A stretch of DNA of 64,000 bases, taken from NCBI GenBank assembly GCA_017886575.1, contig JAGHJP010000055.1:1-64000 (forward strand). Reading direction: 5' to 3'. Shown here one piece after another: positions 1-64,000 of this stretch. The DNA comes from Clostridia bacterium. Lineage in GTDB: Bacteria > Bacillota > Clostridia > Christensenellales > Borkfalkiaceae. Numbering within the stretch: the stretch's first letter is position 1; each line of letters starts with the position of its first letter. A program made the position numbers and the translations under genes. Under the pieces are notes generated by a model that saw only the letters and a list, made by a program, of their open reading frames with translations, searched no databases and had not been told where the DNA came from.

Positions 1-73
1 ACACCGCCGTCACGGCAAGCAGGAGCACCAGCCCGCTCATCAAGACGATCTTCTTTTTGTTTGACATAACCAT
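1..73 (-). CDS. spoIIIAH: Stage III sporulation protein SpoIIIAH, N-terminal fragment
   Basis: Only the first 24 codons lie inside the window. The frame starts with a short basic stretch (MVMSNKKK) followed by a hydrophobic segment, as expected for the single N-terminal membrane anchor of SpoIIIAH, the mother-cell partner of forespore SpoIIQ in the engulfment channel. The ATG at 73 is preferred because GGAGG lies about 8-9 nt upstream; a second in-frame ATG is at 67. The identity rests mainly on its position directly after spoIIIAG at the end of the operon; the diagnostic C-terminal domain is off the edge. Confidence 0.75.
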   Translation of the reverse strand, partial: MVMSNKKKIVLMSGLVLLLAVTAV

Positions 74-98
74 ATAATACGTCCTCCTTTTTGATGTT

Positions 99-464
99 TT
101 ATGTGGTCATTTTATAAATCAACACATCCTTCTGGCTGATGCCGAGCGCGGCGGCCGCGGCGCGCATCACGTCCATGCGCACGGACAGACTGTCCGCCCC
201 TTCGAACACCAGCACGACCCCTGCCGCATTGCCCTCTTCGTCCTCGTTGACGTAGGCTTCGATCTCGCCCACGCCGTCTATTTCGGACAGAATGGCGCAG
301 AGGCGGCTCTCCGTTTCGTTCATTTCATACGTCCCGCCCGCCCCGCCGTCCCCGCCGTTGCCCGTAAAGACAAAAAAGGCGAGAAGAAGCAGCAAGAGCG
401 CGGCAGCGCAGAGAAAGAGTATTTGGCGGAAACGTTTTTCTTTGAGCGTCTTACCGAGTTCCAT
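99..464 (-). CDS. spoIIIAG: Stage III sporulation protein SpoIIIAG
   Basis: A 121-residue protein with a basic N-terminus, one transmembrane helix at about residues 14-33, a Gly-rich linker (about 35-45) and a C-terminal ring-building-motif-like domain. The segments SRLCAILSEIDGVGEIEAYV and GVVLVFEGADS match the SpoIIIAG family; the family forms a multimeric ring in the mother-cell membrane of the SpoIIIA-SpoIIQ channel. It is shorter than the roughly 200-residue B. subtilis protein because the linker is reduced. Its start overlaps the end of spoIIIAF by 14 bp, indicating translational coupling. Confidence 0.9.
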   Translation of the reverse strand: MELGKTLKEKRFRQILFLCAAALLLLLLAFFVFTGNGGDGGAGGTYEMNETESRLCAILSEIDGVGEIEAYVNEDEEGNAAGVVLVFEGADSLSVRMDVMRAAAAALGISQKDVLIYKMTT

Positions 465-909
465 CGTACACCTCCACGTCGTCCGTTTCCAGCAGTTTTC
501 CGACCGTTTCGGCGATTTGAGTTATAATATTTATATGCTCCTCTTCCGCATTCATTCCGAAATTGTCGATATAAATTTTCACGCTCGCGCCGCCCGTTTC
601 TCCGCCCGCGGCGGCGAGAGAAACTTCCGCCCGCACGGTCACGCCGTACCGGCTTTTAAGCTCTCTTTCGACGGCGAGGGCGTAACTGTTATTTATATAC
701 GCGCCGTCCTGCGTGAAAATACTATCCGCAGACGAAAACTCCGTCGGATCCTGTCGGATGAACCCCAAAATCGGGCCGACGAGGGTGAGGATCATGCAGA
801 GTTTCAGTATCCCGCCGATGGTCCCCGAGAATTTTTTGCGCGGCATGACGAGGGTCACGACCGCCGTCAGGATCGCCATCCCCGCGATCGCCAGAACATA
901 AGCTTTCAT
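451..909 (-). CDS. spoIIIAF: Stage III sporulation protein SpoIIIAF
   Basis: A 152-residue protein with two N-terminal transmembrane helices (about residues 4-22 and 32-51) followed by a soluble alpha/beta domain, as in SpoIIIAF. The second half contains the ring-building-motif-like pattern with a VKIYIDNFG strand. It begins immediately after the spoIIIAE stop codon and overlaps spoIIIAG, so it is part of the same transcript. The family is a component of the mother-cell complex needed for late forespore gene expression. Sequence similarity in this family is low, so the order in the operon is the strongest evidence. Confidence 0.88.
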   Translation of the reverse strand: MKAYVLAIAGMAILTAVVTLVMPRKKFSGTIGGILKLCMILTLVGPILGFIRQDPTEFSSADSIFTQDGAYINNSYALAVERELKSRYGVTVRAEVSLAAAGGETGGASVKIYIDNFGMNAEEEHINIITQIAETVGKLLETDDVEVYDGTR

Positions 910-2139
910 CTACACGATCACCCCCGCCGAACAAATGAGCAGCAGCACGGTCAAAAAATACAAAAAGGCGATGCACAGAAGGCAGGCGACGAGATAGCCC
1001 GTGCTTTCGCTCAACTGCGTTAAAAAAGCGGCGATGCGCTCGTCTCCGACCGGCTCGCAGACCGCCGCCGTCAGCCGAAGCCCCAGCGAAAAGCCCGCCA
1101 CGGCGACCAGGGACGGTAATACGCCCGCGACGAGTACGAATATGCCGATCATGCCGACCGAATTTTTGATGAGGGCGCTGCCTGCGAGCACGAGGTCGAA
1201 CCCGCCCGACAGGAATCCGCCGACGATGGGCACGGAATTGGAGATGGCGTATTTTGCCGCCCGCAAGGAGATGCCGTCGTATGCCGCCGATGTCAGACCC
1301 TGTACGGATAAAAACACGCCGAATACCGCCACGCTCAACCCGATGAGCCATTTGTTTGCGCTCTTGAAGAGGGAAATGAATCCCTTCAATTTGATGTTTT
1401 CGCTGAGGTTGGATACCATGTTCAAAACGACGATGACCACCGTGAAGGGCAGAACGGCGCCCGTCAGGACTTCCGAAACGCCCCCGGAGAGAAAGGCGAC
1501 GGCGGGCTGGTAGACGGCGGCAGACACCGTTCCGCCGCTCGCCGCCATCAGCGTGAGCAAGATCGGGAATACGATCTCCATCTGCGTGCGCAGCGCCGTC
1601 ATGGTTTCAAAACAGAGGGAAAAAACGCTCACCGTCTGCGAAAGCAAGATGACCAACACCGCCGCATAACATACGAAAAAGATGATCTCCGCCGTGGAAT
1701 CGCGCAAAAACCCTGTCTTGACCGTGTTCAGGATACCGCACAGAAGGGCGACGGCGCAGATGAGCGCAAAGGTCGGCAGCATGTCGGAGAGCGATTGCGT
1801 GAGCAGGGAAAACAGGGCGGAAAACACGTTTTCATAGTCGAGCGTCCCCCCGTCGATGAGTTCGACGATCTTGTCCGCCACGTCCCAGGAAGAAAAATCT
1901 TCCAAAGAATCGAGATACTCCTGCAATTCCGTAAGGTCCAATTCGCCCACGAGTTCCTCGATGTTCTCCATGAGCTCTTCCCGCGCTTGCTCGCTTTCCG
2001 CCGCGTCGCTTGCGGCCGTCGAGAAAAATTGCGGCAGGTTTGCGCTCTTTGCGCTGTCCGGTCCTCCCGCGAAAGTAAAGAGCGACCAAGCCGCCACGAT
2101 CAGAAGCAGGAATGCGGCGAGCGGGAAAAGAGGCGACAA
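910..2139 (-). CDS. spoIIIAE: Stage III sporulation protein SpoIIIAE
   Basis: A polytopic membrane protein of about 409 residues (B. subtilis SpoIIIAE is about 400). It has an N-terminal signal-like helix, a soluble acidic region rich in Glu, Asp and Leu, then about seven or eight hydrophobic helices containing conserved-looking segments such as AVYQPAVAFLSGG and NSVPIVGGFLSGGFD. The start chosen is a TTG at 2139, preceded by AAAGGGG four nt upstream and lying just after the spoIIIAD stop. The frame stays open further upstream, but that part overlaps spoIIIAD and is not SpoIIIAE-like. The start codon is therefore inferred. Confidence 0.9.
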   Translation of the reverse strand: MSPLFPLAAFLLLIVAAWSLFTFAGGPDSAKSANLPQFFSTAASDAAESEQAREELMENIEELVGELDLTELQEYLDSLEDFSSWDVADKIVELIDGGTLDYENVFSALFSLLTQSLSDMLPTFALICAVALLCGILNTVKTGFLRDSTAEIIFFVCYAAVLVILLSQTVSVFSLCFETMTALRTQMEIVFPILLTLMAASGGTVSAAVYQPAVAFLSGGVSEVLTGAVLPFTVVIVVLNMVSNLSENIKLKGFISLFKSANKWLIGLSVAVFGVFLSVQGLTSAAYDGISLRAAKYAISNSVPIVGGFLSGGFDLVLAGSALIKNSVGMIGIFVLVAGVLPSLVAVAGFSLGLRLTAAVCEPVGDERIAAFLTQLSESTGYLVACLLCIAFLYFLTVLLLICSAGVIV

Positions 2140-2156
2140 AATGCCCCTTTTCCGAC

Positions 2157-2549
2157 CTATAACAGTGCGAGAAAGTCGGAGATAAGGGCGATCAATGCGC
2201 GCAGAATTGGCAAAGAGAGCGCCAGAATGGTAATTTTTCCGCATAGTTCCACCTTGGACGCGAGGGAGGCGCTGCCGAAGTCGTTCAAAAGATCGGCAGA
2301 AAATTCTGTCAGGTATCCCACGCCGATGATCTTCAATAGAATTTTGACGACGGCGTCGTCGATACCCGTCATGGCGACCAGTTCGTCGAAAAGGGAAAAG
2401 GTCTCTTTGAGCATGTCCAGCGCGGACAGGAGCAAAACGATGACCCCCGCAAGCATCGCGGCGAAGGCAAGTTCGGGCTTGACGTTTTTCAGAATGATGA
2501 CCGTCAACGCCGTCACGATGGCTATCCCGATGATCCTGAAAAGTTCCAT
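2157..2549 (-). CDS. spoIIIAD: Stage III sporulation protein SpoIIIAD
   Basis: A 130-residue membrane protein with about four hydrophobic helices. The motifs IIGIAIVTALTVIILKN at the N-terminus and GVGYLTEFSADLLNDFGSAS in the centre are typical of SpoIIIAD. It is one of the two small integral membrane proteins of the spoIIIA channel, related in sequence to SpoIIIAC. It is separated from spoIIIAC by 73 bp and runs almost directly into spoIIIAE. The length matches the family. Confidence 0.93.
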   Translation of the reverse strand: MELFRIIGIAIVTALTVIILKNVKPELAFAAMLAGVIVLLLSALDMLKETFSLFDELVAMTGIDDAVVKILLKIIGVGYLTEFSADLLNDFGSASLASKVELCGKITILALSLPILRALIALISDFLALL

Positions 2550-2622
2550 TGCTCCTTTCCTTTACCTTTCCGATTTCTGTCCCGGCCGCGTTCCGCATGC
2601 AAGCCTTTTCGCCGCGCAGCGG

Positions 2623-2820
2623 CTAATATAGTTCGAAGATGCGGCGGATCTCCTCGAAGAGATCGCCGACCATGCCGATGACGACGGTCAGCACGATGAC
2701 CAGCCCCACAAGACTGACCAACGTGGCGATGTCGTCGCGGTCGGACTTTTTGAGTACCTGACAGACCACGGTGATGATGATGCCCACCGCGGCGATTTTG
2801 AAAATGACCGAAATATCCAT
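2623..2820 (-). CDS. spoIIIAC: Stage III sporulation protein SpoIIIAC
   Basis: A 65-residue protein with two transmembrane helices. The sequence MDISVIFKIAAVGIIITVV followed by VLKKSDRDDIATLVSLVGLV is characteristic of SpoIIIAC, and the length is that of the family. The ATG at 2820 is chosen because it gives the canonical MDIS-type N-terminus; the frame is open for 18 codons further upstream without family-like sequence. It is separated from spoIIIAB by an unusually long spacer of about 225 bp that contains a strong hairpin. Confidence 0.93.
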   Translation of the reverse strand: MDISVIFKIAAVGIIITVVCQVLKKSDRDDIATLVSLVGLVIVLTVVIGMVGDLFEEIRRIFELY

Positions 2821-2923
2821 ACCTTTCACACAAAACCCCGGATCGGAAGGGCGGAGACGCGAATTTGCCGGCAAAAAACTCCTGCCGCAAGAGATAAGCG
2901 AACAAAAAAGTCACACTGCGGCG

Positions 2924-2955
2924 GGGACGGCGGGATGCGACGGGCACGCCGTCCC
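2924..2955 (-). other. Strong hairpin in the spoIIIAB-spoIIIAC spacer
   Basis: A perfect 9-bp inverted repeat (GGGACGGCG / CGCCGTCCC) with a 14-nt loop. No U-run follows, so it is not an obvious terminator. It sits in a roughly 225-bp non-coding spacer within an otherwise tightly packed operon. An mRNA processing or stability element is possible but is inference. Confidence 0.55.
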
Positions 2956-3044
2956 GTCCTCTGAAAATGCACTCGCCGCAAATGCAAATGCGCATGCGGT
3001 TTACATTTTTCGGTCAAAACGGCAAAGAAACGGGCGGCATGCGT

Positions 3045-3509
3045 TCAAACGAGCAGGATAACGACGATCAGCCCAAGAAGGAAGCCAAGTTTGACGTACA
3101 GATCGGTGTAACGGGCGGCGTCCTTGTCGCTTTGCTCCCTGCGCCCGGCGAGTTTTCCCGTCACGGAATCGAAATATTTTTTCTGTGCCGCGTAGTCGCT
3201 CTTGCCGAGAAAGGAAAAATATTCCCGCAGAAAATCGTTGTCCTCCTTGCCCAGAAAGTCGATCTTTCCCTCCCAGGCATGTTTTTTTTCGTATTCGGAC
3301 AAAAACGCCCCGAAGACGCCCTCCGATTTGAATTGATCGAGCACCGCACCCAGCGGACGGCGGGTGTAGCCCGCTTCCGCCAGAAAACATTGATGAAACT
3401 TTTCCCATGCAACGTAAAACTTTTTGGCGCTGCGGTATTTCCCCGACAGAAAATAACCTAAATATGTCAGAAAGAGTACTATGCAAATATATAGAATGTA
3501 GACGATCAT
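3045..3509 (-). CDS. spoIIIAB: Stage III sporulation protein SpoIIIAB
   Basis: A 154-residue protein with an N-terminal transmembrane helix (about 3-21), a helical soluble domain rich in charged residues, and a C-terminal hydrophobic helix (LGFLLGLIVVILLV). This is the architecture of SpoIIIAB, whose fold resembles GspF of type II secretion systems. The ATG overlaps the end of spoIIIAA by 4 bp. Residue conservation is weak, so the call leans on size, topology and position between spoIIIAA and spoIIIAC. Confidence 0.85.
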   Translation of the reverse strand: MIVYILYICIVLFLTYLGYFLSGKYRSAKKFYVAWEKFHQCFLAEAGYTRRPLGAVLDQFKSEGVFGAFLSEYEKKHAWEGKIDFLGKEDNDFLREYFSFLGKSDYAAQKKYFDSVTGKLAGRREQSDKDAARYTDLYVKLGFLLGLIVVILLV

Positions 3510-4354
3510 AGTAAATTTTGCAGGTTCTCATCGTAGATACCTTCGGCTTGTCCGATGCGTTCCCTGCCGAAACGGACATACCGTTCGAACATCCTGTGCG
3601 GAAAATCGCGTATATCCCGTCCGAAATGCGCGCTGGCAATGACGACGAGCCCCGCGTCCAAAGCCTGCCCGACGGCAGCATAGTCCTCTTCCTGCAATTC
3701 ATCCGTGAAAATGACGTCTGGGCGCAGGGCGCGCAGCCCGAAGGAAAAGGTCTCGCGTTTCCCCGCGAATTTTAATACGTCGGCGTCGCCCGCATCGAAC
3801 GCGGACAGCTCTCCCCGTTCGTCGGCGACGAGAATATTTTTTTCGGGATATTTTTCTGCGATCAGGCGGCAAAGTTCGCGCAGAACGGTCGTCTTGCCGT
3901 AACCGGGTGCGGAAAGAAGAATGCAGCTGCGCAATTTGTCCCTTTCGCAATGCGCAAAGACCTCGTCGGCGCAGTGTTCCACGGGATGCGGGATGCGGAT
4001 GCAGACCGAACGCACGTCCCGCAGGGCGATGATCTTGCCGTTTTCGCGCACCAACGTCCCCGCCAGCCCGAGGCGTACGCCTTCTTTCGTCGTCAGGAAA
4101 CATTCCTTCATCTGCTCGGCGCAGGAATAGATCGAATAATCGCCGGCGGCGAAAATGCACGCCTCTATTTCTTCCGTTCCGACGACGATCGCCCGCTCAC
4201 GCCGCCGGACAATGCCGTCTTCGCCGAGAAAGACATATTCCCCCCGATAATTGACGCGCACGGGGCGTTCGGCGCGCAGGCGTATCTCGTAGAGCAGATT
4301 GCCGTTTAAGTTTTTCAGCCCGCCTTGCACGGACGGCGGCAGGAATTCATACAT
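3506..4354 (-). CDS. spoIIIAA: Stage III sporulation ATPase SpoIIIAA
   Basis: A 282-residue cytoplasmic ATPase of the mother cell, related to secretion ATPases. The Walker A motif GYGKTT is at residues 151-156 (SAPGYGKTTVLRELCRLI), followed by VADERGE at about 176-182 and an acidic DVIFTDEL segment near 215. It is the first gene of the operon and should energise the channel. The ATG at 4354 gives a family-like N-terminus (MYEFLPPSVQ), but no Shine-Dalgarno sequence precedes it. A promoter-like sequence ends only a few bases upstream, suggesting a nearly leaderless transcript. Confidence 0.93.
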   Translation of the reverse strand: MYEFLPPSVQGGLKNLNGNLLYEIRLRAERPVRVNYRGEYVFLGEDGIVRRRERAIVVGTEEIEACIFAAGDYSIYSCAEQMKECFLTTKEGVRLGLAGTLVRENGKIIALRDVRSVCIRIPHPVEHCADEVFAHCERDKLRSCILLSAPGYGKTTVLRELCRLIAEKYPEKNILVADERGELSAFDAGDADVLKFAGKRETFSFGLRALRPDVIFTDELQEEDYAAVGQALDAGLVVIASAHFGRDIRDFPHRMFERYVRFGRERIGQAEGIYDENLQNLL

Positions 4355-4361
4355 TTGCTAT

Positions 4362-4390
4362 ATACTATGCGGACAAGTCCCCGATTATCA
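4362..4390 (-). promoter_or_regulatory. Candidate sigma-E-type promoter of the spoIIIA operon
   Basis: Reading the minus strand, TGATAAT is followed after 14 bp by CATAGTAT. This fits the spacing and part of the sigma-E consensus (-10 CATACA-T). The B. subtilis spoIIIA operon is known to be sigma-E dependent. The predicted start of transcription is within a few bases of the spoIIIAA ATG. The match is partial, so this is an inference. Confidence 0.4.
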
Positions 4391-4423
4391 CTCTTTCCGC
4401 CGTTCTTCCCTCTCCCGCGAATA

Positions 4424-4460
4424 CAAAAAGAGAGCCTGCCCTCGCAAGGCAGACCCTCTT
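4424..4460 (-). terminator. Intrinsic terminator downstream of htpG
   Basis: On the minus strand a 12-bp stem with two G-U pairs (arms 4448-4459 and 4429-4440, loop of 7) is followed by a run of five to six T residues. It lies 34 bp past the htpG stop and before the spoIIIA promoter, so it separates the two units. Confidence 0.85.
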
Positions 4461-4493
4461 GAAAATAAAAACGGAGAGATAAAACTTTGTTTT

Positions 4494-6338
4494 TTACGCC
4501 TGTTTCGCGTAGTCCTGCATGAGTTGCAGGTTGTTCGCCGTAAATTCCTTCATCTCGTCGGGCGTCAGTTTCCTGTACGAGAGTAGCGCCAGGTAATAGA
4601 TATGATTGACGAGGAATTTCTGTTTTTCGGCGGGCAGGCCCTTGACGCTCTTCACCGCCCCGTTGGTCGCATTGACGACCAAAGTGAGCTGCTGCGGCAT
4701 TTCGCCCATGCCGTAGAAACGGTTCATTTCGCCCATACGGCGCATGAACTCGTCCGCATTGACGACGGCGGGCACGTCGGCGTTTTTCAGAGCGCTCACA
4801 CGCACGGTCACGTTTTTCTCTTTCAGCTCGTCGGCGAAGATCTTTTCGATCTGTTCATTGTCCTTTTTGACGTTTTCGTCCGTGTTCTCCGCCGCTTTCA
4901 GGGCTTCGTCCACGTCCGCATCGATCCGCAGGAAACGCACTTTGCGCGGCTCTTTGTATTCGACGAAACTGATGAAGTGCGGATCGAGATAGTTGTCGCA
5001 GCGGACGGCGTCCAGCCCCGCGTCCCGGAACATGCCGATGTACTGCGATTGCAGATTTTCGTCCGAAACGTAGTAGACCGCCTTTGCCTGTTTGCCCTCC
5101 TTGGCTTCCTCGTCGGTGAGTTCTGTCCCGAAGAGGGATGTCAGCGGCACATACTTCCCTTCCAGGTTCTTGTAGATGATGATGTCCTTTACCTTCTGAT
5201 AGAAGTCCTCATCTTTCATGCAGCCGAATTTGACGAAAACGGATGTATCGTCCCAGCATTTTTCGAATTTTTCCCTGTCCTTATTGAAGAGATCGATGAG
5301 CGCGTCCGCCACCTTTTTGGCGATGTATTTGGAAATCTTCTGCACCTGCCTGTCGTTTTGCAGGAAACTGCGCGACACGTTCAGCGGAATGTCGGGGCAG
5401 TCGATGACGCCGTTCAGGAGCATGAGGTATTCGGGAATGACTTCCTTGATGTTTTCCGCGATGAATACCTGGTTGCAGAAGAGTTTTACCTTGCCGCGCT
5501 CCAATTCGACCTTGTTGCGTACTTTGGGAAAATAGAGGATGCCCTTCAGGCGGTAAGGGTATTCCATGTTCAGGTGCACCCAGAAAAGCGGGTCGGTGTA
5601 GTCCGAAAAGGTCTCCCGATAGAAAGTGTTGTATTCCTCTTCCGTGCAGTCCGCGGGATTTTTCAGATAGAGCGGGCTGGTGTTGTTGACCGGCTTGTCG
5701 TCCTTGCCCTTAAAATCGACATAGATATTATAGGGCATGAATTCGCAGTACTTTCTGACGAGCGAGCGGATGGTGTTCTCGTTCAGGAATTCCTCTTCCC
5801 CTTCGGCGATGTGCATGACGACCTTCGTGCCGCGGTCGGCTTTGTCGCATTCCTCGATGGAATACGTGGAGTTGCCGTCCGATTCCCAATGCACCGCGGG
5901 CGCGTCCCGGTAAGACTTCGTGAAGATCTCGATGTCGTCCGAAACCATGTAGGCGGAATAGAAACCGAGCCCGAAGTGGCCGATGATGCCGTCGCCGCCC
6001 GCCTTTTCGTATTTGGACAAAAAGTCCGCCGCACCCGAAAAGGCGATCTGGGTGATATACCTCTCGACTTCCTCTTCGGTCATGCCGATGCCGTTGTCCT
6101 CGACGGTCAGCGTCCTGGCGTCCTTATCAACGGCGATCTTGACGCAGTACTCGGCATTTTCCGCGGGCGCGGGCGCCGAACCGAGGTCGACGAGCTTTTT
6201 ATATTTCGTGATGGCGTCGGTGGCGTTCGCCACGATCTCGCGCAAGAAGATATCCTTGTCCGAATAGAGCCATTTCTTGATGATCGGCATCATGTTTTCG
6301 CTCGAAATCTGAATGTTGCCTTGTCTTTTCGTACTCAT
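4494..6338 (-). CDS. htpG: Molecular chaperone HtpG (Hsp90)
   Basis: A 614-residue bacterial Hsp90. The N-terminal GHKL ATPase domain shows VANATDAITKYKKL (helix with the catalytic Glu region), VEDNGIGM (Asp binding adenine) and GHFGLGFYSAYMV (ATP lid). The middle domain and the C-terminal dimerisation domain follow in normal order, and the length is close to the family average of about 620-630. It would act in the cytosol in protein folding under stress. It has its own terminator and is preceded by the ispH terminator, so it is probably monocistronic. A good GGAGG lies upstream of the ATG at 6338. Confidence 0.97.
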   Translation of the reverse strand: MSTKRQGNIQISSENMMPIIKKWLYSDKDIFLREIVANATDAITKYKKLVDLGSAPAPAENAEYCVKIAVDKDARTLTVEDNGIGMTEEEVERYITQIAFSGAADFLSKYEKAGGDGIIGHFGLGFYSAYMVSDDIEIFTKSYRDAPAVHWESDGNSTYSIEECDKADRGTKVVMHIAEGEEEFLNENTIRSLVRKYCEFMPYNIYVDFKGKDDKPVNNTSPLYLKNPADCTEEEYNTFYRETFSDYTDPLFWVHLNMEYPYRLKGILYFPKVRNKVELERGKVKLFCNQVFIAENIKEVIPEYLMLLNGVIDCPDIPLNVSRSFLQNDRQVQKISKYIAKKVADALIDLFNKDREKFEKCWDDTSVFVKFGCMKDEDFYQKVKDIIIYKNLEGKYVPLTSLFGTELTDEEAKEGKQAKAVYYVSDENLQSQYIGMFRDAGLDAVRCDNYLDPHFISFVEYKEPRKVRFLRIDADVDEALKAAENTDENVKKDNEQIEKIFADELKEKNVTVRVSALKNADVPAVVNADEFMRRMGEMNRFYGMGEMPQQLTLVVNATNGAVKSVKGLPAEKQKFLVNHIYYLALLSYRKLTPDEMKEFTANNLQLMQDYAKQA

Positions 6339-6393
6339 ATTGTCTGTGCCTCCTGAGGTGTCAGTACCATAATTTTTTACACATTAATATATA

Positions 6394-6425
6394 AACGAAA
6401 GCCCCGCGCCTTAAACGCGCGGGGC
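6394..6425 (-). terminator. Intrinsic terminator downstream of ispH-rpsA
   Basis: A perfect 9-bp GC-rich stem (GCCCCGCGC at 6401-6409 with GCGCGGGGC at 6417-6425), loop of 7, followed on the minus strand by CTTTCGTTT. The T-tract is interrupted, but the stem is strong and it lies 29 bp beyond the stop codon. Confidence 0.75.
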
Positions 6426-6453
6426 CGTGATTTTCAAATTTTTATAACGTTTT

Positions 6454-8538
6454 TCAGTTTTCGTCATGCTGACCGAGGAGATCGCCGATGGAAGCGCCGC
6501 CGACGGAATCTTCCCTCCAGGAAGTCATCTCGTCAGAATATTCTCTCGGCTCCCTTCTGCTCCTCTTGGATCGAGGCGCATCGCCCTCCTCGCGCTCGCG
6601 GCGCGCGGGCTGTTCGGGACGGGGCTGCAACGCCTTGATGGAGAGGGACATCTTCTTCGCCGCGGGATCCAATGCGAGGATCTTCGCCTGCACTTCCTGT
6701 CCGATGCTCAGCGCGGAAGTGGGATTTTCCAGCCATTCATAGGAGATCTGGGAAACGTGCACCAGACCGTCCACGCCCTTTTCCACTTCTACGAATGCGC
6801 CGAACGGCGTGATGCGCACGACCTTGCCTTCGATGACGTCGCCCTCGGCATACTTGCCGGCAACGAGGTCCCAAGGCTGGGGCTGCAACTGCTTATAGCC
6901 GATGGAAACCTTCTTTTTCTCTTCGTCCACTTTGAGGACTTTGAACTGATAGGTCTGCCCGATCTCGAGAACGTCGGTGACCTTCTTGACGCCCGTCCAG
7001 GACAGGTCGGAGATGTGCGCCAGGCAGTCGAACCCGTTGACGGAAACGAAAGCGCCGAAATCGGTCACACGCTCCACTTTGCCCTCCACGACGTCGTCGA
7101 CGTGAATGTTGGCGAAAAATTCGGCTTCGCGCGCCTGTTTCTCGGCTTCGCGCGCCTGCTTTTCCGCTTCGATGATGACTCTCTGCGAGGCGATGATCTC
7201 CTTCCTTCTCTCGTTCTTGATCTCGATCGCCTTCAGGCGGAGTTTCTTACCGACATATTTGGTCAGATCGTTGACATAGCCGCTTCTGATCTCCCTGGCG
7301 GGGACAAAAACGGAATAGGTCCCGAGAGAGGAGGTAAGGCCGCCCTTGTTGGAGCCCGTGCAGACCACGGAGAACTCCTCGCCCGCTTCGATGGAAGCGA
7401 TCATGGCTTCTTCCTCTTTCGCCTGTTTGATCATCTTCTGGGAAAGCCTGACGGGCTTGAGATCGGTGATCATGAGTTCGATCTCATCGCCGACTTTCGC
7501 GGCATACGCCTCTTTGGAATACTCTTCGCAGTCCACTTCGCTTTTATCGAGGAGGATCTCTTTCTTCGTACCGGGCAAAAGAACTTGCAAACCGTCATCC
7601 GTCGCATCGGAGATGATAGCCTTTACGATATCTCCTTTCTTAAACTTCGTCTGTGCGTTGTCCATGCCCGCAACGACATCTTCCATTGTCGTCACATTCT
7701 CTTCTGTTTCGATGTCTACCATTTTTGTGAGAACCTCCCGGGTCTGCTCGTCAGGCGTGCTCGCGCCCGTCACGATACCCAACCTTTTAAAATTTTTGAT
7801 GATTTCTTTGTCAAACGAGTCCGCGTTTTCCAAACGAAAAACGTGCGTGCAATGCTCCTTGCAGACGTCGCAAAGCTTGTTGGTGTTGCTGGAATTGAGC
7901 CCGCCGATCACCAACATCGCGTCGCATTGCCGCGCCAATTTTTCGGCTTCCGCTTGTCGTTCTATAGTAGTATAACAAATTGTTTTGAAAACTGCAACTT
8001 TTTTTTTGCATACTTTTTCAATAATTTTTATAATTTTATCAAATTTCTTTGCGGAAAAGGTCGTTTGCACGACGACGCTCACCTCTTTGTCCGCCAAAAC
8101 CGAAAAATCTTCCCCTTCGTCGCTGAATACATACGCCGTATTTCCGCACCAGCCATTGATGCCGATGACCTCGGGGTGGCTCTTGCCGCCGATGATGACC
8201 ACCGTCCTGCCCGCCGCATATTCCCGTTCCACGATCTTCTGCGTGCGCCGCACGAATCCGCAGGTACAGTCGATGACGTTGATCCCCTTCTCCTCGCAAT
8301 AGCGGTAAACTTCCTTGCCAACGCCGTGCGAACGGATGATGACCGAACAGCCCGCGGGCAGCTCTTCGAGTTCTTCCGTCGTGCGGATGCCGCGCCTTTC
8401 GATGCGCGCCACCACGTCGGGATTGTGGATGATCTCCCCGTAGATAAAAGTGTTTTCGGGTGGAACGCTCATTGCCGTGTCCACGGCTTTGCGTACCCCG
8501 CGGCAGAACCCGCCGCTCGCGGCGATGAATACCTGCAT
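6454..8538 (-). CDS. ispH: 4-hydroxy-3-methylbut-2-enyl diphosphate reductase fused to ribosomal protein S1
   Basis: A 694-residue fusion protein. Residues 1 to about 280 are IspH, the [4Fe-4S] enzyme making IPP and DMAPP in the last step of the MEP pathway. Candidate cluster ligands are Cys12 (GGFCRGV), Cys93 (CTCGF) and Cys188 (TICYTT). From about residue 300 there are four S1 RNA-binding repeats; the last two (VVEGKVERVTDFGAFV, VIEGKVVRITPFGAFV) are the best conserved. The tail is charged and Arg-rich. This fusion is a known feature of Clostridia. The gene follows plsC and the cytidylate kinase gene, a conserved clostridial order. Confidence 0.96.
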   Translation of the reverse strand: MQVFIAASGGFCRGVRKAVDTAMSVPPENTFIYGEIIHNPDVVARIERRGIRTTEELEELPAGCSVIIRSHGVGKEVYRYCEEKGINVIDCTCGFVRRTQKIVEREYAAGRTVVIIGGKSHPEVIGINGWCGNTAYVFSDEGEDFSVLADKEVSVVVQTTFSAKKFDKIIKIIEKVCKKKVAVFKTICYTTIERQAEAEKLARQCDAMLVIGGLNSSNTNKLCDVCKEHCTHVFRLENADSFDKEIIKNFKRLGIVTGASTPDEQTREVLTKMVDIETEENVTTMEDVVAGMDNAQTKFKKGDIVKAIISDATDDGLQVLLPGTKKEILLDKSEVDCEEYSKEAYAAKVGDEIELMITDLKPVRLSQKMIKQAKEEEAMIASIEAGEEFSVVCTGSNKGGLTSSLGTYSVFVPAREIRSGYVNDLTKYVGKKLRLKAIEIKNERRKEIIASQRVIIEAEKQAREAEKQAREAEFFANIHVDDVVEGKVERVTDFGAFVSVNGFDCLAHISDLSWTGVKKVTDVLEIGQTYQFKVLKVDEEKKKVSIGYKQLQPQPWDLVAGKYAEGDVIEGKVVRITPFGAFVEVEKGVDGLVHVSQISYEWLENPTSALSIGQEVQAKILALDPAAKKMSLSIKALQPRPEQPARREREEGDAPRSKRSRREPREYSDEMTSWREDSVGGASIGDLLGQHDEN

Positions 8539-8626
8539 ACAGTTTCCCCTCTGCGTCCGTTTTTCATCGCGTCACCGCGTCGCCGTGCGGACGCACACGG
8601 TATATTCTGTGAAAAACGGCCGGCGT

Positions 8627-9370
8627 TTATTTGCTTTTTTTACGTTTTTTCTTCTCTTCGAGCATTTTCGCGTGCTCGTCGCGCATGGCGATGAGGCGGT
8701 CGCGCAGTTTGCCGTCCGCCTCCGCCAGAAGTTCCTGGGTCAGTTTCTGCCCGTAATATTCGCTGAGTTCGAACGGTTCGCCGATGACGACGTGATTGAG
8801 GCGGAACATGCGGGTCTTTTTATAGCAGAGGATGGGCACGACGGGCGTTCTGGTCTTGATGGCGAGCATCGCCGCGCCGCTCTCGAAAGGCAGCAGCTCC
8901 CCGTCCTCCGTCCTGTTGCGTTTGCCCTCCGGGTAGATGGCGATCTTCTCCCCGTTTTTCAGGCAGCGGAGGGCATCCATCAGCCCGCGCACGTCCCCGC
9001 CGTCCCGTTCGAGGAAGATGACCTTCGCCGCGCGGCAGACCGCGCCGACGACGGGCGTGTCCCTCAATTCACTCTTTGCGAGGTAATGGATCCCCTCCGT
9101 CGTCGTGGCGGGCGGGAACGCGACGTCCCAGATGCGGTAATGATTGCCGATATAGATGCATGCGCCGTCCTTGACTTTGCTGTTGCCGTAAAAACGGAAG
9201 GGATAGATCAGCCAGACGATGGGCAGCAGAATGATGCGCAGAAACATCAACATGCCGTTCACGTGCCGACCCTTTTTGTTCGCGGGCTGTAAGATATCGT
9301 TTTTCTTTCTTTTTTCTGCCTTTTGCGCGGCGGGGATATTCACGCCCGCCTCTTTTCGTTGTTCGTCCAT
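8627..9370 (-). CDS. plsC: 1-acyl-sn-glycerol-3-phosphate acyltransferase family protein
   Basis: A 247-residue member of the LPLAT/PlsC family that adds the second acyl chain in phosphatidic acid synthesis at the membrane. The catalytic H-x4-D motif is NHYRIWD near residues 83-89, and the acceptor-binding block reads YPEGKRNRTEDGELLPF. An amphipathic or hydrophobic helix (MLMFLRIILLPIVWLIY) precedes the catalytic domain. The gene starts 4 bp after the cytidylate kinase stop and is followed by ispH-rpsA, so the three genes are probably cotranscribed. The N-terminal 35 residues are Lys/Arg-rich and variable. Confidence 0.9.
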   Translation of the reverse strand: MDEQRKEAGVNIPAAQKAEKRKKNDILQPANKKGRHVNGMLMFLRIILLPIVWLIYPFRFYGNSKVKDGACIYIGNHYRIWDVAFPPATTTEGIHYLAKSELRDTPVVGAVCRAAKVIFLERDGGDVRGLMDALRCLKNGEKIAIYPEGKRNRTEDGELLPFESGAAMLAIKTRTPVVPILCYKKTRMFRLNHVVIGEPFELSEYYGQKLTQELLAEADGKLRDRLIAMRDEHAKMLEEKKKRKKSK

Positions 9371-9374
9371 AAGG

Positions 9375-10388
9375 TCAGATTTTCTCCTGGATCTTCTCTC
9401 GTATGAAGGCGACCGCCTGCTCCACGGTCATGTTCGATGTATCCACCGTGACGGCGTCCGCGGCGCGGCGCAGGGGCGAAACGGCGCGGTTTGCGTCCTG
9501 TTTGTCCCGCGCTTCGATCTCCTTCGTCAGTTCGTCGAGGTCGATTTGCGTATTCCCTTTTTCCCGCAGTTCTTTCCACCGCCTTTCGGCGCGTACCCGC
9601 GCGTCCGCCGTCACGAAAAATTTGAAGGGAGCGTCGGGCAGCACCGCCGTGCCGATGTCCCTGCCGTCCAGAACGCAGGACTGCTTTCCGGCGATCTCCC
9701 GCTGCTTCTGCACCATCTTTTTGCGCACGCTCCCGAGCTTTGCCACCGACGAGGCGAGCATGGAAATTTCGTTTTTGCGTATCTCATCGGAGACGTCTTC
9801 GCCGTTGAGGAGAGTGCGCTGCGCTCCGTTTTCATAGCGCACGTCGACGTCCGCCTCCTCGATGGCCGCCTCCGCCGCGGCGGCGTCTTCGGGCGAGATG
9901 CCCTTGCGGTAGAGCTGCAGGGCGCAGGCGCGGTACATGGCGCCCGTATCGAGGTACAAAATGCCGTAAGCGGCGGCGAGCGCCTTGGCGATGGTGCTCT
10001 TGCCGCTTCCCGCGGGGCCGTCCAGCGCAACGGCGAATTTGCGGGAAATGTCCCTGCGGAGGGACGCCGCCTTGCCGAGATAGACGTGCTTTTCTTTCTC
10101 CGTCAGCCCTTCCGCGAAGATCATCACGCGGATGCACAAGGGCAGCGCGCCCTCTATATCCGGTTCGGCGGCCGAAAAGAGCGCCGTCTTTTCAAAGCCG
10201 CACTCCCGCGCCGCCTTGGCGGGATAGCAGGAACGGATGTCCTGCGTCGTGGAAAAAATAATGGCCTTGAGGTTGTCCTCGTCCAGTCCGTTCGCCACTT
10301 TGAGCGCGCGGAGCAGTTCGCCCGTCTTGCCCTTTATCTCTTCGGGCGTATCCCGTTCAACGGTGATCGCCCCGCGAATGATGTTCAT
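9375..10388 (-). CDS. cmk: AroH-type chorismate mutase fused to cytidylate kinase
   Basis: A 337-residue fusion. Residues 1-115 are a complete AroH-class chorismate mutase (chorismate to prephenate): IIRGAITVERDT carries the Arg equivalent to B. subtilis Arg7, Glu75 aligns with Glu78, Arg87 in CIRVM with Arg90, and Tyr103 in HVYLGKA with Tyr108; the Cys75 position is Ser. Residues 116-337 are a CMP/dCMP kinase with the P-loop GPAGSGKST and the segments DTGAMYRACAL and DGRDIGTAVLPDAPFKFFVTAD. The linker is essentially absent. The usual Cmk is about 220 residues, so the N-terminal enzyme is a true addition. It heads the cmk-plsC-ispH operon behind a good promoter. Confidence 0.93.
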   Translation of the reverse strand: MNIIRGAITVERDTPEEIKGKTGELLRALKVANGLDEDNLKAIIFSTTQDIRSCYPAKAARECGFEKTALFSAAEPDIEGALPLCIRVMIFAEGLTEKEKHVYLGKAASLRRDISRKFAVALDGPAGSGKSTIAKALAAAYGILYLDTGAMYRACALQLYRKGISPEDAAAAEAAIEEADVDVRYENGAQRTLLNGEDVSDEIRKNEISMLASSVAKLGSVRKKMVQKQREIAGKQSCVLDGRDIGTAVLPDAPFKFFVTADARVRAERRWKELREKGNTQIDLDELTKEIEARDKQDANRAVSPLRRAADAVTVDTSNMTVEQAVAFIREKIQEKI

Positions 10389-10456
10389 AAAATAATTCCG
10401 TCCTTCTGTGTCGTCCCGTCGCCGCAGGAAACCAAACCGGCGGCGACCATACCGGT

Positions 10457-10485
10457 ATTATAAACCATTTCCCGCGCAAAGTCAA
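10457..10485 (-). promoter_or_regulatory. Sigma-A-type promoter of the aroH/cmk-plsC-ispH operon
   Basis: Minus strand TTGACT (10480-10485), 17-bp spacer, TATAAT (10457-10462). The -10 lies about 70 bp upstream of the fusion gene start. The match to the vegetative consensus is close to perfect. Confidence 0.85.
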
Positions 10486-10568
10486 ACGACCGCGCGCGGT
10501 TTTTATCACGCTCTTTCATTGCGCCATACACGGGCGCGGCGGAAAGTCCTCCGCGTGCGACGAAAAAA

Positions 10569-11792
10569 TCATTTTATTGAATTTCCCGCCGCATATCCCG
10601 TGGAAAAGGCGATCTGCAGGTTGAATCCGCCCGTGAGGGCGTCCGCGTCGAGCGTTTCGCCGCAAAAATACAGCCCCTTCACCAATTTGCTCTCCATGGT
10701 CCTGGGATTTATCTCCCCGACGTTCACGCCGCCGCAGGTGACGACAGCTTCCTCGAAGCCGCGCAGGGATACGGGGCGCAGGGAATATCCCTTGAGCGTG
10801 CGCACGAGCGCGCGCCGCTCCTCCTTCGTCACGGCGTTCACTTTCTTGTCGGGCGATATGCCCGCTTTTTCCAAAACGCAGGCGATCGCCTTGGCGGGCA
10901 AGAGCCCCCCGAGCGCGTTAAAAACGCACTTGTTCTTGCACTCCGAAAAATCACGCAGCAGCCGGGCATCGAGCTTTTCCTCATCCAAAGCGGGCTTGAA
11001 GTCGATGAAAAGTTCAAAATTTTTAAGGTCTTCCCGCGCGGCGAGCGCAGAAAAAGTCAGAACGAGCGGGCCCGAAACGCCGTAGTGCGTGAAGAGCATT
11101 TCGCCGAACCCTTCATAGTACTTTTTGCCCTCCCTCTTTGCCGACAATTCGACGTTTTTCAGGGACAGTCCCTGCATTCTTATGCAGTCGCCGCCCTCGA
11201 TGTTGATGCCCGTGAGCGAAGGCTTCGGTTCGACGATCGTGTGCCCCGCCTTGCGAGCAAGCCGATAGCCGTCGCCCGTCGAGCCCGTGGAAGGATAGGA
11301 AAGTCCGCCCGTGCAGACGATGACGGCATCGCAGGAATATCGGGCTTTATCAGTAATTATGTCAGACATAGTACTGTCTATAATTGTAAAATCAAAGACT
11401 TTTTCGTTCAAATGCACGTCCACGCCGACTCGGTCGCAGGCGCGGGCAAGCGCCTTGGTGACGTCGCTGGCGCGATCGGAGACGGGAAAAACGCGGTTGC
11501 CCCGCTCCGTTTTGACCTTGACGCCGTTTGCCTCGATGAGCGCTTTGACGTCCTGCGGCGTAAATGAGTAGACCGCGCCCGTCAGGAATTTTTTATTGCG
11601 GACAACGTGTTCCAAAAACGCGGCGGGCGGCACGTCGTTGGTCAGGTTGCACCTTCCCTTTCCCGTAATATATATTTTTTTTCCGAGTTTTTCATTCTTC
11701 TCGATGAGCAGCACGCGGTTGCCGTTCATTGCGGCGGCATACGCCGCCACGAGTCCCGATGCGCCCCCGCCGATGACGATGACGTTTTTCAT
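10569..11792 (-). CDS. NAD(P)/FAD-dependent oxidoreductase, HI0933/BaiN family
   Basis: A 407-residue flavoprotein of the HI0933-like family. The N-terminal Rossmann motif VIGGGASGLVAAYAAAM, the signature GKGRCNLTN and the C-terminal GGVNVGEINPRTMESK and GFNLQIAFSTGYAAG segments are all present. Some relatives (BaiN) reduce bile acid intermediates, but most family members have no proven function, so no substrate is assigned. The palindromic repeat at 11354-11374 lies inside the gene near codon 143, encoding the stretch around STMSDIITDK. It has its own promoter and a leader of about 150 nt. Confidence 0.88.
   Translation of the reverse strand: MKNVIVIGGGASGLVAAYAAAMNGNRVLLIEKNEKLGKKIYITGKGRCNLTNDVPPAAFLEHVVRNKKFLTGAVYSFTPQDVKALIEANGVKVKTERGNRVFPVSDRASDVTKALARACDRVGVDVHLNEKVFDFTIIDSTMSDIITDKARYSCDAVIVCTGGLSYPSTGSTGDGYRLARKAGHTIVEPKPSLTGINIEGGDCIRMQGLSLKNVELSAKREGKKYYEGFGEMLFTHYGVSGPLVLTFSALAAREDLKNFELFIDFKPALDEEKLDARLLRDFSECKNKCVFNALGGLLPAKAIACVLEKAGISPDKKVNAVTKEERRALVRTLKGYSLRPVSLRGFEEAVVTCGGVNVGEINPRTMESKLVKGLYFCGETLDADALTGGFNLQIAFSTGYAAGNSIK
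11354..11374. repeat. Palindromic repeat, copy 1 (inside the BaiN-like gene)
   Basis: The core TATGTCAGACATA is a perfect palindrome around a central A, with right flank GTAC. It is one of six related copies in the window and is read in frame within the oxidoreductase gene. Confidence 0.7.
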
Positions 11793-11950
11793 GTCCTTCT
11801 CTCCCTCGCCGCCGCAAAATTTGGTCGCTCAAACTGCGATAAGACGGAACGGCATATTTTCATGACGGTGATTTTTGCGCCTTTCGAAAAAAATATCGCC
11901 GTTTTTCCGCCGGAAGCGCGACGGCAAAAGCACAGATCCCCTTTTTTGAT

Positions 11951-11979
11951 ATTATACCGTAATTGCGGCAAAAAAGCAA
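11951..11979 (-). promoter_or_regulatory. Promoter of the BaiN-like oxidoreductase gene
   Basis: Minus strand TTGCTT (11974-11979), 17-bp spacer, TATAAT (11951-11956). The -10 is a perfect match and the -35 is the TTGCTT variant seen at several other promoters in the window. Confidence 0.75.
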
Positions 11980-12038
11980 GGCTCTCCGCCCGTCCTTCTT
12001 TCTTCGGGTAAAATTTTTTACGTTGCCTGATTTTTCGG

Positions 12039-12077
12039 GAAAAAGCCCCGAAGGCTGAAAATCTGCCTCCGGGGCTT
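12039..12077 (-). terminator. Intrinsic terminator downstream of pfp
   Basis: A 13-bp stem with one mismatch (arms 12065-12077 and 12043-12055) followed on the minus strand by five T residues. It lies about 45 bp beyond the pfp stop. Confidence 0.85.
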
Positions 12078-12119
12078 CCGTTGCAAGGAGTGATCTGTTT
12101 CAGTCCGTCTGCCGCGCCC

Positions 12120-13346
12120 TTACTCTTCATGCAATATGAGATGGCGGGGCAGACCGTCCACCCAGAGCGGCGCGATCTCCGCCTGAATGAGCGGGCGGAT
12201 GTAGTGTACCAACGCCTCTTTGACGCCCATGCCATCCTCGTCGATCCACTCGTCGGGCACTTTTTTCTCCACGTTGGCGATGAAACGCACGTCCGTCGGC
12301 TCGGTGACGCACATATACGGATCGTCGGAAATGCGTTTGAGCGTGATGACCTGCCCGCTCATGCCTTCGAACGCCGCCTTGACCGCCGCGCCGCCCGCAT
12401 TGAACGCTTCAGTCACGTCAATGCGCGAAGTGATGTGCGAGGCGCACCGCTGCAGGGAAGAGAGTTCGATCGCCCTCGTCTTGACGCCGTACTTTTCGGC
12501 GACTTTTGCGGCAAGGAAGCGCGCCGTGCCGGTGAGTTGCTTGTGCCCGAAGGCATCCACGTAATCCACATGGTCGGCAAGTTCGCATACATACCTGCCG
12601 TCGGCGATCTTCACGCCCTCGGAAACGGCGATGACCGCCGATCCCTTTGCCCGGCAGAGCTCCCCGACCCTGGCGAGAAATTTGTCGAGATCGAATACCC
12701 GTTCGGGCAGGCAGATGAGATCGACCCCCTCGCAGTCTTCGCTCTTGGCGAGCGCCGCCGCGGCCGTAAGCCAACCCGCGTTTCGCCCCATCACTTCCAT
12801 GACGGATACGACGGGATAATCGTAAACCAGCCCGTCGCGGATGATCTCCTTGGTCGTGGAGGCGATGTATTTTGCCGCACTGCCGTAACCCGGCGTATGG
12901 TCCGTGACGGCAAGGTCGTTGTCAATGGTCTTGGGCACGCCCATGAAGCGGATGGGACTGTTCACCGACTTTCCGTAATCGGAAAGCTTTTGAATGGTAT
13001 CCATGGAATCGTTGCCGCCGATGTAGAAAAAGGCGTAGATCTCAAGATCGTTCAAAATCTTGAATATCCGTTCATATTCCTCTTCGTACCCCTCGACGTC
13101 GGGCAGCTTATAACGGCAGGAGCCGAGAAAGGACGAGGGCGTCCGTTTCAGAAGATCCATGTCGAGATCGTTTTTGATCTGTTTGGACAAATCGACGATC
13201 TTTCCGTCCAAAAGCCCCTTGATGCCGTGTACCATGCCGTACACGATGTCCGCGCCCCTGTCCCGCGCCGTTTTGAACACACCCAGCAGACTGGAATTGA
13301 TGACCGCCGTGGGTCCGCCCGATTGTCCGACGATGACATTTTTCAT
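12120..13346 (-). CDS. pfp: Pyrophosphate-dependent 6-phosphofructokinase
   Basis: A 408-residue phosphofructokinase. The N-terminal phosphate-binding motif is GQSGGPTAVINSS and the second is IGGNDSMDTIQKLSDYG. The Asp in GGND replaces the Gly of ATP-dependent enzymes (GGDGS) and is the known determinant of pyrophosphate use. The fructose 6-phosphate and catalytic block reads GVPKTIDNDLAVTDHTPGYGSAAK, again the PPi-type TIDND form. It would act reversibly in glycolysis. It is probably monocistronic, with its own promoter and terminator and a hairpin at the very start of its leader. Confidence 0.93.
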   Translation of the reverse strand: MKNVIVGQSGGPTAVINSSLLGVFKTARDRGADIVYGMVHGIKGLLDGKIVDLSKQIKNDLDMDLLKRTPSSFLGSCRYKLPDVEGYEEEYERIFKILNDLEIYAFFYIGGNDSMDTIQKLSDYGKSVNSPIRFMGVPKTIDNDLAVTDHTPGYGSAAKYIASTTKEIIRDGLVYDYPVVSVMEVMGRNAGWLTAAAALAKSEDCEGVDLICLPERVFDLDKFLARVGELCRAKGSAVIAVSEGVKIADGRYVCELADHVDYVDAFGHKQLTGTARFLAAKVAEKYGVKTRAIELSSLQRCASHITSRIDVTEAFNAGGAAVKAAFEGMSGQVITLKRISDDPYMCVTEPTDVRFIANVEKKVPDEWIDEDGMGVKEALVHYIRPLIQAEIAPLWVDGLPRHLILHEE

Positions 13347-13370
13347 AACTTATCCCCCTTTGCCTTTGTC

Positions 13371-13405
13371 AAAAAAAGCTCCGACGGCATTCTTTTCCGC
13401 CGTCG
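13371..13405 (-). terminator. Terminator-like hairpin at the start of the pfp leader
   Basis: A perfect 7-bp stem (CGACGGC at 13382-13388 with GCCGTCG at 13399-13405) and a run of seven T residues on the minus strand. It lies between the pfp promoter and the pfp start codon, so it could terminate the upstream VTT gene or attenuate pfp. Confidence 0.65.
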
Positions 13406-13410
13406 AAGCC

Positions 13411-13439
13411 ATTATAACACACGTTCATAAAAAAAGCAA
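13411..13439 (-). promoter_or_regulatory. Promoter of pfp
   Basis: Minus strand TTGCTT (13434-13439), 17-bp spacer, TATAAT (13411-13416). The predicted transcription start falls at about 13404, i.e. at the 5' foot of the terminator-like hairpin. Confidence 0.8.
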
Positions 13440-13487
13440 TAGTTTTCAAAGATTTTTACAATATATTTTTATTATATTGCAAAAAGT

Positions 13488-14441
13488 CTATAAACTGTTT
13501 TCATTTCTTGTATTCCGTACCACCCGCCGTTTTTTTCGGCGCCGGCGGAGCCACCGCTGCAAGCGATCCTGGTTCTTGCGAAAGAGCAGAAAGAGGGCAA
13601 ATTCTGCCGCCCAGACGGCTGCCCAGGCAAGAATGCCCCACCAGGTGGTGAAGGGCAGCGCGTTCGCGAGGAAGCAGGTGCTTGCCACCGAAATGGCGCG
13701 GGCGACGAGGGTCATGCCGACGAAATAGACGGCAGTCATGGAGGACAGTCCCGCCACGAAACACAGAATATCATCGGGAAAAAGCGGCAACACGAACATG
13801 GCGGTGAGGATGAGATTATCCTTCCCCTTCATTTTTTTCAGCCATTCGTCCAACGTATCCTTTCCCACCATCCAGCACACGGCGCGGTATCCGAGGAACC
13901 GCCCGATAAAAAACGCCGTCACGGATCCCGCGGCAATCGAGAAATAACTGTACAAAAAGCATCGGACGGCGCCGAAGAGCGCCGTGCCCGCGACGAGCGT
14001 GACAAAGCTGGGCAACGGCAGAATAATCACCTGTAAAAATTGCAGGGCGATGAACAGCGCGTCCATCCATGCGCCCGCCGACAGCAGGTATTCCTTGAAG
14101 GATTCCGCGCTGTCCACGGCGGTCAGAAACCCGGTCGCCAGCAAAACATAAAAGACCGCCAGCGCAAGATCGATGAGAAAAAGCGCCGATACGGCCAGTT
14201 TATACCAGACTTCTTTTTTAGCGAAATAAAAGCAAAATTCCAGCGTGACGGCGAGAAAAACAACGGTGAAAAGCGCGACCGCGACATAGACGCGGTAACG
14301 CAGGAAAAACCCTTCGTTGAAGCGCAGGGCGCAGAGCGCGGCAAATACAAAACCGACCGCCGCCAGCGCCGACATGACCGACAGGGCGGCGACGGCGCTC
14401 CCCTTTCCTCTTTCTCTTTTTTTCTCTCCGTCTGTGCGCAT
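13488..14441 (-). CDS. VTT-domain (TVP38/TMEM64, DedA-like) membrane protein
   Basis: A 317-residue polytopic protein. Three or four N-terminal helices are followed by a VTT/SNARE-associated domain containing LPLPSFVTLVAGTALFG, YFSIAAGSVTAFFIGRFLGY and LPLFPDDILCFVAGLSSM, which match the TVP38/TMEM64 family. Relatives are linked to lipid scrambling or membrane homeostasis, but function here is unknown. The tail is very basic (RWLRRRRKKRR). No Shine-Dalgarno sequence is visible upstream of the ATG at 14441. It lies 33 bp after rnhA. Confidence 0.85.
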   Translation of the reverse strand: MRTDGEKKRERGKGSAVAALSVMSALAAVGFVFAALCALRFNEGFFLRYRVYVAVALFTVVFLAVTLEFCFYFAKKEVWYKLAVSALFLIDLALAVFYVLLATGFLTAVDSAESFKEYLLSAGAWMDALFIALQFLQVIILPLPSFVTLVAGTALFGAVRCFLYSYFSIAAGSVTAFFIGRFLGYRAVCWMVGKDTLDEWLKKMKGKDNLILTAMFVLPLFPDDILCFVAGLSSMTAVYFVGMTLVARAISVASTCFLANALPFTTWWGILAWAAVWAAEFALFLLFRKNQDRLQRWLRRRRKKRRVVRNTRNENSL

Positions 14442-14474
14442 AACTATAAATATAGTATATGCCGCAAACGGGAA

Positions 14475-14951
14475 TTATAAACCATCCGAAGGCGTTTCTT
14501 CCGCCGGATGTTCTTGTTTGTACTGTTTGATGGCGGAAGTCGCCAGAAAGTCGCAGCGGTTGTTGAACTCGTTGTCCGCATGCCCCTTGACTTTGTGAAA
14601 AATGACACGGTGGCGCTTGGTCAACGCGGAGAGTTCCTGCCACAGATCGACGTTCTGCACCGCCTTGCCGTCCGCCCTCTTCCAGCCCGCCGCTTCCCAA
14701 TCTTTCAGCCAGCCCCGTTCGAAAGCGTTCACCGTATAGGCGGAATCGCTGTACAGATCGACCGCGCAGGGATATTTGAGCAGGGAAAGCGCGCGGATGA
14801 CGGCGTAGACTTCCATGCGGTTGTTGGTGGTGTTCCCCTCCGCGCCGCTGATCTCCTTTCGGTAGTCGCCGTACTGCAAGAGCGCCCCCCACCCGCCAAC
14901 GCCGGGATTGCCCGAACAGGCGCCGTCCGTATAGATGGTGACTTGCTTCAC
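14475..14951 (-). CDS. rnhA: Ribonuclease HI
   Basis: A 158-residue RNase H type 1 that degrades the RNA strand of RNA-DNA hybrids. All four catalytic acids are visible: Asp in IYTDGACSGNPG, Glu in NNRMEVYAV, Asp in LYSDSAYTV and Asp in GHADNEFNNRCDFLA. The basic loop and the KVKGHADN block are also normal. The length matches E. coli RNase HI (155). Its ATG overlaps the proC stop by 4 bp, so the two are cotranscribed. Confidence 0.96.
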   Translation of the reverse strand: MKQVTIYTDGACSGNPGVGGWGALLQYGDYRKEISGAEGNTTNNRMEVYAVIRALSLLKYPCAVDLYSDSAYTVNAFERGWLKDWEAAGWKRADGKAVQNVDLWQELSALTKRHRVIFHKVKGHADNEFNNRCDFLATSAIKQYKQEHPAEETPSDGL

Positions 14952-15757
14952 TCCGCCAATTCCTTCGAACGCTGCACGCAGGCTTCCACCGCCCGCTCCA
15001 CGATCGCGGTAAAACCGTCCTTTTCAAAAGACTGCATGGCGCGCTCGGTCGTGCCGCCCTTCGAGCAGACGCGGCGGATGAGCGTGTCGATATCTGTCGT
15101 CGCCTTCTCGTGAATGTACATGTCTGCGCCGCCCGCGACCGTCTGCGCCGCCAATACGCATGCCTCGTCCTCGGTGAGCCCCTCTTTCTTGCCCGCTTCG
15201 ATGAGCGATTTGATGAAGAGGAATACATATGCGGGACCGCTGCCCGAAATGCCCGTCACGGCGTGCATCTTGCTTTCGTCCACGGAGAGATAGGCGCCCA
15301 GCGCGTCAAACAGCCCCGCAAAGAATTGCAGGTCGTCCTGTTCGGTATAGTCCGAAGCATCGGCGGCGACCATGCCCGAACCGATGGAGCAGGGAAGATT
15401 GGGCATCACGCGGCAGATCTTCTCCACGCGCGGAAGCGCGGCGCGGATCTTCTTCTTTTCGATTCCCGCCATGATGGAGATGACGTTCGGACAGTCGCAA
15501 TTCCGAATGTCCTCGCACACCGCGGGAAAATTCTGGGGCTTGACGGCAAAGAGCAGGTAATCGCAACTCTCCGCGACTCTTTTGTTATCCGTCACGGTAA
15601 AACAGCCGTAATCTTTGAATTTTTGCAGGTTTTCCGCATTGCAGTCGCTGACAACGATCTTGTTGGCGCGGATAAAATCGCTTTCGATCGCGCCCTTGAC
15701 GATGGCGTAAGCCATGAAGCCGCCGCCGATGACCCCTAGTTTGAATTGTTTTTTCAT
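14948..15757 (-). CDS. proC: Pyrroline-5-carboxylate reductase
   Basis: A 269-residue P5C reductase catalysing the last step of proline synthesis with NAD(P)H. The Rossmann motif is LGVIGGGFMAYAIVKG and the C-terminal signature is TGISGSGPAYVFLFIKSLIEAG. The ATG at 15757 is chosen because it is followed by MKKQFKLGVIGGG and preceded by AGAGG; the open frame upstream runs antisense through the tRNA-Trp-like gene and is not protein-like. The gene is divergent from that tRNA. Confidence 0.95.
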   Translation of the reverse strand: MKKQFKLGVIGGGFMAYAIVKGAIESDFIRANKIVVSDCNAENLQKFKDYGCFTVTDNKRVAESCDYLLFAVKPQNFPAVCEDIRNCDCPNVISIMAGIEKKKIRAALPRVEKICRVMPNLPCSIGSGMVAADASDYTEQDDLQFFAGLFDALGAYLSVDESKMHAVTGISGSGPAYVFLFIKSLIEAGKKEGLTEDEACVLAAQTVAGGADMYIHEKATTDIDTLIRRVCSKGGTTERAMQSFEKDGFTAIVERAVEACVQRSKELAE

Positions 15758-15787
15758 TTTTATGCCTCTTTTTATGTTCAAAAATAA

Positions 15788-15816
15788 TTGACGAACGGAA
15801 AAATATAATGTATAAT
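15788..15816 (+). promoter_or_regulatory. Promoter of the tRNA-Trp-like gene
   Basis: Plus strand TTGACG (15788-15793), 17-bp spacer, TATAAT (15811-15816). The predicted start is about 7 nt before the mature tRNA 5' end. Confidence 0.85.
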
Positions 15817-15829
15817 ATACTTTGTGCTT

Positions 15830-15904
15830 AGGGGAGTGGCTCAACGGTAGAGCAACGGTCTCCAAAACCGTCGGTTGCTTATACGAATCGCGTCTCCCCT
15901 GCCA
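15830..15904 (+). tRNA. tRNA-Trp (anticodon CCA) with a disrupted T-arm
   Basis: The acceptor stem AGGGGAG/CTCCCCT is perfect, the D-arm (GCTC...GAGC) and the anticodon arm (ACGGT-CTCCAAA-ACCGT, anticodon CCA) are intact, and the discriminator G plus CCA end are encoded. The T-arm is abnormal: the half-stems GCTTA (15877-15881) and CGCGT (15889-15893) pair at only two or three of five positions, and the loop reads TACGAAT instead of TTCGAAT, so the Psi55 position is A. The gene has a good promoter and terminator, so it is likely transcribed. It may be a pseudo-tRNA or a specialised tRNA; a normal tRNA-Trp gene is not in the window. Confidence 0.7.
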
Positions 15905-15906
15905 TC

Positions 15907-15946
15907 GTCCATAAACCACAATATATAGTGGTTTATGGACTTTTCT
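15907..15946 (+). terminator. Terminator of the tRNA-Trp-like gene
   Basis: A perfect 13-bp stem (GTCCATAAACCAC at 15907-15919 with its complement at 15928-15940), 8-nt AT loop, then TTTTCTT on the plus strand. It starts two bases after the CCA end. Confidence 0.85.
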
Positions 15947-16089
15947 TATACAAGATATAGATTTATTGCTGTCCTGTTTTGGTGCATTTTAGTACATTTT
16001 GTTAGCAAAAATGTGACACAAAATTTCCCATAAAAATGCCTTATTTCCATATCATGTAATAAGCATAGCAGTTCCGCAAAAAAAAGTCA

Positions 16090-16138
16090 AACGAAAAATC
16101 TTCCCGCCCGAAAATATCCGATGGGAAGATTTTTCGTT
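16090..16138 (-). terminator. Bidirectional terminator downstream of the 82-residue protein gene
   Basis: A perfect 16-bp stem (arms 16090-16105 and 16123-16138) with a 17-nt loop. On the minus strand the A/T-rich stem is followed by GACTTTTTTTT. It closes the three-gene unit 17903-16162. Confidence 0.8.
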
Positions 16139-16161
16139 GTTTACCGTCCGTTCGCCGTCCG

Positions 16162-16410
16162 TCATTTCCTGTTCGCTTTAGCGGCTTGTATGCGGGCTTC
16201 GCCTTCCGCCTTGCGGGCCGCCGCCTCGGCGATCGCCTCATCGTGTGCCTGCCGCATCATTGCCTTTCGGGTATCCGTCCTGCCGAGAGCCTTTGCCTCT
16301 TCCCAGTTGGCTTTGGATTCAGCCTTGACCGCCTCGAATTGAGCCTTGTCGATCTCGTGTTGCATCTTTGCGCTTTCCTTCATGTCCTTAAAGGGATGAA
16401 AATCTGACAT
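16162..16410 (-). CDS. Small charged helical protein of unknown function
   Basis: An 82-residue protein predicted to be almost entirely helical, rich in Ala, Glu, Lys and Arg (for example FEAVKAESKANWEEAKALGR and AHDEAIAEAAARKAEGEA). There is no signal peptide, membrane segment or cysteine. A good ribosome binding site (AGGAGG) precedes the ATG. It follows the lipocalin-like gene by 28 bp and precedes a strong terminator, so it is the last gene of a small operon. A coiled-coil scaffold or nucleic-acid-binding role is possible, but no family is recognised. Confidence 0.65.
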   Translation of the reverse strand: MSDFHPFKDMKESAKMQHEIDKAQFEAVKAESKANWEEAKALGRTDTRKAMMRQAHDEAIAEAAARKAEGEARIQAAKANRK

Positions 16411-16438
16411 TGCTTTGTTCCTCCTGATTTATTTTTTA

Positions 16439-17539
16439 TTATAAAGTGTCGAATTTTTCGCCGCTCTTTTCCTCGTCCGAAAACAGCTCGCGCGGCAAGA
16501 TATTCGGGTATGCGTGCCATTGTCTTACCGACATGGAACCGCGCCCGCCGGTGAGTACCTTTACCGTGCCGTCCCGATAGGTGAATTTGCCCTCGACGTT
16601 ATCGAAAATCAGCGAAGCCACAGGGTTATCGGGAACCTTATATGTCACGCCCCACGTCCTCGCGTTGGCAACGCGCGCCCTGACCTCATACACGCCTTCC
16701 TCCACCTCGATGCAGATATTGTACACGGTGGGAATAAAGCCGTCCAGCTCGCGCATGAATGCCCAATCCTCGTGTGTGATCTCCATCTTGCCTTCGGGGT
16801 AATAAGCGCCCGTCTGCAAGTCGTAAATTGCAAAATCTTTCATGCCGAGGCGCATATCGTACATGGAGGAATGGATCTCGTTGAACGTGATGTAGCCCCA
16901 GTCCTCCCAGCCGCCGAGTTCGGCCGCCGAACTGTCTACGGCGACGTACCGTTCACGCTGGCCCGTGCCCTTGACTTTCACGGTCTTGCCTTTATATGCG
17001 AATTCGCCTTCGACGTCGCCAGCGGTATTGTAGCCGTAGGTGATGGAATGCTGCGTAAGGTACGAGGGTTTTTCCCTGCCGTACCACAGGGGATAGCCGT
17101 GGGCACGATGCCAGAGGTCTGCCTTATATTCTCCGTCCTGCGTATCCAAAAGGAAGTGCCATGCGCCGTCGTCGAAGCACTCGACGGAATATTCTTTGCC
17201 GCAGGTTACGAGAACGCTGTGTTCGCGCTTTTCGATTTTGAGCGTGCCCTGCGGGTTGCGGTAAAACTTCTGCATGAGTGCGCCGGGATACTCTGCCAAC
17301 TTATAGACAGAGTTTTTAAGCTGACGCACGAAACCCTTGCCCTTGGCAAGATTCATCGTGACGAGGTCCATTTTTTCGAGCGCCATGGAGAGAATGGAAC
17401 CGCCGAGAGCGTACAATTCTCCGTCGTCGCCCGTCACGTTGAACTCAAACAGCCAGTCCAGAAAGCCGCTGCGCACCTCTTCCTTTACGCCGTTTCTCGC
17501 TTCGTCGGCAAGAGTGATTTGGGGGTTATTGATTTTCAT
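16439..17539 (-). CDS. Hypothetical protein, possibly lipocalin-like beta-barrel
   Basis: A 366-residue soluble protein without signal peptide. It is rich in aromatic residues and beta-strand patterns; segments such as HGYPLWYGREKPSYLTQHS, GGWEDWGYITFNEIHSSMYD and ARVANARTWGVTYKVPD are reminiscent of the lipocalin-like AttH/CrtC-type hydrolase fold, but this is a weak resemblance from reading alone. It sits between a two-helix membrane protein gene (13 bp upstream) and the small helical protein, in one operon. No catalytic residues can be assigned. Confidence 0.6.
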   Translation of the reverse strand: MKINNPQITLADEARNGVKEEVRSGFLDWLFEFNVTGDDGELYALGGSILSMALEKMDLVTMNLAKGKGFVRQLKNSVYKLAEYPGALMQKFYRNPQGTLKIEKREHSVLVTCGKEYSVECFDDGAWHFLLDTQDGEYKADLWHRAHGYPLWYGREKPSYLTQHSITYGYNTAGDVEGEFAYKGKTVKVKGTGQRERYVAVDSSAAELGGWEDWGYITFNEIHSSMYDMRLGMKDFAIYDLQTGAYYPEGKMEITHEDWAFMRELDGFIPTVYNICIEVEEGVYEVRARVANARTWGVTYKVPDNPVASLIFDNVEGKFTYRDGTVKVLTGGRGSMSVRQWHAYPNILPRELFSDEEKSGEKFDTL

Positions 17540-17552
17540 TTTTTTACTCCTT

Positions 17553-17903
17553 TTACTTGTTCAGAAGTTCGTCCGTGAGCCGAAGGACCTCTGCGGAATA
17601 CGCTTTCTTGCGTGACTTTACGATGGCGCGGTATATAAAGTAGTTGACCGAAACCATTGCGATACCGACGATACCGACGACGATGCCGAGCGCCATAAGA
17701 TCGCCGATGACCCCCATGGCGAGGCACATGCCCGTACCGAGGACAAGCGCGCCGATCGTGCCGAACACATAGGCAAAAACTTCGGCGGGAAGTTTTACCT
17801 TGCGGTCGAGTTTTTGCAGTTTTTCGAGTTTGGTCTCTTTGTGCTCGCCGTACTCATGCCGCATGCGATTTGCATACCTTTCTTGCTGATTTTTCTGTTC
17901 CAT
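17553..17903 (-). CDS. Two-helix membrane protein of unknown function
   Basis: A 116-residue protein with a very charged N-terminal region (about 40 residues, Lys/Glu/Arg/His-rich) and two adjacent transmembrane helices at about residues 44-63 and 67-93 (the latter AVGIV-like, MALGIVVGIVGIAMVSVNYFIY), ending in a short basic cytoplasmic tail. A strong AAGGAGG precedes the ATG. It is the first gene of a three-gene operon. The family is widespread in gut Clostridia as a hypothetical protein, to my knowledge; the function is unknown. Confidence 0.7.
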   Translation of the reverse strand: MEQKNQQERYANRMRHEYGEHKETKLEKLQKLDRKVKLPAEVFAYVFGTIGALVLGTGMCLAMGVIGDLMALGIVVGIVGIAMVSVNYFIYRAIVKSRKKAYSAEVLRLTDELLNK

Positions 17904-18019
17904 TTTTATGGAGCCTCCTTGATTGATTTTGTACCCGTATTATACAAAGACAATGTTTGATTTTTATATATAAAATGTTTCCGAAATATTTATCTTTGTA
18001 AAAGTTTTGTTAAACGCAC

Positions 18020-18056
18020 GAAAAAAGCCCCGAAAACGCAAAGACGTTTTCGGGGC
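18020..18056 (-). terminator. Intrinsic terminator of the MarR-ADH-ALDH operon
   Basis: A perfect 12-bp stem (GCCCCGAAAACG at 18027-18038 with its complement at 18045-18056), 6-nt loop, and six T residues on the minus strand. It lies about 135 bp beyond the aldehyde dehydrogenase stop; no gene is seen in between. Confidence 0.88.
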
Positions 18057-18192
18057 CGTTCGGCCGATATAATATTATAGGAAACAAAAATCCGATATGC
18101 CCCGCGGCAAAGAGCGCCGCGCCGTCAGAAGAACATTGACGGCAAACGGAACGGTAACGGGAGAAAATATAGAGCTTGCTCCGCTTTGCATA

Positions 18193-19572
18193 TTACCGCA
18201 GGAAGAAATGCAGGATCTTCCCGTACAATCCCTTTTTATAGGGCTGATAGCGCATCGACAGATCCATCCAGGTCTTTTTGTCGACGATGCTCTTGGTATG
18301 CGAGAAGGCGTCGAATCCTTCCTTGCCGTGATAGGCGCCCATGCCGCTCTCCCCCACGCCGCCGAAGCCCATTTCGTTGGTTGCGAGGTGAATGATGGTG
18401 TCGTTGATGCACCCGCCGCCGTAGGAACAACGCTCGGTGACGGCACGGATATGCCGTTTGTCCTCCGAAAAGAGGTAGAGCGCCAGCGGCTTTTGCTTGT
18501 CGGCGAGCAGGACAAACACTTCGTCGAAATCGTCGAACGTCAGAACGGGTAAAACGGGTCCGAATATCTCCTCCTGCATGACGGCGTCCTCCCAGGTCAC
18601 GTTGTCCAGCACGGTCGGCTCGATCTTCAGACGCGCCCTATCCGCCTTGCCGCCCCAAACGATCTTTTCGGGCGCGATGAGCCCGCGGATGCGGTTGAAG
18701 TGCTTTTCGTTGACGATCTTGCCGTAATCGGGATTGGCGAGCGGATTTTCGCCGTACTGCGCCTTTATCTGCGCGACGATCTCTTGAACGAGCGCGTCTT
18801 TGACGGAGCGTTGGCAAAGGATATAATCGGGCGCGACGCAGGTCTGTCCGCAATTGAGGAATTTTCCGAAAACGATACGCTTGGCGGCAAGTTTCAATTT
18901 CGCCGTATCGTCCACGATGCAGGGGCTCTTGCCGCCGAGTTCGAGGACGGCGGGCGTCAGCCGTTCGGCGGCGTGGCGCAGGACCTCTTTGCCGACGCTT
19001 TGGCTGCCCGTGAAAAAGATGAAGTCGAACTTCTTTTCCAGCAGCGCGGCGTTCTCCTTTCTGCCGCCCGTCACGACGGCGATATATTCGGGCGGAAAAC
19101 ATTCTTCAAGCATTGTTTTGATGACCGCGCTCGTCGCGGGGGAATAGGCGCTCGGCTTGACGACGGCGGTGTTGCCCGCCGCGATGGCGTCGGCGACGGG
19201 ATCGATGGTCAGGAGGAAGGGATAGTTCCACGGGCTCATGATGAGCACGTTGCCGTAAGGAGACGGCTTTTTATAACTGCGCGAAGCGAACTGCGCAAGG
19301 GGCGTGTGTACCCGCCGCTCGCGCGCGAAACGGCGGACGTTTTTGATCATGTAGCTGATCTCTGTCAGCGCCAGCCCCGTTTCGCACATATAACTCTCAT
19401 AGTCGCTCTTACCGAGATCGGCAAGCAGAGCGTCGCCAATCTCCCCTTCGTATTTACGCACGGCGTCGCGCAACTTTTTCAGCATTGCGATGCGGAAGGA
19501 AACGGGAAGCGTTTCGCCGCTCTGAAAGAATTTACGCTGCTTTTCCAAAATTTCGTCGATGTTTTCGTTCAT
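18193..19572 (-). CDS. Aldehyde dehydrogenase, class 3-like
   Basis: A 459-residue NAD(P)-dependent aldehyde dehydrogenase oxidising aldehydes to acids. It has the class 3 features: SPWNYPFLLTIDPVADAIAAGN (cofactor binding), FTGSQSVGK, the catalytic Glu in LELGGKSP and the catalytic Cys in NCGQTCVAPDY. The length is typical of class 3 enzymes, which lack the N-terminal extension of the larger ALDHs. It starts 3 bp after the alcohol dehydrogenase stop, so the pair probably acts on the same alcohol/aldehyde under MarR control. Confidence 0.93.
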   Translation of the reverse strand: MNENIDEILEKQRKFFQSGETLPVSFRIAMLKKLRDAVRKYEGEIGDALLADLGKSDYESYMCETGLALTEISYMIKNVRRFARERRVHTPLAQFASRSYKKPSPYGNVLIMSPWNYPFLLTIDPVADAIAAGNTAVVKPSAYSPATSAVIKTMLEECFPPEYIAVVTGGRKENAALLEKKFDFIFFTGSQSVGKEVLRHAAERLTPAVLELGGKSPCIVDDTAKLKLAAKRIVFGKFLNCGQTCVAPDYILCQRSVKDALVQEIVAQIKAQYGENPLANPDYGKIVNEKHFNRIRGLIAPEKIVWGGKADRARLKIEPTVLDNVTWEDAVMQEEIFGPVLPVLTFDDFDEVFVLLADKQKPLALYLFSEDKRHIRAVTERCSYGGGCINDTIIHLATNEMGFGGVGESGMGAYHGKEGFDAFSHTKSIVDKKTWMDLSMRYQPYKKGLYGKILHFFLR

Positions 19573-19575
19573 TTT

Positions 19576-20781
19576 TTAACTCCTTTCCGCTACCAGATGA
19601 TAGAACTTCTCCAACTCCCGCGCATTCAGAAGCATCGGCACGGGATAGAGCGGATTTGCCTCTTTGTCTGCATATTTCGCCATTTTGGGGATATCCCCCC
19701 TTTCGATGCCCGGCAAAGTTTCGGGAATGCCCATGCGGGCGTTGAGTCCGCGGACGGCGCGTATGAATTTTTGCGCACCCGTCTTATGCGGTTCCGCCGC
19801 ATCCGCCACGCCCGCGGCGACACCCAGCGCATGTAATTTTTTATACGCCTTTTTCCCGTATGCTTCAAGCACGACGGGCATGAGGACGGAATTGGCGAGC
19901 CCGTGCGGAATGTTGTACTGTCCGCCCAGAGAGTGCGCCACGGCGTGGATGTATCCGACATACGATTTGGAAAAGGCGATGCCCGCAAGGTATGCCGCTT
20001 TCAGCATGTTCTCCCGCGCCGCGCGGTCGGTGCCGTCGCGGTAGGCGCGCTCGATGTTGCCGAAGATGAGGGCAGTCGCTTCCAGCGCCTTTTTTTTCGT
20101 TTCGCGGGTGGTCGAGCGCCCGATGAACGCTTCCACGGCGTGCGTGAGCGCGTCCATGCCCGTCGTCGCCGTCAGATACGGCGGCAGCGTATAGGTGACG
20201 GACGGATCCAGGACGGCGTAGCGGGGAATGAGCGTGAAGTCGTTCATCGTATATTTGTGCTTCTTTTCCCCGTCGGTGATGACGGCGGCAAGCGTTGTTT
20301 CGCTCCCCGTCCCTGTCGTCGTGGGCACGGCGATGAGCAGCGGGATCGGACGCAGCACCCGCAAAAGCCCTTTCAGACGGTCCAGGCTCTTTTCGGAGTA
20401 GGCGATTCGCGCCCCGACCGCCTTGGCGCAGTCCATGGACGAGCCTCCGCCGACCGCGATGAGGCATTCGCAGTTTTCGCGCATGTACAGTTCCCGCGCT
20501 TCCTCCACGTTTGCCGCGGTCGGATTGGCGCGCGTCCCGTCGTATACGGCAACGCGCACGCCGTTTTTCTCCAAAAGTTCTTCGAGCGGCGCCGTGATGC
20601 CCGCCTTGCGGATGCCCGCATCCGTCACTAAGAGCGCCGCACGCACGTTCTTATCTTTCAAAAGCGCCGCAAGTTCCTCCACGCCGTTCAGTATCTCCGG
20701 CTCGCGGTAGGGCAAAAACGGGATCGCCAGACGAAAGACGGTTTGAAATGCCCTGCAATATACCTTTTTGAAAATATTCAT
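19576..20781 (-). CDS. Iron-containing alcohol dehydrogenase
   Basis: A 401-residue group III alcohol dehydrogenase. The NAD-binding motif is VGGGSSMDCAKAVGA, followed by PTTTGTGSETTLAAVI. Metal-binding histidines are visible in GMDALTHAVEAF and HAVAHSLGGQYNIPHGLANS. It would interconvert an alcohol and an aldehyde with NAD(P)H. Its ATG overlaps the MarR gene stop (ATGA), and the ALDH follows at once, indicating a single operon for alcohol/aldehyde metabolism or detoxification. The substrate is not readable from sequence. Confidence 0.92.
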   Translation of the reverse strand: MNIFKKVYCRAFQTVFRLAIPFLPYREPEILNGVEELAALLKDKNVRAALLVTDAGIRKAGITAPLEELLEKNGVRVAVYDGTRANPTAANVEEARELYMRENCECLIAVGGGSSMDCAKAVGARIAYSEKSLDRLKGLLRVLRPIPLLIAVPTTTGTGSETTLAAVITDGEKKHKYTMNDFTLIPRYAVLDPSVTYTLPPYLTATTGMDALTHAVEAFIGRSTTRETKKKALEATALIFGNIERAYRDGTDRAARENMLKAAYLAGIAFSKSYVGYIHAVAHSLGGQYNIPHGLANSVLMPVVLEAYGKKAYKKLHALGVAAGVADAAEPHKTGAQKFIRAVRGLNARMGIPETLPGIERGDIPKMAKYADKEANPLYPVPMLLNARELEKFYHLVAERS

Positions 20782-21248
20782 TTTGTTTGTCCTGTTTTTT
20801 CCTTTTGTCTGTATGAATAGCAGATTTTTTCGAGGTTATCAAGGATGAGCCCGAGCCCGCGGTACATGACGCTCCGTTCCTCCTCGCGCAAGCCCGCGCT
20901 CGCGGCAACGAGAATTTTATCCACTCTCCCGGCGATGTATACCCCTGTCCGCCTACCCTTTTCGCTCAAACGCAATGCGCTCTGATAGGCTTTGCGACCG
21001 TTGCTCTCGCAGACGATGTATCCCGCCCCTTCCAGATAGCGAACCGTGCGGGACATGTTTGCCTTGTCCTCGCCGCAGAGCCCGCACAGCTCTTTCGCCG
21101 TCAGCGGTTCCTTCCTGTACAGATAATACAGGCAGGATACATGCGAGCTCTTCAGGTCGAGTTCCGCCATCTCCTCCGCCTTGATCTTGTAGATACATCG
21201 GTTGAGTGCGGCGATAAGCACGGTGAACGCTTCAAACCTCTCTTCCAT
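20778..21248 (-). CDS. MarR family transcriptional regulator
   Basis: A 156-residue winged-helix regulator. The DNA-binding core reads LTAKELCGLCGEDKANMSRTV (recognition helix) and the wing YIVCESNGRKAYQSALRLSEKG. The ATG at 21248 is preferred over the further upstream ATG because GGAGG lies 8 nt before it and the domain starts there. It is the first gene of the operon with the alcohol and aldehyde dehydrogenases. A perfect 16-bp palindrome between promoter and start codon is the likely operator, implying autorepression relieved by an alcohol, aldehyde or related ligand. Confidence 0.92.
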   Translation of the reverse strand: MEERFEAFTVLIAALNRCIYKIKAEEMAELDLKSSHVSCLYYLYRKEPLTAKELCGLCGEDKANMSRTVRYLEGAGYIVCESNGRKAYQSALRLSEKGRRTGVYIAGRVDKILVAASAGLREEERSVMYRGLGLILDNLEKICYSYRQKEKTGQTK

Positions 21249-21263
21249 TCCCCGCCTCCATTT

Positions 21264-21279
21264 TGTTGTAATTACAACA
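21264..21279. promoter_or_regulatory. Probable MarR operator
   Basis: A perfect 16-bp palindrome, TGTTGTAATTACAACA, starting 5 bp downstream of the -10 box and covering the transcription start region. MarR-type sites with a TTGTAATTACAA core are well known. Confidence 0.75.
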
Positions 21280-21284
21280 GCGAT

Positions 21285-21314
21285 ATTATACCGCAGGGCA
21301 CGGCGCGTTGTCAA
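21285..21314 (-). promoter_or_regulatory. Promoter of the MarR-ADH-ALDH operon
   Basis: Minus strand TTGACA (21309-21314), 18-bp spacer, TATAAT (21285-21290). Both boxes are perfect. The adjacent palindrome would let the regulator block initiation. Confidence 0.88.
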
Positions 21315-21371
21315 GGGTATGAACGAAGTTTTTTCGGAGAATTTCCGCCCGCGGAAGGGCCGTTTTTATAT

Positions 21372-21410
21372 AAAATAAAAACGGAGCCGAAAAAAAACTT
21401 TTGCTCCGTT
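21372..21410 (-). terminator. Intrinsic terminator after the DUF1893 gene
   Basis: A 7-bp stem (ACGGAGC at 21381-21387 with GCTCCGT at 21403-21409) with a T-rich loop, followed on the minus strand by TTTTATTTTA. It lies 26 bp past the DUF1893 stop. Confidence 0.7.
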
Positions 21411-21435
21411 CCGTTCTTTGGTTTTTTACCTTATT

Positions 21436-21855
21436 TTACTCCCTGTGCAGGACTTTTGACTTCAGGATCTGTCTGCCCGCAGCGGGGTCGGACACCGCCG
21501 ACACCGCCCGCTCCATGGGACAGACGCCGTCCCCCGCGCGGTTGACGATGTGCGGGGTCAGGACGTCATATTCCGTCTCTATGCCGTATTTTTCCAGCAT
21601 TTTCAGCCCTTCTTCGGCAAGTACGGCGGCATGAACCGCCCGGACGCCCATGCAGACGTATAGCATGGCGGCGGCTTTGCCGACGATCTTGTCTGCTGCG
21701 GAAAACCCGCGCAACTCTTCTCCGTTTTCCAGCCACAAGACGAGGGGCAGAATGCCCCGTTCCTTGCTCGTCAGGGTGCGTTCGCTGTCCGAAAGGACGC
21801 AGGTATATCCGCCTTCTTCAAGCACTGTCTTTAATTTTGTGAGCAGTTCATTCAT
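21436..21855 (-). CDS. DUF1893 domain protein
   Basis: A 139-residue protein matching the DUF1893 family over its whole length: ADKIVGKAAAMLYVCMGVRAV, EKYGIETEYDVLTPHIVNR and GVCPMERAVSAV are the family blocks, including the conserved Cys-Pro-Met-Glu motif. Structures in the family resemble cytidine deaminase-like folds, but no enzyme activity is established to my knowledge. Its ATG overlaps the stop of the MalY/PatB gene (ATGA), so the two are translationally coupled and may share a pathway. Confidence 0.88.
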   Translation of the reverse strand: MNELLTKLKTVLEEGGYTCVLSDSERTLTSKERGILPLVLWLENGEELRGFSAADKIVGKAAAMLYVCMGVRAVHAAVLAEEGLKMLEKYGIETEYDVLTPHIVNRAGDGVCPMERAVSAVSDPAAGRQILKSKVLHRE

Positions 21856-23039
21856 CTGTTTTTCTCCTCCCGGTACGCTTGTATCCCGCGGGAAAACCGC
21901 TGCAATCCGTCCTGCAGACGGGCTTTCGGGCAGGCGAGGTTCATGCGCAAAAAGGTACCGCCGTTGCCACGGTATTGTCCGCCCGCGGAGAGGTACAGCC
22001 CCGTTTTTCGACGGAGAAAGGCACAAAGTTCGTCCGAATCTTCGGTGATCTTGCCGCAGTCGAGCCAAAGAAGATAGGTCGCTTGCGAGCGCACGGGCGC
22101 GATGAAAGGCAGTTCCCTTTCGATGAACGCGACGGCCGCGCGTTTGTTTTCAAAGAGATATTCCCGCAGTGCGTCCAGCCAGGGAGCGCCCTTTTCAAAG
22201 GCAGCGATCGCACTCTCCGCTGCGAAACAGTTTGGTTCCGCCAATTCGTCGCTGTTCAGTCCGCGCACGATCTTGTGCCGCAGGTTTTCGTCCGGCACGA
22301 CGACGGCCGCCGATTGCAGCCCCGCCAGGTTGAACGCCTTGCTCGCCGACACGCAGGTGACGGAATTTTTCGCGCAGGCGGGAGTCGCCGCAATGTACGG
22401 CGTATATTCCGCTCCGGGGTCGGTCAGGTCGCAGTGGATCTCGTCCGAAAGCACGGTCACGCCGTATTTTTCGCAGAGCGCGCCGATGCGGGCAAACTCC
22501 TCTTTCGTCCATATCCTGCCGACGGGATTGTGCGGATTGCATAAGATCAGCATGGTCGCGAGGGGGTCGGAAAGTTTTTGCTCCAGATCGTCGAAATCGA
22601 CCGCATAGTTCCCGTTTTCGTAGGTCAGCCTGTTTTCAAGCACCGTCCTGCCCGTATTTTCGACGGAATGGAAGAAAATGTCATAGACGGGCGTCTGCAC
22701 CACCACTTTGTCCCCCGCGTTGGTCAATCGCTTCACCGCGGAAGTGATCGCCGGCACGACGCCCGCGCAAAAGCACAGCCAATCTCTTTGAAAGGAGACG
22801 TTGTGCCGCGCCTTCCACCAGCCGATGACGGCGTCGTACCATCGTTCGGGCACGATCGTATAGCCGTAAACGCCCGCCCTTGCGCGCGCCGTCACAGCCT
22901 CGACAACGGCGGGCGCGGTCTGAAAATCCATGTCCGCCACCCACATGGGAAGTTCATCTTTCCCCACGTCCCATTTCAGCGAACCGCTCTGCCGCCTGTC
23001 GGGCGGCGCGTCAAAATTGAAAGTTTGCCTGTCGTTCAA
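21852..23039 (-). CDS. MalY/PatB family PLP-dependent cystathionine beta-lyase-like aminotransferase
   Basis: A 395-residue fold type I PLP enzyme. MalY/PatB members show C-S lyase activity on cystathionine or cysteine conjugates. The N-terminal LPMWVADMDF motif, the NPHNPVGRIWTKEE block and the PLP lysine in SASKAFNLAGLQSA are clear. The TTG at 23039 is taken as start because GGAGG precedes it by 10 nt and the product then begins like PatB; an ATG 13 codons upstream lies in the palindromic repeat and has no ribosome binding site. The second gene is DUF1893, coupled by ATGA. Confidence 0.92.
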   Translation of the reverse strand: MNDRQTFNFDAPPDRRQSGSLKWDVGKDELPMWVADMDFQTAPAVVEAVTARARAGVYGYTIVPERWYDAVIGWWKARHNVSFQRDWLCFCAGVVPAITSAVKRLTNAGDKVVVQTPVYDIFFHSVENTGRTVLENRLTYENGNYAVDFDDLEQKLSDPLATMLILCNPHNPVGRIWTKEEFARIGALCEKYGVTVLSDEIHCDLTDPGAEYTPYIAATPACAKNSVTCVSASKAFNLAGLQSAAVVVPDENLRHKIVRGLNSDELAEPNCFAAESAIAAFEKGAPWLDALREYLFENKRAAVAFIERELPFIAPVRSQATYLLWLDCGKITEDSDELCAFLRRKTGLYLSAGGQYRGNGGTFLRMNLACPKARLQDGLQRFSRGIQAYREEKNR

Positions 23040-23062
23040 CGCTTTTCTTCCTCCTGTTTTCT

Positions 23063-23083
23063 GTATTATGTCTGACATAGTAC
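23063..23083. repeat. Palindromic repeat, copy 2 (leader of the MalY/PatB gene)
   Basis: Half-site GTATTATGTC, central T, half-site GACATAGTAC: palindromic at nearly every position. It lies about 24 bp upstream of the TTG start of the PLP enzyme gene. Confidence 0.75.
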
Positions 23084-23099
23084 ACTATATTTTTGCATG

Positions 23100-23132
23100 A
23101 TAAAGCCGAAAATCTGTGATTTTCGGCTTTAT
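23100..23132. terminator. Bidirectional terminator-like hairpin after the aldo/keto reductase gene
   Basis: A perfect 15-bp stem (arms 23100-23114 and 23118-23132) with a 3-nt loop. The 3' side ends in CTTTAT on both strands. It lies 8 bp past the aldo/keto reductase stop on the minus strand. Confidence 0.75.
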
Positions 23133-23139
23133 TGGTTTT

Positions 23140-24285
23140 TCAGGCGCCGAACGTTTCCTTGGCGCGGCGCATGTTTTCAATGACCTTCACGCCGAAGGGA
23201 CACCGCTTTTCGCAAGCGCCGCAGGCGATGCAATCCCCCGCCTTGGCAGAAAGCGCGGCATAGTGTTCGCGCACCGTTTCGGGCACGGAGCCCTGCGCGC
23301 AGGCAAGGTTCAAAAATTTAGTGACCGTCGCCACATCGATGCCCTTGGGGCAGGGAGCGCAGTGCCCGCAATACATGCAGTGCCCCTTCCAGCTAATCTT
23401 GGGAAATTCCGCGAACACGGCGGCATAGTCCCGTTCGCTCTCCGAAGCGTACTCATAGGAGAGCGCGTCCGAGAGTTCCTTTTCGGAGTGCGCGCCGACC
23501 ATGACGGCGGCCGCCGCGGGACGGGTGAGCGCATAATGGATGCACTGCGGCACGGTCAGCGCTTTGCCCGCGGGAGAATTGTCGGTGAGGAGGTCCCCTC
23601 CGCCGAATACCTTCATGACGGTGATCCCCACGCCCAGCCGCTGGCAGGTCTCATACAACTCTTCCCGCACGGGGTCGAGGTTGAAGAGCGGCTTTTCGTA
23701 ACTTCTGCCGTCGAACAGTTTATCCACGTCCTCGTCCCCCGGCAAAAGATCGTAACAGGGATTGACCGAGAACATCAACACTTCGATGAGTCCGCTCTTT
23801 ACCACTTCGAGCGCGACGACGGGATTGTGGCTGCTCATGCCGATACGGCGGATCTTGCCTTCCTCTTTGAGGCGCACGGCATAGCGCATGACCTCCCCCT
23901 CCGAAACCTCTTTCCACACGGCGGCGGAATCGACGTAATGGATCATGCCGACGTCGATATAGTCCGTGCCGAGGTTTTTGAGCATGTTTTCAAAGGAAGG
24001 GACGACCTCGTCCATGCGGCGGGTCGCCTTGTACTGCCCGTTCTGCCAGGCCGTGCACAGGTGCGCCTGATAGATGAAGTCCTTGCGCCTGCCGCCGACC
24101 GCTCTGCCGACGCGGCGGTGCATATCGGGGTCGGGGCTGTATAGGTCCATGCAGTTCACGCCGTTGTCGAAGGCGAGCGCGAACATATTGCGGGTGAAGG
24201 TTTCGTCCTTTTCGAGAAACCCTTCGCACCCCAGCCCGATCTCGCTGACTTTCATTCCCGTATTGCCGAGATCTCTATACCGCAT
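23140..24285 (-). CDS. Aldo/keto reductase with C-terminal 4Fe-4S ferredoxin domain
   Basis: A 381-residue protein. Residues 1 to about 290 form an aldo/keto reductase barrel: MRYRDLGNTGMKVSEIGLG at the start, NCMDLYSPDPD with the catalytic Asp/Tyr region and GMIHYVDS. The C-terminus has two cluster motifs, CMYCGHCAPCPKG and CIACGACEKRCPFG, typical of the ferredoxin-type AKR family in anaerobes, suggesting electron transfer from ferredoxin rather than NADPH alone. It follows the ECF S-component gene by 3 bp. A broken relative lies one gene upstream. The substrate is unknown. Confidence 0.9.
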   Translation of the reverse strand: MRYRDLGNTGMKVSEIGLGCEGFLEKDETFTRNMFALAFDNGVNCMDLYSPDPDMHRRVGRAVGGRRKDFIYQAHLCTAWQNGQYKATRRMDEVVPSFENMLKNLGTDYIDVGMIHYVDSAAVWKEVSEGEVMRYAVRLKEEGKIRRIGMSSHNPVVALEVVKSGLIEVLMFSVNPCYDLLPGDEDVDKLFDGRSYEKPLFNLDPVREELYETCQRLGVGITVMKVFGGGDLLTDNSPAGKALTVPQCIHYALTRPAAAAVMVGAHSEKELSDALSYEYASESERDYAAVFAEFPKISWKGHCMYCGHCAPCPKGIDVATVTKFLNLACAQGSVPETVREHYAALSAKAGDCIACGACEKRCPFGVKVIENMRRAKETFGA

Positions 24286-24288
24286 GGC

Positions 24289-24870
24289 TTATTTTTCCTT
24301 ATGACGATTGAGCAGGGCGCGCAGACCAATGACGATGAACGGCACGATGACCGCCTGCAACACGAGACCCAAAAGCCCCGTCCGGATCTGGGCGAACACG
24401 GTCGCCGCGGAGAGGGAAGAAACGCCCTGGAACACGGCGGCGAGCAGGAGAAATGCCACCCTGCCGCTCACCTGTGCCAGAAGCACGGCGGGGAACGCCA
24501 TCCAGCCGTTTTCGGCGATCTTATCCGAAAACAGTCCGGAAACAACGGCAAACACCGCAAGTTCCGCCATCATGTAGGGCAGACGTGCGGCAACGGGCAT
24601 CGGGCTGCCCAAAAGCGAGGTGAAGGCGAAGCTGACGAGCGGCGACAGGACGCCGATCCCCAAGCCCCATTTCCAGCCGAGCAGGCAGCCGCCGAGCAGA
24701 ACGGGCAGATACATGGGCAGCCACTGCACGCCGCCCTGCGCCCCCGCGAAGAGGTGCACGATCTGCGGCAGGATGACGGCGAGCGCCACGATGCCTGCGG
24801 CAATGAGCGTTTTGACCGTGATCTTGACGCCCGTCTTGAGATTTTTCGCTGTCAGAATGGATTCGATCAT
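24289..24870 (-). CDS. ECF transporter S component-like membrane protein
   Basis: A 193-residue integral membrane protein with about six hydrophobic helices. The pattern LPMYLPVLLGGCLLGWKWGLGIGVLSPLVSF followed by LPYMMAELAVFAVVSGLFSDKI resembles substrate-binding S components of energy-coupling factor vitamin transporters (the listed segments are adjacent parts of residues 52-122). The shared energising module (EcfA, EcfA', EcfT) is not in the window, as usual for group II systems. It is sandwiched between two aldo/keto reductase genes in one transcript; the ligand cannot be told. Confidence 0.75.
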   Translation of the reverse strand: MIESILTAKNLKTGVKITVKTLIAAGIVALAVILPQIVHLFAGAQGGVQWLPMYLPVLLGGCLLGWKWGLGIGVLSPLVSFAFTSLLGSPMPVAARLPYMMAELAVFAVVSGLFSDKIAENGWMAFPAVLLAQVSGRVAFLLLAAVFQGVSSLSAATVFAQIRTGLLGLVLQAVIVPFIVIGLRALLNRHKEK

Positions 24871-24911
24871 GTTTTTATGTACACTCCTTTATCGATTATT
24901 TCAATGTTTTT

Positions 24912-26029
24912 TTAACTTTCCTGCAATCTCTTTGCAAAGTCCTTCATCATTTCGGAGATCTTGATCTGCTGCGGGCAGACCTTTTCGCAGCTGCGGCAGC
25001 CGATGCACGCGCCCGGCCACTTATCCTTGGGCAGAGCGCTGAGTGCCATGGGCGCGATGAACCCGCCGCCCGTAAAGCGGTGCTCGTTGTAGAGCTTGAT
25101 GAGTTCGGGAATGTCGAGATGGCGCGGGCAATGGCTCGTGCAATAGCGGCACGCCGTGCAGGGCAGGACGGAACCGCTGTACATGTCCTTCGCAAGCTGC
25201 AAAAGCGCGGCGCTCTCCTCCTTCATCAGCGGCTTATCCGCCTCAAAGGTATGGATATTGTCCTTGACCTGCGCAAAATCGGACATGCCCGAAAGGATGA
25301 CTTTGACATCGGGCAGCCCAAAAGGAAGCGGAACGCCCACGCGGGGATGCCTTCGTCGGGGCGCAGAGCCTTGAGCTTTGCCTCCTCTTCCGCCGAAAGA
25401 CGGGCGAGTTTGCCGCCCCGCAACGGTTCCATGACCCATACGGGGATGTTGTATTTTTTGAGCAATTCCACTTTGTTTTTGGCATTTTGGAAAGTCCAGT
25501 CGACATAGTTGATCTGCAGCTGGCAGAACTCCATATCCCTGCCGTATTTCTCCAAAAACCGCTCGATGACGGCATAACTGCCGTGCGCCGAAAAGCCGAG
25601 GTGACGGATGCGCCCGTTTTCCTTCTGCTTTTTGAGATATGAGAAGATGCCGTGGCTCTCGTCGAGGTAGGCGTCGATGTTCATTTCGCAGACATTGTGG
25701 AAGAGGTAGAAGTCGAAATGGTCGACGCCGCACTTTTTGAGTTGCGCCTCGAAGATCTCCTCCACTTTGTCGATGTTCGCCAGATCGTAACCCGGGAACT
25801 TGGTGGCAAGATAAAAACTGTCGCGCGGATAGGCGGACAAGATCTTGCCGACCGTCATTCGTCCGGCCGCCGTCGCATCGCCGGACGAAATGCCGCCGCC
25901 CGTAACGTCGCCGTGTACCGCATCGTCGCTCGTCATATTCTCCTCCTTTGCGGCACACCCCGCAAGAGTGCAGACAGACAAAAGCACGCAGAGCGCAAGG
26001 GTGAGGCACGCCGCCCGTTTGTTTTTCAC
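24912..26029 (-). pseudogene. Chimeric and frameshifted aldo/keto reductase with lipoprotein signal peptide
   Basis: The gene starts with a lipoprotein signal peptide (lipobox LAGC at about residues 22-25) and a Gly/Ser/Asp-rich linker, then joins an aldo/keto reductase at about residue 66 (YPRDSFYLATKFPGYD). The first 55-65 residues of the normal barrel, including the catalytic Asp and Tyr, are missing. Near 25316-25325 the frame shifts by one base in CCTTTTGGG; the remainder (GLPDVKVILSGMSDFAQV onward) continues in the next frame through two 4Fe-4S motifs (CTACRYCTSHCP, CIGCRSCEKVCP) to the stop at 24912. It looks like a deletion fusion of a lipoprotein gene with an AKR gene. A sequencing error could explain the frameshift but not the fusion. 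Confidence 0.75.
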
Positions 26030-26877
26030 TCTCTTCCCTCCCCGCGCCGCGCGATCGTCGTCGCGGCGGGGTCCACTTTATCGCTTTCGACGATGATCTC
26101 GCCGAAGTCGTCCGCGACGATCTTGCCCGAAACGGGATTTTTCACGCTGTCTACCCTGCCCAGGATATCCGCCCGCACGGAAGAATACTCGAACGCCAGC
26201 GTGGTGTTGAGCAGCCGGCAATTCTCCATGACGAGGTTCTCCGCGTAACACATGCCCTGCAAACTCTCCACCGTGCAGTTGACGAGTGTCAGGTTTTTGG
26301 CGTTCCAGCCGAGATATTCCCCGTAGATGTGCGAATCGTAAACGGTGACGTTCTCGCTGTTCCAGAAGGCGTCGCGGGTGAGCATCTTCGCGTTGCGGAT
26401 GACGACGTTTTTTGCGCCGTCGAAGGCGTAGTTGCCCGTCAGCGTGAAGCCGTCCGCCTCTATATCCTCGCTGTTCATGGCGAAGTAATCTCCGTTCGCC
26501 GTCACGTTCTCCATGCGGACCTGTCTGCAGCTCCAAAGGGTCTCCTGCGCCGATGAAAACGTGATGTTTTTCAGTTTGACGCCGCGGCAGCGGCGGAAGT
26601 TTTTGGGCGATTCTATGACGCAGTCCTCGAAAGCGATGTCGTCCGTATACCAAACGCCCGCCCGCGCCGTCGCAAACAGCGTGCAATTCCGCACGCTGAT
26701 GTTCCTGCCGTACCAGAGCGGATATTTCCATTCAAACAGGCAGTCGTGCAGGTCTATGTTTGCGCTCTCTTTCAGCGGCGACTCGCCGTCGGCAAACGTC
26801 GTGCCGTATATCTTCAGGTCACGCCCCTGAAAGAGCGCCCTCTCTCCCGTCAGGTATTCTTGTCTGAGTTCTTTCAT
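26026..26877 (-). CDS. DUF3737 family protein, right-handed beta-helix
   Basis: A 283-residue soluble protein matching DUF3737. Short repeats of the type (I/V)xxCxFxxx build a parallel beta-helix, e.g. IDLHDCLFEWKYPLWYGRN, ISVRNCTLFATARAGVWY and VTVYDSHIYGEYLGWNAKN. The Trp-Tyr-Gly and WNSEN turns are family hallmarks. No enzyme activity is established, though the fold is typical of carbohydrate-binding or processing proteins. The stop overlaps the start of the chimeric gene by 4 bp. There are 112 bp between it and the upstream dehydrogenase stop, with nothing recognisable. Confidence 0.85.
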   Translation of the reverse strand: MKELRQEYLTGERALFQGRDLKIYGTTFADGESPLKESANIDLHDCLFEWKYPLWYGRNISVRNCTLFATARAGVWYTDDIAFEDCVIESPKNFRRCRGVKLKNITFSSAQETLWSCRQVRMENVTANGDYFAMNSEDIEADGFTLTGNYAFDGAKNVVIRNAKMLTRDAFWNSENVTVYDSHIYGEYLGWNAKNLTLVNCTVESLQGMCYAENLVMENCRLLNTTLAFEYSSVRADILGRVDSVKNPVSGKIVADDFGEIIVESDKVDPAATTIARRGEGRE

Positions 26878-26989
26878 GCGTTTTTTCCTTCTTTGTCCCG
26901 CCGATTACATTTCCTTCTCTCTGTCCGTACTTTCGCGTCGCATGCCGCGCAAAAAAGGAAAACGATGCAACGGAAACGGCGTCGGGCGG

Positions 26990-28159
26990 TCAGAAACTTT
27001 CTTTGAAGATCGCGCGGATCTCGTCCTTGGTCAATTCCTTGTAGCCGCCGTTCATGATGAGCGTCGAATTGACGAGGTCGTCCAGCATGCCCTCGTTGGC
27101 ACCGAGGTCGGTGATGTTCATGACCAGGCCGAGTTTCCGCATCCATTTTTCCATCGCCTGCAAACCCTCTTTGGCGATCTCCTCGTCCGTCAAGCCCTTG
27201 GGGGACACGTTCCAGACGTTGAGCGCGAAGCGCTTGAATTTGGCCAGCCCGTAAGGCAGGATAAAGCGGTAATACGGCATGGAAACGGCGGCGAGCGTCA
27301 TGCCGTGGGTGGCGTTCGTGATGGCGCCGACCGCCTGGCCGAGCATGTGCACTTCCCAATCGGTGGTCTTGCCCTTCGCCACGAACGTGTTGAGCGCCCA
27401 GGTCGCCGTCCACATGATGTTGCTCCGCGCCTCGTAGTTTTCGGGATCGTCCAAAGCGACGAGGGAACTGTGCACGAGCGAACGCATCATGCCTTCCATG
27501 ATATAGTCCGAAGTGCTGTCGTCCGTCCCCGAAAAATACTGCTCGCAGATATGGTTGAAAATGTCATAGATGCCGGAAACCATCTGGTACTTGGGGAGCG
27601 TATAGGTGAATTCGGGGTTGAGCACGGAGAATTTGGGGAAGACGTTTTCGCCGAAGACGTGCCCGATCTTGAGTTTCTGCGCGTGATTGGTGATGACCGA
27701 ACCGCCGTTCATCTCGCTCCCCGTGCCGACCATCGTCAGCACGCAGCCGACGGGCACGATCGCGCAGGATGGTTCCTCGAAGCGGAGGAAGTATTTGTCC
27801 CAAGGGTCCTCGTCGCAATGCACGGACACGGACACCGCCTTGGCATAGGCGCAGACCGAACCGCCGCCGACGGCGAGGATAAGGTCGGCTTTCGCCTTCC
27901 GCGCGCGCTCCACGCCCTCGTAGAGCTTTTCCACCGTGGGATTGGGCATGACGCCCCCCGCGTCCTCGAAGATCTCCTTGCCGCAGTCTTTCAAGGCCGC
28001 CACGACCTGATCGTAAATGCCGTTCCTCTTGATCGAACCGCCGCCGTACACGAGCAGGATGTTCTTGCCGTATTTGGGCAATTCTTCGCGCAGACCCTGC
28101 ATGGCGTCTGTGCCGAAATAAATTTTGGTCGGATTGCAATATGTGAAGTTTCCTAACAT
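26990..28159 (-). CDS. Iron-containing alcohol dehydrogenase, butanol dehydrogenase-like
   Basis: A 389-residue group III dehydrogenase of the BdhA/YqhD subgroup. The N-terminus MLGNFTYCNPTKIYFG is diagnostic of that subgroup. The cofactor motif is LAVGGGSVCAYAKAV, followed by TMVGTGSEMNGGSVITN; metal ligands are expected in IFNHICEQYF and ATHGMTLAAVS. It should reduce aldehydes (e.g. butyraldehyde) with NAD(P)H. It follows the sugar acetyltransferase by 57 bp. It is different from the other Fe-ADH at 19576, so the window carries two unrelated aldehyde-reducing units. Confidence 0.93.
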   Translation of the reverse strand: MLGNFTYCNPTKIYFGTDAMQGLREELPKYGKNILLVYGGGSIKRNGIYDQVVAALKDCGKEIFEDAGGVMPNPTVEKLYEGVERARKAKADLILAVGGGSVCAYAKAVSVSVHCDEDPWDKYFLRFEEPSCAIVPVGCVLTMVGTGSEMNGGSVITNHAQKLKIGHVFGENVFPKFSVLNPEFTYTLPKYQMVSGIYDIFNHICEQYFSGTDDSTSDYIMEGMMRSLVHSSLVALDDPENYEARSNIMWTATWALNTFVAKGKTTDWEVHMLGQAVGAITNATHGMTLAAVSMPYYRFILPYGLAKFKRFALNVWNVSPKGLTDEEIAKEGLQAMEKWMRKLGLVMNITDLGANEGMLDDLVNSTLIMNGGYKELTKDEIRAIFKESF

Positions 28160-28216
28160 GGTGTTCTTCTCCTTTTCTGTCCTTATTTTTTGATTTTATC
28201 CATTCATCGTCCGTTT

Positions 28217-28783
28217 TCAGCCGATATATTTGATGAGTTTTGCGGGCACGCCGCCCACGACGGCGTTTGCGGGCACATCCTTCGTCACAACCGCCCCCGC
28301 GGCGACGACGGCGTTGTCCCCGATCGTCACGCCGGGCAGCACGGCGACGTGCGCGCCGATCCATACGTTTTTGCCGATCTTAACGGGCGCGGGGATCATG
28401 CTTGCCCGCCTTTCGGGCGCCGGGTCGTGGTTGAGTGTCGCCAGCACCACCTGATGCCCGATGAGACAGCCGTCCCCGATCTCGATGCCGCCCTGGTCCT
28501 GAAAACAGCATCCCGAATTGATGAATACGTTTTTACCCAGCCGGATGTTCTTCCCGAAATCGGTATAAAACGGCGGGAATAGCCTGAATCCTTCGTCCAC
28601 ATCTCCGCCGGTGAGTTCGGAAAAGAGCGCCCGCAGCTCCGCGGGCGTGTGATACGTCCCGTTGATCCGGGCGGTGATCTTCTGCGCCTCGTCCGCCGCT
28701 TCATTCATGAACCGCTGCAATGCGCCGTCGGCGGAAAGGTATCCTCCCCGCGCGGTCAGCGCCTTGTATTCCTCGATGTCCAT
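28217..28783 (-). CDS. Sugar O-acetyltransferase, maltose/galactoside acetyltransferase type
   Basis: A 188-residue LbH-fold acetyltransferase transferring acetyl from acetyl-CoA to sugars. An N-terminal Mac domain ([20 protein letters not shown]) precedes hexapeptide repeats such as [19 protein letters not shown], which contains the catalytic His region, and [21 protein letters not shown]. The ATG at 28783 is chosen because a strong GGAGGAGGGG lies just upstream and the Mac domain starts there. It is the first gene behind a good promoter and may share a transcript with the downstream alcohol dehydrogenase. Confidence 0.92.
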
Positions 28784-28828
28784 CGGCAAGCCCCTCCTCC
28801 CTCTTTGTTTTTTCGACCTTACACGGCC

Positions 28829-28858
28829 ATTATAAAACAAACGGAGATATTATGTCAA
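28829..28858 (-). promoter_or_regulatory. Promoter of the sugar acetyltransferase gene
   Basis: Minus strand TTGACA (28853-28858), 18-bp spacer, TATAAT (28829-28834). Both boxes are perfect. The -35 overlaps a half-site (ATTATGTC on the plus strand) similar to the palindromic repeat, perhaps by chance. Confidence 0.8.
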
Positions 28859-28944
28859 ATACTTATATTGCATATATTTTCATAGTTTTGAGCTATGGTT
28901 TTTTCGCAACGGTACGGCATACGGCGCACGGCGCACGGCGCACG

Positions 28945-29589
28945 TCAAAACAGTTGCCTTCGCAACATTTCCAATTCATCTGCATAAATACAGTGGCGGA
29001 AAGAATTGTTTTTTACCCCTTCTTCGACGGCGCCGAAGGAAAACCACCGCACGCATTCCGCTTCTTCGGGATCGACGGAAAAATCGGCCTCTTCCTTATC
29101 GCAGGAAAGCAGATAGACTTCGCTGACCTGATCGTCGATGAAGGGGCGCCCGTCTTTTTCGCCCCGGTAACAAAAGACGCGCCTGCCGCAGTAAATCAGG
29201 TCTTTTTCCTCCGCGCGGACGCCCAATTCCTCTTCCGTCTCGCGCAGGGCGCATTCGAGCGGTCCTTCCCCCGCGGCAAGGTGTCCTGCGGCGGATATGT
29301 CGTAACACCCGGGATAATCTTTACGCGCGGCGCGCTTTTGCAGCAGGAGAAAGACTTCGCCGCCTTTTTTGCGGAAGAGCCAGACATGCGCCGTGCGGTG
29401 ACGGACGCCCGCCGCATGCGCCTCCGCCCGGCCGACCGTTTCGCCCGTCGGAACGCCGTTTTCGTCCACGACGTCCAAAAATTCCTCGCCGTTGAGGGCG
29501 CCGAGCATTTCGGAAAGACCGTCCTCCCCGATGTCCTCCCGCATGGAGGCAAGTTTTCCGTATGCAAGTTTGTCGTGATGTATGGTCAT
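28945..29589 (-). CDS. Nudix hydrolase
   Basis: A 214-residue protein with a Nudix domain in its C-terminal two thirds. The Nudix box GHLAAGEGPLECALRETEEELGV is present in full form (Gly-x5-Glu-x7-Arg-Glu-x2-Glu-Glu), binding the metal that cleaves a nucleoside diphosphate-X bond. The section FLDVVDENGVPTGETVGRAEAHA before it is typical of the isopentenyl-diphosphate isomerase-like/YfcD subgroup. The first 35 residues (MTIHHDKLAYGKLASMREDIG) are an extra helical segment of unclear origin. The substrate is not predictable. Confidence 0.9.
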   Translation of the reverse strand: MTIHHDKLAYGKLASMREDIGEDGLSEMLGALNGEEFLDVVDENGVPTGETVGRAEAHAAGVRHRTAHVWLFRKKGGEVFLLLQKRAARKDYPGCYDISAAGHLAAGEGPLECALRETEEELGVRAEEKDLIYCGRRVFCYRGEKDGRPFIDDQVSEVYLLSCDKEEADFSVDPEEAECVRWFSFGAVEEGVKNNSFRHCIYADELEMLRRQLF

Positions 29590-29806
29590 GTTTTCATCTC
29601 CCGCATTTTATAATATTTTTTTCATTGCCCGCCGCAATTTTCTGCACCCGAGGGATAACGGCTGCCCGGACTTCAATCGAAACAAAAAATCGGATTCCGT
29701 GCAAATCCGCGCGATCGGCCGAATGATATGTTTCCGCCCGGAAACAACGACAATGTATACGATCGGCATTTTTTATTCGTATTCCCGATTTTCAAAACTT
29801 CCGTAT

Positions 29807-30340
29807 TCAGTGAGCCGTTTCGTTTTTGGGAATAATCAATTTTGATATATCCGCACCCTCCATTTTGAGCAAGGCAAATTTTTTATCGATGCCGCCCGCG
29901 TAACCCGTGATGTTTCCGTCCGAACCGACAACGCGGTGACAGGGTATAATGAGCGATATGGAATTATGCCCGACGGCTCCGCCGACTGCCTGTGCGGAAA
30001 CCTGTTTGCCCGTTTCCGCGGCAATCTGCTTTGCGATTTGTCCGTAAGTTGCAACCTGGCCGAAAGGTATTTCGAGTATAATTTCCCAAATCCGTTTTCG
30101 GAACAACGATATACCTTTCATAGAGAGAGGAGGCGTAAAATCGGGCGCCTTCCCGAAGAAGTAAACGTCCAACCATTTTATTGTCTGCTCAAAAATGCGG
30201 AGTTGTTTTTTTGTGTGTTCCGCGGGCAGATTGCCGCCAAAATATTTTTGTCCGTCAAACCAAAGCCCCGTAAGATCTTGACCGTCGCTTGCAAGCGTGA
30301 TATCGCCGAGAGGCGAAAGATAGTTAAAAGTATAATACAT
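29807..30340 (-). CDS. ogt: Methylated-DNA--[protein]-cysteine S-methyltransferase
   Basis: A 177-residue suicidal DNA repair protein that removes methyl groups from O6-methylguanine. The active-site motif PCHRVVGSDGNITGYAGG carries the acceptor Cys, and the helix-turn-helix region reads GQVATYGQIAKQIAAETG. The N-terminal domain is degenerate, as usual. Codon use is more AT-rich than that of most neighbours, as it is in the fic gene next to it, hinting at a different history for these two genes. The 217-bp spacer between this gene and the Nudix gene holds no recognisable gene. Confidence 0.94.
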   Translation of the reverse strand: MYYTFNYLSPLGDITLASDGQDLTGLWFDGQKYFGGNLPAEHTKKQLRIFEQTIKWLDVYFFGKAPDFTPPLSMKGISLFRKRIWEIILEIPFGQVATYGQIAKQIAAETGKQVSAQAVGGAVGHNSISLIIPCHRVVGSDGNITGYAGGIDKKFALLKMEGADISKLIIPKNETAH

Positions 30341-30456
30341 TTTTATCCCCGGAAAACTTATTTTGCTCTTTGCCGCGCCGCCGGCCGTGCCCCATCAATG
30401 CCGCCGGAATTTCCCGCAGCCGTCCTTAAGAAAAAGGAGTTTTCTCTTTCCTCTTC

Positions 30457-31347
30457 TCAATATCTTATCCTGAAATAATCCAGATACTTCTTAAAATCCT
30501 CCTGCGCGGCAAGGCATGTATCCCGTAAATATCCGCGCTCACCCGGCCATTCCTTTAATCCCCGATAATAAAAAACTTTGAGCTCTTCATCAATGATAAA
30601 CGGGACAATATTGCATCTCAGACACTCCTTGAACAGCAGCAACCTGCCGATCCTCCCGTTGCCGTCCTGAAAGGGATGGATACACTCAAACCGATAGTGG
30701 AAATCCAGGAGATCGTCCAATGTTTTTTCCACTATCGCGTTATAGCCGGAGAGCAACTCTTTCATCTTATCGGCTACTTCTTCGGGCGACGCCGTATACA
30801 TGTCCCCCACGGTATTCGGCAGCCGCTTGTATGCCCCGACGGCAAACCATTCCTGCCGTGCGTCCGTCGTGCCGCTCTTCAATGTCCGATGCAATTCTTT
30901 GATGAATGTTTCCGATATCGGTTTTCCGGCATTTTCAATGACGAGATCGATGCACTTGAAGTGATTGACCGTTTCCACAATATCGTCAACCTTCACCGCG
31001 CCCTTATCCATGCCGATCGTATTCGTTTCAAAAATATAACGCGTCTGATCGTGTGTGAGCCTGTTGCCTTCGAGATGATTGGAATTGTAGGTCAACTCTA
31101 TCTGAATTTTATGATATATGCCCCCTGAAAGTTTTACCTTCTTTTCCGCTCTCAAAATTTCCGGCAATGTAGCGGGCACGGCTATTTTTTTATTCGCCCT
31201 TTCGGGCTTCACGGCATCATCGGGAATATTCCAGGTTTTTCCCGTTAAAAACGCACCTTCTATTTTTCCCTGTGCGCAATAATTTCGCACGCTGCGCTCC
31301 GATATCCTCCATTTCTTTGCCGTTTCCGCAACCGATAAATATTTCAT
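30457..31347 (-). CDS. Fic domain protein with N-terminal DNA-binding domain
   Basis: A 296-residue protein. Residues 1-55 form a MerR/excisionase-like helix-turn-helix (YLSVAETAKKWRISERSVRNYC). The Fic core has the intact catalytic motif HPFQDGNGRIGR near residue 224, which transfers AMP or another nucleotide to a protein hydroxyl. An inhibitory-helix motif of the (S/T)-x3-E-(G/N) type, SNHLEG, is at about residue 93, so the protein is a self-inhibited class II-like Fic. The promoter lies within a perfect palindrome, suggesting autoregulation through the HTH. The gene is AT-richer than the surroundings. Confidence 0.92.
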   Translation of the reverse strand: MKYLSVAETAKKWRISERSVRNYCAQGKIEGAFLTGKTWNIPDDAVKPERANKKIAVPATLPEILRAEKKVKLSGGIYHKIQIELTYNSNHLEGNRLTHDQTRYIFETNTIGMDKGAVKVDDIVETVNHFKCIDLVIENAGKPISETFIKELHRTLKSGTTDARQEWFAVGAYKRLPNTVGDMYTASPEEVADKMKELLSGYNAIVEKTLDDLLDFHYRFECIHPFQDGNGRIGRLLLFKECLRCNIVPFIIDEELKVFYYRGLKEWPGERGYLRDTCLAAQEDFKKYLDYFRIRY

Positions 31348-31360
31348 TCAATAATCACCT

Positions 31361-31395
31361 CGATAATATTATAATATATTATCGGCAAAAAGCAA
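31361..31395 (-). promoter_or_regulatory. Promoter and putative operator of the fic gene
   Basis: Minus strand TTGCTT (31390-31395), 16-bp spacer, TATAAT (31368-31373). The -10 is centred in a 24-bp inverted repeat (31361-31384) with perfect 9-bp arms CGATAATAT/ATATTATCG. Further CGATAT-like elements lie up to about 31440. Occupation of the palindrome would block the promoter. Confidence 0.7.
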
Positions 31396-31561
31396 AACTA
31401 TATCGACATGATTTTAATGATTTTTGCCGATATCGGAATATACCGACCTGCAAAAATCTTTTTCAAACTTAGCGGCATGAGGCGTTGCAGGCAAAAATGT
31501 TCCCCAAAACGTTCCCCAAAACGGCGAATAAAACATGCAATCGAAGGTCAAAAAACACGAA

Positions 31562-31605
31562 AAAAGCGGGTTTTTAAGCCGTTTTTGACCTAAAAACCCG
31601 CTTTT
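31562..31605 (-). terminator. Terminator of tRNA-Leu
   Basis: A perfect 15-bp stem (arms 31591-31605 and 31562-31576) with a 14-nt loop, beginning one base after the CCA end and followed by TTTTTTCG on the minus strand. Confidence 0.85.
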
Positions 31606-31606
31606 C

Positions 31607-31690
31607 TGGTGCGAGAGATGGGACTCGAACCCACACGGAAAATCCATACGCACCTCAAACGTATGCGTCTGCCAGTTTCGCCACCCTCGC
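31607..31690 (-). tRNA. tRNA-Leu (anticodon GAG)
   Basis: A type II tRNA on the minus strand: acceptor GCGAGGG/CTCTCGC (one G-U pair), D-arm with TGGCGAAACTGGCAGACGC, anticodon loop TTGAGGT (anticodon GAG), a long variable arm, T-loop TTCGAGT and an encoded CCA end. It reads CUC/CUU leucine codons. It has its own promoter and terminator. Confidence 0.93.
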
Positions 31691-31709
31691 GTGCGTTACA
31701 GCGTTTATT

Positions 31710-31738
31710 ATCATAACTTATTTACCCTCATTTGTCAA
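31710..31738 (-). promoter_or_regulatory. Promoter of tRNA-Leu
   Basis: Minus strand TTGACA (31733-31738), 17-bp spacer, TATGAT (31710-31715). The -35 overlaps the 3' end of the lytic transglycosylase gene. Confidence 0.85.
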
Positions 31739-32257
31739 GTAAATTTTCTTATAATTCGAATAATATTTTTCTATTTTTTTTACGTACCGCGCCGTTTCGG
31801 TATACGGTATGCCCGTCAGGCGGACGCCGTCGGGCGAAAGATCGGGGTTTACCAGCCAGAGGCGCACCGTCCCCTCACCCGCATTGTACGCCGCCAGCAT
31901 CGCGGTCAGATCGGGAAACCGTTCTTCCAGGTAACGGATGTACAGGCACCCGATGCGGATATTGTCCTGCGGATCGTATAAATCGTAACTTTCTATCTCG
32001 TTTCTCTCTGCGACGAACGCCGCCGTCGACGGCAATATCTGCATGAGCCCGCACGCGCCGACGTTGCTCGTGGCGTCGGCGCGAAAGCCGCTCTCCGCTT
32101 TGATGAGTGAAAGCACGAGCCGCCAATCGTCGTAATACCGCAACGTTTCCTCTCTGTAAGTTGTGGGATAGGCGCGGAGCACCGCCGCGCCGCCGAGCGT
32201 GCCGAGCGCAAAGAGAAGCGCCAATGCCGCCGCAAAGCTAACCAAGAATTTCTTCAA
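31718..32257 (-). CDS. Membrane-anchored lytic transglycosylase (SLT domain)
   Basis: A 179-residue protein with an N-terminal hydrophobic anchor (FLVSFAAALALLFALGTLGG) and a Slt70-type goose-lysozyme-like domain. The catalytic Glu is in LIKAESGFRADATSNVGACGLMQILPST, and the AYNAGEGTV motif follows. It cleaves peptidoglycan glycan strands to anhydro-muropeptides outside the membrane. (Motifs listed are residues about 54-81 and 133-141.) Its start overlaps coaE by 20 bp, so it belongs to the polA-coaE transcript. An accessory role in sporulation or growth-related wall turnover is possible. Confidence 0.9.
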   Translation of the reverse strand: MKKFLVSFAAALALLFALGTLGGAAVLRAYPTTYREETLRYYDDWRLVLSLIKAESGFRADATSNVGACGLMQILPSTAAFVAERNEIESYDLYDPQDNIRIGCLYIRYLEERFPDLTAMLAAYNAGEGTVRLWLVNPDLSPDGVRLTGIPYTETARYVKKIEKYYSNYKKIYLTNEGK

Positions 32258-32864
32258 CCGCCGAAGCCACCTTATGCCGCAGGGACGACAGGTCCCCGTC
32301 GTTATATATAACAGTATGCCCCTCTCGGATGATTTTTTCGTAATCCGCTTGATTTTTCATGCGGAGCAGGATCTCCTCCTCCGAAAGCCCGTCCCGCGCG
32401 CGGACGGCGTCTATCCGTTCCCGCTGCGGACGGTATACGACGATCACGCCGTCGAAATCCCCCTGCCTGCCGCTTTCGAAGAGGAGAGGCACTTCGGCAA
32501 ACGCCACGGGATATGCCGCCATGCGCTCGTACAACCGGCGCATGATCGCGGGATGGGAAAGCGCGTTGAGTTTTGCGAGCGCGGCGCCGTCGCGGAATAC
32601 GACGGCGGAAAGTTTCTTCCGGTCCAGGACGCCGCCCGCCGTCACGCCGGGGAAAATTTTTTCCAGCGCGCCGAGATAGACGGGGTCTGTCTGCATCTCT
32701 CGATAGATCCCGTCGCAGGAAAAGACGGGATAGCCCTTCTCCCGCAAGATCGAACAAACCATGGACTTGCCGCTGCCGATGCCGCCCGTGACGGCAATTT
32801 TTTTTCCGTTTTTTTCCTTCCGCAAAGGCATTCCCGCCCCTGTCTTTTCGTCCGTTTTTTCCAT
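32238..32864 (-). CDS. coaE: Dephospho-CoA kinase
   Basis: A 208-residue kinase phosphorylating the 3'-OH of dephospho-CoA in the last step of CoA synthesis. The P-loop is VTGGIGSGKSMVCSIL and the conserved HPAIMRRLYERM and VPLLFESG segments follow. The ATG at 32864 is preferred because AGGG lies 7 nt upstream; a start five codons earlier would overlap the region just after the polA stop and lacks a ribosome binding site. The first 20 residues are variable. The polA-coaE neighbourhood is common in Bacillota. Confidence 0.94.
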   Translation of the reverse strand: MEKTDEKTGAGMPLRKEKNGKKIAVTGGIGSGKSMVCSILREKGYPVFSCDGIYREMQTDPVYLGALEKIFPGVTAGGVLDRKKLSAVVFRDGAALAKLNALSHPAIMRRLYERMAAYPVAFAEVPLLFESGRQGDFDGVIVVYRPQRERIDAVRARDGLSEEEILLRMKNQADYEKIIREGHTVIYNDGDLSSLRHKVASAVEEILG

Positions 32865-32885
32865 AAATATGCCCTGCACGCTGCG

Positions 32886-35456
32886 TTATTTTGCGTCGAA
32901 CCACCGTTTGCCGCGGGAAATGTCCACGGTCAGCGGCACGGAGAGGCTTGCCGCGCCCTCCATACATGTTTTGAGGATCTGCGCCGCCTCGTCCGCCTCG
33001 TCCTCGGCGGCGTCGATGACCAACTCGTCGTGCACCTGCAGAATGAGGCGCGAACGCATGTTCCGCTTTTTCAGTTCCTCCCGAACGGAGATCATCGCGA
33101 TCTTGATGATGTCCGCGCTCGACCCCTGCAGCGGCATGTTCATCGCCGCGCGTTCGCCGAACTGCCGCACGTTGTAATTGGGCGATCTGAGTTCGGGGAT
33201 GTCCCGCTTCCGCCCGAAAAGCGTGGTGACGTATCCGTTGGCTTTGGCAAACTCCACCGTGCCGTTCAGGTACTCTTTGACGGCGGGATATGCCTCAAAA
33301 TAGCGGCGGATAAATTCTGCCGCCTCCGTGGGAGAGATGCCGAGGCTTTGGCTGAGCCCGAAGGCGCTTTCACCGTAAATGATGCCGAAGTTGACCGCCT
33401 TGGCGCTGCGGCGCATGGCGGGCGTCACGTCCCCCTCCCGCACGCCGTACACCTTTGCCGCCGTTTCGCGGTGGATGTCCTTGCCCGCGCGGTAAGCGGC
33501 AATGAGTTCGGGACAGGCTGACATGTGCGCCAGCAGCCGAAGTTCGATCTGCGAATAGTCGGCGTCGAGCAGCACGCACCCCTCGCTCGCCACAAAGAGT
33601 TTCCGGATCTCCCGCCCCTCCTCGGTGCGGATGGGAATGTTCTGCAGGTTGGGATTCTTGCTCGAAAGCCGCCCCGTGGAAGTGACGTTCTGCATATAGG
33701 TCGTATGCACGCGGCCGTTTTTCAGGCAACTTTTCAACCCTTCGACATAGGTCGAATAGAGTTTTTGTATCTTCCTGTATTCGAGGATCACCCGCACGAT
33801 CTCGTGCTCGGGCGCGAGTTTTTCCAGAACCTCCACGCTGGAGGAATAGGAGCCGTTTTTGCTCTTTTTGCCCCCGCGGATGCCGAGTTTTTCAAACAGG
33901 ATGTTGCCGAGTTGCTTGGCGGAATTGATATTAAAAGTATCGTCCCCCGCCAATTCATGGATGCGGCGGGAAAGGGTCTCCAGCCGCGCGGCATATTCCC
34001 TGCCGAGGCGGGAAAGGCTGACGCCGTCCACGCAGACACCGGCGCACTCCATGTCATATAATACTGCGCAAAGCGGCTTTTCCATGCGGGAATACAGGTC
34101 CAAAGTGCCCGTATTTTCCGCTTTTTCCCGCATTTTCGTATAGAGCAGGCGGAGAGAACGGGCGGGGTTCTCCTTCGGCAGGCCGTAGGAATCCAAAACA
34201 AAGGCGAGCGGTTCCTCTCTTCCCGAAAAATCGGTCAGATATTTGAGCAGGGAAACGTCCTCGAACGCCGCCTCGAACGGAATGCCCGCTCCGCCCAGGA
34301 CGTGCATCATGTCCTTTGCGCCGTATAAAAACACGGCATTTTGCTTTTTGCCGAAGATCGACCGCAATATTTGCTGCAGGTCCGCTTCGTCGACGCCGCC
34401 CGAAAGCAGGTCGACGCGCTCTGCCAATTCATACTCCGTATCGCCCGCAAAGACGTGCCGCCGTTCGCCCCACACGACGGAAAATTCCCTATTGTTTTCC
34501 AGCGACTCCCGCATGTCTTCAAAGGCGCGCATCGTCACGTTGCGGACGGGCGGCAGATCGGGCGCAGCACTCTCTTCCGCCGCGGCGTCCTCTTCGTACA
34601 GGCTGTCGTCCGCATAGAGGATGCGGAATTCGAGAGAGGCGAATTTGCGGCGCAGCGCGGCAGGAAAAGGCGTTTTCAGACGGCACTCCTCCAATTCGAT
34701 ATCCAACGGCACGGCGGTGTCGATGGTCGCAAGTTTTTCGGACAGAAAAGCCAGATCGCGGTTTTCCGCCAACTTTTTGTGCACCGCGCCGCCGATCTCG
34801 TCCAGATGACCGTAAACGTTCCGCAGGTTATCGTATTGTACAAGCAGTTTCATCGCCATCTTCTCGCCGACGCCGGGCACGCCGGGGATATTGTCCGACG
34901 AATCGCCCATCAACGATTTCAGATCGACGATCTGGGCGGGACGAAGCCCCGTGAGTTCCCGGAAATTCTCATCGTTCAGGAGCAGAATATCCGAAACGCC
35001 CTTGCGGGTATAGCAGACGGACGTATTTTCGTTGACGAGTTGATAGGAATCCCTGTCGCCCGTATAAATGAAACTCTGCACGGGAAATTTGCGGGAAAGC
35101 GAGCCGATGATGTCGTCCGCTTCATAGCCCTCCTTTTCGCACATCTTCACGTTCATCAACGCGAGGCATTCTTTCAGAACGGGCAGCTGCACGGCAAGTT
35201 CCTCGGGCATCGGCTTGCGGGTCGCCTTGTATCCGTCGTACATCTTGTGGCGGAAGGTGGGCGCGCGCAGGTCGAACGCGACCACGGCATAGGCGGGACG
35301 CATATCCCCGACGATCTTCAGAAACAGTTTGAGAAAGCCGAACACGCCGCCCGTCGGCAGTCCGTCCTTGGTGGAAAAATGAGGCGTGGCAAAGTATGCC
35401 CTGTTCAACAAACTGTTTCCGTCGATGAGAATCAATTTTTCCATGTCCTTTTTCAC
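32886..35456 (-). CDS. polA: DNA polymerase I
   Basis: An 856-residue family A polymerase. The N-terminal 5'-3' exonuclease domain begins LILIDGNSLLNRAYFAT and contains GDSSDNIPGVPGVGEKMA. The central 3'-5' exonuclease domain appears degenerate, lacking the usual DEDD acids, as in many Gram-positives. Polymerase motifs A (LLDADYSQIELRLLAHMS), B (RRSAKAVNFGIIYGESAFGLS) and C (LQVHDELVIDA) are intact. The start is a GTG at 35456 with AGAGG upstream. A copy of the palindromic repeat lies in the leader, between the promoter and the start. Confidence 0.96.
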   Translation of the reverse strand: MKKDMEKLILIDGNSLLNRAYFATPHFSTKDGLPTGGVFGFLKLFLKIVGDMRPAYAVVAFDLRAPTFRHKMYDGYKATRKPMPEELAVQLPVLKECLALMNVKMCEKEGYEADDIIGSLSRKFPVQSFIYTGDRDSYQLVNENTSVCYTRKGVSDILLLNDENFRELTGLRPAQIVDLKSLMGDSSDNIPGVPGVGEKMAMKLLVQYDNLRNVYGHLDEIGGAVHKKLAENRDLAFLSEKLATIDTAVPLDIELEECRLKTPFPAALRRKFASLEFRILYADDSLYEEDAAAEESAAPDLPPVRNVTMRAFEDMRESLENNREFSVVWGERRHVFAGDTEYELAERVDLLSGGVDEADLQQILRSIFGKKQNAVFLYGAKDMMHVLGGAGIPFEAAFEDVSLLKYLTDFSGREEPLAFVLDSYGLPKENPARSLRLLYTKMREKAENTGTLDLYSRMEKPLCAVLYDMECAGVCVDGVSLSRLGREYAARLETLSRRIHELAGDDTFNINSAKQLGNILFEKLGIRGGKKSKNGSYSSSVEVLEKLAPEHEIVRVILEYRKIQKLYSTYVEGLKSCLKNGRVHTTYMQNVTSTGRLSSKNPNLQNIPIRTEEGREIRKLFVASEGCVLLDADYSQIELRLLAHMSACPELIAAYRAGKDIHRETAAKVYGVREGDVTPAMRRSAKAVNFGIIYGESAFGLSQSLGISPTEAAEFIRRYFEAYPAVKEYLNGTVEFAKANGYVTTLFGRKRDIPELRSPNYNVRQFGERAAMNMPLQGSSADIIKIAMISVREELKKRNMRSRLILQVHDELVIDAAEDEADEAAQILKTCMEGAASLSVPLTVDISRGKRWFDAK

Positions 35457-35466
35457 AAAAACCTCT

Positions 35467-35487
35467 TTATTATGTCTAACATAATAC
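35467..35487. repeat. Palindromic repeat, copy 3 (polA leader)
   Basis: TTATTATGTC, central T, AACATAATAC: palindromic apart from two positions. It lies 11 bp upstream of the polA start and about 75 bp downstream of its -10 box. Confidence 0.65.
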
Positions 35488-35561
35488 TTCTTAAATTATA
35501 AAAATAAGATAAATCGACGTTTTTTCGGCGCCGTTTCCGTTATTTTTTGTCTTTCCTCTCC

Positions 35562-35590
35562 ATTATATAGCAAACGGCAAAAAAAAGCAA
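35562..35590 (-). promoter_or_regulatory. Promoter of polA-coaE
   Basis: Minus strand TTGCTT (35585-35590), 17-bp spacer, TATAAT (35562-35567). The leader is about 100 nt. Confidence 0.8.
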
Positions 35591-35602
35591 GTTATACCGC
35601 CC

Positions 35603-35640
35603 AAAAAACGAGCGCCCGAAAGAATTGACTTTCAAGGCGC
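35603..35640 (-). terminator. Terminator of the hexuronate operon
   Basis: An 11-bp stem with a one-base bulge (arms 35629-35640 and 35612-35622) followed on the minus strand by TCGTTTTTT. It lies about 80 bp beyond the GH2 stop. Confidence 0.65.
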
Positions 35641-35721
35641 CGTTTTCAATATATCGGAGGAATTCAATAGTCGTTTTTTATGCGTTTTTTTGATGCGGAC
35701 CTCTCTCCGCGGAAACGCTTC

Positions 35722-37635
35722 TTATTTTTCCCAGCTCTTATTGCTGCCACCCTTGGGCACGATGTAGGCGGGATCGGGCTTGTCTACATGGACGACGGTG
35801 ATGCTGTCTTTCAAATCGCCGCTTCTGACTTCCAACTCGTTTTTGTCAAGCATGGGCAAGGTGAAATTGAACACTTTATCCCCTTTCTTGGTCTCGACAA
35901 GTTTGCCGTTTTGATAGAGACTGACTTCGGGCTGATTGGAATAGACTTTGACTTTCAGTTTGCTGCCCGTGCGGTTGACGAAACGCCTGCCGCAGAGGTG
36001 CACGAAAGGTTCGTCCGACCAATACGCCTTATAGAGGTAGAAGGCATCTTTGCGGGTCTTTCTGTCAAACGTGACGAGTCCCTTGTGGTTCATGCCGGGT
36101 TCCCCGCCCTGATTGCGTGCGTCGGCGGCAAAGTCGAACATGTTCCAGACGTGCGTCGCCCAAAGATACGGGCGTTTCGCAAAGAATTTGAGCATGTATT
36201 CGTGATAGACCGCCTGATACTCCTCTGTATTGTCGCCGCGGCGGGGCTTGACGCTGTGCAGGTTGGTCATCGCCTCCGCGCCGTATTCGGACATGCCGAT
36301 GCAGCGGTTGGGGTACAGGAAGCGGAAGAATCCGAACCACAGGTCGTTGAGGAAGAGCCCGGGCACATACCAGCCGAGATAGAGGTTCCACGACACGATG
36401 TCCGTGATGTGCGCCGAACGGTTCATGGGCGTGCACATCGCAAAACAGGCGAGCGTGGTCAGACGGGTGGGGTCGAGCTGATGGCACAGATCGTTCAGCC
36501 GCCTGTGGTTCTCCAGCATATCCTTCTTATGAACGTGGAACATGGTGATCTCATTGGAAACGCCCCATACCACGATGGAAGGATGGTTATAGTTCTGCGC
36601 AATGAGTTCGCGCATCTGCGTTTCGGTGTTTTCGTTTGCGGCGGGCATGTGCTTGGAAATGTAGGGAATCTCCGCCCAGACGACCATACCGTATTTGTCG
36701 CACAGGTCATAGAAATACTGATCGTGCTGATAGTGCGCCAGACGGATGGTGTTCGCGCCGATCTCGCGGATGAGCGCCATGTCCTCTTCGTGCTCTTTTT
36801 TGGTGATGGCGTTGCCGAGCCCGGGGCGGTCCTGGTGGCGGCAGACGCCGCGCAGCGGATAAGATCTTCCGTTGAGGAAGAATCCCTTGTCCGGGTCGAT
36901 CTTGAAGGTACGGAAGCCCGTCTTGCACTCCGTGCGGTCGACGACTTCGCCGTTCACGGTCAGTTCGCCGACGACGGTATAGAGGTAAGGATCCTTCACG
37001 CCGTTCCAAAGATGCACATTCGGCACTTTGATCTTTTCGCCGGGCTTACCGCTTGCGACTGTGTTTCCGTCCGCGTCGACGAGGGAAATTTTCACTTCCC
37101 CTTCGCCGTGCACGTTTGCCTCCGCGAGCAGCTCCCCGTCCTCTCCCGACACGATGGGCGTGACTTTGAGGTGAGGCGCGGCATGATCACCGTAAGCAAA
37201 GTGATTTTTGGGCAGGATCTCCAGCGTTACGTCCCTGTAAATGCCGCCGTAGAAGGTGAAGTCCGCTTTCTGCGGGTACACCTTGTCGGTGGGCGTATTG
37301 TCGGCAATGACCTCGATGGTATTTTCCTCCTCCAGCGCGTCCGTCAGGTCGACGATGAAGGTCGAATAACCGCCCTCGTGGCGGGCAAGATGTTTCCCGT
37401 TGAGGGAAACATCCGCCTCGGAGTTGACGCCGCGGAAAACCGCGATGCACTTTTCTCCTTCGCCGAGTTCGGGGCTTGAAAACACCTTGGCATACGTGCA
37501 GGGACAGCGCTTGTAATCGTCGCCGCCGTCCTGCCCGTCCGTGCCGTTCCATGTATGCGGCAGGGTCACGGCGACGGGCTGCCGCCCGGGCATCGCAAAA
37601 TGCCAGTTCTCATTAAATGCTATGATTTTTCTCAA
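35722..37635 (-). CDS. Glycoside hydrolase family 2 enzyme, probable beta-glucuronidase or beta-galactosidase
   Basis: A 637-residue retaining glycosidase with the GH2 sugar-binding, immunoglobulin-like and TIM-barrel domains. Acid/base Glu362 is in VVWGVSNEITMF and nucleophile Glu450 in GMSEYGAEAM; there is no signal peptide, so it acts on imported substrate. The segment MNHKGLVTFDRK contains the Asn-x-Lys motif that binds the carboxylate in beta-glucuronidases, though some beta-galactosidases also carry it. Its place at the end of a glucuronate operon favours glucuronidase. The start is a TTG with AGGGG upstream. Confidence 0.88.
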   Translation of the reverse strand: MRKIIAFNENWHFAMPGRQPVAVTLPHTWNGTDGQDGGDDYKRCPCTYAKVFSSPELGEGEKCIAVFRGVNSEADVSLNGKHLARHEGGYSTFIVDLTDALEEENTIEVIADNTPTDKVYPQKADFTFYGGIYRDVTLEILPKNHFAYGDHAAPHLKVTPIVSGEDGELLAEANVHGEGEVKISLVDADGNTVASGKPGEKIKVPNVHLWNGVKDPYLYTVVGELTVNGEVVDRTECKTGFRTFKIDPDKGFFLNGRSYPLRGVCRHQDRPGLGNAITKKEHEEDMALIREIGANTIRLAHYQHDQYFYDLCDKYGMVVWAEIPYISKHMPAANENTETQMRELIAQNYNHPSIVVWGVSNEITMFHVHKKDMLENHRRLNDLCHQLDPTRLTTLACFAMCTPMNRSAHITDIVSWNLYLGWYVPGLFLNDLWFGFFRFLYPNRCIGMSEYGAEAMTNLHSVKPRRGDNTEEYQAVYHEYMLKFFAKRPYLWATHVWNMFDFAADARNQGGEPGMNHKGLVTFDRKTRKDAFYLYKAYWSDEPFVHLCGRRFVNRTGSKLKVKVYSNQPEVSLYQNGKLVETKKGDKVFNFTLPMLDKNELEVRSGDLKDSITVVHVDKPDPAYIVPKGGSNKSWEK

Positions 37636-37654
37636 AATTCATTGTCCCCTTTTG

Positions 37655-40042
37655 TTAAGATTCGGAGGAATCGTCCGCGTTGTCTTCCGCAACGGGAGTT
37701 TCGCTCCCGGCAGCCGCCGCAGCCGCACCGCCGTTTGCCTTCGCGTTTGCCTCTTCGATTATCGTGCGCACTTCGTCGGTGAGATATTCTTCGGGAATGT
37801 CGACGGCATTGGACGAAGGCACGCCCGAAACTCTCTCGCGCCGCGTGAAGATGAAGTTGTAGATCTTATCGAGAATGTTGTCCTTTTCGACGATGACCTC
37901 ACCCGTCTTTTTGTTGATGCGCGGAGGTTTGTTGTAGACGAACGCCGCGGGCACCTGGTCGATGGTCTTCCAGGTCTCCATCGCCTGATCCATGCTCATA
38001 CCGCCGGCAACGGCCGCTTTACGGACGGCGTTGACCGCCTGGATCTCCTGCAATCTCTTGCCGGACAGGCTGTAACGGGTCATGGCGAAGATGGTGATCG
38101 CCCAGGCCGCCATGGGCAGCAGGCAGAAGCAGATGATCGCGGAGAGCTGCATGCCTTCCATGTAGGGCGTACCCTCTGCGGGCAGAGCCGTCAGGCCGGG
38201 CACGAGCAGAACGATGAAGAGCTGTAAGAGCAAAGACTGCAATGCCGAAATCAACTTATCGATGAGCGAGAAGATGGTGCCCATGATGCCGGGCAGGTAA
38301 TTGCCCGAACGATAGGTCTCGTAGTCCGTGCAGTCGGCGACCATCGGGATGGTCAGGTTGTCGCAGCAGTTGAACGCGCCGTAACCGCAGCCGTACAGGA
38401 TGATGAAGATGATGGTATAGGCGTTGATGGTCAGGTGGAACCCGCCCTCCATAGAGAAGAGCGACAGGTGGGTCGCGGGGTCATCATGGTTATAGATGCA
38501 GAGCATGATGAGTACGCCGATGTAGAACAGGAAGGCAAACGCCGTGAACTGTGCAACGCCGCGTTTCTGTCCCTTTCTGCCCGCCGTCGTGGATCCCCAC
38601 AGGAAGAAGATGCCCATGAAGATGAAGCAGAGCGCATAGAACGGTATGTACAGGCCGTTGTAGTCACCCATCAGACAGCCATAGACCAGGAAGGCGACGG
38701 CGCCGGACGTCGAAACGGTGGAAGCCAGCTTGTTGAAGCCCGAGGAGAGCACCAGCCAGCGCATTTCCTTATTGCTCTTGAGAATGTCGATGTAGTCGCG
38801 GAACTTTGCAGGTTTCTCGGTGCTGACGCCCCAGAATTCGGGTTTATCCTTTTCGGAGATAGCCGCGACCGCCATGACGGTGTAGATCGCCGACACGATG
38901 ATGACGAACGGCACCATGATGTAGTAGAACTGAATGCCGTAAGCCGCGCCGCGCAGATATGTATAATAAGGAGTACCGCCGTTTTCAGCCGTTCCCAACC
39001 CTTCGGCAATCAAAGCGTTCACGTCGATGTTATGATCTACCATGGCGGCGATCAGCTGATCGGTCGGAACATCCAGGAGGGAAGCATAGCCGGCAAAATC
39101 CTGCACGTTGAGCGTATCGACCGCCCATCTCTCGATCAAGCCCTGTACGGAATACACGGTCACGGAGGAAATCTCGACCCCGCCTTCGACGGCGGTGATC
39201 GCATAGGATCCGCCTTCCACCAGGGAGACCGCGTCGAGATTGGTGATGATGCCGCCGTTCGTCACCGCTTCCAGCAGTTCCGCCGTCGTCATGCCTTCAA
39301 CGGACGCAAGCCCGAGGTTGTTCGTCGCCAGGTTTTCGAGCAACTCCCGCAAGGAGTAAACCGCCGTTACGCCGTCGGGCAGGCTGGATTCGTATACGAT
39401 CAACCCCTTCGGGCAGATCGCTTCATTGGTCAGGACGCCGCCCGCCATGACGTTGACGAGTACGATGGAACCGATCATGCCGATCATGTTCCAGATGACG
39501 AACTGGGAACGCTGCTGCGGATCGTTCGTGAGGCAGGTCTGCCCCGCCTTGGTGACCGCGCACTGACAGGTATAGCCCAGAACGTAGATGATGTAGCTGA
39601 TGCAGTACAGGAACCACTGCAGGGGCGCGAGATTGTTCGGGACAAACTGCGCGATGATCATCATGAGCAGGACGGAGAACGCCAGCATGATGTTGCCGAT
39701 GATCATGTACGGACGGAACTTACCGAACCTGCCGTGCGTCTTGTCCATGATGCCGCCCAGGATCGGGTCGGTGATGCCGTCGAACACGCGCATGATCGGC
39801 GCATAGATCGCCGCAAACGTACTGACCGCAAGGGCGACGCCTGCGGAAACCAGCACGCCCCCGATCGCCGCAAACGTGCTTCCCGTCAGATACAGCACTG
39901 CCCAGTACACAAAGTAGTTGTAGAACGCGAAATACACGTTCGTCGCCGCGTTGTTGAACGGGAACAGGGCGATCTGCCATTGTTTTGCGCGGTTGACGGC
40001 AAGGGTGCTGCCGCCGCTCGCGCTTGCTGCTTGTTGTGACAT
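37655..40042 (-). CDS. GPH-type sugar:cation symporter (MFS) with large loop insertion
   Basis: A 795-residue transporter; GPH members usually have about 450-500 residues. The N-terminal half contains the family features (QIALFPFNNAATNVYFAFYNYF, DGITDPILGGIMDKTHGRFGKFRPY). Between the fifth and sixth helices (about residues 195-365) there is an extra extracytoplasmic-side domain rich in Leu, Glu, Val and Thr. The remaining six helices follow, and a tail of about 120 charged and Ala-rich residues ends the protein. It is in the middle of the hexuronate operon, 20 bp before the GH2 gene, so a glucuronide or hexuronate is the likely cargo. Confidence 0.88.
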   Translation of the reverse strand: MSQQAASASGGSTLAVNRAKQWQIALFPFNNAATNVYFAFYNYFVYWAVLYLTGSTFAAIGGVLVSAGVALAVSTFAAIYAPIMRVFDGITDPILGGIMDKTHGRFGKFRPYMIIGNIMLAFSVLLMMIIAQFVPNNLAPLQWFLYCISYIIYVLGYTCQCAVTKAGQTCLTNDPQQRSQFVIWNMIGMIGSIVLVNVMAGGVLTNEAICPKGLIVYESSLPDGVTAVYSLRELLENLATNNLGLASVEGMTTAELLEAVTNGGIITNLDAVSLVEGGSYAITAVEGGVEISSVTVYSVQGLIERWAVDTLNVQDFAGYASLLDVPTDQLIAAMVDHNIDVNALIAEGLGTAENGGTPYYTYLRGAAYGIQFYYIMVPFVIIVSAIYTVMAVAAISEKDKPEFWGVSTEKPAKFRDYIDILKSNKEMRWLVLSSGFNKLASTVSTSGAVAFLVYGCLMGDYNGLYIPFYALCFIFMGIFFLWGSTTAGRKGQKRGVAQFTAFAFLFYIGVLIMLCIYNHDDPATHLSLFSMEGGFHLTINAYTIIFIILYGCGYGAFNCCDNLTIPMVADCTDYETYRSGNYLPGIMGTIFSLIDKLISALQSLLLQLFIVLLVPGLTALPAEGTPYMEGMQLSAIICFCLLPMAAWAITIFAMTRYSLSGKRLQEIQAVNAVRKAAVAGGMSMDQAMETWKTIDQVPAAFVYNKPPRINKKTGEVIVEKDNILDKIYNFIFTRRERVSGVPSSNAVDIPEEYLTDEVRTIIEEANAKANGGAAAAAAGSETPVAEDNADDSSES

Positions 40043-40100
40043 GTTTTTACCTCTCCTTATTTTCTTTTCTGACCGATATAAAACCGGTAAAAATTTCTCT

Positions 40101-41126
40101 TTATCTCTGCACTCTGCCGCTGCCGCTGCCGCCCGCAAGGGATTCCACTTCCGACACGGAGACCATGTTGTAGTCCCCTTCCACGGAGTGTTTCAGGCAG
40201 CTTGCCGCCACGGCAAATTCGATGGCCTTCTGTTCGTCGTAACCGCTCCGCAGCGCATAGATGAGCCCGCCGCCGAAGCTGTCGCCGCCGCCCACGCGAT
40301 CCACGATGTGCATCGCGTATTTGCGCGAGAAGTATGCCTTCTTTTCCTTGCCGCTGTACAGCATCGCCGACCAGTTGTTGTCGTTCGCCGAGATGGATTC
40401 GCGCAGCGTGATCGCCACATAGCGGAAATCAAACCTGTCGGTCAGCTGTTTGGCGACGGAGATATATCCCTCGCGGTTGAGCTTGCCGCTGTCGATGTCC
40501 GTGTTTTCCGCCTCGATGCCGAACACGTCCTTGGCGTCCTCTTCGTTGGCGATGCACACGTCAATGTACTTGCAGAGCTCGGTCATCGTCTTGTTCGCCT
40601 GTTCGCGCGTCCACAGTTTCTTGCGGAAATTGAGGTCGGCGGAAATAGTGATCCCCTTTTCCTTCGCCTTCTTGCACGCCTCGATGCAGATCTCCGCCGT
40701 CTCGGGCGAGAGCGCGGGCGTGATGCCCGTGAAGTGGAACCAGTCCGCTCCCTCGAAGATCTTGTCCCAGTCGAAATCCCCTCTCTTCGCCGTCGCAATG
40801 GCGGAGCCCGCGCGGTCATAAATGACCTTGCTCGGACGCTGGGAAGCGCCCTTCTCGCAATAGTAGATGCCGACCCTGTCGCCGCCGCGAACGATGTTCG
40901 ACGTGTTCACGCCGAATTGACGCAGGCTGTTCACCGCCGCCTGCCCCACTTCGTGTTTGGGCAGCTTGGTCACGAAATCGACGTCCGCACCGTAATTGGC
41001 GAGGGACACCGCCACATTGGCCTCCGCTCCGCCGAACGTCGCTTCCAGCTGGTTGCTCTGCACGATGCGCAGATACCCGTTGGGCGCAAGCCGCAGCATC
41101 AGTTCTCCGAATGTTACCACTTTCAT
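40101..41126 (-). CDS. kdgK: 2-dehydro-3-deoxygluconokinase (PfkB family)
   Basis: A 341-residue ribokinase-family sugar kinase making KDPG from KDG. The substrate-binding block is TFGGAEANVAVSLANYGADVDFV and the catalytic anion-hole motif DRVGGGDSFGGGLIYAL has Gly-Gly-Gly-Asp in place of the usual GAGD. The N-terminus MKVVTFGELMLRLAP is typical of KdgK. Its ATG overlaps the kdgA stop by 4 bp, and the pair performs the two final steps of the pathway. The tail (GGSGSGRVQR) is short and Gly-rich. Confidence 0.93.
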   Translation of the reverse strand: MKVVTFGELMLRLAPNGYLRIVQSNQLEATFGGAEANVAVSLANYGADVDFVTKLPKHEVGQAAVNSLRQFGVNTSNIVRGGDRVGIYYCEKGASQRPSKVIYDRAGSAIATAKRGDFDWDKIFEGADWFHFTGITPALSPETAEICIEACKKAKEKGITISADLNFRKKLWTREQANKTMTELCKYIDVCIANEEDAKDVFGIEAENTDIDSGKLNREGYISVAKQLTDRFDFRYVAITLRESISANDNNWSAMLYSGKEKKAYFSRKYAMHIVDRVGGGDSFGGGLIYALRSGYDEQKAIEFAVAASCLKHSVEGDYNMVSVSEVESLAGGSGSGRVQR

Positions 41127-41740
41127 TTGTTTATTCCTCCTACAAGCGCGACCGCGCTTCTCGTCTTAGCCTCGATCTCTTCGGGCGTACCCTTCGTCAT
41201 CCAGCTCCCGCCGCACGCGACGATCTTATCATAGCCCAAAAATTCCAGCACGTTGTCCTCGCTCACGCCGCCCGTCGGCATGATCCTGATCTGCGGGAAC
41301 GCCGCGCAGATCGCTTTGATCGTCTTGAGCCCGCCGAAGTTGGAGGCGGGGAAGAATTTCAGCGTCGTCAGACCCAGATCGAGCGCCGCGATGATCTCCG
41401 TCGGCGTCACGATGCCGGGGATGTACGGCACGTTCTTCTCCCTGCAAACCTTGGCGACCGCCGCCGACAGCCCCGGGCTGACGATGAACTTCGCGCCGCA
41501 CGCGATGGCCTCTTCGCACTGCTCCGCCGTGATGACCGTACCCGCGCCGATGAGCGCATCCGGATATTCCTTCACGGCAAGGCGGATGGACTCCGCCGCG
41601 CACGCCGTCCGGAAGGTGATCTCCGCCACCGGCAGACCGCCCTTCACCAGGGCGCCCATTGTAGGGAGCGCGTCTTCCACTTTGTTCAATACCACTACCG
41701 GAACGATTTTCAGTTCCTTGATTTTTTCCATGACATCCAT
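41123..41740 (-). CDS. kdgA: KDPG/KHG aldolase
   Basis: A 205-residue class I aldolase splitting 2-dehydro-3-deoxy-6-phosphogluconate into pyruvate and glyceraldehyde 3-phosphate. The Schiff-base Lys is in LKFFPASNFGGLKTIKA; other motifs are GAGTVITAEQCEEAIACGA and ISPG-like IVSPGLS. The glyphs PTGGVSEDNVLEFL close the phosphate site. Length matches Eda (213). It is upstream of kdgK with coupled translation. Confidence 0.95.
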   Translation of the reverse strand: MDVMEKIKELKIVPVVVLNKVEDALPTMGALVKGGLPVAEITFRTACAAESIRLAVKEYPDALIGAGTVITAEQCEEAIACGAKFIVSPGLSAAVAKVCREKNVPYIPGIVTPTEIIAALDLGLTTLKFFPASNFGGLKTIKAICAAFPQIRIMPTGGVSEDNVLEFLGYDKIVACGGSWMTKGTPEEIEAKTRSAVALVGGINK

Positions 41741-41763
41741 GATCGATCTACCTCTGATATATC

Positions 41764-43092
41764 TTAAAGTTTCAATAGATTTTTAATGTTATAGTAACTG
41801 ATGTTTTTCACGAGCTCTTTCGCATCGTCCAGGGGATATTCCCCTTTGTCCACCTTCCTGCCCACGAACGCGCAGAGAATGCGGCGGAAGAAATCAAAAC
41901 GGGAATAGCTGGAGAAAGAGCGCGAATCGGTCAGCATGCCGAGGTTGGTGCCGAGGCACGCGTACTCGGATATCCAATCGAGGTTGCGGGCGATGCCGCT
42001 GAGCGTGTCGTTGAACCACCACGCCGCACCGATGTATACGTTCCGGAACGCGCCGCTGATGCACGCAAGGGGCGCGATGGCGTTTGGATTGAGCGTGTAC
42101 AGTATCATCGCGGGGCGGTCTCCGTCGGGAAGCCGATCCAGGAACTTCATGACATTCTCTAAATCGGGCTCTTTGCCGATGACGTCGAATCCGGCGTCCG
42201 CGCCGAGTTTTTCAAACATGGGCGTGTTGATGTTCCGCTGCACCGAGAAGTGCAGCTGCACGACGATGTCCCGCTTTTTGTATTCCCTCATCAGGAAGAG
42301 CAAAAGATAACCGAAAGCCGCGTCCTCTTCCGCCGGCGTCAGGTTGCCGCGGTCGGCAAACAACCGTTCCATCTCCGATTCCGAGGCGTACGACGCGGGG
42401 AAGTCCGCAAAACCGTGATCGGAAATGCGGCAGCCCTTTGAGGCGAAGAAATCCAGACGGGCGCAGAGCGCTTTTTTCAAATCGGAAAGCGTCTTGATCT
42501 CGATGCCTGCCGCCTTGCCGAGCGCTTCGAGATAGGCGGGATCGAGACGATAGAGCTTGTCGGGACGGAAAGTCGGCGACACGATGACGCCGTCATATGT
42601 GCCGTGCGCGGCGAGATCCTCCGTCGGATCGTCCGTCGTCGCCACAAACTCCACCCTGAACTTTTTCAGAAGCTTGCGCACGGACAGCGTCTGTAACTTT
42701 TTGTTGGCTTCCTCAAAGATCCTGTCCGCCGTATCCTGATTGAGCGGTCCGTCGATGCCGAACACCTGCCGGAGTTCCAGATGCGTCCAATAATAGAGCG
42801 GGTTGCCCGCCAGTCTGGGCACGATCGAGGCGTATTTTTCAAACTTCTCTTTCCAGGAAGCGCCGCCCGTTATGTAGTACTCGTCCACGCCGCACATACG
42901 CATGGCGCGCCATTTGTAATGGTCGCCGCCCAGCCAAAGCTGGCCGATATCTTCGAAACGCGCGTCCGACGCAATGAGGCTCTGGTCCAGATGACAATGA
43001 TAATCTATGATGGGAAGATCCTTCACTTCCTTATATAATAAGGCTGCGCTCTCCCCTTCGATGAGTACGTCGTCTGCAAAAAAATCTTTCAT
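41764..43092 (-). CDS. uxaC: Glucuronate isomerase
   Basis: A 442-residue uronate isomerase converting glucuronate to fructuronate (or galacturonate to tagaturonate). The metal-binding start motif is IIDYHCHLDQSLIASDARF and the characteristic WLGGDHYKWRAMRMCGVDE follows, then TDDPTEDLAAH. The C-terminal LTDSRSFSSYSRFDFFRRILC is also family-like. It is slightly shorter than E. coli UxaC (470). With the SDR and UxuA next to it, the glucuronate branch is indicated. Confidence 0.95.
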   Translation of the reverse strand: MKDFFADDVLIEGESAALLYKEVKDLPIIDYHCHLDQSLIASDARFEDIGQLWLGGDHYKWRAMRMCGVDEYYITGGASWKEKFEKYASIVPRLAGNPLYYWTHLELRQVFGIDGPLNQDTADRIFEEANKKLQTLSVRKLLKKFRVEFVATTDDPTEDLAAHGTYDGVIVSPTFRPDKLYRLDPAYLEALGKAAGIEIKTLSDLKKALCARLDFFASKGCRISDHGFADFPASYASESEMERLFADRGNLTPAEEDAAFGYLLLFLMREYKKRDIVVQLHFSVQRNINTPMFEKLGADAGFDVIGKEPDLENVMKFLDRLPDGDRPAMILYTLNPNAIAPLACISGAFRNVYIGAAWWFNDTLSGIARNLDWISEYACLGTNLGMLTDSRSFSSYSRFDFFRRILCAFVGRKVDKGEYPLDDAKELVKNISYYNIKNLLKL

Positions 43093-43119
43093 TGTTTCCC
43101 TTTACACCGTCCTTGCCGA

Positions 43120-43950
43120 TCAAACGCCGCTGTAAGCGTTGAAGCCGCCGTCCACGGGAACGACCACGCCCGTCACGAAACCGCTCGCTTCGTCGCTCGC
43201 CAGCCACAGAAGGGTACCGATGAGGTCGGAGGATTCGCCGAATTTCTTCATGGGCGTCGCGGCGAGGATCTTGCCGGTGCGCGCCGTCGGCGTGCCGTCC
43301 GGGTTGAAGAGCAGGTCCTTGTTCTGTTTGGTCACGAAGAACCCGGGCGCGATGGCGTTCACGCGGATGTTGCAGGGCGCAAAATGCACGGCAAGCCATT
43401 GCGTGAAGTTGGAAACGCCCGCCTTCGCCGCACTGTACGCGGGGATCTTGGTCAGAGGGCGGAAGGCGTTCATCGAAGAAATGTTGATGATGTTGCCGCC
43501 CGTCTTTACCATGTCTTCCGCAAACACCTGCGTGACGAGGAAGGTACTGACGATGTTCAGGTCGAACACGAAGCGCAGCCCGCTCTCTTCGATCTTGAAG
43601 AAGTCCTTGATGCCTTCGGTGTCGGGCGTCATGTATTCGTTGTCGGTGTTGGCGGTCGCTTTGTTGCCGCCCGCGCCGTTGACGATGAAATTGACCTTGC
43701 CGAACTTATCGTTGATGCGTTTTTTCGCGTCGATGATGCTCTGTTTGTCCAGGCAGTTGCATTTGATGCCGACGGCGTTTTCACCGATCTCGGCGGCGAC
43801 TTTCTTTGCCGCATCCTCGTTGAGGTCGAGCAGGGCGACGCGCGCGCCGTTCGCCGCCAGGGCCCGGGCAAACTCGCTCATCAGAACGCCGCCTGCGCCG
43901 GTGACCGCCACAACTTTGTCGCTCAGATCCACAGTAAAAGGTGTTTTCAT
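43120..43950 (-). CDS. SDR family D-mannonate oxidoreductase
   Basis: A 276-residue short-chain dehydrogenase. The NAD-binding motif is VTGAGGVLMSEFARALAANG, the catalytic Ser is in ISSMNAFRP and the Tyr-Lys pair in YSAAKAGVSNF. Similar SDR proteins (such as B. subtilis UxuB/YjmF) reduce fructuronate to mannonate. Its place between uxaC and uxuA fits exactly this step and there is no long-chain UxuB in the operon. The start at 43950 is chosen because GGAGG lies 10 nt upstream; a TTG six codons earlier overlaps that site. Confidence 0.9.
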   Translation of the reverse strand: MKTPFTVDLSDKVVAVTGAGGVLMSEFARALAANGARVALLDLNEDAAKKVAAEIGENAVGIKCNCLDKQSIIDAKKRINDKFGKVNFIVNGAGGNKATANTDNEYMTPDTEGIKDFFKIEESGLRFVFDLNIVSTFLVTQVFAEDMVKTGGNIINISSMNAFRPLTKIPAYSAAKAGVSNFTQWLAVHFAPCNIRVNAIAPGFFVTKQNKDLLFNPDGTPTARTGKILAATPMKKFGESSDLIGTLLWLASDEASGFVTGVVVPVDGGFNAYSGV

Positions 43951-43995
43951 TCTATTCTTTGCCTCCAATATAAAATTGCTCTCGTTAAGAAAAAA

Positions 43996-45081
43996 TCAAA
44001 CTCTCAGTTCGACGTATATCGGTTTGGTTTCCGCTTTTTTCTTCAAATCTTTTTCCGTCGCTTCGAAGAGCCCGTTGAGATAAGCGGCGCCCAGCGCCCT
44101 GTCGTAGAGCCCGTAACCGCCCTTGCCCGTTTCGCCGAAGATGCTCCTGCCGTGGTCGGGACGGACATAGCCGTCGAACCCGTTTTCCGCCAGGGCGCGC
44201 ACGATCGCCGCCATGTCGAGGCTACCGTAAGAGGAGCAGTGCCCCACTTCGCAGAAGGAATCGGCGTCGTCCGTCCAAAGGACGTTTCTGAGGTGCGCAA
44301 AATGCACCCGCCCCTGCGCGGCGTATTTTGCCGCCATATGCACGAGATCGTTCTTCCTGCCCGCGCCCAGAGAGCCCGTGCAGAGGGTCAGCCCGTTGCA
44401 CTTGGAAGGCACCGCGGCAAACAGTCTGTCGAAATCCTCTTCACATGACACGATGCGCGGCAGCCCGAACACGTCCCAGGGCGGATCGTCGGGGTGGACC
44501 GCCATCACGACGCCCGTTTCCTCGCAGACGGGAATGACGCGTTCGAGAAAATAGACGAAGTTTTCAAACAGTTTTTCGTGGCTGATATCCTTATACGCTT
44601 TCAGGAGTCCCTGCAGCTCCTCGGGCGTATAACTCTCGTCCCAGCCGGGAAGGTGCAGGTTCGTCGGGTCGATCTTCTGAAAGTCTTCCCGCGAATAGGC
44701 GAGCGACGTACTGTAATCGGGATTGGGGTGCGCCATTTCCGTGCGCAGCCAGTCGAACACGGGCATAAAGTTATAGCAGACGCATTTCACGCCGTTTCTC
44801 GCCACGACGCGGATGTTCTCGCAATAGTTGGCGATGTATCTGTCCCTGTCGCCCCTGCCGAGTTTGATGTCCTCATGCACGGGAATGGATTCGATGACTT
44901 CCGCTTTCAGCCCCTTTGCCGCGGCAAGGTCCCTCAGTTTTTTAACGGAAGCGTCGCTCCACACTTCGCCCACGGGCACGTCATAGACGGCCGTCACCAC
45001 GCTCTGTACGTTCGGGATCTGGCGGATATATTCCAAAGGAATGCTGTCTTTCTCGCCATACCACCGAAAGGTCATTTTCAT
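43996..45081 (-). CDS. uxuA: Mannonate dehydratase
   Basis: A 361-residue UxuA, dehydrating D-mannonate to 2-dehydro-3-deoxygluconate. Typical segments are MTFRWYGEKDSIPLEYIRQIP at the start, VCYNFMPVFDWLRTE, MAVHPDDPPWDVFGLPRIV and FAHLRNVLW; the metal ligands Cys/His/Asp are expected in the HPDDP and RPDHGR segments (VRPDHGRSIFGE). It is the first gene of the operon, about 105 bp downstream of its predicted transcription start. Confidence 0.96.
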   Translation of the reverse strand: MKMTFRWYGEKDSIPLEYIRQIPNVQSVVTAVYDVPVGEVWSDASVKKLRDLAAAKGLKAEVIESIPVHEDIKLGRGDRDRYIANYCENIRVVARNGVKCVCYNFMPVFDWLRTEMAHPNPDYSTSLAYSREDFQKIDPTNLHLPGWDESYTPEELQGLLKAYKDISHEKLFENFVYFLERVIPVCEETGVVMAVHPDDPPWDVFGLPRIVSCEEDFDRLFAAVPSKCNGLTLCTGSLGAGRKNDLVHMAAKYAAQGRVHFAHLRNVLWTDDADSFCEVGHCSSYGSLDMAAIVRALAENGFDGYVRPDHGRSIFGETGKGGYGLYDRALGAAYLNGLFEATEKDLKKKAETKPIYVELRV

Positions 45082-45146
45082 GTTGCAGGTACCTCTCTTT
45101 TTTTGTAATTTTTTTGTAATTATGAAAAATTTTTACATATTTTCAC

Positions 45147-45169
45147 TTTTTGAAACAGCTTTTCAAAAA
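45147..45169. promoter_or_regulatory. Inverted repeat in the uxuA leader, possible operator
   Basis: Perfect 9-bp arms TTTTTGAAA (45147-45155) and TTTCAAAAA (45161-45169) around CAGCT. It lies about 20 bp downstream of the predicted uxuA transcription start. Binding by the divergent AraC regulator or another repressor is inferred from position only. Confidence 0.5.
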
Positions 45170-45193
45170 AATACTTTTTCCTTAACTTTTTAC

Positions 45194-45222
45194 ATTATAC
45201 CATAAAAAAAATAAAATATCAA
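45194..45222 (-). promoter_or_regulatory. Promoter of the hexuronate operon
   Basis: Minus strand TTGATA (45217-45222), 17-bp spacer, TATAAT (45194-45199). It is the only good promoter upstream of uxuA. Confidence 0.82.
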
Positions 45223-45245
45223 TTGCATTTATTTCCCAAAAAATA

Positions 45246-45274
45246 TTGCATTTTTTCCATAAACGTGTTATAAT
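45246..45274 (+). promoter_or_regulatory. Promoter of the AraC regulator gene
   Basis: Plus strand TTGCAT (45246-45251), 17-bp spacer, TATAAT (45269-45274). The start codon begins 7 bp after the -10, i.e. at the expected transcription start, so the mRNA is probably leaderless. Confidence 0.8.
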
Positions 45275-45280
45275 GCAGTT

Positions 45281-46060
45281 ATGGAATACGATTTGGCTTA
45301 TCCCAATATGAATTTTGCGCACAAAACGGACTACGGTCCGGACTATTCGGAAAACTTCGAAGAGCATTATCACATCGTCTATGAGATCCTCTATCTCGTC
45401 GAAGGGGATGTAGAATTGATCGTGGAAAATAAAAAGTATACCATGGCGGTCGGCGACCTCGCCTTCATTCAGCCGGGGCAGCATCACCATATCAATCCCC
45501 TCTCCGACAAAAAGTACGAACGGTATGTCATTAAGTTTCCCGAATACGAAATACCTAAAGACCTGCTGCCCATACTCAAAGAAAAAGGTTCTTGCTGCAC
45601 GGTGACGGGGACAGTCATTCCCCAGCTTTTCGAGCGCATGGACTGGCACTATAAGTCCTATACGGGCAATAACCTGCAATACCTGATGGAGAGCGTCCTG
45701 CGCGAGATCGTCACGTACTTTTGCAGCAAGGAAATGGTCAATGCGGATATCGTCTTTTACAGCAAAAAGATGGCGAACGTCGTCGATTATATCAACGAAA
45801 ACATCGCCCTGCCGCTGAAAATCTCGGACATATGCGAGCATTTCCATTACTCCAAGTCGTATATCTGCAAGGAATTCCTGCGCTGTATGGACGTGCCCAT
45901 CATCCAATACGTGCGAACAAAAAAGATACTGCTCGCCGACTCCCTCATCAAGGAAGGCGTGAAGCCCACCGTCGCCTACAAACAGTGCGGTTTTTCCGAC
46001 TACTCCACCTTCTTCCGCGCTTACCGCAAGATCATCGGCGTTCCCCCCTCCGAAAACTGA
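45281..46060 (+). CDS. AraC family transcriptional regulator
   Basis: A 259-residue regulator with an N-terminal cupin sensor (EEHYHIVYEILYLVEGDVEL, GDLAFIQPGQHHHINPL) and two C-terminal helix-turn-helix motifs (ISDICEHFHYSKSYICKEF and AYKQCGFSDYSTFFRAYRKI). It is divergent from the hexuronate operon, which it most likely activates in response to a uronate bound by the cupin. No ribosome binding site precedes the ATG. It is the only protein gene on the plus strand between the left edge and the PBP gene. Confidence 0.93.
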   Translation: MEYDLAYPNMNFAHKTDYGPDYSENFEEHYHIVYEILYLVEGDVELIVENKKYTMAVGDLAFIQPGQHHHINPLSDKKYERYVIKFPEYEIPKDLLPILKEKGSCCTVTGTVIPQLFERMDWHYKSYTGNNLQYLMESVLREIVTYFCSKEMVNADIVFYSKKMANVVDYINENIALPLKISDICEHFHYSKSYICKEFLRCMDVPIIQYVRTKKILLADSLIKEGVKPTVAYKQCGFSDYSTFFRAYRKIIGVPPSEN

Positions 46061-46164
46061 TCCCGGGCCCTCTTTTGGGGCGCCGCCGGGATCCTCCCAT
46101 TCGTATCGCCATGCAACATTATACGGACGTTACGTTATAACGTTGTTGCACCATTGCGCCACAA

Positions 46165-46247
46165 CGTTACACAGACGCTAACCACAGCGTTACACGGAGC
46201 GTTATACGATAAACGCACACGGACGTTACCATACACGCCCGTACTTG
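46165..46247 (+). repeat. Degenerate 12-bp tandem array
   Basis: Units close to CGTTACACGGAG begin at 46165, 46176, 46188, 46200, 46214 (variant), 46224 and 46236, i.e. with 10-14 bp steps, mostly 12. Two extra CGTTA cores lie just upstream at 46128 and 46133. Confidence 0.55.
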
Positions 46248-46339
46248 CATACCAACTATATACGCCCTCTATTTGCTTGCTTTCCCGTCCCGTCGCCGTT
46301 TTGGCTTTTTGCCGACAATACGGCGATGTTTTTTATGCC

Positions 46340-46378
46340 GTGAAACACCGTGAAACTATCGTGAAACGTGCGTGAAAC
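46340..46378 (+). repeat. Four phased GTGAAAC repeats
   Basis: Identical heptamers GTGAAAC begin at 46340, 46350, 46361 and 46372. The steps of 10, 11 and 11 bp put all four on the same face of the DNA helix. Confidence 0.65.
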
Positions 46379-46442
46379 ATTTCGAGACATGCAAACGCGC
46401 CGCCGGCGGCCCCTCCGGGGAAGCGGAACAGAAAATAAAATC

Positions 46443-46469
46443 GGGAGACAAAAACAGTCTCCCCTTTTT
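46443..46469 (+). terminator. Terminator for the AraC transcript
   Basis: A 7-bp stem (GGGAGAC at 46443-46449 with GTCTCCC at 46457-46463), loop of 7, then C and five T residues on the plus strand. Confidence 0.75.
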
Positions 46470-46474
46470 CAAAT

Positions 46475-46516
46475 AAAAGCCCCCGAACGCCACACATTGG
46501 CTTTTCGGGGGCTTTT
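46475..46516. terminator. Bidirectional terminator after the GNAT gene
   Basis: A 13-bp stem (AAAAGCCCCCGAA at 46475-46487 with its complement at 46504-46516) with T-runs on both strands. It ends the miaB-to-GNAT operon on the minus strand, about 105 bp past the stop. Confidence 0.82.
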
Positions 46517-46587
46517 TATAAATCAAAATTTTTTGCCGCATTACCGCGATTTGCGGCAAAAATACGGAAAACTATGTCAAATCAATA

Positions 46588-46608
46588 ATATTATGTCTGA
46601 CATAATAC
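46588..46608. repeat. Palindromic repeat, copy 4 (3' of the GNAT gene)
   Basis: ATATTATGTC, central T, GACATAATAC. It lies 14 bp beyond the GNAT stop and before the terminator, so it would be in the 3' untranslated mRNA. Confidence 0.7.
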
Positions 46609-46621
46609 TGTTTATACGCCG

Positions 46622-47113
46622 TTAAAATTCGGCTTCGTAATTGAAATCGTCCATCACATAGCCGTCGCCGATGTCCTTTACGTCGGCGCCGACACGGCGG
46701 AAGCCGAGTTTTTCATAGACGGCGATCGTCGGTTCGTTGTACTTGTTGACGTTCAGGGAAATTTTGTGCAACCCCGCTTTGAGCGCCTTTTTTTTCAAAA
46801 ATTCAAACGCCAGCCTGCCGTATCCCTTCGATCGGTACTCCTTCAATATATAAAATTTGGACAGATAGAGATGGTCGTCATAGAATTTTATGCCGACATA
46901 TCCCCCGACCGCGCCGTCCGCTTCGATGAAGTAATATTCATATCCCTCTTTTTTCTGTTCGGCAAAAGCGCGGGGACTTTGAAACTTATCGATCATATAT
47001 TCGATTTCGTCCTTTGCCAGAATGCGGGGGAAATATTCCCGCCACACCTCCCCCGCCTTTTCGGCGAGCAGATCCCAATCGGATTCCGTCCTGACCCTTT
47101 CAAATTTTACCAT
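46622..47113 (-). CDS. GNAT family N-acetyltransferase
   Basis: A 163-residue GCN5-related acetyltransferase. The acetyl-CoA pyrophosphate-binding motif is LKEYRSKGYGRLAFEFLKKKA (Arg/Gln-x-x-Gly-x-Gly/Ala form), preceded by LYLSKFYI and followed by ISLNVNKYNEPTIAVYEKLGF, the usual C-terminal block. The substrate is unknown. The ATG at 47113 has AAAGGAG 9 nt upstream; an ATG 11 codons earlier lacks one. It is the last gene of the miaB-mutS-mutL-miaA-ynbB run. Confidence 0.9.
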   Translation of the reverse strand: MVKFERVRTESDWDLLAEKAGEVWREYFPRILAKDEIEYMIDKFQSPRAFAEQKKEGYEYYFIEADGAVGGYVGIKFYDDHLYLSKFYILKEYRSKGYGRLAFEFLKKKALKAGLHKISLNVNKYNEPTIAVYEKLGFRRVGADVKDIGDGYVMDDFNYEAEF

Positions 47114-47155
47114 ATCCGTACACTCCTTTCTGTCAATATCGATCATGCAACGTCC

Positions 47156-48382
47156 TTACAAGAGTTTTTCCAAAATCTTCGTCAGGGCGTATTTGCAGTG
47201 TTCATACGTCAGCCCGCCCTGAAAATACGCCGTATACGGCTTGCGGATGGGCGCGTCGGCGGAGAGTTCTATGGACGCCCCGCCCACGAACGTCCCCGCC
47301 GCCATGATGACTTTATCGTCGTATCCGGGCATATCCCACGCCTCGAGGTGCACGAACCCGTCCACGGGCGAAGCTTCCTGCACGGACTGGATGAAATCGC
47401 ACAGCTGCTTCTCGGTGTCGAAGCGGATGGCGCGCGTGATGTCGGCGGGCTCTTTGTCGAGTTTGGGAAAATTCTCATACCCCAGGCCTTCCATGCATTT
47501 GCCGATGAGCAGGCTGCCTTTGAGCGCCTGGCACACGACGTGCGGCGCGAGAAAAAAACCTTGGTAAAAATACTGATAGCCGAAGGCGTAGGAACCGATC
47601 TCCCCGCCGACAGAGGGCGCGGTCAGCCTCTTTTCGATGCGGTCGATGTATTCCCTTTTCCCGACCGCGTAACCGCCCGTCGGGGCAAGCCCGCCGCCGG
47701 GGTTCTTGATGAGGCTGCCCGCCATCACGTCGCACCCGACTTCGGTCGGCTCCTGTTTTTCGACGAATTCGCCGTAGCAGTTATCCGTAAAAATGCACCC
47801 CGTAAAGCCTTCTTTGCGGGCGAAACGGCACATTTCCCCGATCTCCCCGACCGAAAAGGCGTCGCGCAGTTCGTACCCGCGCGAGCGCTGGATATAGAGC
47901 ATTTTATACTTTTTCCTTTGCAACGCAGCGGCCACGGCGGGATAATCGAATTTTCCCGCCCCCGTCAGGGGCAATACGTCGAAAGAAACACCGAAATCAC
48001 GCAGGGAACCGTTCCCTTCGCCGAAAATGACCCCCTGCAGGGTGTCGTACGGCTGTCCCGAAACGCAAAGCACCCCGTCGCCCGGCCGCAGGATGCCGAA
48101 GAGCGCGACCGTCAGGGCGTGCGTGCCCGAAAGCATGGCGGGCGACACGACGCCCGCCTCCGCGCCGAAGGCGCCGGCATAGACCTTGCCGAGCGTTTCC
48201 CGCCCCGCGTCGCCGTACCCGTAACCCGTGGACGGCAGAAAGTGCATCGCCGCCACGCGGTTGTTCAAAAAAGCTTCCAGCACCTTTTTCTGGTTATAAA
48301 AAGCGATGTCGTCCAGACGGCGGAATGCCGCGGACAATCCATCTTCGCTCTCCCGTATCAATTTTTCTATCCTTTCATTCAT
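47156..48382 (-). CDS. PLP-dependent methionine gamma-lyase family protein (YnbB/aluminium resistance family)
   Basis: A 408-residue fold type I PLP protein of the family annotated as aluminium resistance or methionine gamma-lyase family protein (B. subtilis YnbB). The N-terminal half contains LPSTGYGYGDAGRETLGKVY, and the PLP lysine is in GSLIKNPGGGLAPTGGYAVG. The real function is not established. Its ATG overlaps the miaA stop (ATGA). In Bacillus and many Clostridia hfq lies between miaA and ynbB; here it is absent. Confidence 0.92.
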   Translation of the reverse strand: MNERIEKLIRESEDGLSAAFRRLDDIAFYNQKKVLEAFLNNRVAAMHFLPSTGYGYGDAGRETLGKVYAGAFGAEAGVVSPAMLSGTHALTVALFGILRPGDGVLCVSGQPYDTLQGVIFGEGNGSLRDFGVSFDVLPLTGAGKFDYPAVAAALQRKKYKMLYIQRSRGYELRDAFSVGEIGEMCRFARKEGFTGCIFTDNCYGEFVEKQEPTEVGCDVMAGSLIKNPGGGLAPTGGYAVGKREYIDRIEKRLTAPSVGGEIGSYAFGYQYFYQGFFLAPHVVCQALKGSLLIGKCMEGLGYENFPKLDKEPADITRAIRFDTEKQLCDFIQSVQEASPVDGFVHLEAWDMPGYDDKVIMAAGTFVGGASIELSADAPIRKPYTAYFQGGLTYEHCKYALTKILEKLL

Positions 48383-49254
48383 GGCAAAAACCCCTCTTCT
48401 ATCCACCGCAATGCGGGGAATTTGCGGAAAAACGTCAACTGCCTCTTGGCATAGTTGCGCGTGTTTTTCTTGATCTTCTCCTTCATTTCCCCTTCCGTCT
48501 GTCCCGTCCGCAGCCCCTCGGCGATCTCTTTGTAGCCGATCGCCTGCATGCATTGGCAGTGCTCGTCGATCCCGCGGGACAAGAGCCCTTCGACTTCTCC
48601 GACCAGTCCGCGCGCGAACATCTCCTCCACGCGGCGGTCGATGCGGCCGTACAGTTCTTCGCGCGGCAAGTCGATCGCATACGCCTCGTAGGAAAAACGC
48701 GGCGTCCATCCGTCGTGCTGTTCGGACTTTTTTCTGCCCGTCAGCTCGTAAATTTCCAACGCGCGGATGACCCGTTTCACGTCGTTCTCGTGCAGCTTCG
48801 CCGCGCTCTCTTCGTCGCGCTCTTCCAGCAGGGAATGCAGGTAAGCCTTCCCCTTTTCTTCGGCGATACGCGCGTACTTTTCCCGCGCTTCTTTGCTCGC
48901 CGCAACGCCGCCGAGGCTGCGGGCAAAGAGCAGGGACTGCATATAGAACCCCGTACCGCCGCAGACGATCGCCGTCTTGCCGCGCGCAAGCACGTCCCGC
49001 AGGACGGGAAGCGCCAGGCGCTCGTAATCGCTCGCGGAAAAATTTTCGGTCGGGTCCGCCACGTCGATCATGTGATGCGGAATGCCGCGCATCTCCTCCG
49101 CCGTCGGCTTCGCCGTGCCGATGTCCAGCCCGCGATAGACGAGGAGCGCATCCGCCGAGATGACTTCGCCGTCATACTTTTCCGCCATGCGGACGGCAAG
49201 AGCAGTCTTGCCGCTGGCGGTCGCGCCGCCCACAGCGATGACCTTACCGCTCAT
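48379..49254 (-). CDS. miaA: tRNA dimethylallyltransferase
   Basis: A 291-residue enzyme adding the dimethylallyl group to A37 of tRNAs reading codons starting with U. The P-loop is VGGATASGKTALAVRMAEKY, followed by DALLVYRGLDIGTAKPT and PHHMIDVADPTENFS and the KNTRNYAKRQLTFFR segment. The DMAPP donor is made by IspH elsewhere in this window, and MiaB next in the operon methylthiolates the product. The ATG at 49254 overlaps the mutL stop by 4 bp. Confidence 0.96.
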   Translation of the reverse strand: MSGKVIAVGGATASGKTALAVRMAEKYDGEVISADALLVYRGLDIGTAKPTAEEMRGIPHHMIDVADPTENFSASDYERLALPVLRDVLARGKTAIVCGGTGFYMQSLLFARSLGGVAASKEAREKYARIAEEKGKAYLHSLLEERDEESAAKLHENDVKRVIRALEIYELTGRKKSEQHDGWTPRFSYEAYAIDLPREELYGRIDRRVEEMFARGLVGEVEGLLSRGIDEHCQCMQAIGYKEIAEGLRTGQTEGEMKEKIKKNTRNYAKRQLTFFRKFPALRWIEEGFLP

Positions 49255-51272
49255 ACAATCCTCTTGAACATCTTTTCGATCTCGTATTTGGTCAGCCGCA
49301 CCACGGCGGGACGGCCATGCGGACATTTGAGCCCCGCGTTTCCGTCCATGTCGGCAAGCAGCGTTTTCACTTCGCCTTCGGTGAGCGACATGCCCCCTTT
49401 CACCGCCGCCTTGCACGCCGCCATGGCGAGCCTGTCGCGCAAAAGCTCTTCGAGCTTGATGCCTTTCAGACCCGATATATCCCCCAGAACGTCGTCGAAA
49501 AATTCGTCCAGGGCAATGGCCTGCAGGTCGAGGGGCACGGCGGTGACGGTGAACTTGCAGTCCCCGTCCCCCGCTATCTCGAACCCGATCTCCCGCAACG
49601 CGGGCTGGCAATCTTCGAGAAAAACCGCCTCGACGGGCGTCACGCGCCGTTCATAGGGCACGAGCATGGGCTGCTGCGCGATCTCGCGGTTTTCCGCCTT
49701 GCGCCGCAGACGGTCGAAGATGAGCCGCTCGTGCGCCGCGTGCTGGTCGATGATATAGACGCTGTCCCCGCACTCATAGAGAAGGAAGGTATTGAAGAGA
49801 TTGCCCTTGTACTCGCAACGATCGGTGTCGATGCGCATCTGCGCGCCGCGTTCCTTTTTGCGCGCCTCCTCTTCTGCCAGGAATTTTTTGTTTTCCTCGA
49901 AAAAGTCCTCTTTCCCCGCCGCGGGTGTGTTGACTTCCAGCGTGTTCTCTTCGAAGAACAGGTCGGCATACGGCTGCTTTGCGAGCTGCGGCGAAGGATT
50001 TTTCCCTTTCCGCACCTCTTCAAAGGGCAGTTCTTCCGTATCCTCGCCCTCATTTTCTTCTTCCCGTCCGAAGATCTTTGCCCGCGCCGCCTCTATCTCG
50101 CTCTTTGCCTGCTCATAGGTGAATACGGGCGCATGGGGAAGCGCGGAAGAGGGCGCGAAGTCCGCCCGTGCCCGTAAAGATCCCCGCCCGTCCTCTCTCT
50201 TTTCCGCAACCGAAGGGGCGCCTTTCCCGACGGACGCGGCAGCCCCGGCAGACGCGGCAACGTCGGGCGCAACGTATTCGAGCGCGCGGGAATTGCCGTC
50301 CAGCACGGAGGAGACCACGCCGTACAGCGCGCCATAGACGACCTGGTTGTCGGCAAAGCGCACGTCCGCTTTGTTCGGGTGCACGTTGACGTCCACCAGC
50401 TCGGGGGACATGTCGACGTACAGGACGTAGAAAGGATACTGCCGCTTCATGGTATAACTCGCATAGGCATTGGTCAGCGCGGCGGAGAGCGTGGCGTTGA
50501 CGACGAAGCGGCCGTTCAGGAACACGCTCTGATAACTGCGGTTGGGCTTGAAAAAATTCTGGTTACTGATATAGCCGCGGATGCGGATGCCGTTCTTCGT
50601 CCCGTCGATGCGATAGGTGTCCCGGAGGATATTTGCGCCGTACACCGACACGAGCGCCTCCTCTTCCCCCCCGCCGAAGGACTGCGAAACCAGGCGGCCG
50701 TCCGCAAAGTAGCGGAAGCGCACTTCGGGACGGGAGAGGATGAAGCGATTGACGAAGGTGGTGATGTCCGCCTCCTCCGCCTTGTCCGATTTCAGGAATT
50801 TGAGGCGTACGGGCGTATTATAGAAGAGATCCTCCACTTCCGCCAGCGTGCCTTCCGCGCCCGCCGCGCGGGCGGGTTCGCCGATCTCTCCGCCGTCACA
50901 TGCGATCTGATAACACTCCGCGCCCGCGCATTTGGAGGTATAGCGCATGTGCGAGACCGCCGAGACGGAGGCGACCGCCTCGCCGCGGAACCCGAGGGTG
51001 CTGATGTGTTCGAGGTCCTGCGCCTTGGATATCTTGCTCGTGGCGTGGGGCAAAAATACGCTCTTCAGATCGGCATATTCGATGCCGCCGCCGTTGTCGA
51101 GGACGGAGATGTAACTCTTGCCCCCCTTTTCGATGCGTATTTCTATTTCGCTCGCGCCCGCGTCGAGGGCGTTCTCCACCAACTCCTTGACAACGGAATA
51201 GGGACGGTCGACTACCTCGCCCGCCGCGATGCGGTTGTATACGTTGGGGCTTAAAACGTTGATTTTCGCCAT
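49251..51272 (-). CDS. mutL: DNA mismatch repair protein MutL
   Basis: A 673-residue MutL. The GHKL ATPase domain shows NRIAAGEVVDRPYSVVKELV, LDNGGGIEYADL and LGFRGEAVASVSAVS. A long charged linker (about 330-470) precedes the C-terminal dimerisation/endonuclease domain. There the metal-site motifs are seen as DQHAAHERLIFD, with Asp in place of the final Glu, and CPHGRPAVV. This suggests an active nicking MutL as in B. subtilis. It starts 6 bp after mutS. Confidence 0.96.
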   Translation of the reverse strand: MAKINVLSPNVYNRIAAGEVVDRPYSVVKELVENALDAGASEIEIRIEKGGKSYISVLDNGGGIEYADLKSVFLPHATSKISKAQDLEHISTLGFRGEAVASVSAVSHMRYTSKCAGAECYQIACDGGEIGEPARAAGAEGTLAEVEDLFYNTPVRLKFLKSDKAEEADITTFVNRFILSRPEVRFRYFADGRLVSQSFGGGEEEALVSVYGANILRDTYRIDGTKNGIRIRGYISNQNFFKPNRSYQSVFLNGRFVVNATLSAALTNAYASYTMKRQYPFYVLYVDMSPELVDVNVHPNKADVRFADNQVVYGALYGVVSSVLDGNSRALEYVAPDVAASAGAAASVGKGAPSVAEKREDGRGSLRARADFAPSSALPHAPVFTYEQAKSEIEAARAKIFGREEENEGEDTEELPFEEVRKGKNPSPQLAKQPYADLFFEENTLEVNTPAAGKEDFFEENKKFLAEEEARKKERGAQMRIDTDRCEYKGNLFNTFLLYECGDSVYIIDQHAAHERLIFDRLRRKAENREIAQQPMLVPYERRVTPVEAVFLEDCQPALREIGFEIAGDGDCKFTVTAVPLDLQAIALDEFFDDVLGDISGLKGIKLEELLRDRLAMAACKAAVKGGMSLTEGEVKTLLADMDGNAGLKCPHGRPAVVRLTKYEIEKMFKRIV

Positions 51273-51278
51273 GGTCCT

Positions 51279-53915
51279 TTATTCCCTCCTCTCCGTTTCA
51301 CCTTCGCCGCGCTCCTTTTCGATGTCCGATTTGAGTTCGGACAGCAGGAGCAGCGCCTGCACGGGCGAAAGGGTGTCGACGTCCGTTTCGAGAATGACGC
51401 GCTCCGCGCGGGTAAGTTCCCGCTTTTCTTCCCGCATCTCTGCCTCTTCCTCCTCAGCGGGGACGACGGCGGGACGGTTGACGTCGTTCTTTTCGAGCGA
51501 CTTCAAGATCTGCTTGGCGCGGCCCGTCACCTCTTTGGGCACGCCCGCCAGCGCTGCGACTTCCACGCCGAAACTCTTGTTGGCGCCGCCGCGCTGTATC
51601 TTGCGCAGGAACACGATGCTCCCGCCCAACTCGCGCACGGTCACTTTGTAGTTTTTCACGCCCTCCAGCTTGCCTTCCAGCTCGGTCAATTCATGATAGT
51701 GCGTCGCAAACAGCGTTTTGGCGCGGATATTTTTGGTCAGGAACTCCACGACCGCCCAGGCGATGGAAAGCCCGTCGTAGGTGCTCGTCCCCCGCCCCAC
51801 TTCGTCCAGAACGAGCAGGCTGTCCTTGGTGGCGTGCAGCAGAATGGAGGCGACTTCGGTCATCTCCACCATGAAAGTGGACTGATCGAAGATGAGATTG
51901 TCGCTCGCCCCCACGCGGGTGAAGATCCTGTCCGTCAGGGGAACGGTCGCGCTCTTGGCGGGCACGAAGGAGCCGATGTGCGCCATAAGCACGATGAGCG
52001 CGGTCTGCCGCATATAAGTGGATTTGCCCGCCATGTTCGGGCCCGTAATGATCATGGTGCGGTTTTCCCCGCCGTCCATCAGAGTATCGTTGGGCACGAA
52101 CCGCTCGCGGGAGATCGCCTCCACGACGGGATGCCGCCCCTCGACGATCTTCAATTCGCCCCCTCGCCCGGATATCTTCGGGCGGCAGTACTTGTTCTCT
52201 TTGGCGACCGCCGCAAGGGCGACCAGACAGTCGAGGAGCGCGACCGCGCGGGCGACGCTCTTCAGTTTTTCGATGTTTCTGCCCAAAATGTCCTTGATCT
52301 CGCCATAGAGCTGCGCTTCGAGCGAAAGAGCTTTTTCCTCCGCGCCCAAGATGCGGCTCTCGAGGTCTTTGAGTTCCTCGGTCACGAACCGCTCCGCCGT
52401 CGCCAGCGTCTGCCGTCGGATGTACCGTTCGGGCGCGCGGTCCTTGAAGGCGTTGGGAATTTCGATATAATAGCCGAACACGCGGTTGAAGCCGATCTTC
52501 AGTTTGGGGATGCCCGTCGCCGCCCGTTCCCGTTCCTCCATCTCCGCTTTCAGGGCGTTGGAATTTTTATGCAGGGCGCGCACCTCGTCGAGTTCGGCGC
52601 TGTACCCCGCGCGGATATATCCCCCGTCCTTGGTCGCCGCCGAAGCCTGCGGGTCGATGGCGCGGTCCAGAAGTTCATAGATCTCCTTCATGTCATGAAG
52701 CCCCGCGTCGACGTCCTTCAACGCGGCTGACGAAAAGCCCGAAAGCCGAAATTTGAGGGCGGGAACAGCGCGGAGGGACGCGGCGAGCGCCAGGCAGTCG
52801 CGGGGCGTTAAATTGCCGTTGGATATCTTGCCCGCCAGCCGCTCGACGTCGCGGATCTCTTTGAGCGCCTCGGCGATGCCTAAGCGCACCACCGTGCCTT
52901 CCACCAGCTCTTCGACGCCGTCCAGGCGGTATTCGATGTCCTCTTTCTCGCTCAGCGGCGAAAGCACCATTTCGTTCAGGAGCCTTGCGCCCATGCCCGT
53001 CGCCGTCCGATCGAGGAGCCACAGGAGCGAACCGTATTTCTTATTTTCGGCGTTGCTCTTCACGAGTTCGAGGTTGCGCACGGCAACGGGGTCGAGGGTC
53101 ATGTACCGTTCGCTGCGGAGCATTCTGATCGAAGTTATGTTTTTGAGCGCATGTTTTTGCGTCTCCCGCAGATACTCTATCAGGGCGCCCGCCGCGCCGA
53201 GCGCCGCGGGATGTCCCGCAATGCCGAACGCCGCCAAGGACTGCACGTCGAACTGTTCCAAGAGATTCTTTTCGGCGTGCTTTTCGTTGAACGCCCAGGC
53301 GTAGTAGGAGGAGAAGGGCGGCAAGACCTTGTGCTTCACCTCTTTGAGTTCCCTGCCCGCAAAGAGCATGTCGTCGTCCGACACGATCTCCGCCACGGAG
53401 AGTTTGACCAATTGATCCGCCGTGCGCTGCACGGCGTCCGCGCCCGTAAATTCCGCCGCGCAGAACTCCCCCGTCGTGATGTCCGCCCAGGCGACGCCGC
53501 AGGCTTCGCCGTGCTTGCAGACGGCGGCAATAAAGTTGTTCTTCTTCTCGTCGAGCATGCTGTCCTCGGTGAGCGTGCCCGCCGAAATGATGCGGATGAC
53601 GTCCCGCTCGACGAGTTCGGACGCCTTGCTCTTCTGCGAGGGGTCGGAGAGTTGCTCGCAGACGGCGATCTTCTCTCCCATGCCGACAAGTTTGGCAATG
53701 TAGCCGTCGGCGGCGTGGTACGGGATGCCGCACATGGGCGCGCGCTCGGAAAGCCCGCAGTCCCTGCCCGTCAGGGTCAGATCCAGAAGGCGGGACACCT
53801 TGACGGCGTCGTCGAAAAACATCTCGTAAAAATCGCCCAGACGGTAAAAGACGATACAGTCCTTGTGCGCCTCCTTGACCTGAAAATAATGTTGCATCAT
53901 CTGTGAGAGTGCCAT
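51279..53915 (-). CDS. mutS: DNA mismatch repair protein MutS
   Basis: An 878-residue MutS. The mismatch-binding Phe-x-Glu is in FYRLGDFYEMFFDDA; the ATPase carries Walker A GPNMAGKSTYMRQTALI and Walker B LVLDEVGRGTSTYDG, with the signature TFMVEMTEVASILLHAT. The C-terminal HTH/dimerisation part includes VAALAGVPKEVTGRAKQIL. Domain order and length are those of MutS1. It lies 21 bp downstream of miaB and 6 bp upstream of mutL. Confidence 0.97.
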   Translation of the reverse strand: MALSQMMQHYFQVKEAHKDCIVFYRLGDFYEMFFDDAVKVSRLLDLTLTGRDCGLSERAPMCGIPYHAADGYIAKLVGMGEKIAVCEQLSDPSQKSKASELVERDVIRIISAGTLTEDSMLDEKKNNFIAAVCKHGEACGVAWADITTGEFCAAEFTGADAVQRTADQLVKLSVAEIVSDDDMLFAGRELKEVKHKVLPPFSSYYAWAFNEKHAEKNLLEQFDVQSLAAFGIAGHPAALGAAGALIEYLRETQKHALKNITSIRMLRSERYMTLDPVAVRNLELVKSNAENKKYGSLLWLLDRTATGMGARLLNEMVLSPLSEKEDIEYRLDGVEELVEGTVVRLGIAEALKEIRDVERLAGKISNGNLTPRDCLALAASLRAVPALKFRLSGFSSAALKDVDAGLHDMKEIYELLDRAIDPQASAATKDGGYIRAGYSAELDEVRALHKNSNALKAEMEERERAATGIPKLKIGFNRVFGYYIEIPNAFKDRAPERYIRRQTLATAERFVTEELKDLESRILGAEEKALSLEAQLYGEIKDILGRNIEKLKSVARAVALLDCLVALAAVAKENKYCRPKISGRGGELKIVEGRHPVVEAISRERFVPNDTLMDGGENRTMIITGPNMAGKSTYMRQTALIVLMAHIGSFVPAKSATVPLTDRIFTRVGASDNLIFDQSTFMVEMTEVASILLHATKDSLLVLDEVGRGTSTYDGLSIAWAVVEFLTKNIRAKTLFATHYHELTELEGKLEGVKNYKVTVRELGGSIVFLRKIQRGGANKSFGVEVAALAGVPKEVTGRAKQILKSLEKNDVNRPAVVPAEEEEAEMREEKRELTRAERVILETDVDTLSPVQALLLLSELKSDIEKERGEGETERRE

Positions 53916-53936
53916 AACCGTTTCCTTTCCTTATGT

Positions 53937-55274
53937 TTACCGCACGCTTACCGGCGTCCCGAAGAGGGACACGCCGTTCGCGCCGTCGACGCGGAGCCGC
54001 ACGAATTTGCCGATCATATCTTCTTCGGACGGAAAATACCCCATCCTGCCGTACTCGTCGCGGCCGAAATACAGGCTCCGCTTGGGGTCGAAATCCTCGC
54101 AGAGGATCTCCGTTTCCCCTCCGACGTACTTTGCGCTCTTCTCCCGCGTCAACCCGTTGACGACCTCGATGAGCCGCATGATGCGCTGCTTCTGCACGTC
54201 CTCGGGGACCTGACCGGGCATCGAAGCCGCCTTCGTCCCCGTGCGGGGAGAATAGATGAAGGTGAACGCCGAGGCAAAGCCCACTTCCTGCACGAGTTTC
54301 ACCGTGGCTTCGAAGTCCTCTTCCGTTTCCCCCGGAAAGCCCACGATGATGTCCGACGTCAGTTCGGCGTCGGGGATTCGCGCTTTGAGCATGCGCACCT
54401 TTTCCATGTACTGCCCCGCCGTGTAGCGGCGGTTCATGGCGTGCAAAATGCGGTCGCTGCCGCTCTGCACGGGCAGGTGGACGAGATGGCAGATCTTGCG
54501 GTTGCGCGCGATGACGTCCACGAGGGCCTCCGTGAAATCCTTGGGGTGCGAAGTCATGAACCGCACGCGGAAGTCCCCTTCGATCTGCGCCACTCTTTCG
54601 AGCAGCTCGGGGAAACACATGTCCGTCTCGCCGTCGCTGCCGTAAGAGTTGACGTTCTGCCCCAGAAGGGTGATCTCGCGGTAGCCCTCTTTGACGAGAG
54701 CGCGGCATTCTTCCAGGATATTTTCGGGATTTCTCGAGCGTTCTCTCCCGCGGACGTAGGGCACGATGCAATAGCTGCAGAAATTGTTGCAGCCGTACAT
54801 GATGTTGACCCAGGCGTTGGGAAAACTGTTGCGAAGGGGCGGGTCGTATTCGACGACGCCCTGTGCCTCGTCGCGGAGGGACACGATCTTCTTTTTGCGG
54901 CGGCGGCGCTCCTCGATGAGGTCGCCGAGTTCCTCCAAATTGAGGTTACCGAACACGATATCCACGAAGGGAAAGCGCTTTTTCAAGAGTTCCGCCTTGC
55001 CCTTCTCCTGGGTCATGCAGCCGCCGACGGCGACGATGAGTTCGGGGCGCTGCCGTTTGAGTTTTTTGAGTTCCCCGATGTTGCCGAAGGCGTGATTTTC
55101 GGCGTTCTCGCGGATGCAGCAGGTGTTAAAAAGAATAACGTCCGCCTCGCTCTTGTCCTGCGTGGCGACGTACCCTTTGCGGCTTAAAATGCCCGCCATC
55201 TTCTCCGATTCGTGCAGGTTCATCTGGCAGCCGTATGTGACGATGTGATATTTTTTTACCTTTTCTTCGTTCAT
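53937..55274 (-). CDS. miaB: tRNA-2-methylthio-N6-dimethylallyladenosine synthase
   Basis: A 445-residue radical SAM methylthiotransferase. The N-terminal UPF0004 domain has the three cluster Cys in TYGCQMNLHESE, FNTCCIRENAE and AVGGCMTQEKG. The radical SAM motif is YGCNNFCSYCIVPYVRGRE (Cys-x3-Cys-x2-Cys) and a TRAM domain closes the protein. It completes the ms2i6A37 modification started by MiaA. It is the first gene of the mutS-mutL-miaA operon behind a good promoter. Confidence 0.96.
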   Translation of the reverse strand: MNEEKVKKYHIVTYGCQMNLHESEKMAGILSRKGYVATQDKSEADVILFNTCCIRENAENHAFGNIGELKKLKRQRPELIVAVGGCMTQEKGKAELLKKRFPFVDIVFGNLNLEELGDLIEERRRRKKKIVSLRDEAQGVVEYDPPLRNSFPNAWVNIMYGCNNFCSYCIVPYVRGRERSRNPENILEECRALVKEGYREITLLGQNVNSYGSDGETDMCFPELLERVAQIEGDFRVRFMTSHPKDFTEALVDVIARNRKICHLVHLPVQSGSDRILHAMNRRYTAGQYMEKVRMLKARIPDAELTSDIIVGFPGETEEDFEATVKLVQEVGFASAFTFIYSPRTGTKAASMPGQVPEDVQKQRIMRLIEVVNGLTREKSAKYVGGETEILCEDFDPKRSLYFGRDEYGRMGYFPSEEDMIGKFVRLRVDGANGVSLFGTPVSVR

Positions 55275-55303
55275 GCAAGTTCCGTGAATGTTGTTTTACT
55301 GTT

Positions 55304-55332
55304 ATTCTAACATTTTTTTACTTTTTTAGCAA
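55304..55332 (-). promoter_or_regulatory. Promoter of the miaB-mutS-mutL-miaA operon
   Basis: Minus strand TTGCTA (55327-55332), 17-bp spacer, TAGAAT (55304-55309). The -10 lies 30 bp upstream of the miaB start. Confidence 0.7.
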
Positions 55333-55335
55333 CCG

Positions 55336-55356
55336 TTTAATAATAAAATTATTAAA
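55336..55356. promoter_or_regulatory. Inverted repeat between miaB and the PBP gene
   Basis: Perfect 9-bp arms TTTAATAAT (55336-55344) and ATTATTAAA (55348-55356) around AAA. It touches the upstream edge of the miaB -35 and ends 18 bp before the PBP start codon, so a bound protein could affect both genes. Confidence 0.5.
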
Positions 55357-55374
55357 AAAGAAGATACTGTCAAT

Positions 55375-58134
55375 ATGAGAATCCTGAAAAAAGTTTTTGC
55401 GATCGCCCTCGCCGCCGTCCTTGCCGCCGCGCTCGGGGGCCTTGTATATTACCTGCTGGCGACCGCCTCCGCCTCCCTCGACCCGTCCGCCCTGCGCCCC
55501 GTGCAGAACAACGTTTCGGTCTATGACGGGGACGGCGGACTCATTGCGGAATGCTCGGCGTCGGGCGACAACGGCGCGGCCTATTCCGATCTGACGCAAA
55601 ACACCGTCGAGGCGTTCCTCGCGGCGGAGGACAAGCGCTTCTTTTCGCACAAGGGGCTGGATTACAGGCGCATGGCAAAGGCGCTCTGGCGCAACGTGAC
55701 CACCCTTTCCTTCAAGGAAGGCGCGTCCACAATCTCCCAGCAACTCGTCAAAAACACGCAGCTCTCCCCCGAAAAGACCATCGCGCGCAAGCTGAAAGAG
55801 ATCAAACTCACCCGCCAGCTCGAAAAGCGGTATTCCAAGGAAGAGATCCTGGAAATGTACCTGAACACCATCTACTTCGGACACAACTGCTACGGGATAA
55901 AGAGCGCGGCACGGTTCTACTTCGACCGGGACGTGGAAGAGTTGACCCTCGCGCAGGCGGCGACGCTCGCGGGCATGGTGAAATCCCCCAACAATTATTC
56001 CCCCTTCAAGCATCCCGAAAACTGCCTGGCGCGGCGGGATCACATTCTGAGCGTCATGCGGGAGGAGGGATACATCGACGAAAGCGAGCGGCGTGAAGCC
56101 GCCGCGGAGGCGTTGCCCGCGGAGGGACACAGCCGCCTCGGTTTTGCCGAAAGTTATCTGAGCCGCGTCTTTTCGGAAGCCGAAGAATACATCGGCGCGA
56201 ACGCCTACGGCGGGCTGAAAATTTATACCTACCTGGACGGCGGACTGCAAAAGACGCTCGAAGAACTGTCCGCCATGAGCGAAACGGACAAGAGCTTCTG
56301 CGTTATCGATAACGCCGGGCACGGCGTGAAGGCGTTTTTCTCGACCATCGGCAACGCCCCGCGCCTGCCCGCCTCCGCCATCAAGCCGCTCGCGGTCTAT
56401 GCCCCCGCACTCGAAGAAAACCTTATCTCCCCCGCCACGCCCGTCCTGGACGAAAAAACCGACTTCGGGGGCTATTCCCCGCGCAATTTCGACGGGGAAT
56501 ACCACGGGTACGTGAGCGCGCGGCAGGCGCTTGCCAAGAGCTATAACGTGCCCGCCGTCAAAATTTTGAACGCCCTTGGAACGGAAAAAGCCGCGGCATA
56601 CCTTGAAAAACTGGGGCTCCATACGGAGCGGGACGACCTGTCCCTCGCGCTTGCCCTCGGCGGCATGAAAAAGGGTTACCCCCTGCAGGAACTCACGCAG
56701 GCATATTCCGCCTTCGCCTGCGGCGGTACGTATGCCCCCGCCGCGTTCGTCCGCAAGATAACGGACGGGAACGGCAAGACCGTTTATGAGCGGCAAACGA
56801 AGGAAAAACGGGTGTTCGGAGAGGATACGGCAACCCTTCTGAACGACATGCTTGCGGGTGCCGTGACGGACGGCACGGCGCGCAAACTCAAGAGCGTTTC
56901 CGCGGGGTATGAATTGTGCGCCAAGACGGGCACGGGCGGCAGCGGCGCGGGCAACACGGACGCCTACTGCATCTCCTATACTTCCCGCGACACCGTGGGC
57001 GTATGGCTCGGGAACGCGGACAATGCGCCCATGGAGAAAATTACGGGCGGCGGGATGCCCGCAAACGTCAACGCAAAAATTCTGGAATACCTGTATACCG
57101 ACGCTCCCCCGGCCGATCTTGCAAGATCGGCGGACGTCGTCGATTGCGCCCTGGATAAGACGGAATACGAACAAAATCACAAACTGGTCCTGTGCGACCC
57201 GAACGCCCCCATACAGGAAAAAACGGTGCACGATCTCTTCAAAAAATCGGCGCGCCCGCGGGAACAATCCTATCGTTTTTCCCGCCCCGCCCTGGAAAAA
57301 ATATCGGCAGTTGTGCAAAATGACGGCATTTGCATTGTACTATGTCAGACAGAATACTATTCAATTGTCATCAATCGGGAGAGCTGTGACGGTTTTACAA
57401 CGGTGTATTGCGGAAAATGCCCGAAAGACTTTCTCGATACAGATGTCGAAGAGGGAAAAAGCTATCTTTACTCGGTTACCCCCTATTACAATGAGTTCGT
57501 CGGAAAAACCGTCGAGTTGCCGAAACTCCTTTACACAAAACGGAACGTTCCCGACAAAATTTCAAGGAGCGATGGAACGGAAAAAGCTGTATCAGACGTA
57601 CTATGTCAGACAGAACTGTATCTTTCAGGCAAAAAATCTTACGATTTTGGCTTTCTAACCAAAGATCGGAACGAGTTTTTTACTTGCCATCCCCTACGGG
57701 CAAATGCTGAAAAAGCCGACGGCACCAAGGACGGCAACGACGGCAAAATATGTGCCGAACAAAGCGAAAGTTTTGACAGAAAAATTGTTTTTGACCGTAA
57801 CAAAGCCGACAGCAAATGCCCTTCCCACTGCAAGACCACCGACAGCGAATACACATACATTACCCTTGCGGCGGAACAGACCGACGGGAATCTGATTTGC
57901 GGCGCGGACGAAATGAAAGGCGAGAACGGCAACGCGCACGACAGCGGGAATGGCGTCTCCGTGCCGCGGGAATGGTGGCGCGGAAATGCGGCCGCCGATT
58001 TCGGGTTCGGCATCGGTTGGCGACTGATCTTCCCCTTTCCTCGCCGCAAGCCTTTTCCGTTCGTCCTTTCCGCTCCTTGGCTTCTCGGCTCGCCTTTCTC
58101 AGACGGAATACCTCTTAAAGACGACGTATCTTAA
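55375..58134 (+). CDS. Class A penicillin-binding protein (transglycosylase/transpeptidase) with atypical C-terminus
   Basis: A 919-residue bifunctional peptidoglycan synthase. After an N-terminal membrane anchor comes a GT51 domain with EDKRFFSHKG (85-94) and the TISQQLVKN and RKLKEIKLTRQLEKRYSKEEI blocks. The transpeptidase motifs are SAIK (334-337), SYN (389-391) and KTGT (517-520). Residues about 640-725 resemble a fibronectin-like domain. From about 730 the sequence is Cys/Trp/Lys-rich and of low complexity, unlike known PBP tails. Two copies of the palindromic repeat are read in the same frame, each encoding VLCQTE (655-660 and 742-747). The true end of the functional protein is uncertain. 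Confidence 0.88.
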   Translation: MRILKKVFAIALAAVLAAALGGLVYYLLATASASLDPSALRPVQNNVSVYDGDGGLIAECSASGDNGAAYSDLTQNTVEAFLAAEDKRFFSHKGLDYRRMAKALWRNVTTLSFKEGASTISQQLVKNTQLSPEKTIARKLKEIKLTRQLEKRYSKEEILEMYLNTIYFGHNCYGIKSAARFYFDRDVEELTLAQAATLAGMVKSPNNYSPFKHPENCLARRDHILSVMREEGYIDESERREAAAEALPAEGHSRLGFAESYLSRVFSEAEEYIGANAYGGLKIYTYLDGGLQKTLEELSAMSETDKSFCVIDNAGHGVKAFFSTIGNAPRLPASAIKPLAVYAPALEENLISPATPVLDEKTDFGGYSPRNFDGEYHGYVSARQALAKSYNVPAVKILNALGTEKAAAYLEKLGLHTERDDLSLALALGGMKKGYPLQELTQAYSAFACGGTYAPAAFVRKITDGNGKTVYERQTKEKRVFGEDTATLLNDMLAGAVTDGTARKLKSVSAGYELCAKTGTGGSGAGNTDAYCISYTSRDTVGVWLGNADNAPMEKITGGGMPANVNAKILEYLYTDAPPADLARSADVVDCALDKTEYEQNHKLVLCDPNAPIQEKTVHDLFKKSARPREQSYRFSRPALEKISAVVQNDGICIVLCQTEYYSIVINRESCDGFTTVYCGKCPKDFLDTDVEEGKSYLYSVTPYYNEFVGKTVELPKLLYTKRNVPDKISRSDGTEKAVSDVLCQTELYLSGKKSYDFGFLTKDRNEFFTCHPLRANAEKADGTKDGNDGKICAEQSESFDRKIVFDRNKADSKCPSHCKTTDSEYTYITLAAEQTDGNLICGADEMKGENGNAHDSGNGVSVPREWWRGNAAADFGFGIGWRLIFPFPRRKPFPFVLSAPWLLGSPFSDGIPLKDDVS
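57337..57357. repeat. Palindromic repeat, copy 5 (inside the PBP gene)
   Basis: GTACTATGTC, central A, GACAGAATAC. One arm has a T-to-G change. It shares ACTATGTCAGACAGAA exactly with copy 6, 261 bp downstream, in the same reading frame. Confidence 0.7.
57598..57618. repeat. Palindromic repeat, copy 6 (inside the PBP gene)
   Basis: GTACTATGTC, central A, GACAGAACTG. The left half-site is identical to copy 5; the right arm is more degenerate. It lies at the point where the protein sequence becomes atypical. Confidence 0.65.
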
Positions 58135-58200
58135 AAAAGCCATTCTGCCTCATCGCATTTTGAGCGACTTATTTTTGAAACAATTTTTTGGATAAAAGCA

Positions 58201-58232
58201 CAGAGAACTCATCCCGCAGGATGAGTTCTCTG
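58201..58232 (-). terminator. Terminator downstream of the 154-residue membrane protein gene
   Basis: A perfect 14-bp stem (CAGAGAACTCATCC at 58201-58214 with its complement at 58219-58232), loop CGCA. On the minus strand it is followed by TGCTTTTAT. It could also end transcription from the PBP gene, about 65 bp away on the plus strand. Confidence 0.75.
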
Positions 58233-58275
58233 TATGATGCAGATATAAAGTCAAATATTATTTTATGCACGGATT

Positions 58276-58740
58276 TCAAGAAACTGCCGCCGCGTCTTTC
58301 TGCTCGATTTTTTCGGCATGCAAATACCGCTCCATAAAAATATCGAGGTACTCTTCCTTCGGCTTTTCATTTCTTTTAGAAATGAAGAAATAAATTGCAT
58401 AGATCATTGCAAAGATGACAAGCGGAATGAAAAAGACAACACAGCAGATCACAGCCCAAGCGACGGAACATATTTTTTGAAACAAAGTTTCTTTCTTGTC
58501 ATCGGATAATTTCCCTTCGGGATCGTATTCGATGTCGCCTTCGATCGTACAGCCGTCCGCATCTTCCGATATGGTCGCCGTATACCAATATCCGTTATGG
58601 TCACCTTTTTCGATCCCCAGCCAAAAGCTTCCGTCCGAAAACTCCCTGTATAAGAAGTCCCGTTCCGGAAAACCCTTTGCCGCATGCGGCAGGATACGCA
58701 AAATTTCCGCCTTGGAGAACGGCGAATGATAGACGATCAT
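58276..58740 (-). CDS. Hypothetical membrane protein
   Basis: A 154-residue protein of unknown family. An N-terminal soluble domain of about 85 residues (with REFSDGSFWLGIEKGDHNG and ATISEDADGCTIEGDIEYD, beta-rich) is followed by one long hydrophobic segment at about 92-119 (two short helices possible) and a charged tail. No catalytic motif is seen. It lies 22 bp downstream of the thiI stop on the same strand and ends at a strong terminator, so it may be the last gene of the carB-dapF, cysteine desulfurase and thiI transcript. Confidence 0.7.
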   Translation of the reverse strand: MIVYHSPFSKAEILRILPHAAKGFPERDFLYREFSDGSFWLGIEKGDHNGYWYTATISEDADGCTIEGDIEYDPEGKLSDDKKETLFQKICSVAWAVICCVVFFIPLVIFAMIYAIYFFISKRNEKPKEEYLDIFMERYLHAEKIEQKDAAAVS

Positions 58741-58762
58741 CTTTCCCCTCCTCCGTTCTTCC

Positions 58763-59923
58763 TTAAAAATCCATTTTTTCGACCGTTTTCAACGCCTCTT
58801 CGATGAGCTCGTAGACGTCGAGTTTTGCCTCCTCCGCCTCGATATAGTCCAATTTGGGACGGATGGCGGGGTGGCGGGGCAAAAACACCGTGCAGCAGTC
58901 CTCGAAGGGCAGGATGGATACGTCATAGGCGTCCATCGCGCGGGAACGCTCGATGATCTCGTTTTTATCGAACCCCACGAGCGGGCGCAGAACGGGCAGT
59001 TTTTTGACGACCGAATTGGAAGAGGTCATGCCCTCGATGGTCTGCGAGGCGACCTGCCCGAGACTCTCGCCCGTGATGAGGCACTGGATGCCGTGCCGCG
59101 ACGCGACGATTTCGGCAATGCGGAACATGAAGCGGCGCAGCAGCGTGACCATCAGTTCCTCGGCGCATTTGCGGTGTATCTCCTCCTGGATGTGCGTGAC
59201 GGACACGCAATAGAGCCGCGTGCCGCAGGTGTAGGGCGACAAAATTTTGGCGAGTTCCTCCACCTTCTCCTTGGCCTGCATATTGGTATACGGATAGGAA
59301 TGAAAGTGCAGGCAATGGACGTGCATGCCGCGCTTCGCCATCATATAGCCCGCCACGGGCGAATCGATGCCGCCCGAGAGCATCAAGAGCCCCTTGCCCG
59401 CCGAACCGACGGGCATACCGCCCGCGCCGTCGAAAAATTCCGAAAAGACGAGCGTCGTGCCGTCCTCGCGCAGATCGAGATAGACGTAAAAGTCGGGATC
59501 GTGCACGTCCACCGTCAGATTTTTCCGTGCGGAGAGCAGCCTGCCGCCGATCTCGCGGGAAACTTCCATGGAATTGAGCGGAAAAGTCTTGTCGGCGCGG
59601 TGCGTTTCCACCTTGAAGGACCCGTTTTCGCGGCAGACGGAGAGCGCGGCGCGGAAAATTTCGTCCATGTCGCTTCTGACGCGCCTGCCCACGCTCATCG
59701 TGTGGATGCCGAATACCTTTTTCAGGCGAGCAAGCAATTCTTCGATGTCCTCTTCGGCAAAATCTTCGAGGTAATACCGCCCCGCCGCCGTCGTCAGTTT
59801 GTGCGGAATTCCTTTGAGCGCAGCCTCTATGTTGTTTCTGAATATCCGTTCGAAATAGCCGCGGTTCTTCTTTTTGAGATAGATCTCGGCATAACGGATG
59901 ATGATGACCGATCGGTTTTCCAT
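58763..59923 (-). CDS. thiI: tRNA 4-thiouridine synthase ThiI
   Basis: A 386-residue ThiI of the short type, without the C-terminal rhodanese domain. An N-terminal ferredoxin-like/THUMP region precedes the PP-loop motif LMLSGGIDSPVAGYMMAKRG, which adenylates U8 of tRNA; the segment HCLHFHSYPYTN and TGESLGQVASQT are family-typical. Sulfur is delivered by a cysteine desulfurase, encoded directly upstream with overlapping TAATG, an arrangement known from B. subtilis (nifZ-thiI). Confidence 0.95.
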   Translation of the reverse strand: MENRSVIIIRYAEIYLKKKNRGYFERIFRNNIEAALKGIPHKLTTAAGRYYLEDFAEEDIEELLARLKKVFGIHTMSVGRRVRSDMDEIFRAALSVCRENGSFKVETHRADKTFPLNSMEVSREIGGRLLSARKNLTVDVHDPDFYVYLDLREDGTTLVFSEFFDGAGGMPVGSAGKGLLMLSGGIDSPVAGYMMAKRGMHVHCLHFHSYPYTNMQAKEKVEELAKILSPYTCGTRLYCVSVTHIQEEIHRKCAEELMVTLLRRFMFRIAEIVASRHGIQCLITGESLGQVASQTIEGMTSSNSVVKKLPVLRPLVGFDKNEIIERSRAMDAYDVSILPFEDCCTVFLPRHPAIRPKLDYIEAEEAKLDVYELIEEALKTVEKMDF

Positions 59924-61059
59924 TAAATATTCATCCTTTTTTTGAGTTCGGCAGCGCAGCCGTTCAGAATGTCCGTCGCCGCCGTTATCTCCTCTTGCGT
60001 CGTTTCAGGCGAAAAGCTCAGCCGCAGCACACCGTCCGCCTCCGTCTCGCTCCTGCCGCACGCGAGAATGACGCGGGAATACCGCTTTTTGGCATTGGAA
60101 GAACAGGCGGAACCCGTGCCGACGACAAGACCGCGATCGTCCAGCAGGTGCAGCAGCGTTTCGCCGCGCAGCCCCGCCGCCGATACGGTGAGAATGTACG
60201 GCGAACCGTCCGCGGGCGAAATGCGGGTGAAAACAGCTTTGTCCAGCCCGCTCCAAAGCGTTTCGCGATAGCCGAGCACGCGCGAAAGATCTTCCGTCAA
60301 CGCCGAGAATTTATTCTCCGCCGCAAAGCGGAACTGCATGATGCCGAAGGTGTTTTCCGTGCCGCTTCGCTTGCCGTCTTCCTGCCCGCCGCCGTAGATG
60401 TACGGGCGCAGGGCGGCGTAAATTTTTTTGCGCACGAACAGCCCGCCGACCCCTTTCAGCCCGCCGATCTTATGGGCGGACACCGAATACAGATCGACCG
60501 ACGCACCCATTTTATAGGGAATTTTGCCGAACGCCTGCACGCCGTCGCTGTGAAATATAACGCGCGGGTTCTTCTTTTTGACCGCCGCCGCGAGGGCGTT
60601 GACGTCGTTGACCGCGCCCGTTTCGTTGTTGACGTGGATGACGGAGACGAGGCTGGTCTTTTCGTCCACCAGGGACAAGAGCGCCTCTTCGTTCACGCCG
60701 CCGTCCCCGTTCAACGGCGCGACGCGCAGTTCGACGCCGCGGCATTTCAGCTCGTTTGCCGCCGCAAAGACCGCCGCGTGCTCGCCGCCCGTGATGACGA
60801 GATTGCCCCGCTTTGCAAAGGAGAAAAGCGCCTGGTTGTCCGCCTCGCTGCCGCAGGCGGTAAAGACGAGGGATACCTCGGCGGGAGAAGCGACGCGGGA
60901 AACGAGAAATTCGCGCGCCTCTTTGAGATCGCCGTGCACCCCCAGCCCTTCGCGGTAGAGCGCGGAAGGATTGAACCAGCGTTCCTCTATCCAGCGCATA
61001 GCGCGCCTGACCGCCCGTCCGTCCGGACGGGTGGTCGCCGCATTATCAAAATATATCAT
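59923..61059 (-). CDS. Cysteine desulfurase (NifS/IscS family)
   Basis: A 378-residue PLP enzyme taking sulfur from cysteine. The N-terminus MIYFDNAATTRPD, HVNNETGAVNDV, the PLP lysine in SVSAHKIGGLKGVGG and the persulfide Cys in GTGSACSSNAKKR are all visible; the extended catalytic loop is group I-like. Its overlap with thiI indicates a role as the sulfur donor for s4U in tRNA, as for NifZ. It starts 11 bp after the carB-dapF stop. Confidence 0.93.
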   Translation of the reverse strand: MIYFDNAATTRPDGRAVRRAMRWIEERWFNPSALYREGLGVHGDLKEAREFLVSRVASPAEVSLVFTACGSEADNQALFSFAKRGNLVITGGEHAAVFAAANELKCRGVELRVAPLNGDGGVNEEALLSLVDEKTSLVSVIHVNNETGAVNDVNALAAAVKKKNPRVIFHSDGVQAFGKIPYKMGASVDLYSVSAHKIGGLKGVGGLFVRKKIYAALRPYIYGGGQEDGKRSGTENTFGIMQFRFAAENKFSALTEDLSRVLGYRETLWSGLDKAVFTRISPADGSPYILTVSAAGLRGETLLHLLDDRGLVVGTGSACSSNAKKRYSRVILACGRSETEADGVLRLSFSPETTQEEITAATDILNGCAAELKKRMNI

Positions 61060-61070
61060 ACGAAAAAAAC

Positions 61071-64000
61071 TTAAAATTCGATCTTGCCTTCAAAGGTCGT
61101 CTTGACGGGACCCATGAGTTCGACGGTGTTGTCCGATTTATAGTTGACGGTGAGATCGCCGCCGCGCAGTTTGACAGTGATATTGGTATCGCGCTGACAG
61201 TATCCGTTCAGCACGCATGCCACCACTGCCGCCGCCGCGCCCGTGCCGCAAGCCCACGTTTCGCCGTTGCCCCGCTCCCAGACGCGCATTTTGATGGTGA
61301 CCGGGTTGACCACGCGGATGAACTCGGTGTTGATGCGGTTGGGGAAGTACTCGCTGTGCTCGAAGAGCGGCCCGACCGTTTCGACGTCCACGTCATCCAC
61401 CTTGTCGCAGAACACCACGCAGTGCGGGTTGCCGATGTTGACGAGGGTAGCGGCGTACTTCTGCCCGCCGATCTCGATCTCCTTGCCGACGACGCGCTCC
61501 GCATCCTCCCAGACGCAGGGAATTTCCGCGCCCTTCAGGCGCACCTCGCCGAGGTTGACGCTTGCCGAACGCACCTTGCCGTTGAAGGAATAGAGTTTGA
61601 CTTCGTTCACCCCGTGTTCGGTTTCGATGCGCACCACGTCCTTGTCCTTGACGATCCCCTTTTCCAGGAGATATTTGCCGACGCAGCGGACGGAGTTGCC
61701 GCCGACGCCGCCCGCCGAACCGTCGCGGTTGTAGATGCTCATTTTCGCGTCCGCGACGTCCGATTTTTCGATGAGCACGATGCCGTCCCCGCCGATGCCG
61801 TAGTGGCGGCTGACAAAGTTAATGGCGAGCGATTCGGGACAGGTGATCTTGCCGTCGAAGTTGTTGAAATAGATATAGTCGTTGCCGCAGGCCTGCATCT
61901 TGGTGAATTCGAGCTGCATCTTTTCCTTGCGCAGGTGGTTGATGTCCACGAGCTCGGTGTTGTTTTCGGTGAACTTGCTGGCGATGATGTCGCCGAGGGC
62001 ATTCGCCGTGTCGAGCGAAGTCAAAACCGTGATGCCGAGCAGAATGGCGTGGTGGTGCAGACGGATATAGTCGTTGATGGACTCCATGTCCGTCTTGCCT
62101 GTATAGATGATGTAGTCGATCTTGTCCTCGTCCATCAGCTTGATGACCGTGTCGGTGGCGGACAACCTGTCCACGACCGAGACCTGGATGCCGAGTTTGG
62201 AGATGACCGCCGCGGTGCCCTTGGTGGCATAGATGTTGCAGCCGAGGTCGGCAAACTTCTTGGCGACGGATACGATTTCGAATTTATCCTGATCGTTGAC
62301 CGTGATGTAGACGCCGACGGGCTTCTTCTTGGTCGGGTGGCACATCTTGAACCCCGCGGAGACCAGCCCCTTGAAGAGCGCCTCCTCCATGGTCTTGCCG
62401 ATCCCCAAGACTTCGCCCGTGGACTTCATCTGCGGGCCGAGTTGGGAATTGACGTCGTTGAGCTTTTCAAAACTGAACACGGGCACTTTGACCGCCACAT
62501 AGGGAGAATCGGGATAGAGCCCCGTGCCGTAGCCGAGCTTTTTGAGCTTGGCGCCCACGATGATCTTGGTGGCAAGTTCGACCATGGGGACCCCCGTCAC
62601 CTTGGAGATATACGGCACCGTGCGGGATGCGCGGGGGTTGACCTCGATGACGTACAGGCGGTTGCGGTAAATGAGATACTGAATGTTGATGAGCCCCTTG
62701 GTCTTCAATTCCAGCGCAAGCTGCGTGGAAACGTCGATGATCTGTTTGAGCATGGAATCGTCGAGGTTATAGGGAGGATAGACGGCGATGGAGTCGCCCG
62801 AATGCACGCCCGTGCGCTCGATATGCTGCATGATGCCGGGGATGAGCACGTCCGTACCGTCGCTGATGGCGTCCACTTCCAGCTCGCTGCCCATGAGATA
62901 TTTGTCGCACAGGACGGGGTTTTCGATTCCCTGCGAGAGGATGACGTCCATGTAGCGGTTGACGTCATCGGGCGTGAAGGCGATGGTCATGTTCTGCCCG
63001 CCGATGACGTAGGAAGGACGCAGGAGAATGGGATATTCGAGTTCGTCCGCCGCGCGGAACGCCTCTTCCTTGGTCATGACCGTGATGCCCTTCGGGCGCG
63101 GGATGCCGTACTTTTCCAGCAGAACTTCGAAGCGTTCCCTGTCCTCGGCGATGTCCACGCTGTCCGCGGGCGTCCCGAGAATGCGGATGCCGTGGCTCTG
63201 GAAGTAGGCGCAGAGGTTGATGGCGGTCTGTCCGCCGAAAGTGATGATGACGCCGTACGGCTTTTCCACGTCGATGACGTGCTGCACGTCCTCCGCCGTC
63301 AGCGGCTCGAAGTACAGCCTGTCCGCCGTGTCGAAGTCGGTGGAGACCGTTTCGGGGTTGTTGTTGATGATGACGACCTCATACCCGAGCTCTTTCAGCG
63401 TCCAGACGCAGTGCACGGAGGAATAGTCGAACTCGATGCCCTGCCCGATGCGGATGGGGCCCGAACCGATGACGACGATCCGCTTTTTGCGGCTCTTGTC
63501 CACGAAGGGCTTCGCCTCGTCGTCCTCGTCGTAGGTCGAATAGAAATAGGGCGTCTGGGCGGAAAATTCCGCCGCACAGGTGTCGACCATTTTGAACACC
63601 GCCTTCTTGCGGTACGGGATCTTCTGTCCCGAGAGCTTCTCGATGTCCTTGTCGAGGTAACTGTAATGCTTGCCCTCTTCATAGAGTTTTCTCGAAAGCA
63701 CGCCCTTTTGGATGTCCTTGACGGGATACTCTTCGCCGTCGATGACCACGGAGAGACCGGGGGCGTCCATCTCCTCTTCGGTCAGGTTTTCGGCGTACTC
63801 GCGGACCGTTTTGAGTTTGTATTCGTAGCGGGCGAGGTTGCGCAGTTTGGAGAGGAACCAGCGGTCGATCTTGGTGATGTCGAAAATCTCGTCGAGCGAC
63901 ACGCCGCGCTTGATGGCTTCATAGACGACAAACAGGCGTTCGTCCGTCTTTTCGTGCAGTTTTTGCACGATCTCCTCGGTGGACAGCGGCATAAATTTCT
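61071..64000 (-). CDS. carB: Carbamoyl-phosphate synthase large subunit fused to diaminopimelate epimerase-like domain (5' partial)
   Basis: The frame is open through the right edge. The CarB part enters in the oligomerisation domain (KLHEKTDERLFVVYEAIKRG, ITKIDRWFLSKL), then shows the second ATP-grasp half (IGSGPIRIGQGIEFDYS, EVNPRASRTVPYISKVTG) and the allosteric MGS-like domain. Without a stop codon it continues into a 282-residue DapF starting at the ATG at 61919. DapF has MQACGNDYIYF, GIGGDGIVLI, Asn64 and the second catalytic Cys224 (TWACGTGA), but the first catalytic Cys73 is Gly (SAGGVGGNSVRC). An AAGGA lies just before the internal ATG, so separate DapF could also be made. The gene is followed by a cysteine desulfurase gene and thiI. 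Confidence 0.93.
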   Translation of the reverse strand, partial: KFMPLSTEEIVQKLHEKTDERLFVVYEAIKRGVSLDEIFDITKIDRWFLSKLRNLARYEYKLKTVREYAENLTEEEMDAPGLSVVIDGEEYPVKDIQKGVLSRKLYEEGKHYSYLDKDIEKLSGQKIPYRKKAVFKMVDTCAAEFSAQTPYFYSTYDEDDEAKPFVDKSRKKRIVVIGSGPIRIGQGIEFDYSSVHCVWTLKELGYEVVIINNNPETVSTDFDTADRLYFEPLTAEDVQHVIDVEKPYGVIITFGGQTAINLCAYFQSHGIRILGTPADSVDIAEDRERFEVLLEKYGIPRPKGITVMTKEEAFRAADELEYPILLRPSYVIGGQNMTIAFTPDDVNRYMDVILSQGIENPVLCDKYLMGSELEVDAISDGTDVLIPGIMQHIERTGVHSGDSIAVYPPYNLDDSMLKQIIDVSTQLALELKTKGLINIQYLIYRNRLYVIEVNPRASRTVPYISKVTGVPMVELATKIIVGAKLKKLGYGTGLYPDSPYVAVKVPVFSFEKLNDVNSQLGPQMKSTGEVLGIGKTMEEALFKGLVSAGFKMCHPTKKKPVGVYITVNDQDKFEIVSVAKKFADLGCNIYATKGTAAVISKLGIQVSVVDRLSATDTVIKLMDEDKIDYIIYTGKTDMESINDYIRLHHHAILLGITVLTSLDTANALGDIIASKFTENNTELVDINHLRKEKMQLEFTKMQACGNDYIYFNNFDGKITCPESLAINFVSRHYGIGGDGIVLIEKSDVADAKMSIYNRDGSAGGVGGNSVRCVGKYLLEKGIVKDKDVVRIETEHGVNEVKLYSFNGKVRSASVNLGEVRLKGAEIPCVWEDAERVVGKEIEIGGQKYAATLVNIGNPHCVVFCDKVDDVDVETVGPLFEHSEYFPNRINTEFIRVVNPVTIKMRVWERGNGETWACGTGAAAAVVACVLNGYCQRDTNITVKLRGGDLTVNYKSDNTVELMGPVKTTFEGKIEF

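Follow-up and report, generated by a model that had tools for sequence, protein, structure and literature searches.

The window, a 64,000-nucleotide stretch of a clostridial genome, contains a single uninterrupted reading frame at 9375..10388 on the minus strand. It starts with ATG and encodes 337 amino acids. Residues 1-115 (10044..10388, minus strand) are an AroH-type chorismate mutase domain that keeps R5, R61, E75, R87, Y103 and R111, and residues 116-337 (9378..10043, minus strand) are a CMP kinase domain with the P-loop DGPAGSGKST and the nucleotide-binding sequence DGRDIGT. The two domains meet almost without a linker at residues 112-117 (RDISRK; 10038..10055, minus strand). The frame and its Pfam and NCBIfam matches confirm that this AroH-Cmk fusion is real. 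A Shine-Dalgarno-like GAAGGA, read by eye, lies before the AroH start (10401..10406, minus strand), and congeners carry similar sites, AAGGAG or AGGAG, at the same place, also by eye.

The neighboring genes are all on the minus strand. A flavoprotein of the HI0933 family lies upstream (10569..11792). Downstream are a PlsC-type acyltransferase (8627..9370), which starts 4 bases past the fusion stop, and an IspH-RpsA fused gene (NF000907; 6454..8538). Domain matches and locus comparison bear out the operon place assigned in the initial annotation, with the fusion between the flavoprotein gene and plsC, followed by ispH-rpsA. The block of flavoprotein, aroH, cmk, plsC and ispH-rpsA genes is common across the order and in several other Clostridia, with aroH and cmk either fused or unfused.

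Both halves appear complete, as the initial annotation had claimed. The Pfam model CM_1 (PF07736) matches residues 3-114 with 115 bits (cut-off 27), and the NCBIfam equivalog for AroH, TIGR01796, is passed with 101.1 (cut-off 82). In the same frame, Cytidylate_kin (PF02224) matches residues 120-334 with 235.7 bits (cut-off 26), and the Cmk equivalog TIGR00017 is passed with 222.7 (cut-off 135.55). The description of AroH as a single-domain (monofunctional) protein does not apply, as Cmk is fused in the same frame. In an alignment with solved AroH enzymes, Arg5, Glu75, Arg87 and Tyr103, correctly named as catalytic from the outset, fall at the equivalent positions. Arg61 and Arg111 should be added to these four, and each of the six is invariant across the fused homologues (27 of 27). 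The kinase P-loop and DGRDIGT are likewise conserved in the alignment.

Solved structures match each half separately, and for the AroH half these include AroH of Thermus, Clostridium thermocellum and Bacillus. An AlphaFold2 model of the fusion, for which 47 window and locus sequences were used, has a mean pLDDT of 94.6 and a pTM of 0.77. Its predicted AroH part superimposes on 1ode with an rmsd of 1.3 Å (TM 0.89 by target length), and so has the fold of solved AroH; its predicted kinase part matches Cmk structures from several bacteria. AroH enzymes are trimers, and the fusion is therefore probably a trimer carrying three kinases.

The initial annotation had named one finding that would speak against a bifunctional chain, namely a separate start near 10043 that makes only the kinase, with the AroH region untranslated or inactive. 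The stretch from residue 96 to residue 150 contains a single in-frame ATG, GTG or TTG codon, a TTG at residue 144. As this codon follows the P-loop, no complete kinase can begin internally, and we rejected a separate start for the kinase because the region between the domains offers no usable start codon.

In the window's genome, PF02224 has a single match, the fused kinase. CMP kinase is normally considered necessary. As a side observation, the same operon block occurs with aroH directly followed by plsC, cmk being missing, at L114 (in genome G054), L136, L140-L142, L144, L145, L147, L148 and L167; these cmk-less blocks come from family f19 and from elsewhere in the order survey. We found neither a full-length PF02224 CMP kinase nor a PF13189 match exceeding the cut-off of that family in 13 genomes of genus g36.

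For the order survey, we examined 396 genomes and scored fusion length as CM_1 in a frame of 330 residues or more. CM_1 is present in 87 of the 396 genomes, and 35 of these 87 have it in such a frame. Within the window's family, f1, a fusion-length frame is found in 28 of the 29 genomes that carry AroH. The exception, L156 (G333:C52), is also a fused gene, but its frame is broken within the kinase part, through either an error or a genuine frameshift. Fused relatives also turn up in many contigs of public genomes obtained from different samples.

In a tree of AroH plus Cmk sequences, the fusions of family f1 form one clade (support 100/99). Fusions are also found outside this clade, in G053 (family f18), in two f32 groups, in L016, which neighbors an f32 member, and in L022. 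A common origin for all the fusions is rejected (p-AU 2.7e-7). The tree needs about six changes, five of them forced by well-supported branches, and these counts do not distinguish fusion from later splitting. Repeated fusion is best explained by the prior gene arrangement: aroH and cmk were already abutting neighbors in a widespread operon, where deletion of a few bases eliminates a stop and a start and leaves the two proteins connected through their natural ends.

Two cases make this step visible. In a pair of near neighbors from f18, one frame of the unfused L123 reads LRPDLV-stop-V-M-RYSIAIDG, and the fused L117 reads LRPDLV-RYSIAIDG, with nine bases fewer (TAA GTT ATG). In the other such pair, the frames of the unfused L160 overlap, with LRKDLFYEHCN-stop lying over MNIAIDG, and the fused L016, with one base fewer, reads LRKDLFMNIAIDG. 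For the window's own family, we infer a similarly tiny deletion from these two other cases in which it is seen directly. The distance from Arg111 to the P-loop Asp is 10-12 residues in nearly all fusions, including the independent ones, and only L022 differs, with 41. Such a constant joint is what joining two natural ends would give, although a junction so constant across several origins could also have a structural role beyond this.

The fused AroH domain is the only chorismate mutase that we found in the window's genome. A family search reveals no CM_2 (AroQ) mutase there, and a second chorismate mutase, whose possible presence the initial annotation had raised, was not found. The genome also has one chorismate synthase and one stand-alone prephenate dehydratase (PDT) of 269 amino acids without a mutase domain. 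Among 61 relatives, CM_1 occurs in 16, CM_2 in 37 and both in 0 (Fisher p 4e-9, treating genomes as independent of kinship). The 396 genomes of the order give the same picture, with AroH in 87, AroQ-type mutases in 250 and both in 0, versus ~55 expected without correction for ancestry. As a genomic rule for this order, AroH and AroQ mutases substitute for each other. PDT in fused genomes is mostly encoded by short frames of ~260-320 amino acids without CM_2, whereas most unfused f1 members have CM_2-PDT proteins of ~380-390 amino acids. The mutase switch is found inside family f1 and even inside one genus, where G006 has the fusion and G023 combines CM_2 with a bare kinase.

The pathway is not seen to be complete in every carrier, since G053 and G054 have AroH and no PDT match, and the window's genome (G000, 92% complete) has PDT and no match to PF02153 (prephenate dehydrogenase, TyrA). 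The fused genomes G012, G014, G015 and G029 likewise have PDT and no PF02153 match. Cells with these PF02153-negative genomes may import tyrosine, or the gene may have been missed.

One member of the window's genus, G002, lacks the AroH half. The G002 kinase clusters with those of the window's genus and starts MNVIR-EDISKKLNIALDG, that is, with the first five residues of AroH in frame with the junction, which here reads EDISKK. The window protein, for comparison, reads MNIIR...RRDISRKFAVALDG. Family searches of G002 detect no PDT, no prephenate dehydrogenase and no mutase of either fold. The simplest reading of these sequences is that the AroH half was excised in frame from a former fusion once prephenate was unused, and that translation of the kinase would still begin at the AroH start codon. 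Elsewhere in this genome, at ~4665-5948 of L115 (G002:C49), the chorismate synthase gene has an in-frame stop and the adjoining shikimate-pathway frames look open; the stop reflects either pathway decay or an assembly error. Within one order and in the same operon, the gene pair thus occurs as separate genes, as genes parted by just one stop codon, as a fusion, and as a fusion from which one half has apparently been excised, which affords a clear view of how fusions form.

We propose that the gene encodes one bifunctional housekeeping protein, combining the cell's only mutase, which would serve the stand-alone PDT, with its only recognizable CMP kinase, at independent sites and born by fusion of abutting genes; from the sequence evidence, we assign this reading a probability of about 0.84. 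The N-terminal half would convert chorismate to prephenate, to be passed to the separate PDT for phenylalanine synthesis, and the C-terminal half would convert CMP to CDP. A deletion of a few bases at the abutting stop and start would have joined aroH and cmk, and each active site most likely acts without influence from the other. We infer both activities, the trimer and the independence of the sites. The initial annotation had envisaged aromatic amino acid synthesis and CMP recycling on one chain, but a joint purpose is not supported, given the repeated fusion of abutting genes and the reactions themselves, which have no substrate or product in common. The congener G002, which seems to have discarded the AroH half and the downstream phenylalanine gene and kept the kinase, also speaks against it. 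Metabolic coupling of the two halves is not indicated, and a fusion of this type (a "Rosetta stone" link) need not imply joint working, because operon adjacency alone suffices as an explanation.

A functional hub is nevertheless conceivable, in which the tight joint lets nucleotide binding by the kinase and the trimeric mutase affect each other, tying phenylalanine supply to the pyrimidine state. The several origins of the fusion, the 10-12-residue spacing retained even in independent fusions, and the position of Arg111, which belongs to the active-site region and stands just a few residues before the kinase, are consistent with this idea. However, the joint length is also the outcome of joining natural ends, the halves share no metabolite, many relatives have both genes separate, and G002 retained the kinase without AroH, so we regard the hub as improbable. 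It is a still weaker proposition that the AroH half is a remnant, either inactive or a structural cap, and that the kinase alone matters. G002 does without this half, and its activity in the fusion is a prediction. However, pairwise dN/dS of the AroH half is 0.05-0.24 where estimable, with some pairs saturated, and similar for the kinase half, so the AroH half is under purifying selection. We rejected an AroH pseudogene on these values and the invariant catalytic residues. The stand-alone PDT also requires prephenate, for which the fused AroH is the sole mutase found, in keeping with the mutual exclusion of AroH and AroQ.

The fusion might also be an artefact, an assembly or sequencing error having erased the stop between aroH and cmk. 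The window does come from a draft genome in 61 contigs, and the one-base case of L016 depends on a single draft genome. For the window's family, this explanation is already refuted by the prevalence of fusion-length frames, which share the same joint where inspected, and by the strong support for the fused f1 clade; overall, we consider its probability negligible. The preferred reading remains that of a bifunctional protein with independent sites.

Literature searches returned only incidental co-mentions of AroH and Cmk and no description of their fusion, in agreement with the initial annotation, which knew of no described role. The architecture is apparently undescribed, although UniProt or InterPro entries, which lay outside the search scope, may exist, and it would add a bifunctional combination of two well-studied enzymes. 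The available part of a 2005 study (PMC1173090) shows that aro genes are linked to cmk and rpsA in many bacteria (aroF being its name for EPSP synthase) and describes many proteins in which TyrA or AroQ is fused to another aromatic enzyme; AroH-Cmk is not mentioned in that part. Three other Cmk fusions in NCBIfam match the query, none with AroH.

The nearest described relative is the bifunctional AroA-Cmk protein (3-phosphoshikimate 1-carboxyvinyltransferase / cytidylate kinase, NF008816), which also has an aromatic-pathway enzyme N-terminal to Cmk. However, the partner here is AroH chorismate mutase, with another fold and another pathway step. NF008816 matches only the kinase part of our protein (model positions 443-656; 190.9 bits versus a cut-off of 943), which does not have the EPSP synthase domain. 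Pantoate-beta-alanine ligase/Cmk (NF010004) and Cmk/Der (NF007071) likewise illustrate that Cmk has repeatedly been fused to unrelated enzymes, but their partners are different and include no aromatic enzyme. The AroQ-PheA and AroQ-TyrA proteins, as treated in the available part of PMC1173090, also place a chorismate mutase within a bifunctional protein. However, their AroQ-fold mutase is joined to the enzyme that acts next in its own pathway, whereas here an AroH-fold mutase is joined to an enzyme of another pathway. IspH-RpsA (NF000907), close downstream in the same operon, is similar in that two neighbors without an obvious metabolic link form one chain, although it involves different genes and is already catalogued.
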